Origin: Bacteroidota bacterium | Lineage (GTDB): Bacteria; Bacteroidota; Bacteroidia; Palsa-965 | NCBI GenBank assembly: GCA_006218065.1 | Contig: VBWE01000015.1 | Coordinates: 1-64,000, forward strand | Direction of reading: 5' to 3' | Length of the DNA: 64,000 nt | Shown here: piece by piece, positions 1 through 64,000 of the stretch | Layout of the letters: the number at the start of each line of letters is the position of its first letter | How positions within the stretch are numbered: the first letter of the stretch is position 1 | Position numbers and translations under genes: made by a program | The notes under the pieces: model-generated | Databases searched by the model: none | What the model saw: the letters and a program-made list of their open reading frames with translations, nothing else | What the model was told of the DNA's origin: nothing

Positions 1-342
1 GCGAATAACCCGATCTGGCTCATCCGTAACGGTGAACTGCAATCGTTCGGACCGGATAAACAGCCTATCGGTACGCATGGAGCAGAGCACAAACCGTTCA
101 GCCTGCATGAAATGCAATTGGAGAAAGGCGACTGCCTCTACCTGTTCACCGACGGGTATGCCGACCAGTTCGGTGGTCCGAAAGGAAAAAAGTTCAAGTA
201 CAAACAACTGCAGGAATTACTGCTCACGATTCACAGGCAATCCGCCGGCGAGCAAAAACGCATTACCGGTGAGCATATCGAACGCTGGAAAGGAAACCTG
301 GAGCAGGTGGACGATATCCTGCTGATCGGGATAAAGATTTAA
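1..342 (+). CDS. SpoIIE/PP2C-type phosphatase, 3' fragment
   Basis: The frame is open from base 1 to the TAA at 340-342, so this is the C-terminal 113 residues of a gene that starts outside the window. It carries the last part of a SpoIIE-like PP2C serine phosphatase domain: ANNPLWLIR-like (here ANNPIWLIRNG), then FTDGYADQFGG, which holds metal-binding aspartates, and the ending LEQVDDILLIGIKI. These blocks are nearly identical to the three complete paralogues downstream, so the gene was probably a TPR plus phosphatase protein like them. Family and role (dephosphorylating a Ser/Thr phosphoprotein in a signalling pathway) follow from the paralogues. Confidence 0.85.
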   Translation, partial: ANNPIWLIRNGELQSFGPDKQPIGTHGAEHKPFSLHEMQLEKGDCLYLFTDGYADQFGGPKGKKFKYKQLQELLLTIHRQSAGEQKRITGEHIERWKGNLEQVDDILLIGIKI

Positions 343-375
343 CTGCCGTTTTGTTGTTCCGCTGTCGCGATGAAG

Positions 376-1140
376 CTACCTGATTACATAATAACAGGTA
401 ATATTCAGTCCCGCATTCCATAAGTAGCCTGTTATCGGGGTATCGATGATTTTGAGCAGCCCATAACGGAAAGTGGGTTCTGCCCTCAGGTTTATTTTGT
501 CGTTTATCCTGTAATCCACACCCGCGCTAATTGTGGGAGAAATATTCAGCATTTTATAATCATCTTGCAGGTCCTGCGTGTTGCGTTCGATATCTCCGTT
601 CTCATATTCCGCAACACTTTTCTGCGTCGCCTGGAGTAAAATATTTGTCGTGGCTCCGATACTGGAGACAAAACGAATGTTCTTCTCTCCGCAACTGAAA
701 ATAATTCTTACAGGAACATCAAGATAAACATGGTTGTAGGTGACAGTTACTTTAGCAGGGGTTGGTCCGGCATATGCAGTATACATAAGAATCAGTCTTG
801 GATCAGTTATAGTATCGGGGAAGTCAAAATAACTTCTGTAGCCTTTGTTTGAATACTGCACACCGGTTTCAATTCCGAAATGCCCGGAGAAATTGTAGCA
901 AAGATTTACTCCGCCGGTATAGCCCAACTTCGGTCTTTCAAAAGAATTCCGCGTGTCCATGATCATTGCACTGGAAGAACTGCCGTCATTATTCCCCAAT
1001 ATGCGATAGCAGTAATCAGCAGAAATATTTGCGCCGGTTAAAAGGCGTTTAAATGCTGCAGGTGCTTTGGTTTTGGTAGTGTCTTGTGCGAATACAGCAC
1101 ATGATGTGATCATGGCTGCAAAAAGAGATACTTGTTTCAT
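376..1140 (-). CDS. Outer-membrane beta-barrel protein
   Basis: A 254-residue protein with a signal peptide (residues 1-18, ending VFAQ). It then shows alternating hydrophobic strands typical of small Bacteroidota porin-like barrels, with blocks such as LGYTGGVNLCYNF and FGIETGVQYSNKGY. These are the strand and turn pattern of the OMP_b-brl_2/PorT-like group. The start at 1140 gives a clean signal peptide. A TAGCTTTG -7 box lies at 1201-1208 on the same strand. The gene is inverted between a phosphatase fragment and a phosphatase operon, so it is transcribed alone. Substrate or partner is unknown. Confidence 0.75.
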   Translation of the reverse strand: MKQVSLFAAMITSCAVFAQDTTKTKAPAAFKRLLTGANISADYCYRILGNNDGSSSSAMIMDTRNSFERPKLGYTGGVNLCYNFSGHFGIETGVQYSNKGYRSYFDFPDTITDPRLILMYTAYAGPTPAKVTVTYNHVYLDVPVRIIFSCGEKNIRFVSSIGATTNILLQATQKSVAEYENGDIERNTQDLQDDYKMLNISPTISAGVDYRINDKINLRAEPTFRYGLLKIIDTPITGYLWNAGLNITCYYVIR

Positions 1141-1200
1141 TTTGGTCCCTGTTGGTTTTTGAAATGGATTTCAATCAACAGTCGCCCCCGATATAATAAC

Positions 1201-1208
1201 CAAAGCTA
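1201..1208 (-). promoter_or_regulatory. -7 promoter box for the barrel gene
   Basis: On the minus strand this reads TAGCTTTG, a match to the Bacteroidota -7 consensus TAnnTTTG, about 60 nt before the ATG at 1140. Confidence 0.5.
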
Positions 1209-1253
1209 ATGAATGCTCCTGACAAAAACAATTTCATAAAGTCGGTAAACTGC

Positions 1254-1261
1254 TATCTTTA
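1254..1261 (+). promoter_or_regulatory. -7-like box for the phosphatase operon
   Basis: TATCTTTA differs from TAnnTTTG only at the last base and lies 20 nt before the ATG at 1282. It is the best promoter candidate for the three-gene operon that follows. Confidence 0.45.
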
Positions 1262-1281
1262 GAAATTGTAAGCGTACAAAA

Positions 1282-3063
1282 ATGACATCTCCAGGCGGAT
1301 CGACCATACCGGCAAATTTTATTGGTTCTGTGCAGGACGAAAAACGGGTGGATGAAATCATCCGGGAGGCCAATAAGGTATATGCAAACGATTACCGCCA
1401 GGCATTCCGGATGGCGGGCGAAGCAAACCTGCTCGCGCAGGTGCTGGCTTACCGGAAAGGCATAGCCGAAAGCGAACTGCTGCTGGCCCGCTGTTATCTC
1501 CGTTTATCCGATTACCCGAAAGTGCTCGAGACCGCGCTCAGCGCCATCGATCATTTTCACGCAACCGGGAATAAAAAAGGCGAAGCGGATGCGCTGAACA
1601 CGCTCGGCTGGGTGTACAATTACCTCGGCGATCACGAAAGCCGGCTGAAGAGTAACCTGCGTTGCCTGGAGCTCCGGCGCGAAACCTGCGATGCGATCGG
1701 CGAGACCGGGACGATGAACAACCTGGGCGATACCTGCGCCAAACTCGGACGGTATGCCGAAGCGCTGGATTATTTCAGGGACTGCCTCGCTCACCCGCAA
1801 TTGTCCGAACGCTCGCGGAGCATCGTGCTGCACAATATCGGCGAAGTTCATTTTTACAAAGGAGAATACGACCGCGCTTCCATTTATTTCCTCGACGGCC
1901 TCGAACTGGCGCGAAAACTCGGTTATCACGAGATCGTATCCATCGCCAATATTTTTCTTGCCGAAGTGCTGATCGATCTCGGGAAAATCGAGGACGCGCT
2001 GAAACACCTGCAGGAAGCGCATACGTTTGCACAAAGCAACGACCTGAAAGACGACCTGTTCCGCATCCACAAAAACTACGCGGTTATTTACGAGCACCAG
2101 GGGAAAACGGACCTGGCTCTCAAACATTATAAAATATACCACGAGACGAAGGACGAACTGTACAACGAAACGAATATCCAGCAAATAAAAAACATCCAGT
2201 TCCAGTACGAAGCCGGTTTGCTGCGGAAAGAAACCGAACTGGAACGCGACCGGAATGAGCAGCTGCAGCAGGCTTACGAGCAGATCAATTTCCAGAAAAA
2301 CGAAATTACCGGCAGCATCCGGTATGCCAAGCGCCTGCAGGAAGCATTCCTTCCGCCGGTTTCCCTTTTTGAAAAGTTTTTACCGGATTCGTTCATCCTC
2401 TATCGTCCCAAAGACATCGTGAGCGGCGATTTTTACTGGCTCGAACGCTGGGGCGATAAAATTTTGCTGGCTGCGGTCGATTGTACCGGGCATGGCGTTC
2501 CCGGGGCTTTCATGAGCATCGTGGGACATAGCCTGCTGAACAGCGCAGTGAATGAACTCGGGCTGTCGAAGCCTTCGCTGATACTGAATGCGCTGAACAA
2601 AGGACTTTCCAAAATGCTTAACCGGACCACGGCAGCGGAATCGGATGTGAAAGACGGGATGGATGTAACGCTCGCAGCCATCGATCTTAAACGGATGACG
2701 GCGGAAGTGGCCGGCGCGCAGAACCCGCTTTACCTGGTCCGCAATAATACACTTACGGTAATCCAGGCCGATCGTTTTTCGATTGGCGCGGAAACCGGTT
2801 CTGCGGAGCGTGTGTTTAAAAATCACGAATTTGCGCTGGAAAAAGGCGACTGCCTGTACCTGTTCACCGACGGTTATGCCGACCAGTTCGGCGGTCCGAA
2901 AGGAAAAAAACTGAAATACAAACAGGTGCAGGAACTCCTGCTGCATATCAGCGGGAAGCCGATGCGCGAGCAGGGAAAAATACTTGAAAAAAACTTTGAC
3001 GACTGGCGCGGCAGCCTCGAGCAGGTGGATGATGTACTGATTTTGGGATTCAGGATCGTATGA
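1282..3063 (+). CDS. Cytosolic TPR + SpoIIE-type phosphatase
   Basis: 593 residues with no signal peptide and no membrane segment, unlike the two genes after it. Residues about 25-300 are TPR repeats (for example ADALNTLGWVYNYLGDHESR). Residues about 305-345 are a charged coiled coil. From about 350 a SpoIIE/PP2C domain follows, with SGDFYWL from 381, DCTGHGVPGAFMS from 400, KDGMDVT and FTDGYADQFGG from 528, which hold the acidic metal ligands. The family removes phosphate from Ser/Thr phosphoproteins, often anti-anti-sigma factors. None is seen nearby, so the substrate is unknown. The stop overlaps the next start as ATGA, showing translational coupling. Confidence 0.88.
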   Translation: MTSPGGSTIPANFIGSVQDEKRVDEIIREANKVYANDYRQAFRMAGEANLLAQVLAYRKGIAESELLLARCYLRLSDYPKVLETALSAIDHFHATGNKKGEADALNTLGWVYNYLGDHESRLKSNLRCLELRRETCDAIGETGTMNNLGDTCAKLGRYAEALDYFRDCLAHPQLSERSRSIVLHNIGEVHFYKGEYDRASIYFLDGLELARKLGYHEIVSIANIFLAEVLIDLGKIEDALKHLQEAHTFAQSNDLKDDLFRIHKNYAVIYEHQGKTDLALKHYKIYHETKDELYNETNIQQIKNIQFQYEAGLLRKETELERDRNEQLQQAYEQINFQKNEITGSIRYAKRLQEAFLPPVSLFEKFLPDSFILYRPKDIVSGDFYWLERWGDKILLAAVDCTGHGVPGAFMSIVGHSLLNSAVNELGLSKPSLILNALNKGLSKMLNRTTAAESDVKDGMDVTLAAIDLKRMTAEVAGAQNPLYLVRNNTLTVIQADRFSIGAETGSAERVFKNHEFALEKGDCLYLFTDGYADQFGGPKGKKLKYKQVQELLLHISGKPMREQGKILEKNFDDWRGSLEQVDDVLILGFRIV

Positions 3064-5141
3064 AAAAAACGGTATTCTTTTTTCTCCTGTGCTTGCTGGT
3101 TCTGCCGGTATGTTCACTGCGTGCGCAGCAGGGGAAAAAAGATTCGCTGGTGAGCAGGCTGAAAGGCAAGCTCGCGGATACCGCCCGCGTGAATTGTCTC
3201 AACGCTTTGTCGAGGGCGCTGCTCAAGGAAAACCCGGCCGATGCGCTGAACTATACTACAGCAGCTTACGCGCTTGCACAGAAAACCGGGTACGAGGAAG
3301 GAAAAGCCGATGCGGGCGTGAATAAAAGCGAGGCGCTGCGCCTGATGGCCAGTTACGAGCAGTCGCTTGCCGAATTGCAGGAAGCCCAGCCCATTTTCGA
3401 AAGCCTCGGCCTGGCGGAAAAAGTAGCCAATATCAATATCCAGTACGCGAAGCTTTACACGGAACTGCGCAATCCGCAGAAAGGGCGCGAGCACCTGGAC
3501 AAGGCCATGGAGATTTACCGCAAACTCGGCAGGAAAAAAGACGAAGCGCGCGTGTACGACGAAATCGGGCGGCTTTACTGGGGCGCGAAGGAATACGAAA
3601 AATCGCTCGGCTTTTACCGGGATGCGATCCGGATCAAGCAGGAGTTGAAAGACGGTCGCGGCATCGCATTTTCATACGAATGGATCGGGAACGATTATTT
3701 CTACCTCGGCAATTATGATTCCGCGATGAAATATTACAGCGTTGCCGAAGACCTCGCCCGGAAGCATAAAGACAAATCCATCGAAGCGTTCAGTATCCAG
3801 AATATCGGTTTTGTCCAGATGAACTCGGCCCGGTTTGACGAAGCGGAAAAACGTTTCCTGCAGTCGCTCGCGATTTTCGAAGAACTGGATGATTTTGCCA
3901 ACGTCATTTTTACACACCAGGCCATGGGCTCGATGTACGCCGAACTGAAGCAGTACGAAAAAGCCGTGGAAGCCTGGGAGAACGCGCTGCGGCTTTCGTA
4001 CGAAACGGGTTTGCGTTCCCAAACGATGCAGACGTATTCCTATTTGTCGCAGATGTATTCCGGCAGTGGCGATTATAAAAAAGCGTACGATTTCCAGGAC
4101 CGCTACCATAAACTGAAAGACTCTCTGCTGAGCGATGAATCGCAGCGCAAGATTGCGGATGCGGGAGCCCGGTACGAGGCAGGCATTAAGGAAGCTGAAT
4201 CCAAAGCCGAACTGGAAAAAAGAAATATCGAAGACCGCCGCCAGGAAAATATTACCTGGGCGGCCGTGATCGGCCTGGTCCTGGTGACCATCTTCGCTGT
4301 TTTTATGTTCAACCGTTTCCGGATCACGCGCAGACAGAAGCGGATCATCGAAGAACAGCGCGGGCTGGTGGAAACGAAAAACAAATCGATCACGGACAGT
4401 ATTTATTATGCGCGAAGAATCCAGCGTGCGCTGCTGGCTTCGGAAAAGCTGCTCAAAAAAAATCTGCACGAACATTTTGTACTGTACAAGCCGAAGGACA
4501 TCGTGAGCGGCGATTTTTACTGGGCCTGCGCAGCGCACGACGGATCGTTCCTGCTTTTGTGCGGCGATTGTACCGGGCACGGCGTTCCGGGCGCATTCAT
4601 GAGCCTGCTCAATATTTCGCTGCTGAATGAAATTACGGTGGAACGTTTGCTCACTTCGCCCGGGATTATCCTGAACGCCCAGCGCGAAGGCATCATCAAA
4701 GCGCTGAACCCGGAAGAAGCGGAAGAACAATCGCACGACGGTATGGACTGCGTGATCTGCCGTTTTGATTACAAAAAATCGGAACTTACTTTTTCCTGCG
4801 CCAATAACCCGCTCTGGTTGATCCGGAACGGGGAACTCCAGGAGTTCACGGCAGACAAGCAGCCGGTGGGATTGCACCGCGGAACGGCGGTTCCTTTTTC
4901 ACTTCAGCAACTGGCGCTGCAGAAAGGCGACTGTCTTTACCTGCTCACCGACGGGTATGCCGACCAGTTCGGCGGTCCGAAAGGGAAAAAGTTCAAGTAC
5001 AAAATGCTCAAGAAAACATTACTGGAGATTCACCGGAAGCCGATGAATGAACAGCAGGCCCTGCTCGATGAAATTTTCGAGAACTGGAAAGGAAACCTCG
5101 AGCAGGTGGATGATGTGCTTGTTATCGGGATAAGAATATGA
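3060..5141 (+). CDS. Membrane TPR + SpoIIE-type phosphatase
   Basis: 693 residues. A signal peptide (1-22) precedes a TPR region (about 30-355) that should be periplasmic. One membrane helix (about 398-420, with IGLVLVTIFAVFMF) and a coiled coil lead to a cytoplasmic SpoIIE/PP2C domain (about 455-693) with SGDFYWA at 483, CTGHGVPGAFMS, DGMDCVI, CANNPLWLI and TDGYADQFGG. The layout suggests a sensor that passes a periplasmic signal to a cytoplasmic phosphatase; that is inference. The ATG overlaps the previous stop. The TPR part is not closely similar to that of the upstream gene, but the phosphatase is. Confidence 0.88.
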   Translation: MKKTVFFFLLCLLVLPVCSLRAQQGKKDSLVSRLKGKLADTARVNCLNALSRALLKENPADALNYTTAAYALAQKTGYEEGKADAGVNKSEALRLMASYEQSLAELQEAQPIFESLGLAEKVANINIQYAKLYTELRNPQKGREHLDKAMEIYRKLGRKKDEARVYDEIGRLYWGAKEYEKSLGFYRDAIRIKQELKDGRGIAFSYEWIGNDYFYLGNYDSAMKYYSVAEDLARKHKDKSIEAFSIQNIGFVQMNSARFDEAEKRFLQSLAIFEELDDFANVIFTHQAMGSMYAELKQYEKAVEAWENALRLSYETGLRSQTMQTYSYLSQMYSGSGDYKKAYDFQDRYHKLKDSLLSDESQRKIADAGARYEAGIKEAESKAELEKRNIEDRRQENITWAAVIGLVLVTIFAVFMFNRFRITRRQKRIIEEQRGLVETKNKSITDSIYYARRIQRALLASEKLLKKNLHEHFVLYKPKDIVSGDFYWACAAHDGSFLLLCGDCTGHGVPGAFMSLLNISLLNEITVERLLTSPGIILNAQREGIIKALNPEEAEEQSHDGMDCVICRFDYKKSELTFSCANNPLWLIRNGELQEFTADKQPVGLHRGTAVPFSLQQLALQKGDCLYLLTDGYADQFGGPKGKKFKYKMLKKTLLEIHRKPMNEQQALLDEIFENWKGNLEQVDDVLVIGIRI

Positions 5142-5147
5142 TCAGTC

Positions 5148-7133
5148 ATGAAAAATCTGTACGGCGCCCGTTTTCTTTTGGTTTTCCTGCTGTTTTCCGG
5201 CTACCTGCCCGGGCAGCAAAGCAAAACGGATTCACTGATCAGCCTGGTGAATACGCTGAAAGCCGATTCGCATAAAGTAGATGTACTGAACGACATCAGC
5301 TGGGCGATCCGCGCCACCGGCAATTTTTACGCGGCGAAACCGTATGCCGACAGCGCACAAAAACTGGCGGAAAAAATAAACTATCCGAAAGGCCTGGGCA
5401 AAGCGCACAGTATCCTGGGCGTGCTGAACGTGGAGCAGGGCAATTACCCGGAAGGATTGGAACAGCATTTCAAAGCGCTGAAGATCCGTGAAAAACTAAA
5501 TGATCTCCCGGGAGTAAGCACCTCGTACCTGAACATCGGCGAAGTGTACCGGCTGCAGCGCGATTATCCGCGTGCGCTGGAGAACTATAATACCTCGCTG
5601 AAAATAAAAGAGAAAACAGGCGACCGGAAAGGAATCGGAAACTGCTACAATAATATCGGCAATATCTATTACCTGCAGAAACAGTTTGAAAAGGCGCTCG
5701 AAAATTATACCGTGTCCTTGAAAATCCGCGAATCACTTGGTGATGGCAGCGGCATTATGACCAGCTATAACAATATCGGCAACGTGTTTTTTTCGCAGGA
5801 GAAATACACGGAAGCCCAGGCCAGTTACCAGGAAGTGCTCAAACTTTCGGAAGAGCTGGAAGATGTTATGGGAATAATTTCAGCCACGGCCAATATCGGG
5901 AACACGTACTTTAAACTGAAAAAATATACGGAAGCAAACGCCTGCTATGAAAAAAGCCTGGCGCTGGCGAAAGAAACCGGGAGCAAGGAGGATATCCTCC
6001 AGGCCTATATCAGCATGACCGTCGTCGACAGCCTGCGCGGTAATTACCAGTCGGCTTTCAGCAATTACAAGCAATACGTGATTTACCGGGACAGTCTTTT
6101 CAACGAAGAGAAAGCAAGCGATATCGTGCGGATGCAGATGACCTACGATTCCGATAAAAAAGAAGCCATGCTGAAAGCGGACCAGGAAAAAGAACGCGCT
6201 GTTGCCGAAGAGCGCGACCGGAGGCAAATGCTGGTGATCTGGATAGGCGCTGCCGGCCTTTTACTGGTGATCGTTTTCGCGATTTTCATGTACAACCGTT
6301 TCCGAGTGACCCGTGAGCAGAAACTCGTGATTGAAGCGCAGAAAAAAGAAACGGATCGCCAGAAACTCGTCATCGAAGAAAAAAACAAAGACATTACCGA
6401 CAGTATCCGTTATGCACAGCGCCTGCAGCAGGCCATCCTGCCGCCTGAAAAATTATGGATGCAGCAGTTGCCGCAGAGTTTTATTTTTTACAAACCGAAG
6501 GATATCGTCGCAGGTGATTTTTATTTTATGGAAGCGACCGGTGATCTTGTGTTTTTTGCCGCCGCCGATTGTACCGGCCACGGCGTTCCCGGCGCGATGG
6601 TCAGCGTGGTTTGTTCGAATGCGCTCAACGGGGCGGTGAAGGAATTCGGACTGCTGGAGCCGGGAAAAATACTGGACAAGGTGACGCAGCTCGTACTGGA
6701 AACATTCCGGAAGTCGGAAAACGAAGTGAAGGACGGCATGGATATTTCCTTCTGCTGCCTGGACAAAAGAACAAATACGCTGACCTGGGCCGGGGCCAAC
6801 AACCCGCTCTGGTACCTGCAGGCAGGCGAAATGCTCGAACTGAAAGCCGACAAACAACCGATCGGCAGTTTTGAAAATCCTCAACCATTTACTACGCATA
6901 CTGTCCGGCTGAACCCCGGCGATTTGGTTTATATTTTCACCGACGGTTATGCCGACCAGTTCGGCGGTCCCGACGGCAAGAAGTTCAAATACAAGCCAAT
7001 GAAAGAACTGCTGATGAGCATGAGCGGGCAGGAACCCTACCGGCAACACGCCCTGCTGGCCGAAACCTTCGACAAATGGAAAGGGAATTTGGAACAGGTG
7101 GATGATGTACTGGTGATTGGAATACGTATCTGA
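5148..7133 (+). CDS. Membrane TPR + SpoIIE-type phosphatase
   Basis: 661 residues, third gene of the operon, 6 nt after the previous stop. The order is signal peptide (1-22), TPR repeats (about 45-310, with the regular NNIGN motif repeated in successive units), one membrane helix (about 362-384), a coiled coil with a repeated QKLVIE segment, then a SpoIIE/PP2C domain (about 420-661). Visible motifs are AGDFYF, CTGHGVPGAMVS, KDGMDISF, GANNPLWYL and TDGYADQFGG. The TPRs are NNIGN-type, like those in Bacteroidota sensor proteins. A palindromic intergenic element starts directly at the stop codon and no separate terminator is evident. Confidence 0.88.
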   Translation: MKNLYGARFLLVFLLFSGYLPGQQSKTDSLISLVNTLKADSHKVDVLNDISWAIRATGNFYAAKPYADSAQKLAEKINYPKGLGKAHSILGVLNVEQGNYPEGLEQHFKALKIREKLNDLPGVSTSYLNIGEVYRLQRDYPRALENYNTSLKIKEKTGDRKGIGNCYNNIGNIYYLQKQFEKALENYTVSLKIRESLGDGSGIMTSYNNIGNVFFSQEKYTEAQASYQEVLKLSEELEDVMGIISATANIGNTYFKLKKYTEANACYEKSLALAKETGSKEDILQAYISMTVVDSLRGNYQSAFSNYKQYVIYRDSLFNEEKASDIVRMQMTYDSDKKEAMLKADQEKERAVAEERDRRQMLVIWIGAAGLLLVIVFAIFMYNRFRVTREQKLVIEAQKKETDRQKLVIEEKNKDITDSIRYAQRLQQAILPPEKLWMQQLPQSFIFYKPKDIVAGDFYFMEATGDLVFFAAADCTGHGVPGAMVSVVCSNALNGAVKEFGLLEPGKILDKVTQLVLETFRKSENEVKDGMDISFCCLDKRTNTLTWAGANNPLWYLQAGEMLELKADKQPIGSFENPQPFTTHTVRLNPGDLVYIFTDGYADQFGGPDGKKFKYKPMKELLMSMSGQEPYRQHALLAETFDKWKGNLEQVDDVLVIGIRI

Positions 7134-7213
7134 AATTGCGATTGCCGATTGTGGATTGCCGATTTTTTTCAGTAAAAAATAGAATTAAAAATCACAAATC
7201 GGCAATCGCAAAT
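7134..7213. repeat. Intergenic inverted repeat (AATTGCGATTGCCGATT arms)
   Basis: The 17-nt arm at 7134-7150 is the reverse complement of 7197-7213 apart from an end base. Inside is a second GATTGCCGATT word. It fills the gap between the phosphatase operon and rimO. Similar words (GAATGCCGAATT) occur at 11120-11145. Confidence 0.7.
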
Positions 7214-7234
7214 CAAAAATCGGAATTTCAGCAG

Positions 7235-7242
7235 TACCTTTG
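7235..7242 (+). promoter_or_regulatory. -7 promoter box of rimO
   Basis: TACCTTTG, an exact TAnnTTTG match, 8 nt before the ATG at 7251, implying a very short or absent leader. Confidence 0.65.
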
Positions 7243-7250
7243 TCCCCGCT

Positions 7251-8561
7251 ATGAAAGCCCGTACGCTTCGCAAGAATAAAGTCAACGTCGTTACCCTCGG
7301 CTGTTCCAAAAACACCTTCGATTCCGAAGTGCTGATGGGCCAGCTGAAGGCGAATAATTTCGAAGTGGAGCACGAAAGCAATTCCGATGATGCGTCTATC
7401 GTGATCATCAATACCTGCGGGTTCATCGAAAACGCCAAGCAGGAAAGTATCGACACCATCCTGCAATTTGCGGAAGCCAAAGGAAAAGGACTCGTTGACA
7501 AAGTGTACGTTACCGGCTGCCTGAGCGAACGTTACCGCGGCGATCTCGAAAAAGAAATCACCGAAGTGGACGCCTGGTTCGGTACGCGCGAGTTGCCGCG
7601 CCTGCTCAAAACGCTCAAAGCGGATTATAAACACGAACTGGTAGGGGAACGTTTACTGACCACGCCGCATCATTACGCCTACTTCAAAATTGCGGAAGGC
7701 TGCGACCGTCCCTGTTCTTTTTGCGCAATCCCGCTCATGCGTGGAAAGCACGTGAGCACGCCGATGGAAGACCTCGAGCGGCAGGCGAAAAACCTGGCGA
7801 AGAACGGCACGAAAGAACTCATCCTGATTGCGCAGGATCTTACGTATTATGGGCTCGACCTGTACAAAAAACGTGCGCTGTCCGATCTGCTGCGCCGCCT
7901 TTCCGATGTCGAAGGCATCGAATGGATACGCCTGCATTACGCATTTCCCAGTGGTTTCCCGATGGATGCACTCGACGTGATGAACGAGCGGCAGAACATC
8001 TGTAAATACCTTGACATGCCGCTGCAGCACATTACCGACAATATGCTGAAAAGCATGCGGCGCGGGACCACCAAGCAGAAAACCATCGACCTGGTGAATG
8101 AAATCCGCGCCAAAGTTCCCGGCATCGCGCTGCGGACCACACTCATTTCGGGCTACCCGGGCGAAACGGAAAAAGATCACGCCGAAATGCTGGAATGGAT
8201 CGAACAGACGCGTTTCGACCGGCTCGGCATTTTCCCGTATTCGCATGAAGAGAATACACATGCTTTTTCGCTGAACGACGACGTTACCGCCGGAGACAAG
8301 CAGGCGCGGGCAGAAGCGGTGATGCAGCTGCAGCAGGGCATCTCGTTCGAACTGAACCAGGAAAAAGTCGGCAAAACCTTCCGCACGCTCATCGACCGGA
8401 AAGAAGGTGATTATTTCATCGGCCGTACCGAATTCGATTCGCCGGAAGTGGATAACGAAGTATTGATTCCCGCAGCGCATTACCTCCGCATCGGCGATTT
8501 CGTGCAGGTGCTGGTGGAAAGGGCGGAGGATTATGATCTGTACGGGAAACCGGTTTCCTGA
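7251..8561 (+). CDS. rimO: Ribosomal protein S12 methylthiotransferase RimO
   Basis: 436 residues, normal length for the family. It adds a methylthio group to the conserved aspartate of ribosomal protein S12 with a radical SAM mechanism and two iron-sulfur clusters. The N-terminal UPF0004 domain shows TLGCSKNTFDSE, NTCGFIENAKQES and TGCLSERY, giving the three cluster cysteines. The radical SAM motif is CDRPCSFC, followed by AIPLMRGKHVS, which is typical of RimO rather than MiaB. A C-terminal TRAM region (about 370-436) follows. It is transcribed alone from a TAnnTTTG box. Confidence 0.95.
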   Translation: MKARTLRKNKVNVVTLGCSKNTFDSEVLMGQLKANNFEVEHESNSDDASIVIINTCGFIENAKQESIDTILQFAEAKGKGLVDKVYVTGCLSERYRGDLEKEITEVDAWFGTRELPRLLKTLKADYKHELVGERLLTTPHHYAYFKIAEGCDRPCSFCAIPLMRGKHVSTPMEDLERQAKNLAKNGTKELILIAQDLTYYGLDLYKKRALSDLLRRLSDVEGIEWIRLHYAFPSGFPMDALDVMNERQNICKYLDMPLQHITDNMLKSMRRGTTKQKTIDLVNEIRAKVPGIALRTTLISGYPGETEKDHAEMLEWIEQTRFDRLGIFPYSHEENTHAFSLNDDVTAGDKQARAEAVMQLQQGISFELNQEKVGKTFRTLIDRKEGDYFIGRTEFDSPEVDNEVLIPAAHYLRIGDFVQVLVERAEDYDLYGKPVS

Positions 8562-8670
8562 TACCGGCCGCAGATTTCACAGACTAACGCAGATTTTTCA
8601 AATAATACATTGTTGTCCGAAGCTGCCACCTTGGGACAATGAAGTAATCTGCGTAATCTGCGGCTGGTAT
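8562..8670. repeat. Nested inverted repeat (CGCAGATT type)
   Basis: The outer arms 8561-8595 and 8641-8670 match as imperfect reverse complements, both built from GCCGCAGATT and CGCAGATT words. An inner pair, 8609-8619 (CATTGTTGTCC) and 8633-8641 (GGGACAATG), forms a second hairpin in the loop with unrelated sequence. Confidence 0.7.
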
Positions 8671-8721
8671 CCCCACAAAGCCCAGCATCCCGCCGTTCAT
8701 CAAAACATTGTCGATCCCTTG

Positions 8722-8883
8722 GAGGCTGTTAGGAATTTGTTTTTCGAGATTTCAGGAGTGTATTTTTTGGCCGATTGAGGCACTTTTTGAGCAAGTAGCA
8801 GGCGGCTACAAGTGAAAAAAGTAACGAAAAGCGGGCAAAAAAGACACTCCTGAAAGCCGGAAGGATAATTTCCTAACAGCCTC
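8722..8883. repeat. Structured palindromic element, about 160 bp
   Basis: The outer arms GAGGCTGTTAGGAATT (8722-8737) and AATTTCCTAACAGCCTC (8867-8883) pair. Second arms TTCAGGAGTGT (from 8751) and ACACTCCTGAA (to 8853) pair inside them. A third set, GTAGC and GCTAC around 8796-8809, flanked by CACTTTTT and AAAAAAGT, pairs at the centre. The whole region between rimO and the peptidase is thus two palindromic elements with no gene. It could be a MITE remnant. Confidence 0.7.
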
Positions 8884-8897
8884 TTGTAGGCTTTCCG

Positions 8898-8905
8898 TAT
8901 TTTTG
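8898..8905 (+). promoter_or_regulatory. -7 promoter box of the S46 peptidase
   Basis: TATTTTTG matches TAnnTTTG, 17 nt before the ATG at 8923 and 14 nt past the end of the palindromic element. Confidence 0.6.
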
Positions 8906-8922
8906 CTGCTCACATAAACCGT

Positions 8923-11088
8923 ATGAAAAAGCTACTTCTTTTCTTCGTCCCCGTTTTCCTTTTCCAATCGCTGCGCGCCGACGAAGGCATGTGGCTGCCC
9001 ACGCTGCTCGAACAGCTGAATATCCAGGACATGAAGTCCCGCGGCTTCCAGCTGACTGCGGCGGATATTTACAGCGTGAACAACGGCAGCATGAAAGATG
9101 CCGTATGCCAGTTCAACGGCGGCTGTACGGCAGAAATGATTTCGGGCGAAGGCCTGCTGCTCACCAATCACCATTGCGGCTACGGGCAGATCCAGCAGCA
9201 CAGCAGCGTGGAGCATAATTATATCGAACAGGGTTTCTGGGCGATGAACCGCAGCGAAGAAAAGCCCTGCCCGGGAGCCACGGCCGCTTTTATCATCCGC
9301 ATGGATGACGTTACAGCCATGGTCCTGCAAGGTGTTTCGCCGTCGGCCAGCGAAAAATCACGCGATTCCATCATCGACCTGAACAGCAAAGCGCTCGAGA
9401 AAAAAATGACCGAAGGCACACATTACGACGCTTTTGTGCGCGGTTTTATGAGTGGCAACCAGTATTTCCTTTTCCTGGTCGAGACGTTTAAAGATGTCCG
9501 CCTGGTAGGCGCTCCGCCGGTTTCGATCGGCAATTTCGGCGGCGATTACGATAACTGGATCTGGCCGCGGCATACCGGCGATTTTTCCATGTTCCGGGTC
9601 TATGCCAATAAAGACAACCGCCCGGCGGAATATTCGCCCGATAACGTGCCGTACCAGCCGCGCCGTTTTTTCCCGATCTCGCTGAAAGGTGTGAAGGAAA
9701 AAGATTTTACGATGGTGTACGGCTTTCCCGGCCGGACTACGGAATACCTGACCTCGGGAGGTGTAAATCTTATTCAGAATGTTTCCGACCCGGTGAAGGT
9801 CGATTTGCGCACCACGCGGCTCCGGATTATGGAAGAGGAAATGGACAAGAGCGAACTGGTGCGTATTCAATATGCCGCCAAGCACAACGGCGTGAGCAAT
9901 GCCTGGAAAAAATGGAAAGGCGAGATGCTCGGACTGCGCATCAACGATGCTGTGGGGAAGAAACAGGAATATGAACGCGAATTTTCTGCGCAGCTGGATG
10001 CGAACAGCGCCGCAAAAAACAAATACGGGACGGTACTTGCCTCGCTCCAGCAGAACTACACGGCCATTGAACCTTACCAGAAAGCGGTCGATTACATGAA
10101 CGAGGGTTTGCTTTCCATCGAAATGATCCGCTACGCCGAAGGTTTCCGGAACCTGGTGGAATTATCCAAAAAAGAAAAACCCGATACGGCGAAGATCAAT
10201 AAAACCGTCCGGGCGCTGCGTAAAGGCGCCGAAGGCTGGTTTAAGGATTATGATGTAACGACCGACAAACGCATTGCCGTAACCGTTTTCCAGGCTGTGG
10301 AAAAAGGAATCGGGATGGGTAACGAAATGCTTCCGCCGGTGATGCGCGGGATCGGGCGGAAAGAAACGGATTATGCCGTTTACCTCGGCGGCATTTATGC
10401 GAAAACCATCTTCACCGATAAAAAGAAAGTACTCGACCTGCTCAGTAAATGGAGCGCATCTTCATGGAAAAAAATAGAAAAGGATCCGGGCTACATGCTT
10501 TCGCAGGAACTGTATTCGCATTTCCGTACGCAGGTGGTGCCGAATTACAACAAGTACAACAACGAGATCACGCGGCTGAACCGTTTATACATGAAAGCGC
10601 AAACCGAAGTGATGAAGAATAAAAAATTCTATCCCGACGCGAATTCCACTTTGCGCGTGGCTTACGGAAACGTAGAAGGTTATTCTGCGCGCGACGGCAT
10701 TATTTACAACTGGTACACGACGATCGACGGTATTATGGATAAAGACGATCCCGCCGTTTACGAGTACCACGTGCCTGCCAAACTGAAAGAACTGCATAAA
10801 GCCGGCGATTACGGAAATTACGCCGATGCCGCGGATAAAAAACTGCATACCTGTTTTATCGCTACAAACCATACCACCGGCGGCAATTCCGGGAGCCCGG
10901 TGATTGACGCGCAGGGAAACCTCATCGGGACGAATTTTGACCGGGTTTGGGAAGGCACTATGAGCGATGTCATGTTTGATCCCACGCGTTGTCGTAATAT
11001 TGCAGTCGATATTCGTTACACCTTATTTATTATCGACAAGTTTGCGGGTGCAGGTTACCTGCTGCGCGAAATGAACATTATAAAGTAA
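8923..11088 (+). CDS. S46 dipeptidyl-peptidase, DPP11-like
   Basis: 721 residues, normal S46 length, with a signal peptide (1-19). This family removes dipeptides from the N-terminus of peptides in the periplasm. The chymotrypsin-type triad is visible: His in TNHHCGY (83/84), Asp in RHTGDFSMFR (220) and Ser in GGNSGSPV (656). Eighteen residues after the serine is Arg674 in NFDRVWEG. From knowledge of the family, Arg at this S1 position marks DPP11 (Asp/Glu at P1), while Gly marks DPP7. The Asp/Glu preference is therefore a well-grounded inference. The gene is single, with its own promoter. Confidence 0.93.
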   Translation: MKKLLLFFVPVFLFQSLRADEGMWLPTLLEQLNIQDMKSRGFQLTAADIYSVNNGSMKDAVCQFNGGCTAEMISGEGLLLTNHHCGYGQIQQHSSVEHNYIEQGFWAMNRSEEKPCPGATAAFIIRMDDVTAMVLQGVSPSASEKSRDSIIDLNSKALEKKMTEGTHYDAFVRGFMSGNQYFLFLVETFKDVRLVGAPPVSIGNFGGDYDNWIWPRHTGDFSMFRVYANKDNRPAEYSPDNVPYQPRRFFPISLKGVKEKDFTMVYGFPGRTTEYLTSGGVNLIQNVSDPVKVDLRTTRLRIMEEEMDKSELVRIQYAAKHNGVSNAWKKWKGEMLGLRINDAVGKKQEYEREFSAQLDANSAAKNKYGTVLASLQQNYTAIEPYQKAVDYMNEGLLSIEMIRYAEGFRNLVELSKKEKPDTAKINKTVRALRKGAEGWFKDYDVTTDKRIAVTVFQAVEKGIGMGNEMLPPVMRGIGRKETDYAVYLGGIYAKTIFTDKKKVLDLLSKWSASSWKKIEKDPGYMLSQELYSHFRTQVVPNYNKYNNEITRLNRLYMKAQTEVMKNKKFYPDANSTLRVAYGNVEGYSARDGIIYNWYTTIDGIMDKDDPAVYEYHVPAKLKELHKAGDYGNYADAADKKLHTCFIATNHTTGGNSGSPVIDAQGNLIGTNFDRVWEGTMSDVMFDPTRCRNIAVDIRYTLFIIDKFAGAGYLLREMNIIK

Positions 11089-11094
11089 GGCGTT

Positions 11095-11184
11095 TATCCC
11101 TTCGGGATAGTATCGAAATTGAATGCCGAATTGCGAATGCCGAATTCAGCAGGACACTTCGAAATTTGGCATTTTCTTAGTGTC
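11095..11184. repeat. Two small hairpins after the peptidase gene
   Basis: TATCCC-TTC-GGGATA at 11095-11109 is a perfect hairpin just after the stop. GACACT (11153-11158) and AGTGTC (11179-11184) form a second. Between them GAATGCCGAATT occurs twice. Neither hairpin has a clear U-run, so terminator function is unproven. Confidence 0.5.
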
Positions 11185-11217
11185 TTAAGGGGATACATAT
11201 TTAAATAAAACATCTCG

Positions 11218-12093
11218 TTGCTTAAAAAACCGTATCCGAGAAGTGATGATTTCAGGCGATCGCTGGTAGCCGGACTGCTCGTCGCTGTTTTCGTAGCCCT
11301 GTTCCTGCTCATTTTTCAGCCCTTCGGAATGTCGTCCATCCCGGCTCCGTCCAAATACTGGCAGATCGGTTGTTACGGCCTTGTTACGCTGGCCGGTTTA
11401 GCCGTGGGCGAATGGATTCCCCGGCTCATCTGGAAAAATTATTTCAGCGAATCGCGCTGGACGGTCGGAAAACAGATTCTCTGGATGATGATCGTGATCC
11501 TGCTGATCGCGCTGGGAAATATGTATTACACGTACCTGCTCGGCTATACCCAACTGAGCCTGCAGAATACGATGTTTTTTACCGGGTTCACGATAGCCGT
11601 CGGTTTTTTCCCGATCACTGCTTCGATCCTGTTGAATTACTCGCGCCTGGCGCGAACCAATTCCAGCGTTGCCCAGGTCATAAACAGCGACCTTGCCGAG
11701 GCGGATAAGCGGGAATCAGCAGAGGCTGCGGGAGACGAAATTCATAAGTGGACATTCAAAGGCGAAAACGCGAACGAAGAATTTTCTACGGATGAAAAGC
11801 AATTGCTCTATATCGAATCCGCCGATAATTATTCCATGTTCCATTGGCTTGAAAACGGCACCGTGAGAAAAAAACTGCTTCGCGGCAGCCTTAAAAGCAT
11901 GGAAGACCAGGTGAGCGCCGCCGAACTTTTCCGCTGCCACCGGACCTTCATCGTAAACCTGAAAAAAGTAGTTTCCGTTTCCGGGAATTCGCAGGGTTAC
12001 CGCCTGAAAATCGCCGGAACCGATGCCGAAGTTCCTGTTGCGCGAAACTCAGGTAAAATGCTGCACGAAAAACTGAAAAGCCTAAAGCGCTGA
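11218..12093 (+). CDS. Membrane-bound LytTR transcriptional regulator
   Basis: 291 residues. The N-terminal part has four membrane helices (residues about 16-150, for example LLVAVFVALFLLIF). The C-terminal 100 residues form a LytTR DNA-binding domain: LLYIESADNYSMFHW, KKLLRGSLKSMEDQ, FRCHRTFIVNLKKV and a closing VPVARN. No receiver domain is present, so this is the type in which a membrane domain replaces the kinase/receiver pair. The only in-frame start covering the first helix is TTG at 11218; the next ATG lies inside it. Target genes are unknown; the S46 peptidase upstream and membrane protein downstream are on the same strand. Confidence 0.85.
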   Translation: MLKKPYPRSDDFRRSLVAGLLVAVFVALFLLIFQPFGMSSIPAPSKYWQIGCYGLVTLAGLAVGEWIPRLIWKNYFSESRWTVGKQILWMMIVILLIALGNMYYTYLLGYTQLSLQNTMFFTGFTIAVGFFPITASILLNYSRLARTNSSVAQVINSDLAEADKRESAEAAGDEIHKWTFKGENANEEFSTDEKQLLYIESADNYSMFHWLENGTVRKKLLRGSLKSMEDQVSAAELFRCHRTFIVNLKKVVSVSGNSQGYRLKIAGTDAEVPVARNSGKMLHEKLKSLKR

Positions 12094-12233
12094 TTTTCAG
12101 TATGCAGTTTGCCCCGCAGCCTGCTGTTTGTCCCGGCCGGTGACATTCGTCCCGCAAGCCGGTTTTACATCCCCTTAATTTGCAAAGCGATAATCTGTGG
12201 CCTTTTTTTGCGGTAAACAGTTTCTGAAAAACC

Positions 12234-12893
12234 ATGGAAAAGTATCACACGTATTTTCTAAGCATCCATATTGCAGCCGGAACGATCTCACTCGTGCTTG
12301 CACCCATAGCGATGATCGTGAAGAAAGGCGGAAGCGCACACCGGCTCTGGGGAAAAATTTATTTCTGGAGCATGGCGGTGGTTGCGCTTACGGCAATCAT
12401 CATGTCCGTGTACCATCATATTCCTTTCCTGCTGATGGTGGCGATATTCAGTTTTTACAGCGCATTTGCCGGTTACCGGATCTTGTATCGTAAAAAAGCG
12501 GTGCACTGGAAGGAACTGAAAATATTGGACAAAGCAGGAACCGTTTTAAACGGTTTGTTTTCCGCTGCGCTTTGTGTTTATGGTATGCTGGTTTGGAAAA
12601 GCGGTGAAACGGCGCTGGGAATTATTTCGCTGGTTTTCGCCGGGATCGGGATGCGGACCGCTTTCCTGGAATTCCGTTCGTATTTCCGCCCGGTGCACGA
12701 TCTGAAAGGATGGCTGCGCGCGCATATCGGCGGGATGGTAGGGTCGTATATCGCAGCGGTAACGGCTTTCCTGGTGAATACCGGTTTCTTTTTGCCGGAC
12801 CTTGTGCGCTGGCTCGGGCCAACGGTGATCGGCGTTCCGCTGATCGTTTGGTTTACCCGGAAGTACGTTGGACCGAAAAAACAGCAGGCGTAA
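12234..12893 (+). CDS. Multi-pass membrane protein, DUF2306-like
   Basis: 219 residues with six or seven predicted membrane helices. Conserved-looking histidines sit in HIAAGTISLVLAP near the N-terminus, in GSAHRLWGKIYFWSM, in YHHIPF and in RAHIGGMVGSYIAAVTAF near the C-terminus. That pattern resembles DUF2306-type proteins, where paired helices with His could hold haem. This is a family resemblance by eye. It lies 140 nt after the LytTR gene and faces the minus-strand paralogue pair tail to tail with 3 nt between. Confidence 0.65.
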   Translation: MEKYHTYFLSIHIAAGTISLVLAPIAMIVKKGGSAHRLWGKIYFWSMAVVALTAIIMSVYHHIPFLLMVAIFSFYSAFAGYRILYRKKAVHWKELKILDKAGTVLNGLFSAALCVYGMLVWKSGETALGIISLVFAGIGMRTAFLEFRSYFRPVHDLKGWLRAHIGGMVGSYIAAVTAFLVNTGFFLPDLVRWLGPTVIGVPLIVWFTRKYVGPKKQQA

Positions 12894-12896
12894 AAA

Positions 12897-13871
12897 TCAC
12901 TGCACCGTTTTCGGTAACGAATTCAGTACCGTGCCGCCCCATTCCACGAGCGTAAAACCGGTGCGGTTGAATGTGGGAATTTCCTGCGCTTGCAATTTGC
13001 CTGTCGGAACTTTCGCCGCATCCGTCCACACCATAAAAACGCGGAACTGGCTGTCGGGCCGGGGTGTCACGTTCAGCGCAGCGCAGCGGTTGTAGTCTTC
13101 GTTGAACAGGAAATGCACGTAGTTCGATTCGTTTGCCTGCATCAGCGGGCACCAGTAGGTGATATAATCCTGGATTTCGCGCGGGCTGAGGCCCATGAGC
13201 CCAAGATTTTCTTCGAAGAAAGCGGTGAGGTTTTCTTTCTTCACGATGAAACCCTCGTTCCAGTTGACTCTGCCGGGTTCGATATTCATCACACCATCCC
13301 AGAAAAGATAATCGTATTTCCGCCCGCCGAGGTGAATCGTTCCGTCCGGATCGGCGGTAAATTTCCAGCCGTTCTCGTATTTCGGGTAGGTAAAATCCAG
13401 TTTTCCTTTCACATCCAGCGTGATATTGATTTCCGTGGATTGTTTCGGGTACACATAAATCACGGGTTTGAAACTGATCACGGGCATTTCCGCCTGCTGG
13501 AAGTGTACCAGGATTTCCGTTTTATGTCCCGGGCTGACCTGTATGGAATCGGTAACGATCTCGTAATAACTGTTGGTGTAAAAAAAACGGAACAGGTATT
13601 TGCCGGGTTTGAGTTTGAGGTCAAACTCACCTTTGCTGCCTGTTTTTGCCGTCAGCGATTCCCCGTTGTGCGACATCTGGATGTCGCCGTTCAAAATACG
13701 TACAGCGGGCGTATAAAATGTAAAAGCAAAAAGCGACTCCGTTTTGCCGAGCGAAGTATCTGGACTGCTTTTGAGGACGGTGTAGGGAAGGGGCGATTTT
13801 TCTGCGAAAGAAACCACGCTGAACAGGAGCAATGCGCCCGATAAGATGGATTTAATGCGAAACATTTTCAT
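12897..13871 (-). CDS. Secreted protein of unknown function, paralogue 1
   Basis: 324 residues from the ATG at 13871, which starts a clear signal peptide (MKMFRIKSILSGALLLFSVV). A longer frame to 13982 would run into a palindromic repeat and is rejected. Residues about 60-160 resemble a carboxypeptidase-regulatory-like beta-sandwich (LKPGKYLFRFFYTN). From about 165 a strongly conserved block starts with KPVIYVYP, then PDGTIHLGG, YDYLFWDG and EIQDYITYWCP, ending NRTGFTLVEWGG. The next gene (14001-14975) is the same length and nearly identical in this block. I recognise no enzyme motif. Confidence 0.8.
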   Translation of the reverse strand: MKMFRIKSILSGALLLFSVVSFAEKSPLPYTVLKSSPDTSLGKTESLFAFTFYTPAVRILNGDIQMSHNGESLTAKTGSKGEFDLKLKPGKYLFRFFYTNSYYEIVTDSIQVSPGHKTEILVHFQQAEMPVISFKPVIYVYPKQSTEINITLDVKGKLDFTYPKYENGWKFTADPDGTIHLGGRKYDYLFWDGVMNIEPGRVNWNEGFIVKKENLTAFFEENLGLMGLSPREIQDYITYWCPLMQANESNYVHFLFNEDYNRCAALNVTPRPDSQFRVFMVWTDAAKVPTGKLQAQEIPTFNRTGFTLVEWGGTVLNSLPKTVQ

Positions 13872-13900
13872 AACGCTTCTTTTTCTGGTTGGCAATACTC

Positions 13901-13983
13901 TTTGTGTTTCTTCGTGCCTTGCCGTCTTTGTGGCAGGGTTCTTACAAATCGCCACCAAGACACCAGGCACGAAGGTCCACAAA
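13901..13983. repeat. Inverted repeat between the paralogues
   Basis: The arms 13901-13934 (starting TTTGTGTTTCTTCGTGCC) and 13951-13983 (ending GGCACGAAGGTCCACAAA) are imperfect reverse complements. It occupies nearly the whole gap between the two paralogous genes. Confidence 0.7.
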
Positions 13984-14000
13984 ATTGATCCAAACCGTAA

Positions 14001-14975
14001 CTATTGTACTGTTTTCGGCAATTTGTTCATCTCCGCGCCGCCCCATTCCACGAGTGTAAACCCGGTGCGGTTGAATGTGGGAATTTCCTGCGACTGCAGT
14101 CTGGGTTGCTCCGTACCTTCTGCTTTCGACCAGATCATGAAAACGCGGAACTGGTTGTCGGGCTTCGGACTGACGTTCAGCGAAGCATAGTCGTTGTACG
14201 TTTCATTGAACATGAAATGAATATAATTCGATTCGTTCGCGTTCATCCTCGGGCACCAGTATGTGATATAATCCTGTATTTCCCGCGGGTTCAGGCCCAT
14301 GCTGCCCAGTTTTTCTTCGAAGAAAGCGACGAGTTTTTCCTTGCCCACGATAAAACCTTCGTTCCAGTTGACTTTCGCGGTTTCGATTTCCGTTCGCCCG
14401 TCCCAGAAAAGATAATCATACTCCCGCCCGCCGAGGTGAATCGTTCCGTCGGGATCGGCGGTGAATTTCCAGCCGTTCTCGTATTTCGGGTAGGTGAAAT
14501 CCAGTTTTCCTTTTACATCCAGGGTGATGTTGATTTCGGTGGATTGCGGCGGATAAACGTAAATGACGGGTTTGTCGCAAATCACTTCTTCGGCTGAACT
14601 TCTGAAATTGACCTGGGCCGTAACCCGGTAGCCGCCTTTCATTTTCACTGAATCGCTCGTAATCTCGAAGTAATCCGAGTTTAAAAAGAACTTGAAAACG
14701 TACTTACCGGGTTTCAGTTTCAGCGAAGCATTGCCTTTATTGTCCGGGTTTAAAGTCTGGTTCGTACCGTTGTACGACATTTTGATACCGGATTTCACAA
14801 CGCCTCCCGGGGATGAAGCAAAGTGAAAGTTCACGGAAGTTTCGGTTTTTTTCAGGCTTTTGTCTTCGACATTTTCCGAGATATAAAATTCGAGCATGGA
14901 TTTTTCCCGGGTATCGCCGGCAGCCGGCAGAAAAGAGCAGAGGACGAGACCCGCAAGCAGAAAATAATGTTTCAT
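14001..14975 (-). CDS. Secreted protein of unknown function, paralogue 2
   Basis: 324 residues with a signal peptide (1-20) and the same plan as its downstream neighbour: a beta-sandwich-like region with SLKLKPGKYVFKFF, then KPVIYVYP, PDGTIHLGG, YDYLFWDG, NWNEGFIV, EIQDYITYWCP and NRTGFTLVEWGG. The stretch 14421-14515 matches 13321-13410 almost base for base, while the N-terminal third has diverged. A recent tandem duplication, or gene conversion limited to the 3' half, explains this. Tyr, Trp and Gly are frequent in the conserved block. No function known to me. Confidence 0.8.
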   Translation of the reverse strand: MKHYFLLAGLVLCSFLPAAGDTREKSMLEFYISENVEDKSLKKTETSVNFHFASSPGGVVKSGIKMSYNGTNQTLNPDNKGNASLKLKPGKYVFKFFLNSDYFEITSDSVKMKGGYRVTAQVNFRSSAEEVICDKPVIYVYPPQSTEINITLDVKGKLDFTYPKYENGWKFTADPDGTIHLGGREYDYLFWDGRTEIETAKVNWNEGFIVGKEKLVAFFEEKLGSMGLNPREIQDYITYWCPRMNANESNYIHFMFNETYNDYASLNVSPKPDNQFRVFMIWSKAEGTEQPRLQSQEIPTFNRTGFTLVEWGGAEMNKLPKTVQ

Positions 14976-15058
14976 GGATGGCGTTTTAAAACAGATGCGA
15001 ATCCGGGCCGTTTTCCATATACGGGGATGCCCGTATTTGTATATTTATTGTTCCGGGA

Positions 15059-15066
15059 TATATTTG
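15059..15066 (+). promoter_or_regulatory. -7 promoter box of the TPR gene
   Basis: TATATTTG matches TAnnTTTG, 46 nt before the ATG at 15113. A TTG about 20 nt upstream (near 15037) could be the -33 element. Confidence 0.55.
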
Positions 15067-15112
15067 TTAGGCTTTCCGGCTTACCGGGACTCCCACACCA
15101 AAAACCAAAACC

Positions 15113-16243
15113 ATGCGCCAGTTCCTCATTTCCTTCGCTTTTCTGCTGATAGTCGCCTTCACCCAGGCACAAACAGCCGATGAACTTTACAACCAGGGAC
15201 TGGCCCTGAAAAAAGACAATAAATCCAGGGAAGCGCTGGAGAAATTCAGGCAGGCCATCAAACTGTCGCCGGACGATAAAAATATCCGCTATGAAATGGC
15301 CTGGTGCCAGAATGACCTGAAGGATTATAGAGGAGCGGTGGAAAACCTGAGGATATTAAAAAAGGCAGGCTCCACTGTTCCGAAAGTATATTTCGAGAGC
15401 GGCTATGCTTACGAAAAACTGGAGAAGTCGGACTCCGCATTGCTGGATTACAAGCGCTGCCTTGAACTGAAGCCGGATTATGCCGGTGTGTATAAACGGC
15501 TGGGGTACATGGCATATGATAAGGATGATAATGCAGGGGCAATAGTACATTTCAAGAAACATATTGAACTCTCAACAACCGAAATCACGGATTACCTGTT
15601 CTGGTACCGCAAGGGTTTCTGTGAAAACGCAACCAAAGATTACCAGGCGGCGATACTTTCGCTTGAAAAATCGAAAAACAGCAAGAGCGATTACCTGAAT
15701 ACGCATCTTGAACTCGGGTACGCCTGCATGAAACTCAAGCGCGACGAGGAGGCCATCAACCATTACAAAAAAGCGATCGAGATCGATCCGAAAGACCACG
15801 TCGGGTACAACGGCATCGGCGAAGTGTACCGGGATAACAAGAAAGATTATGCCGAAGCGATGAGCTGGTACAAGAAAACGCTGGCTTTCAATTCCACCGA
15901 ACGCAAAGCCAATTACGGGGTCGGGTATTGCCTCAACAGCACCGAGAAATACGGAGATGCGATCAGTTACCTGAAACAGGCGATTGCTTCGGAGCCGGAA
16001 TATACTGCGGCGTACGTAGAAATTGGCTACAGTTATTACATGACCAGCAACAATTCAGAAGCGCTCACGTACCTGAAAAAAGCGATGAGCCTGAGTGCAA
16101 CAAACGAGAACTCCCGTTATTATGCCGCGCTGGTGTATATCAAGCAAGGCGAAAAATCCCAGGCTCAGCAAATAGCGGATGAACTCAAAAAACTGAACGC
16201 TGATAAAGGCAGTAGGATCCAGGCGAAAATAGATGCGATGTGA
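15113..16243 (+). CDS. Secreted TPR-repeat protein
   Basis: 376 residues. A signal peptide (1-19, ending AFTQAQ) is followed by about ten TPR units filling the whole protein, with typical fragments such as ALLDYKRCLELKPDYAGVYKRL and EEAINHYKKAIEIDP. No other domain is visible. TPR proteins bind other proteins; in the periplasm of Bacteroidota they often serve in gliding, secretion or outer-membrane assembly, but nothing here fixes the partner. It is transcribed alone and followed by an intergenic palindrome. Confidence 0.8.
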   Translation: MRQFLISFAFLLIVAFTQAQTADELYNQGLALKKDNKSREALEKFRQAIKLSPDDKNIRYEMAWCQNDLKDYRGAVENLRILKKAGSTVPKVYFESGYAYEKLEKSDSALLDYKRCLELKPDYAGVYKRLGYMAYDKDDNAGAIVHFKKHIELSTTEITDYLFWYRKGFCENATKDYQAAILSLEKSKNSKSDYLNTHLELGYACMKLKRDEEAINHYKKAIEIDPKDHVGYNGIGEVYRDNKKDYAEAMSWYKKTLAFNSTERKANYGVGYCLNSTEKYGDAISYLKQAIASEPEYTAAYVEIGYSYYMTSNNSEALTYLKKAMSLSATNENSRYYAALVYIKQGEKSQAQQIADELKKLNADKGSRIQAKIDAM

Positions 16244-16283
16244 TTTCGCACCTCGTCCATTCTATGTCACTTGTTCAGATGTG

Positions 16284-16400
16284 AGATATGAGACTTGAGA
16301 TATGAGATTAACGTGTTCCGCTAAAGAGTTCTCGTGTTTTTTATCGACTTATCTGGCTGTCCCGGATTTCCATGTGTCTCAAATCTCAAGTCTCATATCT
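16284..16400. repeat. Inverted repeat, AGATATGAGACTTGAGA family, copy 1
   Basis: The arms 16284-16307 and 16377-16400 are 24-nt reverse complements with one mismatch. The element ends 2 nt from the stop codon of the acetyltransferase gene at 16403. The same words recur at 22011-22120. Confidence 0.75.
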
Positions 16401-16402
16401 GT

Positions 16403-16945
16403 TCAACGGATTTCTCGGTTCTCCCAGCTTTCCTTCGTAATCCGATAAACGTAATTCAGTTTTCCCGGTTCGCCGTAGTATTCCACTTCGAGTTCGCCGA
16501 TTTTGATTGCACCTAAGCGTTCGATGGCTTTCTGGGAACGGATATTCACTGCACCGATATGAAACAATACCTTGTCCACGAACTGGAAAGCATGGCTGAT
16601 CATCAGGTTTTTCAAGGCGCGGTTGTAGGTTGAACCCCAGTGATCGCGGGCGAGGAAAGTATAACCGATGAGTACGGATTTATCCTGTTCATTGTAATCA
16701 TAGAACCGGGAACTGCCGGCAGGCTTTCCGGTTTTTGCATCAAGTACCAAAAAAGCGCCGCCCGATTCCATCGCGCCTTTGAAAAAATTCTGAAATACTT
16801 CACGCTTGTACCGGTCTTTGTTCGGATGCTGTTCCCAGATGAGCGGATCGGAAGCCACGGCGTATAATTCTTCGAAATCAGTTTCTTTCAGCGGCTGAAT
16901 GCGGATGAATTCGTTTTCGAGGGTGGGTTGGAGGTGGAAGGGCAT
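16403..16945 (-). CDS. GNAT acetyltransferase, RimJ/RimL type
   Basis: 180 residues, full length for the family. It should move an acetyl group from acetyl-CoA to an amino group of a protein terminus or small molecule. RimJ/RimL-type features are the opening LQPTLENEFIRIQPLKETDFEELY, the YTFLARDHWGSTYNRALKNL region that corresponds to the acetyl-CoA binding motif A, and NIRSQKAIERLGAIKIGELE near the end. It lies 11 nt downstream of the Nudix gene on the same strand and probably shares its transcript. Substrate cannot be read from sequence. Confidence 0.85.
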   Translation of the reverse strand: MPFHLQPTLENEFIRIQPLKETDFEELYAVASDPLIWEQHPNKDRYKREVFQNFFKGAMESGGAFLVLDAKTGKPAGSSRFYDYNEQDKSVLIGYTFLARDHWGSTYNRALKNLMISHAFQFVDKVLFHIGAVNIRSQKAIERLGAIKIGELEVEYYGEPGKLNYVYRITKESWENREIR

Positions 16946-16956
16946 CGCTTTTGTTT

Positions 16957-17535
16957 TTATTGTATCCCGGATTTTTCATCCATCATCAGTTTCACTTTCA
17001 ATATCGCTGTCACGGTCAGAGCATCGGTCAGTTTGCCTTCGCAAACCCAGCGGTACGCGTCGGTAAAAGCGACTTTGATCACACGCAGGTCTTCGGTGTC
17101 TTCCGGTTCCGCTTCGCCGAAACTCAAATCCTGAGCGAGATACAGGATACAAAACTCGTCGGTGGCGGAATTGCTCAGGTACATTTCCTGGATCTTCGTC
17201 CATTTCTGCGCCGTAATGCCGGTTTCTTCCAGCAGTTCGCGTTTGGCCGATTCGAGCGGATCAATTTCCCTTTTTCCGCCGCCTTCGGGAATTTCCCAGG
17301 TGTACTGATCGAGCGGGTAGCGGTATTGTCCCACGAGCCAGGTATTGTTTTCCTCGTCGAGCGCCAGCACACCGATGGCGATATTTTTGAAATGCGTAAC
17401 GGAATACGTGCCCGGGTTGCCGTTCGGGTTCAGCACATCGTGTTTCGACAGGCTGATCCAGGGCGAATCGTAAACCAGTTCGCTTTTCAGCATTTTCCAC
17501 GGATTTCCGCCGGTGTATTCGGGAAGTTCGTTCAT
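16957..17535 (-). CDS. Nudix hydrolase, ADP-ribose pyrophosphatase type
   Basis: 192 residues. Nudix enzymes split nucleoside diphosphates linked to another group; the placement of the Nudix box after IPEGGGKREID and the overall length fit the ADP-ribose/GDP-mannose group. The box reads as DPLESAKRELLEETGI, with the catalytic RELLEET intact. The first glutamate of the classical box (seven residues before RE) is replaced by Ile with a Glu next to it. TATCTTTG at 17540-17547 gives a promoter only 5 nt before the ATG. First gene of a pair with the acetyltransferase. Confidence 0.88.
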   Translation of the reverse strand: MNELPEYTGGNPWKMLKSELVYDSPWISLSKHDVLNPNGNPGTYSVTHFKNIAIGVLALDEENNTWLVGQYRYPLDQYTWEIPEGGGKREIDPLESAKRELLEETGITAQKWTKIQEMYLSNSATDEFCILYLAQDLSFGEAEPEDTEDLRVIKVAFTDAYRWVCEGKLTDALTVTAILKVKLMMDEKSGIQ

Positions 17536-17539
17536 GTTT

Positions 17540-17547
17540 CAAAGATA
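17540..17547 (-). promoter_or_regulatory. -7 promoter box of the Nudix gene
   Basis: On the minus strand TATCTTTG, an exact TAnnTTTG match, almost touching the start codon at 17535. Confidence 0.55.
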
Positions 17548-17565
17548 GTGACGGAAATTTTATTT

Positions 17566-17620
17566 ACCGCGAAGGCCATGAAGACGCTAACATTTCTTCG
17601 CGTCTTAGCGCCTTCGCGGT
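17566..17620. repeat. Palindrome between divergent Nudix and bshC genes
   Basis: ACCGCGAAGGC (17566-17576) pairs with GCCTTCGCGGT (17610-17620), and AGACGC with GCGTCT inside. It lies between the two divergent -7 boxes. Confidence 0.7.
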
Positions 17621-17640
17621 GATAAGAATTATACAAACCT

Positions 17641-17648
17641 TACCTTTG
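17641..17648 (+). promoter_or_regulatory. -7 promoter box of bshC
   Basis: TACCTTTG, an exact TAnnTTTG match, 7 nt before the ATG at 17656. Confidence 0.6.
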
Positions 17649-17655
17649 CACCGCG

Positions 17656-19263
17656 ATGCCTTTCCGTTCCACCAACATTCCTTTTTCCGAAACCGGCCAG
17701 TTCTCCAAACTGTTTCTCGATTATGTGCATGATGCGGAACGGGTACGCCCGTTTTACACGCATCGCTCGGACCTGCAGGGTTTCGCGGATGCGCTGCGTG
17801 AGTTGCAGTCACAATCGTTCGACCGGGAAACGCTCGCCGCGGTATTCGAAGAACAGGAAGCGGAGCAGCTCGCGAAGCGCCCGGAACTGGCCAGGCGCAT
17901 CGGCAGCCTGCGCAGTGCGAATACGTTTACGGTTTGCACCGGCCACCAGCTCTGCATATTTACCGGCCCGCTTTTTTTTATTTACAAAATCATTTCCGTC
18001 ATCAACCTGGCCGAAGCGCTGAAAAAACAATTTCCGCAAAACGATTTCGTGCCGGTTTACTGGATGGCTTCCGAGGACCACGATTTCGAAGAGATCAGTT
18101 CCGTGAACCTGTTCGGGAAAAAAATAAGCTGGCAGGCGGAAGCGGGAGGGCCCGTGGGGCGCATGTCCACAGCATCCCTGCAGCCCGTGCTTGCCGAATT
18201 GAAAACGGTACTCGGTGATTCGCCCGCCGCGCAGGAATTATTTGCCGTGATGGCTGCGGCCTACGATGGAAAAGTATCACTGGCGGTTGCCACACGCCGG
18301 CTGGCGCACACACTTTTCGGAAAATACGGGCTGCTGATCCTCGACGGTGACGATGCCCGCCTGAAAAAAATATTCCTGCCGCAGATCAGCGAAGAACTGC
18401 TGAACCAGCCGACGGAAAAAACGGTGTTGCAGGAATCGGCCGCGCTCGAAAAAGCCGGCTACGCTGCGCAGGTGAATCCGCGTCCGGTCAATTTGTTTTA
18501 CCATTCGGATACTTCCCGCGAGCGCATCGAAAAAAACGGCGATCAGTACCGCGTACTGGGTACGGATCTCGTTTTTTCAAAAGCGGAAATTACCGATACG
18601 GCTGAAAAGCATCCCGAACGTTTCAGTCCGAACGTGGTTACGCGTCCGCTTTACCAGCAAATGATCCTGCCGAATATCGCCTACGTGGGCGGCCCCGGCG
18701 AGCTGGCGTACTGGCTGCAGTACAAAACCATGTTCGGGGAAAAGAAACTGTTTTTCCCGGTGCTTGTTCCGCGCAACTTCGCCATGATCATCGATAAAGG
18801 TTCGCAGGAGCGGATGCAGAAGCTCGGTATTGCCGTGCCCGATCTGTTCGGCGACACGGAAGAGTTGGTGAAAAATTATGTCCGCAAAAACAGCAGCGCC
18901 ACACCCGACCTGTCGGAAGAAAAAGAAAAACTGAAAAGCGTTTTTGCCGCGGTCATTTCCAAAGCCACCGCGGTCGATGCCACGCTGCAAAAATCGGCGG
19001 AAGCGGAATTGCAGAAATCAATCAACGCGCTGGACGCATTCGAAAGCAAACTGCTGAAAGCGGAAAAGCAAAAGCACGAAACGGCGACTTCGCAACTTAG
19101 AAAACTGAAGGAGAAATTTTTGCCCGGCGGATCTTTGCACGAAAGGCACGATAATTTTATGCCCTATGCGCTGGCCGGCGGCTATGAAAAATGGATTGAT
19201 GAACTGAAAGAAGCTTTGCAGCCGTTTCATTATGACATGCTGCTGCTGGAAGTCAGCGGATAA
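17656..19263 (+). CDS. bshC: Bacillithiol synthase BshC (cysteine-adding)
   Basis: 535 residues, the usual BshC length. It joins cysteine to glucosaminyl-malate, the last step of bacillithiol, the low-molecular-weight thiol of many Firmicutes and Bacteroidota. Recognisable blocks are RPFYTHRSDL, VCTGHQLCIFTGPLFFIYK, VPVYWMASEDHDFEEI and VGGPGELAYWLQYK, then a C-terminal coiled coil (about 430-490) and a closing ERHDNFMPY. bshA and bshB are not in this window. Its 3' end overlaps the convergent T9SS gene by 11 bp. Confidence 0.93.
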   Translation: MPFRSTNIPFSETGQFSKLFLDYVHDAERVRPFYTHRSDLQGFADALRELQSQSFDRETLAAVFEEQEAEQLAKRPELARRIGSLRSANTFTVCTGHQLCIFTGPLFFIYKIISVINLAEALKKQFPQNDFVPVYWMASEDHDFEEISSVNLFGKKISWQAEAGGPVGRMSTASLQPVLAELKTVLGDSPAAQELFAVMAAAYDGKVSLAVATRRLAHTLFGKYGLLILDGDDARLKKIFLPQISEELLNQPTEKTVLQESAALEKAGYAAQVNPRPVNLFYHSDTSRERIEKNGDQYRVLGTDLVFSKAEITDTAEKHPERFSPNVVTRPLYQQMILPNIAYVGGPGELAYWLQYKTMFGEKKLFFPVLVPRNFAMIIDKGSQERMQKLGIAVPDLFGDTEELVKNYVRKNSSATPDLSEEKEKLKSVFAAVISKATAVDATLQKSAEAELQKSINALDAFESKLLKAEKQKHETATSQLRKLKEKFLPGGSLHERHDNFMPYALAGGYEKWIDELKEALQPFHYDMLLLEVSG

Positions 19264-20575
19264 ATTTAGCGCTGAGCTGGCGGACGCCGTCTGTTACGGA
19301 AACGAAATACAAACCGGTGTGCAGTTCCGTTGAAATTTCTTTCCGGAAAAAACCTTCGCTTTCGATATTTTCACACAAGACCAGTCTTCCTGCGGCGTCA
19401 TAAAAAGAAAGCAGCATATTTCCCGCTTTCAGCCCGGAGGCGGTGATTATGGTTTGCCCGTTATCGCCGGTACCGATGCTGATACTTCCGCCGGTATTGT
19501 TGAATTCCACCGGGGCAATACCGCTGTACGAAAATTCCCCGTTGAAATCCGTTTGCTTCAGGCGATAGTAGTTAATTCCGTCGTGCGGTTTCCCGTCGGT
19601 AAAATGGTAAGCCAGTGCCTGGCTGCTGTTTCCCGCACCTTCAACGGTCCCGATCGTTTCGAAATGCGTCCCGTCAACAGACCGTTCGATGGTGAAGTAA
19701 TCATTATTGATTTCTGAAGCGGTAGTCCAGCTGAGCGCAATATCTTTTTTCCCGGCATCTCCGCGGAAAGACAATAATTCAACCGGCAGGATGGTTGCGC
19801 AGGCGATATCGAAAGGCCATACTTCCAGGTCATCCACCTGCATGTGATGATCGTTGGCCCCGTCATCAGGTCCGCGCCAGCGCAGCCAGATTTCCTGGCC
19901 GTTGTTTACCGTTACCGTGATGCAGTCGGCCAATCTGCTCCGGTTGGTGCTGAGGTTGCCGTCGAGCGCTACGCGTTGTGCGGACGAGCCTGTGCAGGTA
20001 GCCAGCGTGCAGTTATGCAATTGCGAGAAAGCGAGGGAGGCCACATTGGTCCATGTGCCTGCTGTAATTGAAGTTGCACCGACCTGGTATTCGAAGTATT
20101 CCGTGTTGTTGCAATATGAACCGGCCGGGCAACCGGAAGTTCCGCTGTTCGTGTTTTCCGCGATCGACCATTGCTCGGCATAAAAGGCTACATATATGGA
20201 CGTGATTGTGGAACCCGTATTATTGACCAAACGAACACCATAGTAACAATCGTCGGTACCGCCTGACGACCGTGAGCCGATATTGCGGTCGCTTCCGCTG
20301 GCGATGATATATACACTGCCGCTGTTATCCACATTGGAGCCTAAGGGACCGCAGGATGCTTCGATGCGGGGAAGGTCGTCGGCTGTGGCATCCTGTTCGG
20401 CAACATACCAGCCTGCCAGCGTGGAGTTGTTGGTCCAGGTGGCCAGGGCGGCGCCATCGGTTGCGTTCGGAAGTGAATTGAAGTTTTCGGTGTATGCAGT
20501 ACCCATCGTGGCAAGGCTTACCTGTCCGAACGAAAGGACCGGGAACAACGATGTGAGAAACAATAATTTTTTCAT
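19253..20575 (-). CDS. Secreted protein with T9SS type A sorting domain
   Basis: 440 residues from MKKLLFL at 20575; an in-frame ATG three codons earlier is less likely. The signal peptide ends at SFGQ. Residues about 20-245 form a beta-sandwich-like region opening MGTAYTENFNSLP, a start often seen on extracellular nuclease-like and lamin-tail-type proteins. Residues about 265-355 hold the common LSWTTASEINNDYFTIERS segment that precedes T9SS tails. The last 75 residues (GLYFVSVTDGVRQLSAKFIR) are a type A sorting domain that takes the protein through T9SS to the surface. The main domain's activity is not recognised. Confidence 0.82.
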   Translation of the reverse strand: MKKLLFLTSLFPVLSFGQVSLATMGTAYTENFNSLPNATDGAALATWTNNSTLAGWYVAEQDATADDLPRIEASCGPLGSNVDNSGSVYIIASGSDRNIGSRSSGGTDDCYYGVRLVNNTGSTITSIYVAFYAEQWSIAENTNSGTSGCPAGSYCNNTEYFEYQVGATSITAGTWTNVASLAFSQLHNCTLATCTGSSAQRVALDGNLSTNRSRLADCITVTVNNGQEIWLRWRGPDDGANDHHMQVDDLEVWPFDIACATILPVELLSFRGDAGKKDIALSWTTASEINNDYFTIERSVDGTHFETIGTVEGAGNSSQALAYHFTDGKPHDGINYYRLKQTDFNGEFSYSGIAPVEFNNTGGSISIGTGDNGQTIITASGLKAGNMLLSFYDAAGRLVLCENIESEGFFRKEISTELHTGLYFVSVTDGVRQLSAKFIR

Positions 20576-20775
20576 CGCAATCAAGAAATGACAAAATTGA
20601 TTTTCTCAAGCGGTTTCAGTCGTTCTCCGGGGAGGAGACGCATCAAGGGTGCTCACCTGGGTAATACAAGCGTATAAGCAAATATAGGCAAGGGAGGGGA
20701 GACTTCCATTTAGCGGAGGTCAATTGATAATGAACATTTTGTGAACCGTTAGCCTGTCGAAAACGGCAAAAGAAA

Positions 20776-20800
20776 AACCCATTCCGGGAGGGAATGGGTT
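20776..20800 (-). terminator. Terminator of trmD-rplS
   Basis: AACCCATTCC (20776-20785) pairs with GGAATGGGTT (20791-20800). On the minus strand the stem is followed by TTTTTCTTTT, 22 nt after the rplS stop codon. Confidence 0.8.
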
Positions 20801-20821
20801 CTGCCTGTATTGCTGATGCAA

Positions 20822-21199
20822 CTATGCAGTTGCTTCTGTAGTTTCTTCGGTAAGCTGAATTTTTTCCTGGATACGGGCTTTTTTGCCGGTAAGTCCGCGG
20901 AGGTAGAAGATACGGGCGCGGCGGACAACACCTTTTTTCTTCACTTCGATCAGTTCGATGAAAGGCGAATGTATCGGGAAGATACGCTCAACACCAACGC
21001 CGTTGGAGATTTTGCGAACGGTAAACGTAGCTACGTGGTCGTGGCCGCGACGCTGCAGGACAACGCCGGTGAACATCTGAACGCGTTCTTTATCGCCTTC
21101 TTTGATTTTATAATGTACGGTTACGGTATCACCGGCTTTGAAAGCAGGGTGGTTTGTTTTTGTAACCAGTTCTTTTTCAACAAATTGCATTAAGCTCAT
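20822..21199 (-). CDS. rplS: 50S ribosomal protein L19
   Basis: 125 residues from ATG 21199 ([11 protein letters not shown]); a longer frame to 21238 has a non-homologous extension. L19 sits at the 30S-50S interface. The family blocks are visible: [47 protein letters not shown] and [24 protein letters not shown] short acidic, Thr/Glu-rich tail follows, as in other Bacteroidota L19. It follows trmD by 82 nt, a classic gene pair, and ends in a clear terminator. Confidence 0.96.
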
Positions 21200-21281
21200 G
21201 ACTGATCGATTTTTAGTATTTCCCAAAAGGGAGCGCAAATATAGAGGATTTTTTTATTTCCGGGCAAAGTGCCGTTAAAAA

Positions 21282-21962
21282 TCATTTGTCTTTCAGCAAT
21301 TCCGGGCGTCTTTCCTTTGTCCGGGCCAGGGCCAGTTCGAGCCGCCATTTGTCGATATTGGCCGCATGGCCGGAAAGCAGGACTTCCGGCACTTTCCAGC
21401 CCCGGAACTCGGCCGGACGAGTATAAACCGGCGGCGCCAGCAAATTGTCCTGGAAAGAGTCGGAAAGGGCGGAAGTTTCGTCGCTGATCACGCCCGGGAT
21501 AAGCCTGATGATACTGTCGCAAAGCACCGCCGCAGCCAGTTCCCCGCCCGAAAGCACGTAATTCCCGATGGAAATCTCTTTGGTGATGAAATGCTCCCGC
21601 ACACGCTCGTCCACGCCTTTATAATGACCGCAAAGCACGATGATATTCCCCAGCGTGGACAGCCGGTTCGCCATGGGCTGGTCCAGCAGTTCGCCGTCGG
21701 GACTCATATAAATAACCTCGTCGTAGCTGCGCTGAGTTTTAAGTTCCTCGATACAGGCTGCGATCGGTTCCACTTTCATCACCATGCCCGCTCCGCCGCC
21801 AAACGGGTAATCGTCAACCGACTTGTGTTTGTCATCCGCATAATCACGCAGGTTCACCACGTTCACTTCAACCAGTCCCTTCTGCTGCGCGCGTTTCAGG
21901 ATGCTGTGTCCGAAAGGACTGTCGAGTAGTTCGGGCAGTACGGTTATAATGTCGATGCGCAT
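21282..21962 (-). CDS. trmD: tRNA (guanine-N1)-methyltransferase TrmD
   Basis: 226 residues, normal length. TrmD methylates G37 of tRNAs that read codons starting with C or G-rich boxes, preventing +1 frameshifts. The SPOUT trefoil knot region is clear: [27 protein letters not shown]-like (here [13 protein letters not shown]) and [19 protein letters not shown]. The N-terminus [21 protein letters not shown] is also typical. Promoter box TAGTTTTG at 21982-21989 is upstream; rplS follows in the same transcript. Confidence 0.96.
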
Positions 21963-21981
21963 GAATTGCGGGTCTGTTTTA

Positions 21982-21989
21982 CAAAACTA
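21982..21989 (-). promoter_or_regulatory. -7 promoter box of trmD-rplS
   Basis: TAGTTTTG on the minus strand, an exact TAnnTTTG match, 19 nt before the ATG at 21962. Confidence 0.55.
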
Positions 21990-22010
21990 AGGATTGCGGA
22001 CCAGATTTGA

Positions 22011-22120
22011 GATGTGAGGCTTGAGATATGAGACTTCTTGTAATACTGGAAGTGTGTACTGTTGTATGCTGTTTTTCAATGAATTAGTGTTTGTTATGTG
22101 GGTATCTCAAGTCTCACATC
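22011..22120. repeat. Inverted repeat, GAGATATGAGACTTGAG family, copy 2
   Basis: GATGTGAGGCTTGAGATA (22011-22028) pairs with TATCTCAAGTCTCACATC (22103-22120) with one mismatch. Further TGAGATGTGAG words flank both arms. Same word family as 16284-16400, with a different centre. Confidence 0.75.
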
Positions 22121-22173
22121 TCACATCTCATATCCGGAAAAGGTACGCCCGAAGGGGAATATGGTCCGTGTCG

Positions 22174-22308
22174 CTATTTCCCGAAAAAATGAAAGAAATG
22201 ATTCAGCAGCCAGAGCAGACCAACAACAACAATGATGATCGTGTACTGCAGAAAATCAGGAAAATGAGTCAGATATTTGTCGTAGAATTTTTTGAAGCCT
22301 TTTTTCAT
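22174..22308 (-). CDS. Small membrane protein, 44 residues
   Basis: A short gene reading MKKGFKKFYDKYLTHFPDF, then a single hydrophobic helix (QYTIIIVVVGLLWLLNHFF) and a short end. The basic N-terminus and one helix suggest a bitopic inner-membrane protein with its start inside the cell. Support for a real gene is a TACCTTTG -7 box at 22326-22333, 17 nt before the ATG. It is transcribed away from bioB. Much longer open frames to 23076 on this strand only run antisense through bioB. Function unknown. Confidence 0.65.
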   Translation of the reverse strand: MKKGFKKFYDKYLTHFPDFLQYTIIIVVVGLLWLLNHFFHFFGK

Positions 22309-22325
22309 CGTTGAAAGGAATTGGG

Positions 22326-22333
22326 CAAAGGTA
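22326..22333 (-). promoter_or_regulatory. -7 promoter box of the 44-residue gene
   Basis: TACCTTTG on the minus strand, an exact TAnnTTTG match. Confidence 0.55.
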
Positions 22334-22398
22334 AAATTTATACCCGTTCCTTGCTCTTTACCGAGGCAAAATGGATTTTGCCCACTGGCTAAAAAAAC

Positions 22399-22406
22399 TA
22401 TCTTTG
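22399..22406 (+). promoter_or_regulatory. -7 promoter box of the biotin cluster
   Basis: TATCTTTG, 19 nt before the bioB ATG at 22426, with a TTG at 22378-22380 in the right range for the -33 element. No BirA-type operator palindrome was recognised beside it. Confidence 0.6.
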
Positions 22407-22425
22407 TTAAACTCAGGAATCGTGT

Positions 22426-23439
22426 ATGACTGCTATTCGAAACAACTGGACAAAAGAAGAAATTCTTGACATTTATAACACGCCTTTGCTCGAACTGGTA
22501 TTCCGGGCGGCATCGGTGCATCGTGCGCACAACCCCACGGGTGAAGTGCAGGTAAGTTCTTTGCTTTCCATCAAAACAGGCGGCTGCCCTGAAGATTGCG
22601 GGTACTGTCCGCAGGCTGCCCGTTACCATACCGGCGTGGATGTGCATAAACTGCTGCCGCTGGACGAAGTGATGCAGGCCGCGGATAATGCGAAATCCGG
22701 CGGAGCCTCGCGCATGTGCCTGGGCGCTGCCTGGCGTGAAGTACGCGACAACCGCGACTTCGACCGCGTACTCGACATGGTGAAAGGCATCACGTCCAAA
22801 GGCATGGAAGTATGCTGCACGCTGGGCATGCTCACCGAAGAACAGGCGAAAAAGCTCGCCGACGCAGGTTTGTACGCCTACAACCACAACCTCGACAGCT
22901 CGGCTGAATTTTACGAAACCATCATCACCACGCGTACATATGACGACCGCCTGAAAACGATCGAACACGTACGGAACAGCGGGATAACTGTTTGCTCCGG
23001 CGGTATCATCGGCATGGGCGAAACCACCGACGACCGGATCGGTATGCTGCTTACGCTGGCCAATATGCCCAAACACCCGGATTCTGTTCCGATCAATGCG
23101 CTTGTACCCGTAGAAGGCACGCCGATGGAAGATCGTCCGCCGGTCCCGGTATGGGATATGATCCGCATGATCGCCGTAACGCGTATCGTGATGCCGGAAA
23201 CTGTTGTGCGCCTTTCAGCAGGCCGCCTGGAAATGAGCATGGAAGCGCAGGCCCTTTGTTTTATGGCGGGCGCCAATTCCATTTTCGCGGGTGATAAACT
23301 GCTGACTACGCCGAACCCGGAATTCAACCAGGACATGGACATGTTTCGCATACTCGGGCTCAGTCCGCGCGAAGCGTTTAAAAATAAAAAGACCCAGCCG
23401 GCGAAAGAACATGCGATGGAGCATGTGAATGCCCCGTAA
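22426..23439 (+). CDS. bioB: Biotin synthase BioB
   Basis: 337 residues. BioB inserts sulfur into dethiobiotin with radical SAM chemistry, the last step to biotin. The radical SAM cysteines are in [20 protein letters not shown] (CxxxCxxC). The second cluster's ligands lie in the [21 protein letters not shown] and [13 protein letters not shown] blocks, and the RLSAGR motif with its arginine ligand is present. The C-terminus ends shortly after [14 protein letters not shown]. First gene of a same-strand cluster with bioF, bioD and bioA. Confidence 0.97.
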
Positions 23440-23460
23440 AACCGCATAAAACCGACAGTT

Positions 23461-24177
23461 TTGAAAAAACTGATACTGCTTCTCGCCCTGTTTTCCGTGC
23501 AATCCGCTTTTGCGCAGTTCGGATATTACCACGATCAGAAAGTGAACAAGGAGAAGTATTTCATCTCGCTCGGTTACGGATTGGGAACGGCCCGCTGGTA
23601 TTCCGACCTGACTTCCAGCGCGATTTACGACGCGAACGGCGCGGTAATCACTTCGGGCGACCTGAAATTCAAGGCGCGCAACCAGACGCAGCAGTACGAC
23701 CTGAACGTGATGTTCCCGATTGAGAATATACGTTACGGTCTCGGCCTCAGTTTCGAAACATTTTATCTCGACAAACTCGAACTCCAGCAGGCGATCAACA
23801 ATACCTCGCAGCAGAACCTGCTTTTCGATGAAAGCTTTCGTTTCGACAAACTGTACGGCCAGATCGAATATATTTTCTGGCCGGAAAGCAAATCCATGTT
23901 CTCGCTCAGTGCGAATATGCATGCGGGGTATTTCAGTTTCACGGGCGTGCAGCGCATCAACTTTTTCGGGAACGACGCCATTGCGCGCAGTCTTTTCATG
24001 AGCGTAAGCCCGTTGGCGGATATCCGCGTGTATCCACATTGCTATATTTTCGCGCAGCCGATGTTCGAGTATAAGAACTTCAAGAGCCAGGCGCTTGATG
24101 CTCCCGGCATCATCAAGCACAATATCATTACCTACAGTATCATCGCCGGTATCCGCATCGACGTTTCGAAAGAATGA
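23461..24177 (+). CDS. Outer-membrane barrel protein in the biotin cluster
   Basis: 238 residues with a signal peptide (KKLILLLALFSVQSAFAQF) and a pattern of amphipathic strands with aromatic ends (YFISLGYGLGTARWYSD, RYGLGLSFETFYLD), typical of small beta-barrels. The start is TTG at 23461; no ATG precedes the signal peptide. It sits 21 nt after bioB and 3 nt before bioF, so it is very likely co-transcribed with biotin synthesis genes. The family is unknown to me. A role in uptake of a biotin precursor is only a guess from context. Confidence 0.75.
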   Translation: MKKLILLLALFSVQSAFAQFGYYHDQKVNKEKYFISLGYGLGTARWYSDLTSSAIYDANGAVITSGDLKFKARNQTQQYDLNVMFPIENIRYGLGLSFETFYLDKLELQQAINNTSQQNLLFDESFRFDKLYGQIEYIFWPESKSMFSLSANMHAGYFSFTGVQRINFFGNDAIARSLFMSVSPLADIRVYPHCYIFAQPMFEYKNFKSQALDAPGIIKHNIITYSIIAGIRIDVSKE

Positions 24178-24180
24178 CGT

Positions 24181-25317
24181 ATGGAGACTCCGCTCCAGGC
24201 CGGAACCGCTAACGATTTTCTTTTGCAGGCGCTCAACAGGCGCAGGGAAGAAGGACTTCTGCGGAATTTACAAACCGAAAACGGCCTCATCGATTTTTGC
24301 TCCAACGATTATCTCGGGCTTGCCCGTTCCGAAGATTTGTTGTGCATGGCGGAAAAAGAATGGTCGCAATTGCTGCATAAAAAAAGCGGGTCGGGCGGTT
24401 CGCGCCTGCTCGCGGGGAATACGGCTTACGCCGAAGCCCTTGAAAAAGAAATCGCACAATTTCACCGCGCCGGATCCGCGCTCATTTTCAATTCCGGTTA
24501 CGATGCCAATGTCGGTTTGTTCAGCTGCGTGCCGCGCCGCAACGATACGATCCTGTACGATGAACTGATCCACGCTTCGGTGCGTGACGGGGTGCGGCTT
24601 TCCCCGGCCAAAGGATTCAACTTCCGGCACAACGATATGGCACACCTGGAATCGCGCCTGCAGAAAGCGGAAGGAACTTGTTTTGTTGCGGTGGAGTCGG
24701 ATTATTCCATGGACGGCGATTATTGTCCGCTGAAAGAAATTGCGGAACTGTGCAGCCGCTACAAAGCCCTGCTGATCGTGGACGAAGCGCATGCCACGGG
24801 CGTAACCGGGGAAAAGGGAGAAGGGCTTTCCGCCGCACTCGGACTGGAAAACGAAATTTTTGCCAGGCTGCATACGTTCGGGAAAGCCCTGGGCTGCCAC
24901 GGCGCAGCGGTTCTGGGAAGTCCCGCGCTGCGCGAGTACCTCGTTAATTTTGCGCGTTCGTTTATTTATACCACGGCGCTTCCGCTGCAAAGCCTCGTTT
25001 CTATCCGCTGCGCATACCGTTTTTTCCCGGCCATGCACCAGGAGCGGAAAAAACTGGCCGGGCTCGTTGATTTATTCCGGTCGGCATCCGGGGAAGCGGA
25101 ACTGGAACTCACACCGTCGGACGGGCCGATCCAGTGCATCCTGCAAAGCGGCAATACCCGTGCGCGTGAACTGGCCGGGAAAGCCCGTGAACAAGGATTT
25201 GATGTACGCCCGATACTGTCGCCCACCGTTCCCGAAGGAACGGAACGTATCCGCGTTTGCCTCCACGCCTTCAACACGCCCGGCGAAGTAAGCGGGCTGA
25301 TCGATTCATTCAGCTAA
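24181..25317 (+). CDS. bioF: 8-amino-7-oxononanoate synthase BioF
   Basis: 378 residues. This PLP enzyme of the alpha-oxoamine synthase family joins pimeloyl thioester and alanine, the first ring-forming step of biotin synthesis. Key blocks are LIDFCSNDYLGLA, GSGGSRLLAGNT, DEAHATGVTG (Asp and His contacting PLP), the lysine in HTFGKALGCHGAAVLGS that forms the Schiff base, and FIYTTALP. It starts 3 nt after the barrel gene. An alternative would be a related 2-amino-3-ketobutyrate ligase, but the bio neighbours settle it. Confidence 0.94.
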   Translation: METPLQAGTANDFLLQALNRRREEGLLRNLQTENGLIDFCSNDYLGLARSEDLLCMAEKEWSQLLHKKSGSGGSRLLAGNTAYAEALEKEIAQFHRAGSALIFNSGYDANVGLFSCVPRRNDTILYDELIHASVRDGVRLSPAKGFNFRHNDMAHLESRLQKAEGTCFVAVESDYSMDGDYCPLKEIAELCSRYKALLIVDEAHATGVTGEKGEGLSAALGLENEIFARLHTFGKALGCHGAAVLGSPALREYLVNFARSFIYTTALPLQSLVSIRCAYRFFPAMHQERKKLAGLVDLFRSASGEAELELTPSDGPIQCILQSGNTRARELAGKAREQGFDVRPILSPTVPEGTERIRVCLHAFNTPGEVSGLIDSFS

Positions 25318-25417
25318 AACGAATAAGGTGTTTGTAAAAATAATTGAAACAATTTTTTACCCTTTCTCGTTTTAAGGCTAAAAGGCTGATATTTGGCAAA
25401 CAGCTCGACCCTTCTTT

Positions 25418-26032
25418 ATGCGTAAAATATTTGTAACAGGAATCGGTACGGATGTCGGAAAGACAGTCGTATCCACCATCGTTGTTGAAGCTCTGCAAGC
25501 CGATTACTGGAAGCCTGTGCAAACCGGCAGTTACTTTTCCACCGACTCGGAAAAAATAAAGAAGAATATCAGCAACCAGAAAACGCGGATTCACCCGGAG
25601 ACATACGTACTCAAGCAGTACATGTCGCCACACGCGGCAGCCGAACTGGAAGGCGTGCGTATCGAACTGGATAAAATCGAACTGCCGCAAACCGATAACA
25701 CGCTCGTGATGGAAGGCGCCGGCGGTATTATGGTTCCGCTGAACGACGAGCATTTCATCGTGGACATCATTAAAAAATTCGATTGCGAAACCATTCTCGT
25801 TATACAAAACTATCTCGGCAGCATCAACCATTCCCTGCTTTCCATCGATGCGCTGAAATTCCGCAACATCAAAATCCTCGGTATCGTATTCAACGGTCCG
25901 CCGCACAAACTCTCCGAAGACATTGTCGTGAAATACAGCGGGCTGAAAGTACTCGGGCGCGTGAATAAGGAAAACGTGATTTCCCCCGAGGTGATTAATA
26001 AGTATGCTGCGGAGTTTCGTCCCAATCTTTAA
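25418..26032 (+). CDS. bioD: Dethiobiotin synthetase BioD
   Basis: 204 residues. BioD closes the ureido ring of dethiobiotin using ATP and CO2. The P-loop is in VTGIGTDVGKTVVST, the KPVQTG block follows, and MEGAGGIMVPL is the second signature. The C-terminal half (VIQNYLGSINHSLLSIDAL, GIVFNGPP) is standard. It lies 100 nt after bioF and is followed by a large hairpin element, so bioA may be partly separate. Confidence 0.95.
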   Translation: MRKIFVTGIGTDVGKTVVSTIVVEALQADYWKPVQTGSYFSTDSEKIKKNISNQKTRIHPETYVLKQYMSPHAAAELEGVRIELDKIELPQTDNTLVMEGAGGIMVPLNDEHFIVDIIKKFDCETILVIQNYLGSINHSLLSIDALKFRNIKILGIVFNGPPHKLSEDIVVKYSGLKVLGRVNKENVISPEVINKYAAEFRPNL

Positions 26033-26098
26033 GTAACCGTTTCATTCCGGAGTCCGTTTTTCATGCAGGTTCATGGAAACGGAATACGTTTATGCAAT

Positions 26099-26283
26099 TA
26101 AAGGGCAAAAAGCAAAAGGCAAAAGCAAAGAATAACAAGACGTCACACTGAGCGAAGACGAAGTGTGTGTAACGCGGTCTCTTTTACACGCACTTCGTCT
26201 TCGCTCAGTGTGACGTTATCGTTTTTTATTATTTATTAAGATGGGAGATATTTATCATTTTTGCTTTTGCCCTTTGCTTTTTC
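26099..26283. repeat. Nested inverted repeat between bioD and bioA
   Basis: The centre is a very strong hairpin. 26141-26165 is a perfect 25-nt reverse complement of 26191-26215 (core CACACTGAGCGAAGACGAAG), extending to 32-nt arms (26141-26172 and 26184-26215) with one mismatch and an 11-nt loop. Outside it, AAAGCAAAAGGCAAAAGC words on the left (26104-26130) face TTTTGCTTTTGCCCTTTGC on the right (26259-26280). The same outer word family surrounds a different inner palindrome at 34936-35083. Confidence 0.85.
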
Positions 26284-26346
26284 TGAACCCCGCACATATT
26301 GAAAAACCTTCTTCCATTTAAAGCGACCCAGTTTTAAACGACACAC

Positions 26347-26354
26347 TATCTTTA
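26347..26354 (+). promoter_or_regulatory. -7-like box of bioA
   Basis: TATCTTTA, one base from TAnnTTTG, 5 nt before the ATG at 26360; suggests that bioA has its own nearly leaderless transcript. Confidence 0.45.
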
Positions 26355-26359
26355 CGGTC

Positions 26360-27652
26360 ATGTCGTCCCTGCAGGAACGTGACCGGAATGCCGTGTGGCA
26401 CCCGTTTACACAATATCAAAATGCGCAGCCTCTTATTCCCGTCGCCCGGGCAGAAGGGGCTTTGCTTTTTTCCGGCGACGGGAAAACGTATATCGACGCA
26501 ATTTCTTCTTGGTGGGTAAATGTGCACGGGCATGCGCATCCGTATATCGCGGAAAAAATTGCGGCGCAGGCCAAAATACTCGAGCAGGTTATTTTCGCCG
26601 GCTTTACGCATGAACCGGCTGTGCGGCTGGCCGAACGGGTACTGGAATTGCTGGGTCCGGGTTTCGCCAAAGTTTTTTTCTCCGACGACGGTTCCACATC
26701 GGTGGAAGTGGCGCTGAAAATGGCGCTGCAGTACTGGCACAATCTCGATATGCCGCGAAAAAAAATCGCGACATTCGAAAATGCCTATCACGGCGATACC
26801 TTCGGTGCGATGGCGGTTGGTGCGCGGGGAACGTTTAACCGGCCTTTTGAATCGCTGCTGTTCGACGTGATCACGATCCCGGTGCCGGTGCGCGGAAAAG
26901 AAAATGACAGTATTTCCGCTTTGCAGCGCGTACTGGCTGACGATGACGTAGCCGCATTCATTTTCGAGCCGCTGGTGCAGGGCGCTGCGGGCATGGTGAT
27001 GTATGATGAAGAGACTTTACAGGAACTGATCCGTATCTGCGCCGAAAAAAACGTACTCACTATCGCCGATGAAGTGATGACCGGTTTCGGGCGGACCGGG
27101 AAAATGTTTGCCACCGTTTCGCGTGATGATGAATTTGATCTGCGCCCGGATATCATTTGTCTTTCGAAGGGACTTACCGGGGGCTTTCTGCCGATGGGGC
27201 TGACGGTTTGTACGCAGGAAATTTTCGATGCGTTTATTTCCGGTGATCAGCAAAAGACTTTTTTCCACGGGCATTCGTACACGGCCAACCCGCTGGCCTG
27301 CGCTGCCGCCAACGCTTCACTCGACCTTTTCGAAAAACTGGAAACCCGGGAGAACGTCTTCCGGATAAGCCGGCGAAATACCGACTTTCTCGAAAAAAAC
27401 AGGAACCATCCCGCGCTTGCCGACCTGCGTTGCTGCGGTACCATACTCGCGGCGGAATTCAAAACCGGTTCGGAAACTTCTTATTTTAACGATCTGTCGG
27501 TGAAAGCGTATGCTTTCTTTCTTGAAAAAGGAATCCTGCTTCGCCCGCTGGGCAATATCGTTTACCTCATGCCGCCGTATTGTATCACGGAGGAACAGCA
27601 TGAAGAAACACTTGCCGCAATGGAAGAATTTATGAATGTGATCCACCGCTAA
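26360..27652 (+). CDS. bioA: DAPA aminotransferase BioA
   Basis: 430 residues. BioA makes 7,8-diaminopelargonic acid from the BioF product with S-adenosylmethionine as amino donor. Class III aminotransferase blocks are ISSWWVNVHGHAHPYI, FFSDDGSTSVEVALKMALQY, ENAYHGDTFGAMAVG, the PLP aspartate in TIADEVMTGFGRTG and the Schiff-base lysine in CLSKGLTGGFLPMGLT. The opening DRNAVWHPFTQY is typical of BioA. bioC/bioH homologues for pimeloyl synthesis are not in the window. Confidence 0.95.
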   Translation: MSSLQERDRNAVWHPFTQYQNAQPLIPVARAEGALLFSGDGKTYIDAISSWWVNVHGHAHPYIAEKIAAQAKILEQVIFAGFTHEPAVRLAERVLELLGPGFAKVFFSDDGSTSVEVALKMALQYWHNLDMPRKKIATFENAYHGDTFGAMAVGARGTFNRPFESLLFDVITIPVPVRGKENDSISALQRVLADDDVAAFIFEPLVQGAAGMVMYDEETLQELIRICAEKNVLTIADEVMTGFGRTGKMFATVSRDDEFDLRPDIICLSKGLTGGFLPMGLTVCTQEIFDAFISGDQQKTFFHGHSYTANPLACAAANASLDLFEKLETRENVFRISRRNTDFLEKNRNHPALADLRCCGTILAAEFKTGSETSYFNDLSVKAYAFFLEKGILLRPLGNIVYLMPPYCITEEQHEETLAAMEEFMNVIHR

Positions 27653-27663
27653 CCGGTACTGTT

Positions 27664-28383
27664 ATGGGAATGAACTCGAAACGCGATCGCCTTTTACTTA
27701 TGCTTGCCGCGATTTTTATCACCAGCGCGATAACGGCGGAACTGATCAGTTCCAAAGTGTTCCTGGTCGACCTGGGATTCGGAACATATGCAGCCGTAGT
27801 GGGAATTCTTCCCTGGCCGGTTGTATTTCTTACAACGGATATCATCAATGAATTTTACGGCCGTAAAGTCGTTCGTCGCTTGTCCATCATTACCGTGGTG
27901 ATGATCTGCTACGCATTCCTGCTCGTTTTTGCCGCGATGCAATTCAATACGATCCTGGATTCGCCGACAGACAAGGAATACAGTGCGGTTTTCGGCCAGT
28001 CGTTGTGGATCATTACCGGAAGCATCATTGCATTTATGACGACCCAGTTGCTGGATTCTTTCCTTTTCTGGTATGTGCGTGAGCGGACGGGCAAGGGATT
28101 TATCTGGCTCCGGTCAACCGGTTCTACCGTGGTCTCGCAACTGATCGATTCGTTCATCGTATTGTATATCGGCTTTTACCTGCCGGGAAAACTTCCGCCG
28201 GAAGCAGATTTTTTTTCCACGGGAATGACGAACTATGTCATCAAACTCCTGATCGCGGTCGGGCTTACGCCGCTCATTTACCTGTTTCATTACCTGGTCG
28301 ATAAGTACCTCGGCGAAGAAAATTCCGACAGGCAGATCAGGCAAACTGCCGAAGAATCGCTGCATCATAAGGTTGACGAGTGA
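27664..28383 (+). CDS. yhhQ: Queuosine precursor transporter (VUT family)
   Basis: 239 residues with about six membrane helices. The family (DUF165/VUT, YhhQ in E. coli) imports queuosine precursors such as preQ0/preQ1. Typical features are TAELISSKVFLV near the N-terminus, VGILPWPVVFLTTDIINEFYGRKVVRR and DSFLFWYVRERTGKGFIWLRSTGSTVVSQLIDSFIV-type segments (read at 28050-28160). The start at 27664 is 11 nt after bioA. A weak hairpin at 28404-28427 may end the transcript. The direct link to biotin is probably only position. Confidence 0.9.
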   Translation: MGMNSKRDRLLLMLAAIFITSAITAELISSKVFLVDLGFGTYAAVVGILPWPVVFLTTDIINEFYGRKVVRRLSIITVVMICYAFLLVFAAMQFNTILDSPTDKEYSAVFGQSLWIITGSIIAFMTTQLLDSFLFWYVRERTGKGFIWLRSTGSTVVSQLIDSFIVLYIGFYLPGKLPPEADFFSTGMTNYVIKLLIAVGLTPLIYLFHYLVDKYLGEENSDRQIRQTAEESLHHKVDE

Positions 28384-28403
28384 TTCGCCATTGTCGGCAG
28401 GCA

Positions 28404-28427
28404 GCACGGAGAAAAATATGTCCGTGC
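28404..28427 (+). terminator. Weak terminator-like hairpin
   Basis: GCACGGA (28404-28410) pairs with TCCGTGC (28421-28427), followed by CCGGTTTTATT. The U-run is interrupted, so function is uncertain. Confidence 0.4.
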
Positions 28428-28929
28428 CCGGTTTTATTGACCTGCAGCGTTTTTCAGACTGTATTTATCCTTATTCCGTTCCTGCCTTATTCCTTATAAT
28501 CCTTTCAGGCTGAGTTTTTTGATCAGTCTTCGTATGTCGTAAAATCAATACTTTTTCCGCGCACAGAATAATTATGACCGGAGCCGGCTCCATTTTACTT
28601 TAGCCGAGAATTCTTCCGGTCTGTGAATCGTGTTGCATCAGTTTGAAGAGCACGCACCCGATTTCGAAAGCCCGAGAGTTTTCCGTTTTACCTGCCTGCT
28701 CCCGTATTCTCCGTACCGACAATACCGAGAGCAGTCAGCCATTCTACCAGCAATACCATAGTTGCACCTTGAATTAGTCCGGTTCAAAGGTGAATCAGCA
28801 GTATTGCCCCTCAATGGAAAAGAAAAGCGGGCGGTGGACATTCATACGTGGTTTTGATGATGTGAAAAAATCAGCGGCACAGTGTTAATAACAATATTGA
28901 AAATGAATATTAATAAGGTCATCAATAAT

Positions 28930-28937
28930 TACATTTG
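28930..28937 (+). promoter_or_regulatory. -7 promoter box in the long gap
   Basis: TACATTTG, an exact TAnnTTTG match, 280 nt before the ATG at 29218. It would give that gene a long leader, or drive an unannotated RNA. Confidence 0.4.
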
Positions 28938-29217
28938 TGTGGAAGAGACGCATTTGTATTTTGAATAATGAGTACCCTGGAATCCTGTCCGACGAACAGG
29001 AATGCAGAGAACTCCCCAGATCTAAACCCACAGTGAGTGAGGCCCATTTCCGGAGGCCTGAAGAAATCACGAAGAAACGCGGTCGGGCGTCGTGTTTTCC
29101 GCTAAGCTGTCTCGAAGCAGATACCATATTACATTTTAAGTTTTGTCCCGGCAGGGCTGTGGTTTACGCTATGTCCCTGTTGCGCAAAAAAGGTATGTAT
29201 TTAAATGCGAGAGGCAT

Positions 29218-30813
29218 ATGAGCGGATTACAAAGCATTCGAAAGCTGGTCGGCAGCATGAGCCCGGAGGAACAAGGCGTTTTCCGGGGTTTTCTCACTTC
29301 GTTCGATAGTCGCGGCGAACGGTTCAACAGCAAAAGCGTAAAGTTGCTCGACCTGCTCTGCAGTTCGCACGGAAATATCAGCGATCACGAAGTCGAATTT
29401 TACGTGTACGGAAAAAGAGCCACGATGGCCTTCAGCCGTTTGCTGATCCGTTTCCGCGACAAACTGGTCGAATCGCTGCTGCTCGATGTAAACGTCAAAC
29501 GTGAAGGCGCTTACAGCGAACAGTTCCGTTACCTGTTCGAGGTGCGGAAAAAAATATGCTGCGCGCAGATTTTTGTCGGAAGAGGTTTGTACGAAATCGC
29601 TCTTTTCCTTTATGATACTGCAGCGGAAACTTCGGGGAAATATGAATTCTACGAAGAACTTCTCCAGGTGCTTCGCCTGAAAATGCAGCTGGCCGCACTC
29701 ACGCAGGGTAAAGAAGAATTCCAGCGGATCATGCGCGAGTACCGCAAATATGAAGCCTGCCAGGCCGCCGCTTTTGCCGCGTACTGCGATTACAACCTGC
29801 TGGTGGGCGAAACGGTTTTTAAAGGGCGCCAGGAAGATCACGGGCGTTTTCTTTTGCAGTCCATCTCGCGCATGCGCCGCGATTACCAGGAAACCGGCTC
29901 GGCCAACGTGGCGTTTTACCTGTATTATCTCGAAGCGCAGCATTTCCAGGAACTGCATTTTTTTCGCCACGCCCGGAAAAGCCTGATGAAACTGGCAGCG
30001 CTCGTGGAAAAATTTCCCGCAGTACATGTGCCTTACCGGCTGGGCAACGTACTGATCAACCTGGCGGATAATGATTTGTTCCTGCACCAGTTCGATCGCG
30101 CCGTGGAAACCTGTTCCCGCGCTCGGCCCCTGCTCAAAACCGGGAGTTACAACGAATTCCAGTGCATGGAAACGGAGTTCTACGGGCATTATTATTCCGG
30201 CCGCTACGATCATGCCCGTATGCTGTTGCTCGAACTGCTCGAATCGGACAACGAAAAAAATGCTTCCTTCCGCCACGGCAAACGCCAGTACCTGCTGGCC
30301 TGCACGCTGTTCATGCAAGGCGAATACAAAGAAGTGCATGAACTGCTGGCCGAGCACAATGAAATTGAACGCGACCGCGAAGGCTGGAATGTCGGGATCC
30401 GTATCCTGTCCATTATGAACGACCTCGAACGCGCGCTGAACGACAGCGCCGGCAAAAAAATAGAGAACGCGCGCAAGCACCTCCGCAAACTGGAACAGCA
30501 GGAAAAACTCCGCCGCCGCGAACAACTCATTTACGAAGTGCTCCGCGAACTCGATAACCGCAGCTACGATTTCAAAGCGGTACACCAATCGCTGGCTGGG
30601 CATTTCGAGGCGCTGCGCTCGAACGACGGGGAAAACTGCTGGCAGGTACGCTCGCCTGAAATGATCATCTTCCACGAATGGTTTCTCGCACACGTCATCC
30701 GGATAAAATACGTACAGAAAACACCCAAATACACGGAACCGGTCGGGCTGGTTATGCCGGTGAATGGCCCCGCCTCTTTCCTCCCCGAAGGGGAGGATGG
30801 CGTTACAATTTAA
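29218..30813 (+). CDS. Helical-repeat protein of unknown function
   Basis: 531 residues from the ATG at 29218 (MSGLQSIRKLVGSM). An in-frame start at 29143 adds 25 residues unlike protein sequence and is rejected. There is no signal peptide or membrane segment. The sequence is almost all helix with TPR-like spacing (YDHARMLLLELLESDNEK, RHARKSLMKLAALVEKF), rich in Arg, Glu and Leu, and many Cys and Tyr. The last dozen codons lie inside an intergenic palindrome, so the C-terminus (PASFLPEGEDGVTI) is repeat-derived. Function unknown. Confidence 0.75.
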   Translation: MSGLQSIRKLVGSMSPEEQGVFRGFLTSFDSRGERFNSKSVKLLDLLCSSHGNISDHEVEFYVYGKRATMAFSRLLIRFRDKLVESLLLDVNVKREGAYSEQFRYLFEVRKKICCAQIFVGRGLYEIALFLYDTAAETSGKYEFYEELLQVLRLKMQLAALTQGKEEFQRIMREYRKYEACQAAAFAAYCDYNLLVGETVFKGRQEDHGRFLLQSISRMRRDYQETGSANVAFYLYYLEAQHFQELHFFRHARKSLMKLAALVEKFPAVHVPYRLGNVLINLADNDLFLHQFDRAVETCSRARPLLKTGSYNEFQCMETEFYGHYYSGRYDHARMLLLELLESDNEKNASFRHGKRQYLLACTLFMQGEYKEVHELLAEHNEIERDREGWNVGIRILSIMNDLERALNDSAGKKIENARKHLRKLEQQEKLRRREQLIYEVLRELDNRSYDFKAVHQSLAGHFEALRSNDGENCWQVRSPEMIIFHEWFLAHVIRIKYVQKTPKYTEPVGLVMPVNGPASFLPEGEDGVTI

Positions 30814-30896
30814 GTGACGTTCCTTTCGTCAAAACGAAAGGAACGTCACTTGTCTATTCCAGCATCCTCCCCTTCGGGGAGGAAAGAGACGGGGCT
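30769..30896. repeat. Nested palindrome overlapping a coding end
   Basis: The outer arms around 30766-30801 and 30862-30897 (TTTCCTCCCCGAAGGGGAGG core, itself palindromic) are reverse complements with few mismatches. In the loop, AAGTGACGTTCCTTTCGT (30812-30829) and its perfect reverse complement (30834-30851) form an 18-bp stem with a 4-nt loop. The stop codon of the upstream gene (30811-30813) lies just at the start of the inner stem. Confidence 0.85.
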
Positions 30897-30913
30897 CTCC
30901 CGCCGATTTGTTG

Positions 30914-30921
30914 TAATTTTG
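30914..30921 (+). promoter_or_regulatory. -7 promoter box of the NDH-2 gene
   Basis: TAATTTTG, an exact TAnnTTTG match, 17 nt before the ATG at 30939. Supports that start over the longer frame beginning at 30678. Confidence 0.6.
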
Positions 30922-30938
30922 CATGCATTCCGTTTTCT

Positions 30939-32243
30939 ATGCTTATCGATGTTCCAGTTGTTAGTCTTCCGCGCGTGGTTATTGTGGGCGGCGGCTTTGC
31001 CGGTATCCAACTGGTGAAACACCTGCACGGAAAATTCCAGGTAGTGCTCATCGACAAAACCAATTTCCATACGTTCCAGCCGCTGCTTTACCAGGTGGCT
31101 ACCGCCGGTATCGAGCCGGATTCGATCGTTTTTCCGCTGCGCAAACTGTTTAAAGGTTACCGGCATTTCCATTTCCGGATGGCGACTGCGACCGGAATAA
31201 AAAGGAATGAAAAAACGCTTTGCACTTCCATCGGCGATATCCGGTACGATTACCTTGTTATTGCTGCGGGTTCGGATACCAATTATTTCGGGATGGAAAA
31301 GCTGATGGCGAACAGCATGCCGATGAAATCGGTGAGTGAAGCGCTTGATCTGCGCAGTTGCATCCTGCAGAATTTTGAAAAAGCATTGATCACTTCCGAC
31401 CCGGGAGAGCGTGAAAGACTGATGACTTATGTAATCGCTGGCGGTGGTCCCACCGGCGTCGAACTTGCCGGTGCGCTGGCGGAGCTGAAAAGACACGTGC
31501 TGCCCAAAGATTACCCGGAGCTGGATTTCCGGCAGATGGAGATTCACCTGGTGGAAGGTGCGCCGCGTGTGCTTGCCGCGATGGATAAAATTTCGTCCGA
31601 AAAATCGCAGGGCTTCCTGGAAAAACTGGGCGTGTACGTCTGGACCAATATGCGCGTTACCGATTACGACGGGAAAACGGTTACTGCCAACGGCGAAAAA
31701 CGGTTTGAAACGTCAACGCTGATCTGGGCTGCAGGTGTGAGCGGAAATACGCTGCCCGGTCTCGATCCGAAAAATGCACGCCGCGACGGAAGAATTCCTG
31801 TGGATGAATTCTGCCGGGTGAAAGAAACGGATTCCATTTTTGCCGTCGGCGATATAGCTTACATGGAAGAGCAGGCCTGGCCGTCCGGTCACCCGATGGT
31901 TGCGCAGGTGGCCATACAGATGGGAAAACTGGCGGCAGAAAATATCATCCGCAGCGCGCAGAAAAAAACGATGAAAGCCTTTGCCTATAAAAACAAAGGT
32001 TCGATGGCTACCATCGGCCGGAATAAAGCCGTAGCGGAAATAAAAAACTGGAAAAGCCAGGGATTCATCGCCTGGATGATCTGGATGTTTGTACACCTCA
32101 TGTCGATCGTGGGATTCCGGAACCGGGTTGTCGTTTTGTTTAACTGGGTGATCAGCTACCTGAATTACGATCGCGGCATGAGGCTGATCATTCGCCCATT
32201 CAGATCGCGAAAAGAGCAGAAAGAACATGGAAGTAATCAGTAA
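30939..32243 (+). CDS. ndh: Type II NADH dehydrogenase (NDH-2)
   Basis: 434 residues from ATG 30939, the usual NDH-2 length; a longer frame begins inside the previous gene and crosses a palindrome. NDH-2 is a peripheral flavoprotein that passes electrons from NADH to quinone without pumping. The FAD-binding motif is VVIVGGGFAGIQLVKHL, followed by FHTFQPLLYQVATAGIEPD; the NAD motif is YVIAGGGPTGVELAGALAEL; the second FAD motif is FAVGDIAYM. Two hydrophobic stretches near the C-terminus (WMIWMFVHLMSIVGF) should anchor it to the membrane. It overlaps the next gene by 17 bp. Confidence 0.93.
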   Translation: MLIDVPVVSLPRVVIVGGGFAGIQLVKHLHGKFQVVLIDKTNFHTFQPLLYQVATAGIEPDSIVFPLRKLFKGYRHFHFRMATATGIKRNEKTLCTSIGDIRYDYLVIAAGSDTNYFGMEKLMANSMPMKSVSEALDLRSCILQNFEKALITSDPGERERLMTYVIAGGGPTGVELAGALAELKRHVLPKDYPELDFRQMEIHLVEGAPRVLAAMDKISSEKSQGFLEKLGVYVWTNMRVTDYDGKTVTANGEKRFETSTLIWAAGVSGNTLPGLDPKNARRDGRIPVDEFCRVKETDSIFAVGDIAYMEEQAWPSGHPMVAQVAIQMGKLAAENIIRSAQKKTMKAFAYKNKGSMATIGRNKAVAEIKNWKSQGFIAWMIWMFVHLMSIVGFRNRVVVLFNWVISYLNYDRGMRLIIRPFRSRKEQKEHGSNQ

Positions 32244-32793
32244 CCGGACGTCTGTCGTGAAAAACGACAAGGACCTGAGTATCGTGATCTCGGCCAGCGC
32301 CGATAAACGGAAGAATAACCTGCTGCTGGCCTGGCTCGTGGCCTGGACGCTGTGCGGGGGATATATTATTTACAATTACTTCCAGCTTACGGACAACAAA
32401 ATGAAAGTGATGACGCTGATCTGGATCGCGTTCTGGCTTTACTTTGAATATACGATCGCGAAAGCCTGGCAATGGAAACGTTTCGGCAAGGAAGTAATCA
32501 AAGTGAAAGACGGTAAGCTGAGCATGAAACGTGATATCCAGGGCAGGGGAATTGTGTATTCGTTTGATGCGCGTCATATTTCGGATATCCGGAAATTCGA
32601 AGATAAAACGCCCGGCTGGCTGAAAAAACTGGGTGAGGAATACTGGAGCATCGGCGGAGAAAGTCTTTCATTCCGGCACGAGCAATCTGAGATAAAATTC
32701 GGTTTCCAGCTCAGTGGCGACGAAAGCGGGCAGTTGATAAGCCTGCTGAAGTATTACGTTAAGATGAATGCTGCTGTGAAAGAAGAGAAATAA
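32227..32793 (+). CDS. Two-helix membrane protein, unknown function
   Basis: 188 residues. Two adjacent membrane helices (about 34-76: LLLAWLVAWTLCGGYIIYNY and TLIWIAFWLYFEYTIA) are followed by a soluble C-terminal domain of about 105 residues with PH-like strands (GKLSMKRDIQGRGIVYSF, FGFQLSGDESGQLISLL). The start lies within the last codons of the NDH-2 gene, implying coupled translation. It may regulate or accompany NDH-2, by position only. Family not recognised. Confidence 0.7.
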   Translation: MEVISNRTSVVKNDKDLSIVISASADKRKNNLLLAWLVAWTLCGGYIIYNYFQLTDNKMKVMTLIWIAFWLYFEYTIAKAWQWKRFGKEVIKVKDGKLSMKRDIQGRGIVYSFDARHISDIRKFEDKTPGWLKKLGEEYWSIGGESLSFRHEQSEIKFGFQLSGDESGQLISLLKYYVKMNAAVKEEK

Positions 32794-32829
32794 TACGGCC
32801 TTTCGCTTTACGAAAAAGCCCGGCAGAAA

Positions 32830-33741
32830 TCAGAACTTGGGTTTGTGCTTGCGCAGCTTGGCGATTTTATAATTCACCGTCAGTGTAACGAACATGTACG
32901 AATCGTTGTCCGTGGGATCGCCGCGCTGCTGGCCTGCGCCTGTTATTTCTATCCCGCTTACTGGTGTAACGGAAGGATTGTGCAAAGAAGGATCGGCAAA
33001 GTAAGCCGCAGTGGGGCCGTAATACTGGCTTATGGTATCGTTGTCAAAATAAACCGTGCTGACGTCGTCGATATAATCGGTGAACGTTTTCCGGATACCG
33101 ATCTCAAGTCCCATCGACCAGCGGCGGTCGAAAGCATATTTGGCACCGATACCGATAGGAATGCAGATGTTTATACGTTTGTATTGTTTCAGGCCGGGCT
33201 TTAATCCCTGTCCTTCGGTATGAAGCGGGAGGAGATTATACCAGGCGCCGCCCAGCTTCCCCTGCGGGTTGAAGAAGAAGCCGCCGACGCCTATGAATGC
33301 ATACGCCTGCATATCGATATGCTTCATGCCTTTGACATTCTTGATTTTGTAAATATGTCCCTGGCGCTCTTTGGTAAAATAAAACTCGATCTGCGTGGAA
33401 AGCTCCGCAATCGGTGAACGGAAGTTCAGGTTGCGGTTGTTCCGGTAAGGTTCGGTAGTAAGTTTATCGTCGCCATTTACCCGGGCGTAAAACATATTGG
33501 CTTTGAACCCGACAAAACGCGATGTACGATAACGAAGACTCAGTCCCACAGCTGGACGGGTCAGCGAAAGTTCAAGATCACGAATGCCGTTGGTACCGAT
33601 CCGGTTTGCGCCGCCCAGGTCGCCAAGAAAATTGGCCGCCCCGAGATTGGCAGAGATTTCCCAGCGGTAACGGTTTCTTTTCTGCGCGCTGAGCAAAATC
33701 GGAAAAACAAGAAGGAAAACGAGGGTGATTCTTCTCTTCAT
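32830..33741 (-). CDS. Outer-membrane barrel protein, DUF6089-like
   Basis: 303 residues with a signal peptide (1-19, ending LLSAQ). The opening RYRWEISANLGAANFLGDLGG is the strong signature of the DUF6089 group, a Bacteroidota beta-barrel family of unknown function. Later strands include SLRYRTSRFVGFKANMFYAR, AYAFIGVGGFFFNPQG and RRWSMGLEIGIRKTFTDYIDDV. It converges on the membrane protein gene with 36 nt between. Relatives are often near gliding or cell-surface genes, but no such gene is adjacent. Confidence 0.85.
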   Translation of the reverse strand: MKRRITLVFLLVFPILLSAQKRNRYRWEISANLGAANFLGDLGGANRIGTNGIRDLELSLTRPAVGLSLRYRTSRFVGFKANMFYARVNGDDKLTTEPYRNNRNLNFRSPIAELSTQIEFYFTKERQGHIYKIKNVKGMKHIDMQAYAFIGVGGFFFNPQGKLGGAWYNLLPLHTEGQGLKPGLKQYKRINICIPIGIGAKYAFDRRWSMGLEIGIRKTFTDYIDDVSTVYFDNDTISQYYGPTAAYFADPSLHNPSVTPVSGIEITGAGQQRGDPTDNDSYMFVTLTVNYKIAKLRKHKPKF

Positions 33742-33839
33742 CTCTGCAAATCAATTTAACCGGAGCCTAGCTGCGAATTTACGAAATCGGCAGGCAAAAT
33801 CAAATTAACGGTTTTGTCTTATTGTTAATTAGCTGGTTG

Positions 33840-34916
33840 TCAACATGTAATGGAAAAGATCGCAGAGCGCACCCGGCGAGTTGCGGTTCCTTGTTCCCGG
33901 GCTTCGAGGATGAGCTTCCGGGCGGATTCGTCATCAAAAACTTCGGCCAGGTTCCTGATCAGCCCTGCGGGAATTTCGTGTTCCGCCAGTTTTTTCAGCC
34001 ACGATGCAGAATCTGTGGCGGGGAAAATGCCGGAAAGCATATCCTGCAAAGCCTGCCGGTGAACCACGCGCGATGCATTGGCGGAAAAGCGGGGATCGTT
34101 TGCCAGTTCTTTTTTGCCGAGCAGGCTGCAGAGCGCCGCAAATTGTTTGTCGCTCCCCACGGCCAGCACAATTTCGCGCCCGTCGCTGCAGGAAAACGTT
34201 TCGCCGTAGGGCGCGATATTGGGGTGCAGCGAGCCCATGCGTTGCGGGATAGTTCCCGTCATCAGGAAATTGGAAGCCTGGTTGGCCAGCGACGCCACCG
34301 CCGCATCGAAAAGAGAAACGTGAACCTGTGCGCCTTTCCCGGTTTTCGTGCGGTTGAGCAGGGCCACCAGTATGCCTTCCTTGAGCTGGTGCGCGGCCAG
34401 TATATCGATCATGGCCACGGGCATTTTCAGCGGGCCGCTGTCTTGCGTTCCATTCATGCTCATAAAACCGCTTTCGGCCTGGAGTACGAGGTCGAACGCG
34501 CTTCGCCGGTCGGCGGGACCGAAACCGCTTATCGCGGCGTAAATCAGTTTATCGTTCAGCGCAAAAAGACTGCCGGCATCGAATCCCATTTTTTCCGCAT
34601 CGCCTGTTTTGAAATTGGTGATTACGATATCGGCGGAAGTGATCAGCCCGTAAACTTCTTTTTTCCCGCTTTCGGATTTCAGGTTTGTGAAGCGGACTTC
34701 CTTGTTCCAGTTCACGGAAGCGTAGTACGCGGAAACGGGACTGTGCGGATCTTCCGACGCAAGTTTCCAGCTGCGTGTAACGTCGCCGCCTGTTTCCGGA
34801 TTTTCAATTTTGATCACGCGCGCACCGAGCTCGGCGAAAAACATGCCCGCGGAAGGTCCGGCCAGTACGCCGGCTAATTCGATTACGGTAAGGTCTTTGA
34901 GAAACTGCGAAGTCAT
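33840..34916 (-). CDS. Class III CoA transferase (CaiB/BaiF family)
   Basis: 358 residues, at the short end of the family. These enzymes move CoA between carboxylic acids through an aspartyl-CoA intermediate. Recognisable blocks are LTVIELAGVLAGPSAGMFFAELGA at the start, the YASVNWNKEVRFTNLKSESGK region, DIVITNFKTGDAEKMG, and AFDLVLQAESGFMSMNG, where the aspartate of FDLVLQAESG is the usual catalytic residue position. A formyl-CoA or carnitine-type substrate cannot be told from sequence. It is bordered by a nested palindrome upstream. Confidence 0.88.
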   Translation of the reverse strand: MTSQFLKDLTVIELAGVLAGPSAGMFFAELGARVIKIENPETGGDVTRSWKLASEDPHSPVSAYYASVNWNKEVRFTNLKSESGKKEVYGLITSADIVITNFKTGDAEKMGFDAGSLFALNDKLIYAAISGFGPADRRSAFDLVLQAESGFMSMNGTQDSGPLKMPVAMIDILAAHQLKEGILVALLNRTKTGKGAQVHVSLFDAAVASLANQASNFLMTGTIPQRMGSLHPNIAPYGETFSCSDGREIVLAVGSDKQFAALCSLLGKKELANDPRFSANASRVVHRQALQDMLSGIFPATDSASWLKKLAEHEIPAGLIRNLAEVFDDESARKLILEAREQGTATRRVRSAIFSITC

Positions 34917-34935
34917 GTTTAAAAATGTAAAATGT

Positions 34936-35083
34936 AAAAAGCAAAGGGTAAAAAAGGGAATATCCGCTTTTCGCAGACTCGGGTACCGGAGTCTCTGCTA
35001 GTCGACGACTCAGTCGTCGACTAGCGAAGTTTTGTTTACGAAAGCTGGTTTAAATATATTTTGCTTTTTGCCCTTTGCTTTTT
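34936..35083. repeat. Nested palindrome containing REP core copy A
   Basis: The outer arms 34936-34954 and 35065-35083 pair (AAAAAGCAAAGGGTAAAAA with its near reverse complement). At the centre, 34997-35025 is a perfect palindrome with 13-bp stems (GCTAGTCGACGAC) and a TCA loop. It is identical to 40438-40466 and 48092-48120. The flank GTACCGGAGTCTCT before it is also shared with the 48-kb copy. Confidence 0.9.
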
Positions 35084-35085
35084 GT

Positions 35086-35427
35086 TCAACCACCTGCCTT
35101 TTTGGCTTTATAACCGTCTTCCAGCAGCAGTTTCAGAATTTTATCGCGGTGATCGCCCTGGATCAGTATTTCGCCGTCTTTCACCGTTCCGCCCACGCCG
35201 CATTTCTGTTTGAGTTTTTTGCCGAGCGCTTCGAGGTCATCGTTGCTTCCTGCAAAACCGGTGATGGCCGAAACAAGTTTTCCTCCGCCTTTCCGGTCGA
35301 GGTGAATGCGCAGGTCCTGCTGCTGAGGGGGAAGCGTTTCGCTGCCCGTTTCATCGTCCTTCGGCGGCTGGAAACCGGGATTGGTGGAATACATGATCCC
35401 GTCGCGGTTGTTTTGTTTTTTGGACAT
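35086..35427 (-). CDS. yciH: SUI1/YciH-family translation factor
   Basis: 113 residues. The SUI1 fold binds the small ribosomal subunit and, as eIF1/YciH, affects start-codon choice. The C-terminal core is typical: [43 protein letters not shown] and [20 protein letters not shown]. The N-terminal 35 residues are a polar extension. TACCTTTA at 35432-35439 lies just before the ATG. Transcribed alone. Confidence 0.93.
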
Positions 35428-35431
35428 GGGG

Positions 35432-35439
35432 TAAAGGTA
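35432..35439 (-). promoter_or_regulatory. -7-like box of the SUI1 gene
   Basis: TACCTTTA on the minus strand, one base from TAnnTTTG, 4 nt before the ATG at 35427. Confidence 0.4.
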
Positions 35440-35515
35440 GGGAATGGGGGACTTTTAATGAAAACAGGCCATTCCCGGTTGGAACAGCCTGTTTCGAAAA
35501 ATGCGGAATATATTT

Positions 35516-37183
35516 TTATTGTTTTTGAATCACCAAAGGTTGCGCGCCTGAAATCCCTTCGATGCGGAGAAAATAAACGCCAGGCCCTAAATTTTCCGGG
35601 GCGAAATCAATTTTATTGGTGCCCCCGGATGCGTTGATGATGGAATTGAAAACCAGGCGGCCGGTGAGATCGTGAATCTGCAGCTGTTTTTGCTTTTGCT
35701 CATTTGAATCAAATACTACACTGAATTGTCCGGAACTGGGGTTCGGGATAATTGAAAATATATCATGGTTCATCTGCTCGGGAGTACTTGTCGTTCCGGG
35801 ATCAGGCTGAGAAATATCCTGCTGAACGGAAGCGACCTGCACAGCCTGCGCCAGTTTTTCTTCATCAAGCATTCTCGGAAGTTGTCCATCACATTCGATA
35901 ATAGAGGCATGCATTTTTGATCCGGCAACAGCATGAAAATTTTTAAATGATATTTCATTATGTGCAGTAAAACGTTGTTTTTGCCCCGAGTTCACAACCC
36001 ATTCAGAACAGGTTTCCGAAGTATTGATCGTTCCGGCGGAATAATCCACAACGTAAAGCGGTGAACTGTCATAACAAAGATTAAGCGTGGTATTACAATC
36101 CCTTTTCCAGACTTTTACGTAATCAATAATAAAGTCAGACGGCATGTTGGGAGCTCCGCATTGTGCAGTGTTGTTGACTTCATCGTAAAGATTCGCTGTA
36201 TAATTAGCCCAAACACTGTTGCCGATAATAATTCTCATGGGTACATGCGGGGATGGAAAATCTTTATTTTGAGTATAATTTGCTCCCCCGGCATATACGA
36301 AACGGCTGACCGTATTGATCAGGTTTCCGTCAAGGTACCATTGTATTTTATTCAAATCCCAGATGACCGTATAAGTATGAAAACCGTCAACCAGCGGATT
36401 GGTTGCAAAACACATTTGAGGTGAGCACTGTTGTCCGTAAGGAACATCCTCTTCTTTAAAGTGGGATGTCATAATCATACGTTTACTGGCCTGGTAAGGA
36501 TCAAAATAGGAATCACATCCATTACCGATTGTACAGTTATTCACTCCTGCATCATGGTTTTGTTTGATTTCAAAACAATCGATTTCCTGGTTGTGGTTAT
36601 AGCCGAATCCGCCATCCGATTCAGCGTACAACCAGAATGCGGGCCATTGCCCGTTCAATGCGGGAATCTGGCATCTGATCTCAAATTTTCCTGTTCCGAA
36701 CAAGAGATCGGTTTTAATCTGCCCGCTTCGGTATTCTCTGTATTCTGTAGTGGTATCGGGAAAATTATCCTGGTCATAGTAGTAGGCCGGAGCGTATGTA
36801 GTGGTTATGTGTGCATTTCCTCCGCTAACGCTTACATTCTGGCCCGAATAACCGCAATATGGAAGTGCGTTTATAGTATACTTGTAGTTTGGATCATCGG
36901 GGATCCAGCCTCCGTAGTTCCATTTATCCAGATCAAGACTACTGCCATTGAAATACTCTTCAAATACAAGCTGAAACTGGCTGTCGCTATATGAAACCGC
37001 CGAAAGATCGGGCGTTGGACTCGGGCTCGAAAGTGTGACTATATTGCAATTGCTCATATCTCCGTTTGCACCTACGCATCCGTCGCAGGCTTGTGTCTGG
37101 CCATATAGATAGCCCGATCCCGAAAGAGTCAATATACCCAGCAACAATCGTCTGGTAAAATGATTGATTATCTTGGTTGTCAT
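35516..37183 (-). CDS. GH16 endo-beta-glucanase, T9SS-secreted
   Basis: 555 residues. After a signal segment (1-28) comes a glycoside hydrolase family 16 domain (about 70-365), with the catalytic motif E200-I-D202-C-F-E205 and blocks FEEYFNGSSLDLDKWNYGG and TGKFEIRCQIPALNGQWPAFWLY. GH16 enzymes cut beta-1,3/1,4-glucans such as laminarin. Inside the domain are unusual Cys-rich inserts (NNCTIGNGCDSYF). Residues about 480-555 are a T9SS type A sorting domain (IPNPSSGQFSVVF, GVYFLRIEG). The gene is visibly richer in A and T than its neighbours. A missing polysaccharide locus around it suggests a solitary scavenging enzyme. Confidence 0.9.
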   Translation of the reverse strand: MTTKIINHFTRRLLLGILTLSGSGYLYGQTQACDGCVGANGDMSNCNIVTLSSPSPTPDLSAVSYSDSQFQLVFEEYFNGSSLDLDKWNYGGWIPDDPNYKYTINALPYCGYSGQNVSVSGGNAHITTTYAPAYYYDQDNFPDTTTEYREYRSGQIKTDLLFGTGKFEIRCQIPALNGQWPAFWLYAESDGGFGYNHNQEIDCFEIKQNHDAGVNNCTIGNGCDSYFDPYQASKRMIMTSHFKEEDVPYGQQCSPQMCFATNPLVDGFHTYTVIWDLNKIQWYLDGNLINTVSRFVYAGGANYTQNKDFPSPHVPMRIIIGNSVWANYTANLYDEVNNTAQCGAPNMPSDFIIDYVKVWKRDCNTTLNLCYDSSPLYVVDYSAGTINTSETCSEWVVNSGQKQRFTAHNEISFKNFHAVAGSKMHASIIECDGQLPRMLDEEKLAQAVQVASVQQDISQPDPGTTSTPEQMNHDIFSIIPNPSSGQFSVVFDSNEQKQKQLQIHDLTGRLVFNSIINASGGTNKIDFAPENLGPGVYFLRIEGISGAQPLVIQKQ

Positions 37184-37211
37184 GGTTTTGTTTTTTTTAG
37201 TTTGACAACAC

Positions 37212-38366
37212 TTATTTCTGACTTGTTGTTTTGAGCAATTCGATTTCCTTCTTCATCTGCTCCAATTCCTTCTGCTGCTGAATAGTGTATAGTGTTAACT
37301 CTTCCACTTTGCGCAGCAGGATGGTATTCATTTCACCCAATTTGGCACCGCCCTGTTCGGCAATTTCTTTTTCAGAAGGAACATCCGGCAGGTGTTTATT
37401 GGCCTTGATGAATGTTTCTACAGTTTTCAGTTCAGGTAATTTGTAGTCGGGGGAGAAAACATAATCCGGCCAGGGAACAGTATTATTAACCAAAACTTCG
37501 CGGCAGGTAAGTTTTTCTGCAATGCTTACGTTTCCATTCTGGAAAAGTGCCAGCACAGGGGTGTTGTTATGACTGGTTCCGTCCTGGGCTGTGAAACTCA
37601 AATTACACTTTGTATTGCTGGTACTGGCGTCCGCATGCATGGCTACATCCCAGGCTCCGTAACATACCGAACCTGTTCCTGGTTCGCCGAATTTCAGCGT
37701 CATGACATTGCTGTATGTCGAATTGTTCGAACGGCTGAGAATATTAAGCGTGGAATGAGGCTGAACCCCTGTGCCGGTCCCCCAGTTAGTGCCTATTACC
37801 ACTTTGGTAATGGGATCCCGGTGTACGGTAAAATGGTTGTTAAAAGTGCCGGCTCCGTCGTCAAAGCCGAGATGAAAAAAATCACCGCTGTTTCCTGATC
37901 TCGTATCAAACCGCCAGCGCTGACCGGTAGTATGTCCGTAAATGTGCTGACCGGAACTATTGATCGTCAGTCTGGGCGTATGCAGGTCGGTACCATCACC
38001 CGTAGTTGAGTTACCTGTGGCAAGTATCAGTGATGCGTCATTGGGATATGATAACCCCCCATATGAAGATAGAACGGCGCCATTACCCGGTGTATTTATA
38101 TTATTGATAAATACAGGCTGGTTAAAATAATAGCGCGGATTGGTTGTGGTTATAAAATGCACCCATCCCGCGTTTTGGGAGCCGATCTCAACCGTTCCGT
38201 TCAGTGTACTTGAACTGTTTTGAACAGATATACGAAACGGGGAATTATTCGTAGTGCTGGTAATGCTTGTGGACGAGCCCAAGGTGAATTTTGCTTCGGA
38301 GAGTTGCGCATAGCCGTTCAGGCCGATACCCGCTAAAGCGAGCATAATCAAATGATTTTTTTTCAT
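37212..38366 (-). CDS. Secreted tail-fibre-like surface protein
   Basis: 384 residues with a signal peptide (1-20, ending NGYAQ). Residues about 25-300 are Ser/Thr/Asn/Gly-rich beta structure with phage-tail-like fragments (NSSGQHIYGHTTGQRWRFDTR, NHFTVHRDPITK). The C-terminal 80 residues begin WPDYVFSPDYKLPELKTVETF and end in a coiled coil (LLRKVEELTLYTIQQQKELEQMKKEIE). This end is common in Bacteroidota surface proteins related to tail-fibre or S74-chaperone-like domains. It lies 28 nt upstream of the GH16 gene on the same strand, so the two may be co-transcribed. Confidence 0.75.
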   Translation of the reverse strand: MKKNHLIMLALAGIGLNGYAQLSEAKFTLGSSTSITSTTNNSPFRISVQNSSSTLNGTVEIGSQNAGWVHFITTTNPRYYFNQPVFINNINTPGNGAVLSSYGGLSYPNDASLILATGNSTTGDGTDLHTPRLTINSSGQHIYGHTTGQRWRFDTRSGNSGDFFHLGFDDGAGTFNNHFTVHRDPITKVVIGTNWGTGTGVQPHSTLNILSRSNNSTYSNVMTLKFGEPGTGSVCYGAWDVAMHADASTSNTKCNLSFTAQDGTSHNNTPVLALFQNGNVSIAEKLTCREVLVNNTVPWPDYVFSPDYKLPELKTVETFIKANKHLPDVPSEKEIAEQGGAKLGEMNTILLRKVEELTLYTIQQQKELEQMKKEIELLKTTSQK

Positions 38367-38544
38367 GAGAGTTGGTTTGATTTTGATTGATCCGTGAATA
38401 AATATATGGGATTGATTTCGTCGATAAAAGTAGAATATACTTACTTGGAAAGTCCGCCATTGGATCGGTTTTTTTGCACAAACCGAAAAGTATAATGCTA
38501 AGCCGGCAAGTTCCGTTTACTCCAAACTTCTGCTGATGACATAA

Positions 38545-38572
38545 AAAAACCGGCCCTTTCGAGCCGGTTTTT
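38545..38572 (-). terminator. Terminator of the lipoprotein gene
   Basis: AAAAACCGGC (38545-38554) pairs with GCCGGTTTTT (38563-38572). On the minus strand the stem is followed by a run of T, 22 nt after the stop at 38595. Confidence 0.8.
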
Positions 38573-38594
38573 CAGAAACACTGAATATTTTGAA

Positions 38595-39311
38595 TTACTG
38601 CTTCACGTAAGTTGCAATTGCATTTGCAGTTGAAGCAGGAGAAAGTACAGTCTCTTTGTAGTCGAGTACCATTGTTGTTCCGGCGGCACCTGTACCTGTG
38701 ATTGTTCCTCCACCAGGGAAGGTATTGGTGAACTGGCGGTCATTCGCCGGGTTACCGCAGTTTACAGTCGGAGCAGGAGTCGGCAGGCTGATTGTTGTGC
38801 TGGTAGCAATCATAGCGTAAGTACCGTTCACGTAGTTACCGAATTTAGTAACCCAGATTTTGTTGTTCACACCGTTATCCGAAGTGATGGTTTCGGTATA
38901 GTTAGAAACGAAGGGCGGCAGCGGGTTGTAAAGGCTGTCTTCAACACTCCAGGTACCTACCAGGAATTCGGCATCGTTTACGATGTTTACGGTAAGTGTG
39001 GCAGAAGCTGTGTTACCTGCCGCATCGCTTACAGAGTAAGTAACAGTGTACACACCTTTGAGGTTTGCGTTAACGGAAGCGGCATCAACGGTGATCGAAG
39101 AGCTCAGATCGCCATCCTCGTCGTCCGTAGCCGTAGCCGAAGGAGCAGTGAATGTGCCGGCGCCTGCAGTGGCGGGCAGCGATTGATTCATAGAGCTACC
39201 CGAAGAAATGGTGATTACCGGGGCAGTGGTATCTTCCTTCTTGCAGGAAGAGAAGAATACGGTGCCGGCAGCAAAGGCTACAGCGGCTACAGCAATAATT
39301 TGCTTTTTCAT
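38595..39311 (-). CDS. Lipoprotein with Ig-like (DUF5011-type) domain
   Basis: 238 residues. A lipoprotein signal with lipobox-like FFSSC puts Cys22 as the lipid site, followed by KKEDTTAPVITI. Residues about 30-110 form an Ig-like domain with the DUF5011/HYR pattern: APVITISSGSS, ATATDDEDGDLSSSI and KGVYTVTYSVSDAAGNTAS. Residues about 115-238 are a second beta-rich part (LVGTWSVEDSLYN). Promoter box TAAATTTG at 39361-39368 and a strong terminator enclose it as a single unit. Likely outer-membrane anchored; function unknown. Confidence 0.82.
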   Translation of the reverse strand: MKKQIIAVAAVAFAAGTVFFSSCKKEDTTAPVITISSGSSMNQSLPATAGAGTFTAPSATATDDEDGDLSSSITVDAASVNANLKGVYTVTYSVSDAAGNTASATLTVNIVNDAEFLVGTWSVEDSLYNPLPPFVSNYTETITSDNGVNNKIWVTKFGNYVNGTYAMIATSTTISLPTPAPTVNCGNPANDRQFTNTFPGGGTITGTGAAGTTMVLDYKETVLSPASTANAIATYVKQ

Positions 39312-39360
39312 TGGTTGGTTACAGTTTGGTTAGTTGAGCGATTGCTTTACAAATCTCGTG

Positions 39361-39368
39361 CAAATTTA
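39361..39368 (-). promoter_or_regulatory. -7 promoter box of the Ig-like lipoprotein
   Basis: TAAATTTG on the minus strand, an exact TAnnTTTG match, 49 nt before the ATG at 39311; divergent from the box at 39420. Confidence 0.55.
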
Positions 39369-39419
39369 TCCGGAATACCCATACCAAGCAAAAAAATTTT
39401 GAGAATAAAAAATTAGTTC

Positions 39420-39427
39420 TACATTTG
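39420..39427 (+). promoter_or_regulatory. -7 promoter box of the first small lipoprotein
   Basis: TACATTTG, an exact TAnnTTTG match, 31 nt before the ATG at 39459. Confidence 0.65.
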
Positions 39428-39458
39428 CGGCCGGTTAACCAAAACTCTCCAACAACAA

Positions 39459-39779
39459 ATGAAAAAAGTAATCACACTTGCAGCGTTCGCTTCGATGCTC
39501 GCTTTCGTAGCTTGCGGACCTGACAAAGAAAAACTGGCTGCTGACTCTGCCCGTAAGGCTGACTCGATCGCCAAAGAAATGGCAAAAGCTGATTCTATCC
39601 GTAAGGCTGATTCTGCTGCTGCTGCTGAAAAAGCTGCTAAAGAAGCTGCTGCTGCTGATTCTGCCCGTAAGGCTGATTCTGCTAAAGCTGCTGAAGAAGC
39701 TGCTAAGAAAAGCGGCGGCAAAGCTAAGCCGAAGCCGAAAGAAGAGCCGAAGCCGAAAGCTGGCGGTGGAAAAGGCTAA
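39459..39779 (+). CDS. Small Ala/Lys-rich repeat lipoprotein
   Basis: 106 residues. The lipobox AFVAC puts the lipidated Cys at about 19. The mature part is a long helix of repeated ADSxRKADS units with Ala and Lys (DSARKADSIAKEMAKADSI), then a flexible Lys/Pro/Gly tail (GKAKPKPKEEPKPK). Ala is almost always coded GCT and Lys AAA or AAG, unlike the GCG/GCC-rich neighbours, a sign of high expression. It has its own -7 box and a perfect terminator. The plan (lipid, helix, basic end) recalls Braun lipoprotein, but no homology is claimed. Confidence 0.85.
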   Translation: MKKVITLAAFASMLAFVACGPDKEKLAADSARKADSIAKEMAKADSIRKADSAAAAEKAAKEAAAADSARKADSAKAAEEAAKKSGGKAKPKPKEEPKPKAGGGKG

Positions 39780-39800
39780 GCCTTTTCAATCCAAGTTATT

Positions 39801-39833
39801 AACAAAAAAGGGGCTTTTAGCCCCTTTTTTGTT
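39801..39833 (+). terminator. Perfect terminator of the first small lipoprotein
   Basis: The 15-bp arms 39801-39815 and 39819-39833 (core AAAGGGGCT and AGCCCCTTT) with a 3-nt loop and a T-run. It works on either strand. Confidence 0.9.
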
Positions 39834-39898
39834 AGTCAATTGTTCATTACCGTGTTAAAAAAAAGTGCAAAAACTTGTTTATCAACTAATTTGTAGTA

Positions 39899-39906
39899 TA
39901 TCTTTG
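39899..39906 (+). promoter_or_regulatory. -7 promoter box of the second small lipoprotein
   Basis: TATCTTTG, an exact TAnnTTTG match, with a TTG at 39875-39877 as a possible -33 element; 33 nt before the ATG at 39940. Confidence 0.65.
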
Positions 39907-39939
39907 CGGCAGTTTAAACCAAAACAACTACAAACAAAA

Positions 39940-40200
39940 ATGAAAAAGGTACTCTCGATCGTAGCTATTGCCGGCATGGCAATGCTTGCTTCGTGTGGAA
40001 ACGCTGAAGAGCTTAAGCGCATTGCTGATTCGCTCAAGCAGGATTCGCAGATGCGTGCGGACAACGAAAAGAAAATGGCAGATTCACTGAAAGCGGATTC
40101 GCAAATGAAGGCAGATGCTGCTCAGAAAACAGCTGACTCTATGAAAGCTGCTGCTGCTGCTGATTCTGCTGCAAACGCAGATAAGAAGGGGAAAAAGTAA
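39940..40200 (+). CDS. Small Asp/Ser/Lys-rich repeat lipoprotein
   Basis: 86 residues from ATG 39940; the upstream in-frame start at 39865 lies before the promoter box. The lipobox is MLASC. The mature part is one long charged helix with repeats of ADSLKxDSQM and ADSMKAAAAADS, ending in KKGKK. It is clearly the sister of the gene 160 nt upstream, with the same plan, promoter type and terminator. Codon use is again strongly biased. A structural role at the outer membrane is a guess; homology to Lpp is not claimed. Confidence 0.85.
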   Translation: MKKVLSIVAIAGMAMLASCGNAEELKRIADSLKQDSQMRADNEKKMADSLKADSQMKADAAQKTADSMKAAAAADSAANADKKGKK

Positions 40201-40233
40201 TCCTCCACTAAGTTTTGTCTGCAGACACAAGGG

Positions 40234-40254
40234 AAGGAGCGGGTTGCGCTCCTT
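40234..40254 (+). terminator. Terminator of the second small lipoprotein
   Basis: AAGGAGCG (40234-40241) pairs with CGCTCCTT (40247-40254), followed by TTCTCATTT. Confidence 0.7.
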
Positions 40255-40300
40255 TTCTCATTTATAACGGACGCCTCTAAAAACTGCGGATTTCTTCGTT

Positions 40301-40361
40301 GGGCAAATGCCTGAAAATGCTCATCCGCCGCAGGCGGACTTCGCTTTCCAGGCATTTGCCC
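40301..40361. repeat. Nested palindrome, GGGCAAATGCCTG arms
   Basis: GGGCAAATGCCTG (40301-40313) is a perfect 13-bp match to CAGGCATTTGCCC (40349-40361). In the loop, TCCGCC-GCA-GGCGGA (40324-40338) is a second perfect hairpin. Confidence 0.8.
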
Positions 40362-40437
40362 GCCTCGAACTCCTGTGTTTTCAGCGATGTTATCCCGTTT
40401 AAAAAGACCGTTCGGTGAGCCTGTTTAAAGAGACTTC

Positions 40438-40466
40438 GCTAGTCGACGACTCAGTCGTCGACTAGC
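40438..40466. repeat. REP core palindrome, copy B
   Basis: This 29-bp perfect palindrome is identical to copies at 34997 and 48092. It is followed by ATAGACCCTTTTCC, close to the GAAGACCCTTTTCC that follows the 48-kb copy, so the shared element extends beyond the palindrome. It lies 38 nt before the next gene's -7 box. Confidence 0.9.
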
Positions 40467-40503
40467 ATAGACCCTTTTCCCCGTACTGCATCCCCTTATT
40501 TCC

Positions 40504-40511
40504 TACCTTTG
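40504..40511 (+). promoter_or_regulatory. -7 promoter box of the E1 gene
   Basis: TACCTTTG, an exact TAnnTTTG match. ATG codons follow at 40525 and 40540. Confidence 0.6.
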
Positions 40512-40539
40512 CCGCGGCTTCCAGATGCCGTTTTCCTGT

Positions 40540-42537
40540 ATGATTACCATCGATTCTCCCATCCGTTTCGACCGGAAAAAGCATACCGACCAGGGCTTGC
40601 TCGATCTTTATAAAGCCCTGCTCAAACCCCGTATGATCGAGGAAAAAATGCTGGTGCTGCTTCGCCAGGGCCGCATTTCCAAATGGTTTTCCGGCTACGG
40701 GCAGGAAGGCATCTCGGTCGGGTCGGCGCTGGCTATGGGGCAGGATGAATATATCCTCCCGATGCACCGCAACCTGGGCGTTTTTACCAGCCGCGGAATC
40801 CCGCTCGACCGGCTTTTTGCGCAATTCCAGGGAAAAGAACACGGATTTACCAAAGGCCGCGACCGCTCCTTCCATTTCGGGGCAAAAGATTTCCGGATCG
40901 TCGGCATGATTTCGCACCTCGGTCCTCAACTGGGTATCGCCGACGGCATCGCGCTTGCACATAAGATCCGCGAAGAAGGAAAAGCGACGCTCGTTTTTTC
41001 GGGCGACGGCGGGGCGAGCGAAGGCGATTTCCACGAAGCGCTGAATACCGCGGCCGTGTGGGATCTGCCGGTTATTTTTGCTATCGAAAATAACCAGTGG
41101 GGACTTTCCACGCCTTCATCCGAGCAGTTCCGCTGTAAACAGTTCATCGATAAAGCCGTCGGTTACGGGATCGAAGGCGTACAGGTGGACGGCAACAATA
41201 TTCTCGAAGTATATGATACTGTTTCGCGTATCGCGGAGGACATCCGCAAAAATCCGCGCCCGGTGCTGCTCGAATGCGTGACCTTCCGTATGCGCGGGCA
41301 CGAAGAAGCATCCGGCACCAAATATTATCCCGAAGGGCTGCAGGAAAAATGGGCGGCGAAAGATCCCGTTACGAATTTCGAACGCTTTCTCGCAGAATCA
41401 GGCTTGCTTTCAGAACAAAGCGCCGAAGAAATCCGCGCAGCCATCAAAAAAGAAATTGACGAAGGCCTCGAAATCGCTTTCGCCGAACCGCGTCCTGCGG
41501 CAAATACCGCAAAAGAATTGCAGGATGTATATGCTCCGCACGTTTTCGTAAAAACGGAAGCATCCGCCACCAGGCAGGAAAAACGGCTGATCGACGCCAT
41601 TTCCGACGGGCTCCGGCTCGCCATGCAGCGTCATCCCAACCTGGTGCTGATGGGCCAGGATATTGCCGAATACGGCGGTGTATTTAAAATCACGGACGGT
41701 TTCGTGAACGAATTCGGAAAAGCGCGCGTGCGCAATACACCGCTCTGCGAAAGCGCGATCATCGGCGCTTCGCTCGGTTTGTCCATCGCTGGCATGAAAG
41801 CCATGATGGAAATGCAGTTCGCCGATTTCGTTACCGAAGGTTTTAACCAGATCGTAAATAACCTCGCGAAAATTCACTGGCGCTGGGGACAAAACGCCGA
41901 TGTGGTCGTACGCATGCCCACGGGCGGCGGCGTGGCTGCGGGACCGTTCCATTCACAATCGAACGAAGCCTGGTTTTTTCATACGCCGGGACTTAAAATC
42001 GTTTACCCGGCTTTCCCGGCGGATGCGAAAGGTTTGCTGCTGGCCGCATTCGAAGATCCGAACCCGGTGCTTTTTTTCGAACATAAGGCTTTGTACCGGA
42101 GCATCAGCGGCCCGGTTCCCGACGGGTACTACACACTGGAAATCGGCAAGGCGGCGCGTTTGCGCGAGGGCGGCGACCTGAGCGTGATCACCTACGGCAT
42201 GGGCGTGCACTGGGCCATGGAAGCGCTGGACAAGCACCCGGAAATCAAAGCCGACCTGATCGACCTGCGCAGTTTGCTTCCGCTGGATACGGAAACCGTT
42301 TTCAGCTCCGTGCGGAAAACGGGCAAAGCGCTGATCCTGCACGAGGATACGCTGACCGGCGGTATCGGCGGAGAATTGTCTGCACTGATTTCCGAACATT
42401 GTTTCGATGCGCTGGACGCCCCGGTTTTGCGCGTGGCCAGCCTCGACACGCCGGTACCTTTTGCAACGGAACTGGAACAGAATTTCCTGGCCAAAGCGCG
42501 GCTCGAAGAAAAATTGCTGCAATTGAGCAAATACTAA
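40540..42537 (+). CDS. 2-oxoacid dehydrogenase E1, fused alpha-beta
   Basis: 665 residues from ATG 40540 (MITIDSPIRFDRKKH); an ATG five codons earlier (40525) is also possible. Residues 1 to about 330 are the alpha part, with the thiamine diphosphate motif GDGGASEGDFHEALNTAA and IENNQWGLSTP. Residues about 345-665 are the beta part (QDIAEYGGVFKITDGF, TPLCESAIIGASLGLSIAG, LHEDTLTGGIGGE). Such fused E1 proteins in Bacteroidota are mostly branched-chain 2-oxoacid dehydrogenases, making branched acyl-CoA. E2 and E3 are not in the window. Substrate assignment is by family resemblance. Confidence 0.9.
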   Translation: MITIDSPIRFDRKKHTDQGLLDLYKALLKPRMIEEKMLVLLRQGRISKWFSGYGQEGISVGSALAMGQDEYILPMHRNLGVFTSRGIPLDRLFAQFQGKEHGFTKGRDRSFHFGAKDFRIVGMISHLGPQLGIADGIALAHKIREEGKATLVFSGDGGASEGDFHEALNTAAVWDLPVIFAIENNQWGLSTPSSEQFRCKQFIDKAVGYGIEGVQVDGNNILEVYDTVSRIAEDIRKNPRPVLLECVTFRMRGHEEASGTKYYPEGLQEKWAAKDPVTNFERFLAESGLLSEQSAEEIRAAIKKEIDEGLEIAFAEPRPAANTAKELQDVYAPHVFVKTEASATRQEKRLIDAISDGLRLAMQRHPNLVLMGQDIAEYGGVFKITDGFVNEFGKARVRNTPLCESAIIGASLGLSIAGMKAMMEMQFADFVTEGFNQIVNNLAKIHWRWGQNADVVVRMPTGGGVAAGPFHSQSNEAWFFHTPGLKIVYPAFPADAKGLLLAAFEDPNPVLFFEHKALYRSISGPVPDGYYTLEIGKAARLREGGDLSVITYGMGVHWAMEALDKHPEIKADLIDLRSLLPLDTETVFSSVRKTGKALILHEDTLTGGIGGELSALISEHCFDALDAPVLRVASLDTPVPFATELEQNFLAKARLEEKLLQLSKY

Positions 42538-42548
42538 AGCATCCCGAT

Positions 42549-44276
42549 TTGATAACTGAAAGCATCAACATCCGGCAGGTTCTGTTTTTCATCATCGCGC
42601 TGGTGGCGGTATTTATCTGTGGACTGGGCGTTGACGTGATGGATGTGGACGCCTCGCAGTACGCTTCTATGTCGCGGCTGATGCACGAAACCGGGAACTA
42701 CCTGCAGGTGCAGGACCGCGATCACGATTACCTCGATAAGCCGCCGCTGCTTTTCTGGTTGTCTTCCTTTTCTTTCAGCATTTTCGGAATCAGCAACTGG
42801 GCGTACAAACTGCCTTCGTTCCTGTTCGGTTTACTCGGAATTTATTCCACCTACGGGCTCGGAAAACTGCTGTACAACCGGCAGACGGGCGTACTTGCCG
42901 CGCTCATCCTGGCTTCCAGCACGGCGATGTTCATCATCCACAACGATATCCGCACGGATACGATGCTCATCGGCGCGGTGATTTTCGCCGTATGGCAATT
43001 GCTGTACTGGGTGAAAACCAAAAACACACTGAGTTTCGTGCTGGGCTTTGCCGCCATCGGCGTGGCCATGCTCGCCAAAGGCCCGCTGGGACTCATGCTG
43101 CCGTTGCTCGCGCTGAGCTGCGATTTTGCGTACAAACGGCAATGGCGGAATTTTTTCCGCTGGCAGTGGCTGATTGGTCTGCTCATCGTGGCGGTGATTC
43201 TTTTGCCGATGTGCATCGGGCTGTACCAGCAATTCGATCTGCATCCCGAAAAAACGGTGAACGGGAAAACCGGCGTTTCGGGCCTGGCGTTTTATTTCTG
43301 GACACAAAGTTTCGGCAGGCTTACGGGCGACAGCGACTGGGGAACAAAATTCGATAACGGGGCAGGACCTTTCTTTTTCGTGCATACTTTTTTGTGGGCT
43401 TTCCTGCCCTGGGCCGTGCCCTTTGTTTTTGCGCTCGGGAAAACGATCGTCGTGTTTTTCCGCAGCCGCTTCCGTGCGGGCATCATGAACGAAGCGGCCA
43501 CGATCGGTGGTTTCGTACTCACGTTCATCGCGCTTTCCGCATCGAAATACAAACTGCCGCATTACATCTACGTTACGCTTCCGCTGGCCTCCATCATTAC
43601 CGCCCGTTACCTTGTGCAGGATGTTTTACCCGGAACGAAAAGCCTGGTATTCCGCAGCTACCGGTTACTGTTTCACTTCACCGCCGTATTGCTGCTTGCC
43701 GCCGCGGGACTCGTGGTATTTTACATTTTCGGCCTCGCGTCCGTACCGGTGATCATCCTGTATGCTGCGGGCGTTATCGTTTGCTTCTTTTGTTTTTTCC
43801 GGGCGCAGTCGCCTGCGGGAAAATTGTTTTACCCGCTGCTGGTAGCGGTGATCACGACGTATTTCGCGGGTAACCTGCATTTTTACCCGAAGCTGATGGA
43901 ATACCAGTCGTCGAACGTGGCGGGAAAAATAATCGAGGAGAAAAAAATCCCGGAAGGTTCGTTTTTCGCATACAACGGCGATATCGAATTCTCGCTCGAC
44001 TTTTACAGCCGCCGCGTGATGAGCTATGTTCCCGAAGGTTTGCACGGTCTCGGCAATTTACTGAAGACGAAAAACGAAGTATGGATTTATACGGATGAGG
44101 CCGGCGAAAAAGAAATCCGCGAAAAAGGATTCCTCATCGGCGAAAGCCGTAAACTCGATCACTACGGCGTGCAGAATCTTTCGATTCCTTTCCTCAATCC
44201 CAAAACACGGCCGGAGAAACTGCGCGTGCGTTACCTGCTGCAGGTGAAGGCGCAGCCGCAGATCAGCGCAGATTGA
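42549..44276 (+). CDS. GT-39-like membrane glycosyltransferase (ArnT/PMT_2)
   Basis: 575 residues if TTG at 42549 is the start; no ATG occurs between the previous stop and the first membrane helix, and the frame further upstream only runs inside the E1 gene. The N-terminal helix is followed by the periplasmic catalytic loop with the acidic DVDASQYASM and DKPPLLFWLSSF blocks of the ArnT/PMT group, then about ten further helices and a C-terminal soluble part (SFFAYNGDIEFSLDFYSRR). These enzymes move a sugar from a polyprenyl phosphate to lipid A, protein or glycan. The acceptor is unknown. Confidence 0.85.
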   Translation: MITESINIRQVLFFIIALVAVFICGLGVDVMDVDASQYASMSRLMHETGNYLQVQDRDHDYLDKPPLLFWLSSFSFSIFGISNWAYKLPSFLFGLLGIYSTYGLGKLLYNRQTGVLAALILASSTAMFIIHNDIRTDTMLIGAVIFAVWQLLYWVKTKNTLSFVLGFAAIGVAMLAKGPLGLMLPLLALSCDFAYKRQWRNFFRWQWLIGLLIVAVILLPMCIGLYQQFDLHPEKTVNGKTGVSGLAFYFWTQSFGRLTGDSDWGTKFDNGAGPFFFVHTFLWAFLPWAVPFVFALGKTIVVFFRSRFRAGIMNEAATIGGFVLTFIALSASKYKLPHYIYVTLPLASIITARYLVQDVLPGTKSLVFRSYRLLFHFTAVLLLAAAGLVVFYIFGLASVPVIILYAAGVIVCFFCFFRAQSPAGKLFYPLLVAVITTYFAGNLHFYPKLMEYQSSNVAGKIIEEKKIPEGSFFAYNGDIEFSLDFYSRRVMSYVPEGLHGLGNLLKTKNEVWIYTDEAGEKEIREKGFLIGESRKLDHYGVQNLSIPFLNPKTRPEKLRVRYLLQVKAQPQISAD

Positions 44277-44316
44277 TTTGTATAATCCCCATCCTTTTTT
44301 CCTAAATTGCATATAC

Positions 44317-45762
44317 ATGAAATACGGTTTCAGCAGTTTGTTATACCTGTTGTTTTCTGCGGGCGCGTATGCGCAGCATGAAACGGATAACTGGTATTTC
44401 GGTTATTCTGCTTCCGTTTCTTTTGCAAACACGAATCCCGCTGTTTTAACCGGCTCGGGCATGACAGCGCTTTCCGGTTGTTCTTCCGTATCCGATCCTT
44501 CGTCGGGTCAGTTGATCGCATATACGAACGGCGTTTCCGTTTGGGACCGCAATCACCAGGTGATGAATAACGGTACCGGCCTGCACGGAAATCCCTGGGC
44601 CATCCAGAACGCCCTGATCGCGCACAAGCCGGGAAGTGCAAACACGTATTATGTTTTTACAACCGACGGTCCCGGCTACGGACTCGAGTACAGTGAACTC
44701 GACATGACGCTGAACAACGGCGCGGGTGATATCACCAGCGTGAAAAACATACCGGTTTACACACCCGCGATGAAAATGCTCACTGCCGTTAGTCATGCCA
44801 CGGCGGGCGAGTACTGGCTGATCACGCACGGGTACGGGAACAATACGTTTGCCGTCTTTCATATTTCCGCTTCGGGTGTGAGCAATACGCCGGTTATTTC
44901 CACGCTGGGGCCGGTGACCGGCAACCCGAACGACAATGCGGGCGGTTACCTGAAAGCTTCGCCGGATTGCCGCAGGCTGGCCATGATCACGGCAAACCCG
45001 ACCTGCGATATTTTCCGTTTCGATCCGGCAACCGGTGTTGTGTTCGATCCCATCAGCGTACCGATCGGGTCCAATCCGTTTTCCCTCGGCTTTGCGCCCG
45101 ACAGCAAACTGCTTTATGTTTACCTCGAAGATCAGAACGATCCGGCCTTCACCTGTTTTGTTTACCAGTATAATCTCGTAGCCGGAACAGGGCAGGGCAT
45201 TGCCAATTCACGCGTGGAAATCGCCAGTACAATTAAAAGCATCGGCGATTTCAAAACGGGCAGAGACGGTAAAGTGTATGTTTCGCATGCGTCATCGAAA
45301 TATCTTTCCGCCATCGGTTCGCCCGATTCACCCGGTATCGCCTGCAATTACGATGCGCAGGCCGTTTTTCTCGGCGCAGGTACAAGCGCGTACGGCTTGC
45401 CGAACAACCTGGTTTCCTGTTACAGTGAATCCGGCCCGTTATTTCCGCCGCCGGACGATTGTTTCGAGCAGGTGCCGAACGACAGTATTTTTCCGAATAT
45501 TTTCACGCCGAACGGCGACGGGATTAACGATTATCTTACGCCGCGCATCAACATCGGTTTGAATGATATCGAAGTGCTGATCTACGATCGCTGGGGCAGA
45601 AAAGTACACACCGGCAACAACGTTTCCATTTACTGGGAAGCCTTCGACATGGAAGGTGATGCGGTTACCGACGGCGTGTATTACTGGATCGTTCGAGGTA
45701 CATCGCAATGCAGCCCGGGCTCCAGAGTAGAGCGGCACGGGTTTGTGCATGTGATCCGGTAA
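44317..45762 (+). CDS. Secreted protein with T9SS type B (gliding) C-terminus
   Basis: 481 residues from ATG 44317, which begins a signal peptide (MKYGFSSLLYLLFSAGAYAQ); 13 earlier codons are rejected. Residues about 20-390 look like a beta-propeller-type fold of repeated strands (WYFGYSASVSF at the start, LGFAPDSKLLYVYLEDQND later). The last 90 residues open FPNIFTPNGDGINDYL and end RHGFVHVIR, the gliding motility-associated C-terminal domain that sends proteins through T9SS. The protein is therefore surface-bound or released, and may be an adhesin. Confidence 0.88.
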   Translation: MKYGFSSLLYLLFSAGAYAQHETDNWYFGYSASVSFANTNPAVLTGSGMTALSGCSSVSDPSSGQLIAYTNGVSVWDRNHQVMNNGTGLHGNPWAIQNALIAHKPGSANTYYVFTTDGPGYGLEYSELDMTLNNGAGDITSVKNIPVYTPAMKMLTAVSHATAGEYWLITHGYGNNTFAVFHISASGVSNTPVISTLGPVTGNPNDNAGGYLKASPDCRRLAMITANPTCDIFRFDPATGVVFDPISVPIGSNPFSLGFAPDSKLLYVYLEDQNDPAFTCFVYQYNLVAGTGQGIANSRVEIASTIKSIGDFKTGRDGKVYVSHASSKYLSAIGSPDSPGIACNYDAQAVFLGAGTSAYGLPNNLVSCYSESGPLFPPPDDCFEQVPNDSIFPNIFTPNGDGINDYLTPRINIGLNDIEVLIYDRWGRKVHTGNNVSIYWEAFDMEGDAVTDGVYYWIVRGTSQCSPGSRVERHGFVHVIR

Positions 45763-45777
45763 ACTTGTTTTTTCTTT

Positions 45778-47391
45778 TTACGCTGTTGGCTGATGGAACT
45801 GCCATCCCTCTGCCAGGTGGCTGGCGATCACCGGGTAACCGCGGAGTTCGTTGTTCGACTCGCTGCGGATGCCGCTCTTTTTGATGTGCTGCGATTTGAT
45901 GATCGCTCCCACGGCCCAGCCGATGAGCGCAAGACAAACCGCACCGCCGAGTGTTCCGGCCGGACTCTGTGATCCGACTGCGCCGATGCCCGCGCCGGCC
46001 GCCGCACCGATGCCGATGGACATCCAGAGATACGATGTGCCTTCCTTGTGCAGGGCTGCGCAGTTGGCGCAGCGCGCGATGGGAATGTCTTTGTACTGGA
46101 ACTGGACTTTGCGCGTGGGAAAATAGCTGCGGCTGACTTCTTTGTAAATTCTTTTTTGGATGGCGGAAGGTTTGTGGCCTTCGTTTTTGGCGCAGTAGTA
46201 GCAGGTGATGTTCCCGATCACTTCTTTTTCGAGATCGCGGAGCTGTTCGAAACTCTCGCTCAGTTTCGATTTTACTTCCGGCGAAACCTTGAGCGCCCTG
46301 GCCACATCCATCACGGCCATTGCTGGTGGAAGTTTGGTATGCGTATTCCAGATCAGTACGGAAAGCGAGCGCAGGCTCAGCGCCATCTGGTCGCGCAGCT
46401 CATCGAAAACCTCCGGCAGCGCGTTGATTTCGTAAACGTTCACAAGGTTGCGCACCTGTACCGGGAAATCGTCGGCGATACTGTTTTCGCTTTCGGCCCA
46501 GGTAACCAGCGCGGTGATCTGCTCGAGCGTGGCGCGGTACTGCTGCGCTTTCGGTCCGAATTTTTCCTGCTCGCGCCGGTTGTTCCCGATTTTGGAAACC
46601 GTTTCGTAATCCTTCGCGATCTTTTCGCGCGTGGCCGGATCAGTATGCAACTCGCGGGCCGGTTCGATTATTTCGCTTGCGAGAATCGCATTATCGAATT
46701 CGTTGAACACGTTGATCGAAAATTCCCGCAAAGCCATCGCCAGTGCGCTGCGCGAGGATTCGAACCGGTCGGGCAGCAGGTTGATCAGGCGGGGCCGTAT
46801 TTCGCTGCGCAGGTCTTCGAATCCTTCGGTGGCCTGCTGTACGTTTACCGTGCCGTTTTTCGGACTGATGCCGTTGGCCAGCCGCTCGATCCTGCTTCGG
46901 CAATTGCCCAGCAGGCTGGTGATGCCGGCGAAAACCTGGTCGGAATGTTCTTCCGGCAGCACGGTTTGCCAGGTACCGATCTGCTGAAGCAGGCGATCGT
47001 TGTTGGTGTTATATGCTTTCACCAGCAGCCGTCCCGCTTTTTCGGCGAAAGGAGAACCGATAAAACGCAGCAGTTCCGCATCCGATGGGAGCGAGGTATT
47101 GCTCAGCGCCTGGAAATCGGATTCCGTTCCGTTTACGAGAAAATCATTCAGCGTGGTGAACTGGGCCAGCCGGTGGTACGATTTCAGTTTCGCCGAATCT
47201 TCCAGTTCTTCGCCGGCCGTATCCACATCCGAACGGTTCAGCTTGAGTGATTTGTAGGCGTATGTCTGGTCGGCCGACAATTCCAGTTCGGTCAGGATGC
47301 GGCGTTTAGCGGAACGGATCGTGGTTTTATCCAGCAAATCGGGGTTTCGTTCGGCCAGTTCGAAAAGTTCGAGCGGGTTGATGAATGGCAT
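45778..47391 (-). CDS. Zinc-ribbon protein with C-terminal glycine zipper
   Basis: 537 residues from ATG 47391 (MPFINPLELFELAERNP); the frame extends to 47562 but that part is unlike protein and crosses the divergent gap. Residues about 1-390 are mostly helical (FEQLRDLEKEVIG). CYYC and CANC, about 42 residues apart, form a likely four-Cys zinc site. A Gly-rich hydrophobic stretch (IGIGAAAGAGIGAVG) and a second helix follow, like glycine-zipper membrane inserts. The N-terminus is cytoplasmic as there is no signal peptide. No family recognised. It diverges from the transposase gene. Confidence 0.7.
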   Translation of the reverse strand: MPFINPLELFELAERNPDLLDKTTIRSAKRRILTELELSADQTYAYKSLKLNRSDVDTAGEELEDSAKLKSYHRLAQFTTLNDFLVNGTESDFQALSNTSLPSDAELLRFIGSPFAEKAGRLLVKAYNTNNDRLLQQIGTWQTVLPEEHSDQVFAGITSLLGNCRSRIERLANGISPKNGTVNVQQATEGFEDLRSEIRPRLINLLPDRFESSRSALAMALREFSINVFNEFDNAILASEIIEPARELHTDPATREKIAKDYETVSKIGNNRREQEKFGPKAQQYRATLEQITALVTWAESENSIADDFPVQVRNLVNVYEINALPEVFDELRDQMALSLRSLSVLIWNTHTKLPPAMAVMDVARALKVSPEVKSKLSESFEQLRDLEKEVIGNITCYYCAKNEGHKPSAIQKRIYKEVSRSYFPTRKVQFQYKDIPIARCANCAALHKEGTSYLWMSIGIGAAAGAGIGAVGSQSPAGTLGGAVCLALIGWAVGAIIKSQHIKKSGIRSESNNELRGYPVIASHLAEGWQFHQPTA

Positions 47392-47513
47392 GTTACGGGT
47401 TTTTTCTGACGGAAAAATACGAATTGTCACTGTGAAAATAACGGCGAGTTCCGGGGAATAGAAAATATTAACAACTGTTTTGAAAAAAGAGCTTTTATGC
47501 GGATGCTTGCAGG

Positions 47514-48071
47514 ATGGAAAGAAAGGATGGGAGGTATCGTGTTTCAAATCCGGAATCGACATATTTCCTCACATTGACGATCAAAGGCCATTGCCAGGTT
47601 TTCGGGAGAGAAAAATATTGCTCCGCCGCGATTGATTCACTTCGATATTGCATTGATGAAAAAGGACTTCGGGTTTATGCCTGGGTATTGATGCCAGACC
47701 ATCTGCATATAATAGCAAAGGCTGAAAATGGAAACTTGCCTTCTATCATAAGGTCATTCAAGGTAAATACGACAAAGCATATTATTTCCGGGCTCAAGCA
47801 TGACAACGAAGAATGGGAAAAAGAGATGCTCCGGATTTTTGGTTTCTGGGGAAAACTCAATCCGAAAAATGAAAATTACCAGGTTTGGGACAGCGGTTAT
47901 TATGCAAAAGAATGTGCATCCTCCGGTTTTCTGATTCAGAAAATCGATTACATCCATAATAACCCTGTGCGGGCTGAACTTGCTGCAAGGCCGGAAGGTT
48001 TTCTTTACAGCAGCGCAAGAGATTATTTTGGAGGAAAAGGGATACTGCCGGTGGTAAAGCCGTTTAAATAG
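47514..48071 (+). CDS. REP-associated tyrosine transposase (RAYT)
   Basis: 185 residues. RAYTs are single-copy domesticated relatives of IS200/IS605 transposases that act on REP palindromes. The HUH motif is VLMPDHLHIIAKA with His63 and His65; the tyrosine helix is IDYIHNNPVRAEL, with Tyr146 a good candidate for the nucleophile; an intervening VWDSGYYAKECAS block is typical of RAYT rather than IS200. It has no IS-type ends. A perfect 29-bp palindrome starts 21 bp after its stop and the same palindrome occurs at two other places in the window, the classic RAYT-REP relation. Confidence 0.9.
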   Translation: MERKDGRYRVSNPESTYFLTLTIKGHCQVFGREKYCSAAIDSLRYCIDEKGLRVYAWVLMPDHLHIIAKAENGNLPSIIRSFKVNTTKHIISGLKHDNEEWEKEMLRIFGFWGKLNPKNENYQVWDSGYYAKECASSGFLIQKIDYIHNNPVRAELAARPEGFLYSSARDYFGGKGILPVVKPFK

Positions 48072-48091
48072 TCTGTTGTACCAGAGTCTCT

Positions 48092-48120
48092 GCTAGTCGA
48101 CGACTCAGTCGTCGACTAGC
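48092..48120. repeat. REP core palindrome, copy C, next to RAYT
   Basis: GCTAGTCGACGAC, TCA loop, GTCGTCGACTAGC: 13-bp perfect stems. The left flank TACCAGAGTCTCT matches that of the 35-kb copy; the right flank runs directly into tandem units. Confidence 0.95.
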
Positions 48121-48256
48121 GAAGACCCTTTTCCACGGACTCGTGTAACGAAGACCCTTTTCCACGGACTCGTGTAGCGAAGACCCTTTTCCACGGACTC
48201 GTGTAACGAAGACTCTTTTCCACGGGCTCGCGTAACGAAGACTGTTTTCCTCGGGA
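48121..48256. repeat. About 4.7 tandem 29-bp units after the REP core
   Basis: Units at 48121-48149, 48150-48178, 48179-48207 and 48208-48236 read GAAGACCCTTTTCCACGGAC then TCGTGTAAC, with 1-5 changes in the later ones, and a partial fifth unit runs to about 48256. Units are contiguous, with no spacers. Part of a unit is present after copy B at 40467. Confidence 0.95.
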
Positions 48257-48277
48257 AGTTTGCGGCACGGAAAACGG

Positions 48278-51200
48278 CTAATTCAATTTATACTCCACCT
48301 CCGGCAGCCGGTTCCGCAGTTCTTTCAGGAACGTATTATCCGGTTTCACGCGCAGTTTGCGCGAAGCCAGCGTAATGCCGATGTTTTCCATTTTTTCGAC
48401 GAGGGCGAATTTCACCTGGCACGGACCGGGATGAACCTGCACGAGGTTGTTGATCATTTCAATAAGCTCATCGTTCACCGCGTGCAGCGGCATGGAAAGC
48501 GTGATCGATTTTACTTTTTTCTCCAGCAGTTCGGTCAGCAGTTCCATCGAATGTACTTTCATCTCCAGGTTGTCCGCATTCCCGAAACGTTCCTGCACCT
48601 TGCCGCGGATGCTCACGAAAAAACCGGGCGTAAGGATGAACGATTTGAATTTGACGTAGTCCTCGCCGAAAAGGGCGAATTCAAAAGAATCGTTGTAATC
48701 TTCCAGGACAAATGTTCCGAACGGTTTCCCGGTTTTGGTCATTTTATGGTTCACGGTCGTGATCATGCCGCCCACGCTCATGTCCCGCCCGCGAATCGGG
48801 GCAAGGTCTTTCAGCATGCCGACTTTGTCGCGGCAGAAATTTTCCATCTCGATCCGGAAATCGTCCAGCGGATGGTAAATACCGATCACGTCGCGCTCGA
48901 ATTTCAGTTTTTCGAGCGGGATCCACGGTTCGATTTTCGGAACCGGCGGCTCGGGCATTTCCACGTCTTCGGAACCGCTCATGTCGAAAAGCGATACCTG
49001 CGAGGAATTTTTACTTTCCTGGAAACCCAGCCCGTAGCGCATCGCTTTTTCAAGAAAAGTGGAGCCGTTTGCGCCGTCGGTATGCAGGAACTGTGCGCGG
49101 TGCATATTCGTGAACGAATCGAATACGCCGGCGTAAGCCATGCTTTCAAACGTTTTTTTGTTGGCTGCGCGCAGGTTGATGCGGCGGACTACATCGAAGA
49201 AACTGGTGAACGGACCGTTGTTCCTGCGCTCTTCTTCAATGGCCAGTACGGCGCCTTCCCCCACACCTTTCACGGCGGCAAGCCCGAAACGGATCTCGCC
49301 TTTTTGGTTGACGGAAAAACGCAGTTGCGATTCATTGATGTCCGGGCCGAGTACCGGGATACCGATTCGCCGCGATTCTTCCATGAAGAACGTGATCTTA
49401 TCGATATTGCCCAGGTTGTGCGTGAGCACGGATGCCATGTATTCCGCGGCGTAATGCGCTTTGAGGTATGCCGTCTGGTAAGCTACAAACGCGTAGCAGG
49501 TAGAATGCGATTTGTTGAAAGCGTACTGCGCAAATGCTTCCCAGTCGGTCCACACTTTCTCGCAGATTTTTTCATCGAGGTTGTTTTTCCGGATGCCGTC
49601 GATGAATTTACTTTTCATCTTGTCGAGCGTGGCCTTGTCTTTTTTACCCATCGCTTTACGCAGCACATCGGCATCGCCTTTCGTGAAGCCGGCGAGTTTC
49701 TGCGAGAGCAGCATCACCTGCTCCTGGTACACGGTAATGCCGTAGGTATCCTTCAGGTATTGCTCCATCTCGGGCAGGTCGTACGAAATTTTTTCGCGGC
49801 CGTGCTTGCGCAGGATGAAGTTGGGAATGTATTCGAGCGGACCCGGGCGATACAAGGCGTTCATCGCGATGAGGTCTTCGAATTTATCGGGCTTGAGTTC
49901 GCGCAGGTATTTCTGCATGCCGGCGGATTCAAACTGGAACGTTCCGTTTGTTTCTCCGCGCTGGTATAAATCGAACGTCTTTTTGTCGTCGAGCGGTATT
50001 TCGTCAATATTGATGTCCCGGCCGTGATTTTCCTTGATCATGCGCAGCGCATCGCGGATGATCGTAAGCGTTTTGAGCCCGAGGAAGTCCATCTTGATCG
50101 CGCCGGCGTCTTCGATCACTTTACCGTCGTACTGCGTAATGAGCAGCGTGGATTCTTTTGAGGTGCAAACCGGGATGATCTCCGTCAGGTCGCGCGGCGC
50201 GATGATGATACCTGCGGCGTGAATGCCCGTTCCGCGCACGGAACCTTCGAGCACGAGCGCTTCGCGCAAAACCGCCGCACGTTCGTCGCTGCCTTTGTGG
50301 ATGATGCGCAGTTGTTTTACGTTCTCGAGATCGTCGCCGTTGAGTCCTTCTTTTTCACGCAGACTTTTTTCACCGTCCATCGGCGCATTGATCACGCGGT
50401 CTAGTTCGATTCCCGGTTTGTCCGGTACGAGTTTCGCCAGCGCGTTGGCCTGGTCGAGCGGAAGGTCGAGTACGCGGGCCACGTCCTTGATACTCATTTT
50501 GGCGGCCATCGTGCCGTATGTAACAATCTGCGCCACCTGGTTGCGGCCGTATTTGTCCACCACGTAATCGATCACTTTCTGGCGGCCCTCGTCGTCGAAG
50601 TCGGTATCGATATCAGGCATGCTCTTCCGGTCGGGATTGAGGAATCGCTCGAACAGGAGATCGTACTTGATCGGATCGATATTCGTAATGCCGATACAGA
50701 AAGCGACCGCGCTTCCCGCCGCCGAGCCGCGGCCCGGCCCCACGAAAACGCCGATGTCGCGGCCGTGGTTGATGAAATCCGCCACGATCAGGAAGTACCC
50801 GGCGAATCCCATTTTCTCGATCGTGCCGAGTTCGAACTGCAGGCGTTCGTCCACGTCGGGCAAAATGATTTCACCCCAGCGCTTGCGTGCGCCTTCGTAA
50901 GTAATATGCCGGAGATACTGATCCTGCGTCTGGAAATTTTCCGGAATCTGGAAATGCGGAAGCAGGATATCGCGCTTGAGCTGCAGGAGCTCGACCTTGT
51001 CCACGATCTCGTTCGTATTGTCGAGCGCTTCGGGAACGTCGCTGAAAAGTTCGGTCATTTCGGCCTGCGTTTTCAGGTAGAACTGGTCGTTCCAGAATGC
51101 GAACCGTTTTCCTTTGCCCGAGTTATCGTCGTCGTTGAATTCCTTCATCGTCGGCGTGCTCTGCTTTTCGCCGGTATTGATGCAAAGCAGGATATCGTGG

Positions 51201-51874
51201 GCATTGTAATCGGTTACGTCCACGTAATGCGTATCGTTCGACGCGATGATTTTTACGCCGTACTTCACTGCAAAACGGAGAAGCACTTCGTTCACTTTGT
51301 TCTGGTCCGGGATATCGTGCCGCTGCAGTTCGATGTAATAATCTTCACCGAAAAGATCGAGCCACCATTTGAATTCTTTTTCGCCTTCTTCTTCGCCTTT
51401 GCGCAGGATGGTGCGCGGCACGGAAGCGGCCAGGCAGCAGGTGGTGGCGATCAGCCCGCTGTGGTATTTCAAAATCAGTTCCTTGTCGATGCGCGGGTAC
51501 TTGCTGTAAAATCCTTCGATATACCCGAGTGAGCAGAGTTTGACTAAGTTCTTGTATCCTTCCGCATTTTTGGCGAGCATCAGCTGGTGATAGCGGTTGT
51601 CGCGGACGTCCCGGGAAAATTGTTTCTGGTGCCGGTCGTCGACTAAGTAAAATTCACAGCCGACGATAGGCTTGATCCGGTTCGGATTTTCGGCGGTATT
51701 GTGTTTCGCCGCTTCGGCCACGAATTTAAAAGCGCCGAACATATTGCCGTGATCGGTGATGGCGATGGCCGGCATATTGTCGCCGACGGCTTTTCTATAG
51801 AGGTCCGAAATCCCGGCCGCCCCGTCGAGCAGGGAGAACTGGGTATGGACGTGAAGGTGCGAAAACGTTGGCAT
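48278..51874 (-). CDS. dnaE: DNA polymerase III alpha subunit
   Basis: 1198 residues, standard for DnaE. It is the replicative polymerase. The N-terminal PHP domain starts FSHLHVHTQFSLLDG and has ITDHGNMFGAF. The polymerase active-site aspartates lie in SMPDIDTDFDDEGRQKV, with FVGPGRGSAAGS and YQEQVMLL before and after. The C-terminal OB-fold region includes VGGMITTVNHKMTKTGKPFG. The 3' end converges on the RAYT repeat array with 22 nt between. Confidence 0.97.
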   Translation of the reverse strand: MPTFSHLHVHTQFSLLDGAAGISDLYRKAVGDNMPAIAITDHGNMFGAFKFVAEAAKHNTAENPNRIKPIVGCEFYLVDDRHQKQFSRDVRDNRYHQLMLAKNAEGYKNLVKLCSLGYIEGFYSKYPRIDKELILKYHSGLIATTCCLAASVPRTILRKGEEEGEKEFKWWLDLFGEDYYIELQRHDIPDQNKVNEVLLRFAVKYGVKIIASNDTHYVDVTDYNAHDILLCINTGEKQSTPTMKEFNDDDNSGKGKRFAFWNDQFYLKTQAEMTELFSDVPEALDNTNEIVDKVELLQLKRDILLPHFQIPENFQTQDQYLRHITYEGARKRWGEIILPDVDERLQFELGTIEKMGFAGYFLIVADFINHGRDIGVFVGPGRGSAAGSAVAFCIGITNIDPIKYDLLFERFLNPDRKSMPDIDTDFDDEGRQKVIDYVVDKYGRNQVAQIVTYGTMAAKMSIKDVARVLDLPLDQANALAKLVPDKPGIELDRVINAPMDGEKSLREKEGLNGDDLENVKQLRIIHKGSDERAAVLREALVLEGSVRGTGIHAAGIIIAPRDLTEIIPVCTSKESTLLITQYDGKVIEDAGAIKMDFLGLKTLTIIRDALRMIKENHGRDINIDEIPLDDKKTFDLYQRGETNGTFQFESAGMQKYLRELKPDKFEDLIAMNALYRPGPLEYIPNFILRKHGREKISYDLPEMEQYLKDTYGITVYQEQVMLLSQKLAGFTKGDADVLRKAMGKKDKATLDKMKSKFIDGIRKNNLDEKICEKVWTDWEAFAQYAFNKSHSTCYAFVAYQTAYLKAHYAAEYMASVLTHNLGNIDKITFFMEESRRIGIPVLGPDINESQLRFSVNQKGEIRFGLAAVKGVGEGAVLAIEEERRNNGPFTSFFDVVRRINLRAANKKTFESMAYAGVFDSFTNMHRAQFLHTDGANGSTFLEKAMRYGLGFQESKNSSQVSLFDMSGSEDVEMPEPPVPKIEPWIPLEKLKFERDVIGIYHPLDDFRIEMENFCRDKVGMLKDLAPIRGRDMSVGGMITTVNHKMTKTGKPFGTFVLEDYNDSFEFALFGEDYVKFKSFILTPGFFVSIRGKVQERFGNADNLEMKVHSMELLTELLEKKVKSITLSMPLHAVNDELIEMINNLVQVHPGPCQVKFALVEKMENIGITLASRKLRVKPDNTFLKELRNRLPEVEYKLN

Positions 51875-52043
51875 GCAGCGAATTGGGAGAAAGTGAAAAA
51901 ACTGGTTTAGGTGCCTTTAAAATTAAGGCTTTCGCGGCTTCCGAAGAAGGATGTTGAAAAGTATTAATAACCGTTTTAAAGGTCTGCTGGCGCGATTGCG
52001 AAGGCTTTATTTTGGTAGTACATCGGTTTAACGTATTCGCTCT

Positions 52044-52143
52044 TTACCGCGGAGACGCAGGGGCGCAGAGAATCCGCAGAGGAATATTTCTCTGCGGCAA
52101 AGGGCTGTGGGATGGGCTCTGCGTCCCCGCGTCTCCGCGGTAA
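52044..52143. repeat. Nested palindrome, TTACCGCGGAGACGC arms
   Basis: The arms 52044-52070 and 52117-52143 are 27-nt reverse complements with two mismatches. Inside, CCGCAGAG (52074-52081) pairs with CTCTGCGG (52090-52097). It is the main content of the 379-bp gap between dnaE and the next gene. Confidence 0.8.
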
Positions 52144-52253
52144 AATTTTTGAACCTTTTAAAATGCAAACACCACTGAATATTTCAAACGGATGCATTAC
52201 CTCATTTTCTGCCGGATGCGCGTTTTTGGTAACTTAGCTAAAATACTTTTCAG

Positions 52254-52775
52254 ATGCCCCGCCTCCTGATCATTACGCTGCTTGCTTTTTCATTCCAGTT
52301 GCAGGTACATGCGCAGCAAAAATATTCGCGGAAAGACCTCGATTCGGCCTGGACTTCGCTGAAGCAATTGAGCGGCTGCCTCACCGGCGGACAGAATGTG
52401 CACAACGGTCGGGCAGGAGGAGAGCGCAGCGCGCTGACGTATCTGCCGCAGTGGCAGAAATTCCTGTCGATCGATCGTGATTCGCTGGCGCCTTTTCTTA
52501 TCCGGCAGATCGCCGATACGGATTCGACGAATACACATACCTGTCCCTGCTACGTGGCGAAAGAAGGCGAGCTGGCTATCTACTGCCTGCACGCGATATA
52601 CCTGCAAAACTGGTACGAACTCCCCGAATTTAAAAAGTACAAGAACAAAGAAGGCAGCGGATGTTCCGACACGCACCAGTCCTGGCTTTGGGAAATTATC
52701 GGCGATCCGAAGTCCGCACAGAAAATGAAAAACGCCTGGACGGCAGTTTACACGAAATCGAAGAAAGGTAAATGA
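52254..52775 (+). CDS. Secreted protein of unknown function
   Basis: 173 residues with a signal peptide (1-21, ending QVHAQ). The mature part has four cysteines (SGCLTGG, THTCPCY, YCLH, GSGCSD), which may form disulfides. Its middle reads KEGELAIYCLHAIYLQNWYELPEFK. No domain recognised. It opens a run of four same-strand genes for secreted proteins and overlaps the next by 4 bp (ATGA). Confidence 0.75.
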   Translation: MPRLLIITLLAFSFQLQVHAQQKYSRKDLDSAWTSLKQLSGCLTGGQNVHNGRAGGERSALTYLPQWQKFLSIDRDSLAPFLIRQIADTDSTNTHTCPCYVAKEGELAIYCLHAIYLQNWYELPEFKKYKNKEGSGCSDTHQSWLWEIIGDPKSAQKMKNAWTAVYTKSKKGK

Positions 52776-53170
52776 GAATTCTGGAGATTTTGCTTATCGT
52801 TTTTACAAGCCACTGTGCACTTGCGCAAAACGTACCTGTGCGGATCAATGAAAAGATCGGTTACATGATCGACAAACAGGAAAACAAAGATTACGGGTTT
52901 TTCACGCAATGCCCGGCCGACAGTTTTTTGTACGCGAAGATTTATGCCGACAGTTCCGCGGGAACACATACCGCGCAGGTATATTTCAAAAGCGCTACGC
53001 AGCATATCTATCCGCTGGGCGCGGCTGAACTGGATACCATGAAAGCGCAGGCGTCACAAAAGATTATCCGCCCGAAACAACCTTATGCAGTGTCCGATAA
53101 AGAAGGAGAAGCGATTGTCGGGCTGGGCCGGCTCATCTATACCATCGCTTGTTATTTCGACAAACAATAG
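52772..53170 (+). CDS. Small secreted protein of unknown function
   Basis: 132 residues with a short signal peptide (1-19, ending CALAQ). The mature part looks beta-rich (IGYMIDKQENKDYGFFTQC, HTAQVYFKSATQHIYPLG) and ends in IVGLGRLIYTIACYFDKQ, which may be a helix. Its ATG overlaps the previous stop and the next gene starts 7 nt after it, so the three are likely one transcript. Family not recognised. Confidence 0.7.
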   Translation: MRILEILLIVFTSHCALAQNVPVRINEKIGYMIDKQENKDYGFFTQCPADSFLYAKIYADSSAGTHTAQVYFKSATQHIYPLGAAELDTMKAQASQKIIRPKQPYAVSDKEGEAIVGLGRLIYTIACYFDKQ

Positions 53171-53177
53171 CGTACTT

Positions 53178-54092
53178 ATGAAAAAAACAATCGCGTTTTA
53201 TTTCGCCTTCGTAATGGTTTGTGCCGTTTCCCATGCGCAAAATACCGCAACGGTAGTCAAGGTTTCCAACGCCGATGAATTTATCAAAGCCATCGCGCCG
53301 AATATCACCATTGAACTGGCCGCCGATACCTTCCGGCTGCGCGATATTGCGGAGATCAAAAATTTTCCGGAAGATACCGAAGGAAGTTTCCAGGTCAATA
53401 AATATGTCACCTACATGCCCGGCAACGGCATTGTGATCGAAGGTGTGGAAGGGCTGAAGATCAGGGGAACGGGCAACGGGAAAATGCACAGTGTGCTGGC
53501 CTCGCGCGACCAGGGCGATTTTATTCTCACCTTCCGGGATTGTAAAAGAATCCGGCTCACCGATTTCGAAGCGAATCATATTCCGCATGCGGGCGGCGGA
53601 TGTTCCGGCGGCGTACTGTTTTTCGACAAGTGCACCAATGTGCAGATAGAAGATGCGCTGCTCGTGGGCAGCGGGCGCTGCGGCCTGCTGTGCAACGAGG
53701 TGGTGAATATGAGTTGTATGCTTTTGACCATCGACGAGTGTTCCTCGGCATTGATGGAACTGCAGCACGATTCGCTGCTGAAATTCGAATCGTGCACGTT
53801 TCAAAACACGAAATCGGAATACGGGCTGGTTTGGATAGATGTTGCGCACGCGGTTTCCTTTGTCGGCTGCAGCTTCAATGGAAATTATATGGATACGTCG
53901 AAGTACGCGTACAAAACGGAAAACGATTGTGTCTTCAAATTCTACATCGAGAAAACCAGTACCGCTTTCCGCGTCGAAAACTGCACGTTTGAAAACAACC
54001 GGTTCAAGGCTTTTACCAACCGGAAAGAGATATTCACGCGGAAAGGGAACAAATTCACGAACAACAAAGCCCTGGAAGACGGCGAACAATAG
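53178..54092 (+). CDS. Secreted right-handed beta-helix protein
   Basis: 304 residues from ATG 53178, which begins a signal peptide (KKTIAFYFAFVMVCAVSHAQ); the longer frame is rejected. The mature part shows the regular turns of a parallel beta-helix (VEGLKIRGTGNGKMHSVL, CKRIRLTDFEANHI, CTNVQIEDALLVGSGRCG, SVSFVGCSFNGN-like and FRVENCTFENNRF), as in pectate lyases and the NosD type. Cys occurs often at the turns. No catalytic set is identified, so it may bind or display rather than cut polysaccharide. Confidence 0.8.
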   Translation: MKKTIAFYFAFVMVCAVSHAQNTATVVKVSNADEFIKAIAPNITIELAADTFRLRDIAEIKNFPEDTEGSFQVNKYVTYMPGNGIVIEGVEGLKIRGTGNGKMHSVLASRDQGDFILTFRDCKRIRLTDFEANHIPHAGGGCSGGVLFFDKCTNVQIEDALLVGSGRCGLLCNEVVNMSCMLLTIDECSSALMELQHDSLLKFESCTFQNTKSEYGLVWIDVAHAVSFVGCSFNGNYMDTSKYAYKTENDCVFKFYIEKTSTAFRVENCTFENNRFKAFTNRKEIFTRKGNKFTNNKALEDGEQ

Positions 54093-54155
54093 TTTCCCGG
54101 TTTTGTGAAATCGCGCAGTTTTGTGCATCCTTCCTTGCGAAAAATAAAATCGGGC

Positions 54156-55361
54156 ATGCGTCAGAAAATATTTTTTTCGTTCATCATTCTTTTACTCGCT
54201 GTTTCCGCACAGGCCGAGCCGATGCACATTTATTTCCAGGAAATGATCACGCAGGCGAAAACGATCGTGATCGCGGAATATATCGGTCCGGCGAATTCTG
54301 CCGAAGGACTGGATGCCACCGAATGGAACATCGACGTGAAGGAGGTACTGAAAGGGAAGGCGGGGCAGGGGAGGATGAAAGTGGGCCGCGCGCATGGCAT
54401 GGTGCAGTTGCCCGCGCACAGCCAGTGTATTGCTTTTCTCAACGAGCGGAATGAATTCGAATGGGCTGGTTATACCAAAGACAAAGGCGACCCGGCTTCC
54501 GGTATTATTTTCCTGGAAGGATTTTATGATTTCAATGCCTATCTCGTTTCGCCCTGCACCATTACGCTCAACCAGTTGAAGGAATATCTCAAAAAAGGTT
54601 TTTATCACTGCACCGTGAGCGGCGACCTGCATTTCTTCTCGCAGGAAAAGCAAGTCATGGAACCTTCGACGGTGCATTTTGAAATCACCTACACCTTCGG
54701 TAAAAAGACGCCGGGAACCAAAGTGAAGATGACCGGCATGAAACTGGTCGATTTTCCGAAAGAGCCGGAAGTGGAACTCGGTTCCTGGAGAAACACGATT
54801 GAATTGGATTATGAACCCAACATGGTGCGCCCGCTCAAAATCCACGGAGAAATACTTGACAGTCTCGGCCTCGATTCGTCCGGCTTCGGCTACAAAGCGC
54901 TGTTCTGGTCGGATGCGCCGGAAGAACTTACGGAAAAAGAGTTTTTCGATTATCTCGCTGATCCGAAAGTGGGTGGTAACGTGGCGTATGATGTGGAACT
55001 GATCACGAAAAAGAAAACATACCTGCTGAAATTGCGCGAAGAATATGGCCGGATCGGTTACCTCGAAGGTTTCGGAAACGGCCGGCTGGAATGCTGGAGC
55101 CTGGGTTCGCCGGAACCAGACCGGAAGTCAACCATTACCCTGGCATACGATACGCTCGGTCCGTTTATCGAACTGGATATGCGTGAACCGGATAAGAAAA
55201 AACTGCGCTATTCCAGCGAACGCTTCCTGCGCGAACTCAAAATAAAGCCGATGACCGGGACTTTCGTTTACCGCGAAGGCGACGTAGTCCACCGCGAAGC
55301 CTGCACCCTGAAATATAAATCGCGGCGGTTTATGCCCAATCCGAATTACAAAGGGAAGTAA
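54156..55361 (+). CDS. Secreted protein of unknown function
   Basis: 401 residues from ATG 54156 (signal peptide RQKIFFSFIILLLAVSAQAE); an ATG at 54105 lies 17 codons upstream and gives a worse signal. The first 100 residues (TIVIAEYIGPANSAEG, WNIDVKEVLKGKAGQG, CIAFLNERNEFEW) form a beta-sheet fold often seen in proteins that annotate as hypothetical with a repeated xxVIAxV pattern. Later segments are LKIHGEILDSLGLD and YEPNMVRPL. No enzyme motif. Last gene of the secreted run; followed by a MITE-like element. Confidence 0.72.
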   Translation: MRQKIFFSFIILLLAVSAQAEPMHIYFQEMITQAKTIVIAEYIGPANSAEGLDATEWNIDVKEVLKGKAGQGRMKVGRAHGMVQLPAHSQCIAFLNERNEFEWAGYTKDKGDPASGIIFLEGFYDFNAYLVSPCTITLNQLKEYLKKGFYHCTVSGDLHFFSQEKQVMEPSTVHFEITYTFGKKTPGTKVKMTGMKLVDFPKEPEVELGSWRNTIELDYEPNMVRPLKIHGEILDSLGLDSSGFGYKALFWSDAPEELTEKEFFDYLADPKVGGNVAYDVELITKKKTYLLKLREEYGRIGYLEGFGNGRLECWSLGSPEPDRKSTITLAYDTLGPFIELDMREPDKKKLRYSSERFLRELKIKPMTGTFVYREGDVVHREACTLKYKSRRFMPNPNYKGK

Positions 55362-55420
55362 TCCGTATAAAATTAAGTTTTCGTTACTTTTCAAAGTATG
55401 TTTTGCAATGCGTCTTTTTT

Positions 55421-55555
55421 AAGCGGCTGGAGGCAGTCGGCAGGAGGCAACAAACAGTCTTTGTAAATCAGACGCAGCTAGCCGAAGTCTGAGACTTCGA
55501 CTAACGAAGATCTCGTTACCCAGGACTGCCTCCTGCCGACTGCCTCCTGCCGCTT
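55421..55555. repeat. MITE-like element with 29-bp terminal repeats, REP core copy D
   Basis: 55421-55449 and 55527-55555 are 29-nt inverted repeats with one mismatch, each holding GGCAGTCGGCAGGAGGCA. The centre has TAGCCGAAGTC-TGA-GACTTCGACTA (55479-55503), a diverged relative of the REP core with 11-bp stems and one mismatch. The segment CTTTGTAAATCAG before the core is shared with 59724-59736. Confidence 0.85.
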
Positions 55556-55652
55556 AAATGAAAACTATTCCTGCATAAAACCAACTTCCTCGATATATAA
55601 ATCTCGCAGGAATTTTATACGGACATATTCGTTCAATTCGTAATTTGTCCTC

Positions 55653-56734
55653 ATGCTTTACCGCCGCATGCCCATCGAAGCCGAATCGCCGGAAGAATAC
55701 GGCTACGATACGGTTTCCTGCAACCTGGCCGAGAGTTCCGTGAGCGATGTCCCGCTGGAAAAGATCGGTGCGGATTTCAGCAAACTGCCGCTGAGCTACG
55801 GCGATCACCGCGGTCTCCCGGAATTACGATCGCTGCTGGCGGCGGATGCTCCGGGACTTTCAGCGGATGACATGCTGGTTACGCCGGGCGCGGCTGCTGC
55901 GCTTTTTTTCCTGCACACCGCGCTGCTGGAAAAAGGTGATCACCTCATCGTGATCCATCCGAATTACGCCACCAATCTCGAAACGCCTTACGCCATCGGT
56001 TGCGAAATCAGTAAAATCGATCTGCGTTTCGAAGAAGGTTTCCGTCTCGATCCGGCCCGCATCCGTGAAGCGATCCGTCCCGGGACGAAACTGATCAGCA
56101 TTACTTCGCCGCATAATCCGACGGGCACCATCATTCCGCAGGAAACGATAAAAGATCTGGCTGCACTGGCGGCGGAAAAAGGGTGTAAACTGCTGGTTGA
56201 CGAAACGTACCGCGAACTGGCGCAGGGTATTGTTCCGCCCTCCGCCGCAACGTTCGGCCCGCAGGTGATCACCGTCTCTTCGGTTTCGAAAGCATACGGA
56301 ATTCCCGGTTTGCGGATCGGCTGGATTATGTGCAGCGACAAAATACTCATGCAGACTTTGCTCGCGGCGAAAGAGCAGGTAATCATCTGCAATTCCGTGC
56401 TAAAAAGAAAAGCTGGCTGGAAGGATCGCTGAAACACGTTGCCCGCAACCGGGAAATTTTGTTCGACTGGTTTGCCGGGATGAGCGACTTGCTGGAATTC
56501 GTTCGCCCGCAGGGCGGTGTGGTTTGTCTTCCGCGTATCCGCAAGGAAATAAAAATCGATACCGGTACGTTTTATTCCTTTCTGTACCGCGAGCTGAAAA
56601 CGATGGTCGGTCCCGGGCACTGGTTCGGCATGGACGATCGCTGTTTCCGCCTGGGCTACGGATGGCCGGGAGAAGCGGAGTTCACGGCAGGACTGGCGAA
56701 CATTGAAAAGGCGTTGAAAACTGCTTCGTCCTGA
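55653..56734 (+). pseudogene. Class I/II aminotransferase, frameshifted
   Basis: Two frames together make one PLP aminotransferase. The first (55653-56432) has the class I/II core: SYGDHRGLPELR, ITSPHNPTGTI, LLVDETYREL and the Schiff-base lysine in SSVSKAYGIPGLRIGW. It runs into a false end after ICNSVL. The second frame continues with KKKSWLEGSLKHVARNREIL to the natural C-terminus and stop at 56734. Homologues known to me have about nine residues between these blocks, so a deletion of about 28 nt is likely rather than a one-base slip. A sequencing or assembly error is possible. Original substrate unknown. Confidence 0.8.
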
Positions 56735-56790
56735 AAAATAGTTCGGTATAATTATTGTTTTACTTTCGCTCAACCAGCAAAACACGTACT

Positions 56791-57321
56791 ATGAAAATTA
56801 CTGCAGCCCTGATCGCATTACTGGCCGTTTCGGCTTTCTCTTTCCAGGTTGGAGAATCATTTCCATCACTCAAAGGCGAAACGATGAACGATAAAACGAT
56901 TACGCTTCCTTCCGATTGCAAAGGCAAGTTCACGATTGTCTGCATGGCCTATTCCGAAGATGCCGAAAACGACCTGAAAACCTGGTTCACTCCCGCGTAC
57001 GAAAAATTCATCGCGAAAACCGGCCTGATGGATGATGCTTTTGATGTGAATCTCTATTTCGTACCGATGTTCACCGGCGTGAAAGCAGCCGCAGCCGGCG
57101 CCGCCAAAAAGCAGATCGTAAAAGACACCGATCCGACTTTGCATCCGCACGTACTTTTATATAAAGGCGACCTGGATGCGTACAAGAAAAGCCTGAAAAT
57201 GGATGATAAAAAGAAGCCTTACATATTCCTCCTCGACAAAACCGGTAAAATCATCTACGCCACTTCCGGTGCGTTCTCTGAAGAAAAGATGGACGCGATC
57301 GACGACAAGATCACGGATTAG
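56791..57321 (+). CDS. Secreted thioredoxin-fold protein lacking CxxC
   Basis: 176 residues from ATG 56791 with a signal peptide (1-16). The mature protein has the order of a thioredoxin/AhpC-type fold: FPSLKGETMNDKTITLP, KGKFTIVCMAYSEDAENDL, TWFTPAYEKF, then KKPYIFLLDKTGKIIYATSG at the end. The CxxC active site is missing, with single Cys residues only. The S/W-x-x-P spacing recalls the ATP10-type assembly factor group; this is a loose resemblance. Probably a periplasmic, non-redox relative. A hairpin terminator follows the stop. Confidence 0.75.
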   Translation: MKITAALIALLAVSAFSFQVGESFPSLKGETMNDKTITLPSDCKGKFTIVCMAYSEDAENDLKTWFTPAYEKFIAKTGLMDDAFDVNLYFVPMFTGVKAAAAGAAKKQIVKDTDPTLHPHVLLYKGDLDAYKKSLKMDDKKKPYIFLLDKTGKIIYATSGAFSEEKMDAIDDKITD

Positions 57322-57347
57322 GGAGAAATCAAACGTGTTATAAAAAC

Positions 57348-57376
57348 AAAAAGACCGACGGAGAGACGGTCTTTTT
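57348..57376. terminator. Bidirectional terminator
   Basis: AAAAAGACCG (57348-57357) pairs with CGGTCTTTTT (57367-57376). It serves the plus-strand gene ending at 57321 and the minus-strand micro-protein gene ending at 57392. Confidence 0.85.
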
Positions 57377-57391
57377 GCGTGTATAGGGCTT

Positions 57392-57544
57392 TTAGGCCGC
57401 TATTACCCGGGCATTAGGATAGCGTTCCATCCACATGCTCAGGGCTTTTTTGTTCCGTACGAGAATAATTGTTTTCCGGTCGACCTGCAGGCGGATGATA
57501 TCGCTGCCGGTTTCTGTCGGTTTGTATTGTTTCTTGGCTTTCAT
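57392..57544 (-). CDS. Micro-protein, 50 residues, paralogue 1
   Basis: A short frame from ATG 57544 to TAA at 57392, reading MKAKKQYKPTETGSDIIRLQ, then VDRKTIILVRNKKALSMWM and ERYPNARVIAA. It is basic, has no signal peptide and ends in a WMERYPNA block. The next minus-strand gene, 253 nt upstream, has the same plan (LQLDSRTIIYVRSQAAMDMW, MEKYPGAKVID). Codon-level conservation of two separate copies makes it a real gene pair. The fold may be a beta-hairpin followed by a helix. No family known to me. Confidence 0.8.
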   Translation of the reverse strand: MKAKKQYKPTETGSDIIRLQVDRKTIILVRNKKALSMWMERYPNARVIAA

Positions 57545-57732
57545 GACTAAATAAATTTGCTCGTTTTAATATATATCTGGTGTATTCCTTTTTTGCTGTA
57601 TCAAATTAACGTGTAAAACAGGTGCGGTGGATTGCCCAATCTACGGTTGGTGCCCACTTTTCGATGAGTGGCAGGAAACGTCGGACGAGTGGCTTGGAAA
57701 TCTGCCGGCCCTTCCCGATTAACTCCAAAAAA

Positions 57733-57759
57733 GCAGCGCAGACTATAAGCCTGCGCTGC
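57733..57759 (-). terminator. Terminator of micro-protein gene 2
   Basis: GCAGCGCAG (57733-57741) pairs with CTGCGCTGC (57751-57759); on the minus strand six T follow. It lies 39 nt after the stop at 57798. Confidence 0.8.
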
Positions 57760-57797
57760 GGTGGGGATGTAAACGTATCGGTTAACCGTACTGCCTG

Positions 57798-57944
57798 TTA
57801 ATCAATGACTTTCGCTCCAGGGTACTTCTCCATCCACATGTCCATGGCGGCCTGGCTGCGTACATAAATGATAGTCCGGCTGTCCAATTGCAGTTTGATT
57901 CGGGTCCCGGAGGCTATTTTGACTTTGTTTTTCGAGTTTTTCAT
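57798..57944 (-). CDS. Micro-protein, 48 residues, paralogue 2
   Basis: From ATG 57944 to TAA at 57798: MKNSKNKVKIASGTRIKLQL, DSRTIIYVRSQAAMDMWM, EKYPGAKVID. Aligned with the 50-residue neighbour it shares IRLQVDRKTIILVR/IKLQLDSRTIIYVR, then MWMERYP/MWMEKYP. A TAACTTTA box lies 7 nt before the ATG and a terminator follows. A longer frame overlaps here on the same strand (57802-58020) but does not have these matches. Function unknown; the size and basic N-terminus would fit a small RNA- or protein-binding regulator. Confidence 0.82.
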   Translation of the reverse strand: MKNSKNKVKIASGTRIKLQLDSRTIIYVRSQAAMDMWMEKYPGAKVID

Positions 57945-57950
57945 ATCGGG

Positions 57951-57958
57951 TAAAGTTA
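57951..57958 (-). promoter_or_regulatory. -7-like box of micro-protein gene 2
   Basis: TAACTTTA on the minus strand, one base from TAnnTTTG, 6 nt before the ATG at 57944. Confidence 0.4.
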
Positions 57959-58144
57959 CATCTGTATATAGGACAGATATTGTGCCGAAAAGTTGTTTTG
58001 TTAACAGGTTTTAACATCAAATATCCATTAACAACCTATGTAATATAGACGCTTTGCGGCCTGAAAGGTTGCCTCTTTTTTACCTGCGCCGGCAGAATAC
58101 GGCAGAATAAGTCACTTTTTTCCTGCGTTATGCTTATGTCATAA

Positions 58145-58152
58145 AAAGGAGG
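58145..58152 (+). promoter_or_regulatory. Strong Shine-Dalgarno site
   Basis: AAAGGAGG ends 7 nt before the ATG at 58160. Such a full site is unusual here: most starts in this window have none. It favours ATG 58160 over GTG 58157. Confidence 0.7.
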
Positions 58153-58159
58153 CTACGTG

Positions 58160-59680
58160 ATGATCAGAGGATTTATCCTGTCCGCATTTTTTTTCCTGTT
58201 TTACTTACCGGCTGATGCGCAAACCGATCCTGACGAAGATCATGTGCAGCTTACAATGACTTTCCGGGCGACGGAAGGCGGGGTGCACGCGGGCCGGCAG
58301 GTACGTTTTGTGAACCCGGCTACCGGCGATGAAGTGAAAGCCACCACCGGATCCGACGGAAAAATCGTGGTCCTGCTCGAAAAGGGCGGGAATTACGAAC
58401 TGTATGTCGATAACCGCACGGGCAAGGACTATTTCAGCGTGCCGGATGTCCCGCGCGGGCGCATGAACTCATCCACCACCTACAGCCGCAACGAGCTGGC
58501 CATGGCCGAAAAATTCAAAATGGATGCGGCGGAGCAGGCGGAAGTGGATCGCGCCGCCGCCGCACTGCCCGACACCACCTGGTACAAATCATCGGAAGCG
58601 GGCTCTCTCGAAGCTTCCGCTCATTTCGCGCTGGAAGAAATCACGCTGATCGGGTTCGATCAAAAACCGCTGGTGGGTGAACTGATCACGCTGACCGGCC
58701 GGAAAAACAAAAAGTCGTTCAAAGGATATACCGGCGCCGATGGAAGCCTGGCCGTGCTGCTGCCCAAAGGCGATACGTATGATGTGAATTTCAAGTATCA
58801 TAAGAATTACGACATCCTGCAGTACGAATACACGAAAGGCACTTCCGAATCAACGCTGAAAATCGGTTACGTCGGCACGAAGGAATACGAACGCATCCAG
58901 GCGGAGAAAAAGCACCGGGAAGAAGAGGAGAAAAAACGTCTCGAAAAAGAGAAGAAGGATTTTGAAGAAGCCTGCCGGAAAGCGGCTATCTCCGTGAAAG
59001 AAGGACGAAAAAGAGAACTGGACGATTATGTTTCCGGCAGAAAAAAATTCAGTAACGATGTGGTGACAAGAGTACTCGGCCGCAACAAGCAGTGGACGGA
59101 TAAGCTCATTCTCTGTGATCTTACGGGCAGCATGGCGCCTTATGCTTCACAGCTGGAAGTCTGGTACAAGATGAATGCTAAACTCGAGCAGAAAGCGCAG
59201 TTCGTTTTTTTCAATGACGGCGATAATAAAGATGACCGGCAGAAAATAATCGGGGAGACGGGAGGCATTTATTACACACCTGCTTTGCCGATTGATGAAC
59301 TGGCCGGTTTTATGGCAACTGTTGCAGGGAAGGGGAATGGCGGAGATTGCCCGGAGAACAATATGGAAGCGCTTATCAAAGGCGTAAAAATGGCAAAACC
59401 ATTCAGGGAAATTATCATGATCGTTGACAACAACGCCGCGGTGAAAGATATCGCCCTGCTGGGAAAATTCAACATGCCGGTACACATTATTCTCTGCGGA
59501 TCCGGCGGTTATGCCGCGCCCGATTACCTGCGCATCGCCTGGAAAACCAAAGGTTCCGTGCATACTATCGAAGACGATATCGTGAAGATTGCGAAAATGC
59601 TCGACGGGCAGGAGATCACCATTGACGGAAAAACCTACAAGCTGATGAAAGGCGAGTTTATCCCGATCAAAAAAGCTTAA
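58160..59680 (+). CDS. Secreted VWA-domain protein with two beta-sandwich repeats
   Basis: 506 residues. Signal peptide (1-20, ending ADAQ). Two similar segments resembling carboxypeptidase-regulatory-like domains follow: about 28-100 (TTGSDGKIVVLLEKGGNYELYV) and about 155-230 (TGADGSLAVLLPKGDTYDVNF). Next is a charged coiled coil (about 250-300, KHREEEEKKRLEKEKKDF). From about 313 a von Willebrand A-like domain starts KLILCDLTGSMAPY, a DxTGS form of the metal-binding DxSxS motif, and ends in HIILCGSGGYAAPDYL. Signal and layout suggest a periplasmic or surface protein-binding role. Confidence 0.8.
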   Translation: MIRGFILSAFFFLFYLPADAQTDPDEDHVQLTMTFRATEGGVHAGRQVRFVNPATGDEVKATTGSDGKIVVLLEKGGNYELYVDNRTGKDYFSVPDVPRGRMNSSTTYSRNELAMAEKFKMDAAEQAEVDRAAAALPDTTWYKSSEAGSLEASAHFALEEITLIGFDQKPLVGELITLTGRKNKKSFKGYTGADGSLAVLLPKGDTYDVNFKYHKNYDILQYEYTKGTSESTLKIGYVGTKEYERIQAEKKHREEEEKKRLEKEKKDFEEACRKAAISVKEGRKRELDDYVSGRKKFSNDVVTRVLGRNKQWTDKLILCDLTGSMAPYASQLEVWYKMNAKLEQKAQFVFFNDGDNKDDRQKIIGETGGIYYTPALPIDELAGFMATVAGKGNGGDCPENNMEALIKGVKMAKPFREIIMIVDNNAAVKDIALLGKFNMPVHIILCGSGGYAAPDYLRIAWKTKGSVHTIEDDIVKIAKMLDGQEITIDGKTYKLMKGEFIPIKKA

Positions 59681-59701
59681 AATTCCTCCGGAATAGATCC
59701 A

Positions 59702-59806
59702 GCGACAGTCAGCAGCAAACAGTCTTTGTAAACCAGGCGCAGCTAGTCGAAGTCTCAGACTTCGGCTAACGAAGATCTTGTTACCCGGGACTGCCGCCTG
59801 CCGCTT
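59702..59806. repeat. Diverged MITE-like element, REP core copy E
   Basis: TAGTCGAAGTC-TCA-GACTTCGGCTA (59744-59768) forms 11-bp stems with one G.T pair. The left flank AGTCTTTGTAAACCAG and right flank CTAACGAAGATCTTGTTACC match the element at 55421-55555, but the left terminal repeat is degraded. Its end is at GCCGCCTGCCGCTT near 59806. Confidence 0.8.
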
Positions 59807-59879
59807 GTGTCTCCTGTTTCCGAAAGCACAATTTTAGTTTTCAGGATTGATTTTTATATCTTCCCGAAAACTTTTCTTT

Positions 59880-60896
59880 ATGCCATCTACTATAAACTCC
59901 AACTTCAGCGTGAACGGTATTCCGTTTACACAATGGTTCAACCAGACCTTCCAGCCCGCCAACAAAAGCAAATTTCCGAACGCGGTAAACAACGGCAATT
60001 TCGTGCAGGTGATGGCCAACCTGCCGAAGTTCACCGGCAAGCCGGCTGTTTCGCTCGAGGAATTCATCGGCCATTTCGGGATTATGTACAACGAAACCGG
60101 CGGTTCTTTTGCCGTGCTGCGCGAAAAAGGCAGCCTGCAGTATTTCTTTGAAACGAAATTGCCCAATGGGAAAAGCAAACGCAGTTACAACCAGGCGCCG
60201 CTCAACCGGCTGGCCGGCGACCAGTTGAAAGCCTGGGGCCTGATCAGCAATCCCGCCGATGTAACGGCCTGGAACAGCACGACCTGGCCCGCGAATATTC
60301 CCGCCAACGTACTCGCCAAAGCCGTCGATTGCGACTTTAACCGGTATCGCGGCTTCGGTTTCAACCAGCTCACCTGGCGCGAGAACTACCTGAAATGCCT
60401 GCAGCCTTACCTCAGCAAGCCGCTCGACAATTACGCCACAACCGCCGAACTCGACGCTGAACTGGCCAATAATTTTGCCGCCGCCTGCGGATCGTATTAC
60501 CAGTTCACGCAGTTGTATCCTTACCTGAAAAACGCCGTTGCGCAACTGGCCGCCGGAAATTATCCGCCCTACGGGAAAGCTGTTTCCGGTTCCGACGATT
60601 ACGCGAATAATTATTACGCGCCCCGCTGCAATGCCTTGCTGGCGGCGCTGAAAACAGCCGTCATTGCACCGCTCGGCAATGTTGCCGCTCCTGCTGCAAA
60701 AAAATATGCGATCGACGGGTTAAACCTCTCTTCCGCACAAATCAAACAACTGCAGCAGAAAATCATGAACGCCGGCAACGCGCAGGCCAAAAGCATCATC
60801 GCAAACAGCGGCGGCGCCGACGGCGACTGGGGCGACAATACCGAAAAAGCCTTCCGCCTGCTGAATATCACGATCGATCAGCTGATGAAAATGTAA
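59880..60896 (+). CDS. Lysozyme-like (GH19-type) protein with PG-binding end
   Basis: 338 residues from ATG 59880; the longer frame to 59847 is rejected. Residues about 45-200 match the pattern of GH19-type muramidases/chitinases: IMYNETGGSF, with Glu about 73 like the catalytic HETGG, and YRGFGFNQLTWRENYLKC, which is the GRGxxQLTxRxNY block with R replaced by F. The C-terminal 45 residues (QLQQKIMNAGNA..., GADGDWGDNTEKAFRLLN) resemble a peptidoglycan-binding repeat. There is no signal peptide, so it resembles a phage endolysin or an effector more than a housekeeping enzyme. Assignment is by motif reading. Confidence 0.7.
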   Translation: MPSTINSNFSVNGIPFTQWFNQTFQPANKSKFPNAVNNGNFVQVMANLPKFTGKPAVSLEEFIGHFGIMYNETGGSFAVLREKGSLQYFFETKLPNGKSKRSYNQAPLNRLAGDQLKAWGLISNPADVTAWNSTTWPANIPANVLAKAVDCDFNRYRGFGFNQLTWRENYLKCLQPYLSKPLDNYATTAELDAELANNFAAACGSYYQFTQLYPYLKNAVAQLAAGNYPPYGKAVSGSDDYANNYYAPRCNALLAALKTAVIAPLGNVAAPAAKKYAIDGLNLSSAQIKQLQQKIMNAGNAQAKSIIANSGGADGDWGDNTEKAFRLLNITIDQLMKM

Positions 60897-61054
60897 GCGG
60901 CCGGGAACAGCTAATCGTTTCTTGCGCACCGCATTTTTCTTGTCAATTGGTTTCTGCCAACTGCAACCTTACGCGGATACTTCTGCGCAGCAGTTTCCCA
61001 TAATGCGGAAGATTTAATATTTTCACCGCGTTAACCCAAATCAAAACCGCAGCG

Positions 61055-62083
61055 ATGTTAGTTTACGGCTGGTACAGCTTCAAGGTCAAAACGATCAATC
61101 AATACGATGTTCATCTCGATATCGCCTGGAACGGCGGATGTATCGAAGTGCGCCAGAAAGTTTTTCACCTCTTCTGGATCCCGTTTTTCCCGATCGGGAA
61201 AAAATGGACGTTTAAAGGACCGGCCGGTGAACACTATCTCCACGATTCCATCGCGCAGCAGGTTAAACAGCAGGGCGTAAAAATCAGGACGCCTTTTTAC
61301 AGTTTTTCGCTGCTGCTGCTCGCCGGGCTGATCGGTATTGTGGCCATCGCCGGCAATGCCTGGTCCGGTCACCAGTATAAGCAGCGAAGAGACGCCCGCT
61401 TTGCAAAAGAAACGAAAGAAATGACCGCTTCCATCGGGGCGATCGCTCCCGGTAACGTGCTTCATTTTTCCGGCGATTATTCCGGCGAAGGTTACGATTA
61501 CCGGTACTGCAAAGTGCTTGCGGTAAATGCAAAAAGTATCCAGGTACTCACGCATGCCATGCCGAATAGTGATGATAAAGATGAAATCAACGAGATCGTC
61601 GATTTTCTCTCCGACACGCTGAACGACCTGGACACGGTGTGGATCGATAAGCAAAAACTGATCGCTTCGCTGCCGGCAAATGTGGATGAGGAATACCAAT
61701 ACAAACTGGAGTCGCCGTTCCCGAATTCAACGAAGCATTACAAGCTTGCCGATATTTATGCGGCAAAAGGCGTGGAGCTTTCCATGGAAAGCAGCTATTG
61801 CTCCTCCCAGGACAAGGAAATCACGCTGTACTTTAACAACAGGGGTTTTCCCGGCCGCGTGAAAGCGATCCGCAACAACAAAGGCGATATAGCGTGGACG
61901 TATAATGACGACAAGTACTACACGATCCCGGCCAAATCAGGATTCCGGCTTTCCGGAACTTCTTCGAACCCGATCGTGGAGTATGAATTTACCATTCATA
62001 CCGAAGACGACTACGGAAATAAAACCGCGTTCCTCATCAAAGGAAACTGCGAAGATTTTACCGTTACGAAAGTCACGAAGTAG
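61055..62083 (+). CDS. Membrane protein of unknown function, one helix
   Basis: 342 residues. The N-terminal 90 residues are soluble (MLVYGWYSFKVKTINQYDVH, WIPFFPIGKKWTFKG). One membrane helix (about 91-110, LLLLAGLIGIVAIAGNAW) follows, then a larger domain of beta strands (VLHFSGDYSGEGYDYRYCKV, ITLYFNNRGFPGRVKAI). The N-terminal part resembles zinc-ribbon or bPH-type membrane-adjacent domains only loosely. It starts 158 nt after the lysozyme-like gene and its 3' end overlaps the convergent VanW-like gene by 11 bp. A protective partner for the lysozyme-like protein is conceivable but unproven. Confidence 0.65.
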   Translation: MLVYGWYSFKVKTINQYDVHLDIAWNGGCIEVRQKVFHLFWIPFFPIGKKWTFKGPAGEHYLHDSIAQQVKQQGVKIRTPFYSFSLLLLAGLIGIVAIAGNAWSGHQYKQRRDARFAKETKEMTASIGAIAPGNVLHFSGDYSGEGYDYRYCKVLAVNAKSIQVLTHAMPNSDDKDEINEIVDFLSDTLNDLDTVWIDKQKLIASLPANVDEEYQYKLESPFPNSTKHYKLADIYAAKGVELSMESSYCSSQDKEITLYFNNRGFPGRVKAIRNNKGDIAWTYNDDKYYTIPAKSGFRLSGTSSNPIVEYEFTIHTEDDYGNKTAFLIKGNCEDFTVTKVTK

Positions 62084-62939
62084 CCGGCCCGGTTTGATAA
62101 TCCTGTTGCGCTTCCGCCGTACTGCTTAACGTTACAAACGATTGCGGAACGTATTTCATGCGCGCAAAGTTTTTCGTAACCAGTTCCGTTTCCAGCACAG
62201 CCCCGCTTTGAAACTTGGCGATTTTCTTCCGCCATATTTCATTCTGCCGGAAGTATTCGCTGCCGATCTGCACAAAGCGATGCTTCATTTCAAAAACATG
62301 GTAACTGAAATGCAGTTCCACATTCACACGCAGTTCACCTTCCAGGCATTTGTCGCTGAGCCATAAGCGGAGCTGGAAAGTCCACGGCGTATTGTTCGTG
62401 AACTGGTAATCGAGGTAATTGTAAAAAACGGCGGCCCCGCTTCCGAAAGGCAGTATCCGCCCTTCGTCCGGGAAAACATCGTAGCTGTGATGATGGCGTT
62501 CGGTTACCGTAAGCGGGCTGTGGATCACGAGCCAGTGCACGAGGTTTGCAATTTGGCATATTCCCCCGCCCGTGCCCGCGCGCGCTTCGCCGAACGAGAT
62601 TTCCATGCCCGGCAGGTAGCCTTTCCGCTTTGTCGGTCGCCCGACGAGTTTGCAGAACGAAAATTTTTCCCCGGGCCTGATCAGTATGCCGTCGATCTTC
62701 GCGATAGCGAGTGCCAGGTTTTTTACTTTGTTCCGCTGCCATTCCATTTCAACGCCCTGCAGTTTGCGCAGCAGCACGGAACTGTGTTTCTTCACACGGT
62801 ACGGCAGTTTTTCGGCGGAGCGTTCGCGGACGAATGATTTCCGGTGAACCTGCCAGCCGATCCAGCGCCGGAATTGTTTTTCGCTTACGGAAAGTGCGTA
62901 GAGCAGGGGATGGTGCTGGCTTAAAAGCGTGCGCGGCAT
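62073..62939 (-). CDS. VanW-family protein
   Basis: 288 residues. VanW-type proteins were first seen in vancomycin-resistance clusters but most are of unknown role in the cell envelope. The family blocks are clear: GILIRPGEKFSFCKLVGRPTK, RKGYLPGMEISFGEARAGTG, GGICQIANLVHWLVIHSPL, ERHHHSYDVFPDEGRILPFG and FNYLDYQFTNNTPW-like (here YNYLDYQF). No signal peptide is visible, so location is open. No other van gene is nearby, so resistance is not suggested. Confidence 0.9.
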   Translation of the reverse strand: MPRTLLSQHHPLLYALSVSEKQFRRWIGWQVHRKSFVRERSAEKLPYRVKKHSSVLLRKLQGVEMEWQRNKVKNLALAIAKIDGILIRPGEKFSFCKLVGRPTKRKGYLPGMEISFGEARAGTGGGICQIANLVHWLVIHSPLTVTERHHHSYDVFPDEGRILPFGSGAAVFYNYLDYQFTNNTPWTFQLRLWLSDKCLEGELRVNVELHFSYHVFEMKHRFVQIGSEYFRQNEIWRKKIAKFQSGAVLETELVTKNFARMKYVPQSFVTLSSTAEAQQDYQTGPATS

Positions 62940-63057
62940 TTTATGTTAATAGATAGAGGCAAAAGAAAACTACTGCAATCAAACAAATGATGTTATTCGG
63001 ATAGCTGTTGGCTTTTTTTGAGCAAAAGTTTCTATTGGCTGGCTTATAATGCCGTAA

Positions 63058-63101
63058 GACCCGGACAGCCACCGTTCCTAAAAACGATGCCTGCCCGGGT
63101 C
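63058..63101. repeat. Hairpin beside the tRNA gene
   Basis: GACCCGG (63058-63064) pairs with CCGGGTC (63095-63101), with CGTT/AACG inside. It lies 8 nt past the 3' end of the tRNA. No T-run is present in the tRNA direction, so terminator function is doubtful. Confidence 0.5.
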
Positions 63102-63108
63102 AAACGAG

Positions 63109-63195
63109 CGGCGGCGAAGGGATTCGAACCCCTGATACCCTTTCGAGTATGCCTGATCTTCAGTCAGGTGCTTTCAGCCACTCAGCCACACCCGA
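63109..63195 (-). tRNA. Class II tRNA-like gene, anticodon GAA
   Basis: An 87-nt cloverleaf on the minus strand. D-arm GCT/AGC, anticodon stem CCTGA/TCAGG with the 7-nt loop CTGAAGA (anticodon GAA), a long variable arm ATACTC-GAAA-GGGTAT, T-arm AGGGG-TTCGAAT-CCCTT and discriminator G. The long arm and G73 are serine-type features, yet GAA reads Phe codons. The acceptor ends TCGGGTG and CGCCGCC pair at positions 4-7 only; positions 1-3 are T/C, C/C and G/G. No CCA is encoded. It may be a tRNA pseudogene, or an unusual tRNA. I see no second tRNA nearby. Confidence 0.7.
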
Positions 63196-63289
63196 CTTGA
63201 GTTATGAATTCAACTCGGTCGTGGTTCTGTATGCATTGTACGAATAAATATTAAAAAAGTTTTAAAAAGCATTTGAGCGGATGTATGCC

Positions 63290-64000
63290 TCACTTGCCTT
63301 TCTTCTCCGTCATATCCATACCGCAGATCCTGCATTTGCCCGGCGCGCTGCTTGCCCCGCCTTCACAATCCATCGGGCAAGCGTAAACTGTCGCCTCTCC
63401 TGTTTTCGGAACAATGCTTTTGGAAGTGAAAAAACGATATGATATTCCGAAGGTGAGGCGGTGCTGGGAAGCTACCTGCGTTCCGTAAACGTATTCGTAC
63501 AAAGGCAGTTCGTAGAGGGCAAATACGGCAAATGATTTATGGCTGAAACTGATCTGCGGAGCGAGCGAAATTTTCCTGCTTCCCGTGGATGCCGTGTCTA
63601 CATTATAGAATGCGAGAAGATCCACATTTTCCGCAGCTTTCATTTTGCCTATATGTTCTCCTTTTACCTGCAAAGTCAGCCCGAGTTTTTCGAAAAGCGT
63701 TGTTCCTGCAAATAAACCCACGCTGGCATAGTCGCCGAATTTTTCTCCCAGCGAGTTCCAGCCTTTCCGTATGTAAAGCGAGTTTGCAAACAACCTGAAG
63801 TTACGTTTCGGAAATCCCCGGTAAAGGAAGGCGTAAAAAATCATATCGTGCGAACCGGTTGTAGGCTGAACCAATGGCGGTGACGTGGTGAAAAACTGTT
63901 GTCCCGCAGGGTTGGTATAAACAAGCGTGGAGTCGTTGTGTTTGCCCAGCGGGATTTTATATCCTAATCCGAGCGTAAGTTCCAGCCGTTTCGTTTCAGA
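63290..64000 (-). CDS. Outer-membrane barrel with metal-binding tail, 5' end missing
   Basis: The frame is open to base 64000, so the start and signal peptide are outside the window; 236 residues are seen. Residues up to about 195 are barrel strands (FRLFANSLYIRKGWNSLGEK, YASVGLFAGTTLFEKLGLT, HRLTFGISYRFF). The last 35 residues hold YACPMDCEGG, then PGKCRICGMDM, the CPMxC...GxCxxCGM pattern of a heavy-metal-binding domain normally found on CopA-type ATPases and CusB-type efflux proteins. A barrel with this domain at its C-terminus suggests metal sensing or efflux, by inference. The end KKGK follows it. Confidence 0.8.
   Translation of the reverse strand, partial: SETKRLELTLGLGYKIPLGKHNDSTLVYTNPAGQQFFTTSPPLVQPTTGSHDMIFYAFLYRGFPKRNFRLFANSLYIRKGWNSLGEKFGDYASVGLFAGTTLFEKLGLTLQVKGEHIGKMKAAENVDLLAFYNVDTASTGSRKISLAPQISFSHKSFAVFALYELPLYEYVYGTQVASQHRLTFGISYRFFTSKSIVPKTGEATVYACPMDCEGGASSAPGKCRICGMDMTEKKGK

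Follow-up and report, generated by a model that had tools for sequence, protein, structure and literature searches.

The locus examined here raises the question of whether a gene for a REP-associated tyrosine transposase (RAYT, or TnpA-REP) and the palindrome lying immediately beside it constitute a REPtron, that is, an enzyme together with its own family of repeats. The gene and the palindrome are found in a stretch of 64,000 nucleotides from a Bacteroidota genome (contig VBWE01000015.1), hereafter the window. Answering the question requires that the protein be identified, that copies of the palindrome be traced through the genome and its relatives, and that the sequence surrounding each copy be considered.

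The RAYT gene and the palindrome beside it

The gene, the palindrome that adjoins it, and the other copies of that palindrome in the window are as follows.

47514 to 48071, plus strand: RAYT (TnpA-REP) gene, 185 aa, subclass 2.6 / Bertels group 5 type
48092 to 48120, plus strand: REP palindrome adjoining the RAYT gene, in the gap that separates its 3' end from a convergent dnaE-like gene (75.6 bits)
34997 to 35025, plus strand: REP palindrome, subfamily A, intergenic, exact copy (75.9 bits)
40438 to 40466, minus strand: REP palindrome, subfamily A, upstream of a pyruvate-dehydrogenase-like gene, exact copy (75.7 bits)
55477 to 55505, plus strand: diverged REP copy, subfamily B (GCTAGCCGAAGTCTGAGACTTCGACTAAC), model match 55469 to 55519 (36.8 bits)
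59742 to 59770, plus strand: diverged REP copy, subfamily B, model match 59734 to 59784 (37.9 bits)

The RAYT reading frame is intact and corresponds exactly to the 185-residue protein with PDHLHII and YIHNNPV motifs that a first-pass annotation of this DNA had described. When scored against NF047646, the NCBIfam model of REP-associated tyrosine transposases, the protein reached 105.9 bits, exceeding the cut-off of 80, and it scored 32.8 bits against PF01797. Its score against the IS200 model NF033573 was 25.3 bits, well below the cut-off of 55, and membership in an IS200 group, which the earlier annotation had named as a result that would count against it, was thus not observed. Residues H63, H65, W125, Y146, N150, S166, and S167 show no variation across 34 homologs; among the landmarks of the protein are the HuH motif (H63/H65), the catalytic tyrosine (Y146) at the head of YIHNNP (146-151), and the SS tail (166-167). 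A search of the PDB by sequence alone returned only weak IS200 matches, and the fold of the RAYT was therefore predicted instead. The AlphaFold2 model (pLDDT 93) was compared with all PDB chains by Foldseek, and its top match was 4ER8, the Escherichia coli RAYT with a REP hairpin (E 2.7e-8). The window protein belongs to the RAYTs and not to the IS200 transposases. Its gene is bordered by a hypothetical gene on one side and by the convergent dnaE-like gene (48278-51874, minus strand) on the other.

The palindrome, GCTAGTCGACGAC-TCA-GTCGTCGACTAGC, is 29 bp long, perfect, and begins 21 bp past the RAYT stop codon, as had been reported; it flanks the gene directly, downstream, and on one side only. 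The identical palindromes noted earlier at 34997-35025 and 40438-40466 do match it base for base. Two details of the first-pass annotation required revision. The 3-nt TCA loop is only nominally a loop since its T and A can also pair, leaving 14-bp arms with one variable base between them, and the tally of copies in the window, while correct for the three exact ones, overlooked the diverged copies at 55477 and 59742. Half-sites with up to two mismatches number eight in the window versus approximately one expected from shuffles. Additionally, a further inverted repeat (GGGCAAATGCCTGAAAA / TTTCCAGGCATTTGCCC) is present at 40301-40361, approximately 80 bp away from the REP copy that starts at 40438.

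Copies of the palindrome in the genome and its relatives

A genome-wide count and a test of intergenic placement had both been proposed as checks on the pairing, and both came out in its favor. In the 5.26-Mb genome to which the window belongs, 30 strict copies (up to three mismatches) were found as compared to none for a control pattern, and a covariance model built from the strict copies yielded 132 strand hits that represent about 68 distinct places. Ten copies are identical in sequence, the bit scores of the copies range from 80 down to 19, and a minimum of two subfamilies can be distinguished, designated A (GCTAGTCGACGACTNAGTCGTCGACTAGC) and B (GCTAGTCGAAGTCTNAGACTTCGACTAAC). All but one of the 30 strict copies (29) are located outside any ORF of 100 aa or more, the sole exception (L016) being inside a greedy 180-aa ORF that may be spurious. 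Likewise, 31 of the 38 diverged copies lie outside such ORFs, with the other seven in putative ORFs of 100-240 aa; at the diverged-copy loci, 79% of random positions fall inside ORFs.

At the RAYT locus, the palindrome is a strong intergenic hairpin between convergent genes, which is what would be expected of a protein-binding or transcription-termination signal that has spread by selection and not by mobility. Nevertheless, the genes flanking strict copies are in mixed orientation (10 ++, 10 --, 5 divergent, and 4 convergent), unlike those around terminators, and the terminator reading was rejected on this basis. Further, no conserved T-run is attached to the palindrome, its extended flanking sequence is conserved, and the palindrome is absent from all relatives, such that a signal of either kind is a very improbable explanation for these repeats. 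Within the stem, four base pairs have changed on both sides, a number reached in none of 500 shuffles, indicating that palindromy itself is maintained, through selection or correction.

The age of the copies bears on a variant of the REPtron reading that is compatible with it, namely that the RAYT produced the copies in the past and is now inactive, with the copies being retained through inheritance and local correction. The many diverged copies, the existence of subfamilies A and B, and the occurrence of copies as singletons and not as clusters would all fit such a relic, while an intact RAYT frame with intact catalytic residues and ten copies that are still mutually identical would not. An inactive enzyme is accordingly viewed as a realistic possibility, albeit one held with less than even confidence.

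None of 394 other genomes of the class contains the palindrome, even where a homologous RAYT is present, and a comparison with relatives, which had also been suggested earlier, showed that relatives with such RAYTs carry other palindromes. Within the family, 8 of 11 relatives encode a match to the window RAYT and none of the 11 carries the window palindrome; the RAYTs of relatives often adjoin hairpins of other sequence. For example, the RAYT on contig C77 of genome G002 adjoins the palindrome CCGCAGGATTNNNAATCCTGCGG, which occurs 51 times in G002, with seven of these copies next to this RAYT, and is missing from the other 11 genomes. The window genome itself encodes a second, distant RAYT-like gene (L022; G000:C76:34640-35041, minus strand) that scored 61.5 bits, under the cut-off, and just upstream of this gene is a GTAG-type REP, CGTAGGGGCGATGCNNNGCATCGCCCCTACG, with nine copies in this genome and none elsewhere in the family. 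Three RAYTs of the family therefore correspond to three palindromes, each of which is multi-copy and restricted to the genome of its own RAYT. Three of the CGTAGGGGCGATGCNNNGCATCGCCCCTACG copies are located on contig C60 with a spacing of about 1.5 kb. In the relatives G006, G007, and G003 (L041, L042, and L043), a different RAYT branch adjoins hairpins such as GTGTCGGGTCTTCCGACCCGACAC and ATGTCGGGTGTTATCACCCGACAT.

An alignment-based survey of related RAYTs covered the best 80 out of no fewer than 449 relatives, which makes counts across the Bacteroidota lower bounds. It yielded 79 loci, at which every named taxon belongs to the Bacteroidota. Hairpin density was assessed at the 70 of these 79 loci with adequate flanks, where the density of perfect hairpins is 1.59 per kb at distances of up to 500 bp from the RAYT versus 0.13 per kb beyond 1.2 kb, a 12-fold enrichment beside the gene. 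At 18 of the 70 loci, one hairpin family recurs at distances of up to 1 kb, in every case on both sides of the gene, as compared to two loci in the distal control zone. Across the 79 listed loci, GTAG occurs next to hairpins at chance level only. The commonest triplet at the hairpin foot is GCT (28 of 175 hairpins, in 19 loci), a tally in which hairpins within one locus are not independent. This triplet also starts the window palindrome, as it does in 50 of the aligned REP places, and in subfamily A it lies inside the stem; as a lead only, GCT is a candidate for the missing guide sequence. Hairpins of group 5 RAYTs (L087-L165) often have ATTTGCAAT, ATTTGTAAT, or GTTTGTAAC at the apex and GCT or GTT at the foot, and it is possible that the shared apex and foot triplet form a group-specific recognition pattern.

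Flanking units and nested inverted arms

The repeat unit is larger than the 29-bp palindrome. In oriented copies, AGTCTCT precedes the palindrome and GAAGTCT comes after it, both conserved, and beyond this foot are degenerate units of approximately 15 bp that are inverted and run inwards from both sides. With respect to the first-pass proposal that the protein mobilizes the palindrome, the pairing of enzyme and repeat is well supported, and any mobilization would involve a unit larger than 29 bp, of which the conserved flanks are also part. The flanking features of the window that are relevant here are the following.

48120 to 48254, plus strand: tandem array, 29-bp unit x 4.7 (two ~14.5-bp sub-units), 93% matches, abutting the palindrome beside the RAYT gene
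34936 to 34963, plus strand: left outer inverted arm, 7-bp repeats (AAAAAGCAAAGGG...), pair I10, 82% complementary, around the REP at 34997
35056 to 35083, plus strand: right outer inverted arm, pair I10, around the REP at 34997
55418 to 55449, plus strand: left outer inverted arm, GGCAGTCGGCAG 7-bp repeats, pair I4, 97% complementary, at a subfamily B copy
55527 to 55558, plus strand: right outer inverted arm, pair I4, around the subfamily B copy at 55477

The array at 48120-48254 is an expanded form of the REP flanking units. When searched alone within the window, the ~15-bp units show no excess over shuffles, and they therefore mark the repeat and not the genome at large. Longer inverted arms, as read from the tabulated results, surround about 28 of the 65 copies tested and usually consist of 7-bp repeats (AAAGGGCAAAAGC, GGCAGTCGGCAG, and ACCGCAGAGACGC); around approximately half of the copies, outer arms could not be detected. 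Because flank-folding z-scores (70-nt flanks) were significant in 15 of 30 copies, flanks were swapped between copies, and the mean arm complementarity score was 11.9 for a copy's own flanks versus 8.2 for swapped flanks (p = 7e-5). Arms of the GGCAG type occur at 60 sites in the genome; 6 of these enclose a REP, as compared to 0.2 expected, and others enclose unrelated cores. These repeats thus form a nested mosaic of palindromes, and the REP is one core among several. The GGCAG arm sequence is nearly confined to the window genome, with 81 exact matches there and no more than two in any relative.

Intergenic inverted repeats without a REP are also present in the window (7130-7231, 16284-16400, 22001-22137, 26107-26282, and 52043-52144). 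Their arms consist for the most part of 7-bp units in tandem (ATTGCCG, TGAGATA, GCAAAAG, and CGCAGAGA types), and they enclose other cores in the same nested layout as that around the REP. A second recurrent core, GTCACACTGAGCGNAGACGAAGTGTGTG together with its inverse, is found inside TTTTGCCCTTTGC arms at 26140-26216 of the window and at L199, L219, and L221.

Complementarity that is specific to each copy, and a REP in so few of the GGCAG sites, could indicate that the palindrome is a mere apex of larger nested inverted repeats (MITE-like or generated by template switching) that are spread or homogenized by other means, with its adjacency to the RAYT a coincidence. The same could be said of L083 (G000:C24:88849-88877), where the flanks are intact and the palindrome is missing, a slippage-type loss that is consistent with two CGAAGTCT direct repeats having mediated a deletion across the hairpin. 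However, cores and arms combine freely, identifying the REP as an independent module, and outer arms are not detected at roughly half of the copies. Moreover, two other RAYTs of the family have private palindromes, and adjacency to hairpins is group-wide. An origin of the palindrome solely as part of a nested element is therefore considered unlikely.

The nesting could also be reconciled with a REPtron. Tentatively, and with considerable doubt, it is suggested that the RAYT inserts or exchanges the REP core in the loops of intergenic inverted repeats of 7-bp units that were already present, and that arms, ~15-bp middle units, and cores recombine independently to give a RAYT-driven, hairpin-in-hairpin mosaic. 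A search of the literature found no description of such a mosaic for Bacteroidota REPs and, for 7-bp intergenic repeats in inverted arms, only a paper on direct repeats in Beggiatoaceae. A partial precedent for REP nesting is provided by the GTAG-15 dimers of A. variabilis, which are inserted in long palindromic sequences (Di Nocera et al., 2013; PMC3733652). The conserved ~15-bp flanks and the frequent nesting in longer arms of 7-bp repeats are new here.

The probable REPtron and its comparison with known systems

The locus is probably a REPtron that comprises a single-copy chromosomal RAYT (subclass 2.6, Bertels group 5) and its own REP family. Y1 HuH enzymes (e.g., IS608, ISDra2, and the E. 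coli RAYT) bind a folded single strand, nick it at a short sequence located at the foot, and carry out strand transfer. Here, a palindrome exposed as a single strand, for example on the lagging-strand template, would fold into a hairpin of 13-14 bp that, along with its foot, would be recognized by the HuH/Tyr146 enzyme. A nick beside the hairpin would generate a covalent 5'-phosphotyrosine link, and rejoining of the ends elsewhere would copy or move the hairpin and its flanking ~15-bp units. The target would be other single-stranded intergenic DNA, often inside pre-existing inverted repeats. Binding, cleavage, and movement of the hairpin by the RAYT, and its present activity, are what we infer from these data. 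Several points argue against a REPtron. First, a single copy out of 68 lies against the RAYT gene; judging by the numbers of copies and genes, the chance of adjacency to any one gene 3' end would be about 1-2%. Second, replication slippage or template switching can also alter the arms and the palindrome, which would produce covariation without an enzyme. Third, the copies show greater age and diversity than would be expected of a recent burst of transposition.

RAYT-REP pairs had been regarded in the first-pass annotation as little described in Bacteroidota, which is only partly right given that the group had already been delineated by Quentin et al. (2018; PMC6006769). In that study, subclass 2.6, equivalent to Bertels group 5, is mostly from Bacteroidetes and is characterized by YIH[QN]NP, an SS tail, about 82 residues between the HuH and Y motifs, and atypical flanking structures that lack GTAG and are copied elsewhere in the genome. 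The window RAYT resembles this subclass in its Bacteroidota host, its YIHNNP (146-151) and SS (166-167) motifs, the 81 residues from H65 to Y146, and a REP that has no GT[AG]G head and is copied elsewhere in the genome. It differs in having DHLH at the HuH motif instead of the consensus NH[LIV]H, which is not an absolute criterion, and in having D rather than Q after the W; the four nearest homologs in the family have NHLH, NHIH, or NHVH. Moreover, the window REP is a strong, perfect hairpin with long conserved flanks and nested arms, whereas the structures of subclass 2.6 are reported to be weaker (PMC6006769). Among the REP-linked groups, RAYTs of group 5 / subclass 2.6 are not well understood, as the GTAG guide is missing from their repeats. 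The locus offers a candidate enzyme-substrate pair with 68 natural substrate variants, and the second RAYT with its GTAG REP in the same genome offers an internal control. The nested arms additionally pose the question of whether single-strand transposases target existing hairpins.

With the E. coli RAYT-REP system (4ER8), the window locus shares the HuH/single-tyrosine fold and a single chromosomal gene that adjoins its repeat, although the two proteins are only 19% identical. REPs of E. coli have GTAG at the foot and form BIME clusters, whereas those of the window genome are mostly singletons with AGTCTCT / GAAGTCT at the foot in place of the canonical GT[AG]G, in agreement with the earlier remark that this palindrome is unlike the GTAG-headed REP of enterics. 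Similar to the GTAG and CGTC superfamilies of REPs, which are intergenic palindromes of 20-40 bp and are often species-restricted (PMC3733652), the repeat is short, intergenic, and confined to its host; the C76 RAYT of the window genome has a GTAG-type REP, while the window palindrome has neither tag at its foot. A CGTC is present in its arms but lies inside the stem and not at the foot, and the CGTC-tag reading was rejected; CGTC repeats are reported never to flank RAYTs (Di Nocera et al., 2013; PMC3733652). The IS200/IS605 elements have a Y1 HuH catalytic core and hairpin substrates in common with this system, yet the Y motif of the window RAYT is NNP and not ENQ, and no element is copied as a unit with the RAYT gene. 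Thus, with a repeat that is unusually layered and a nested architecture that is unexplained, the locus is a well-supported further example of an enzyme-plus-repeat pair.
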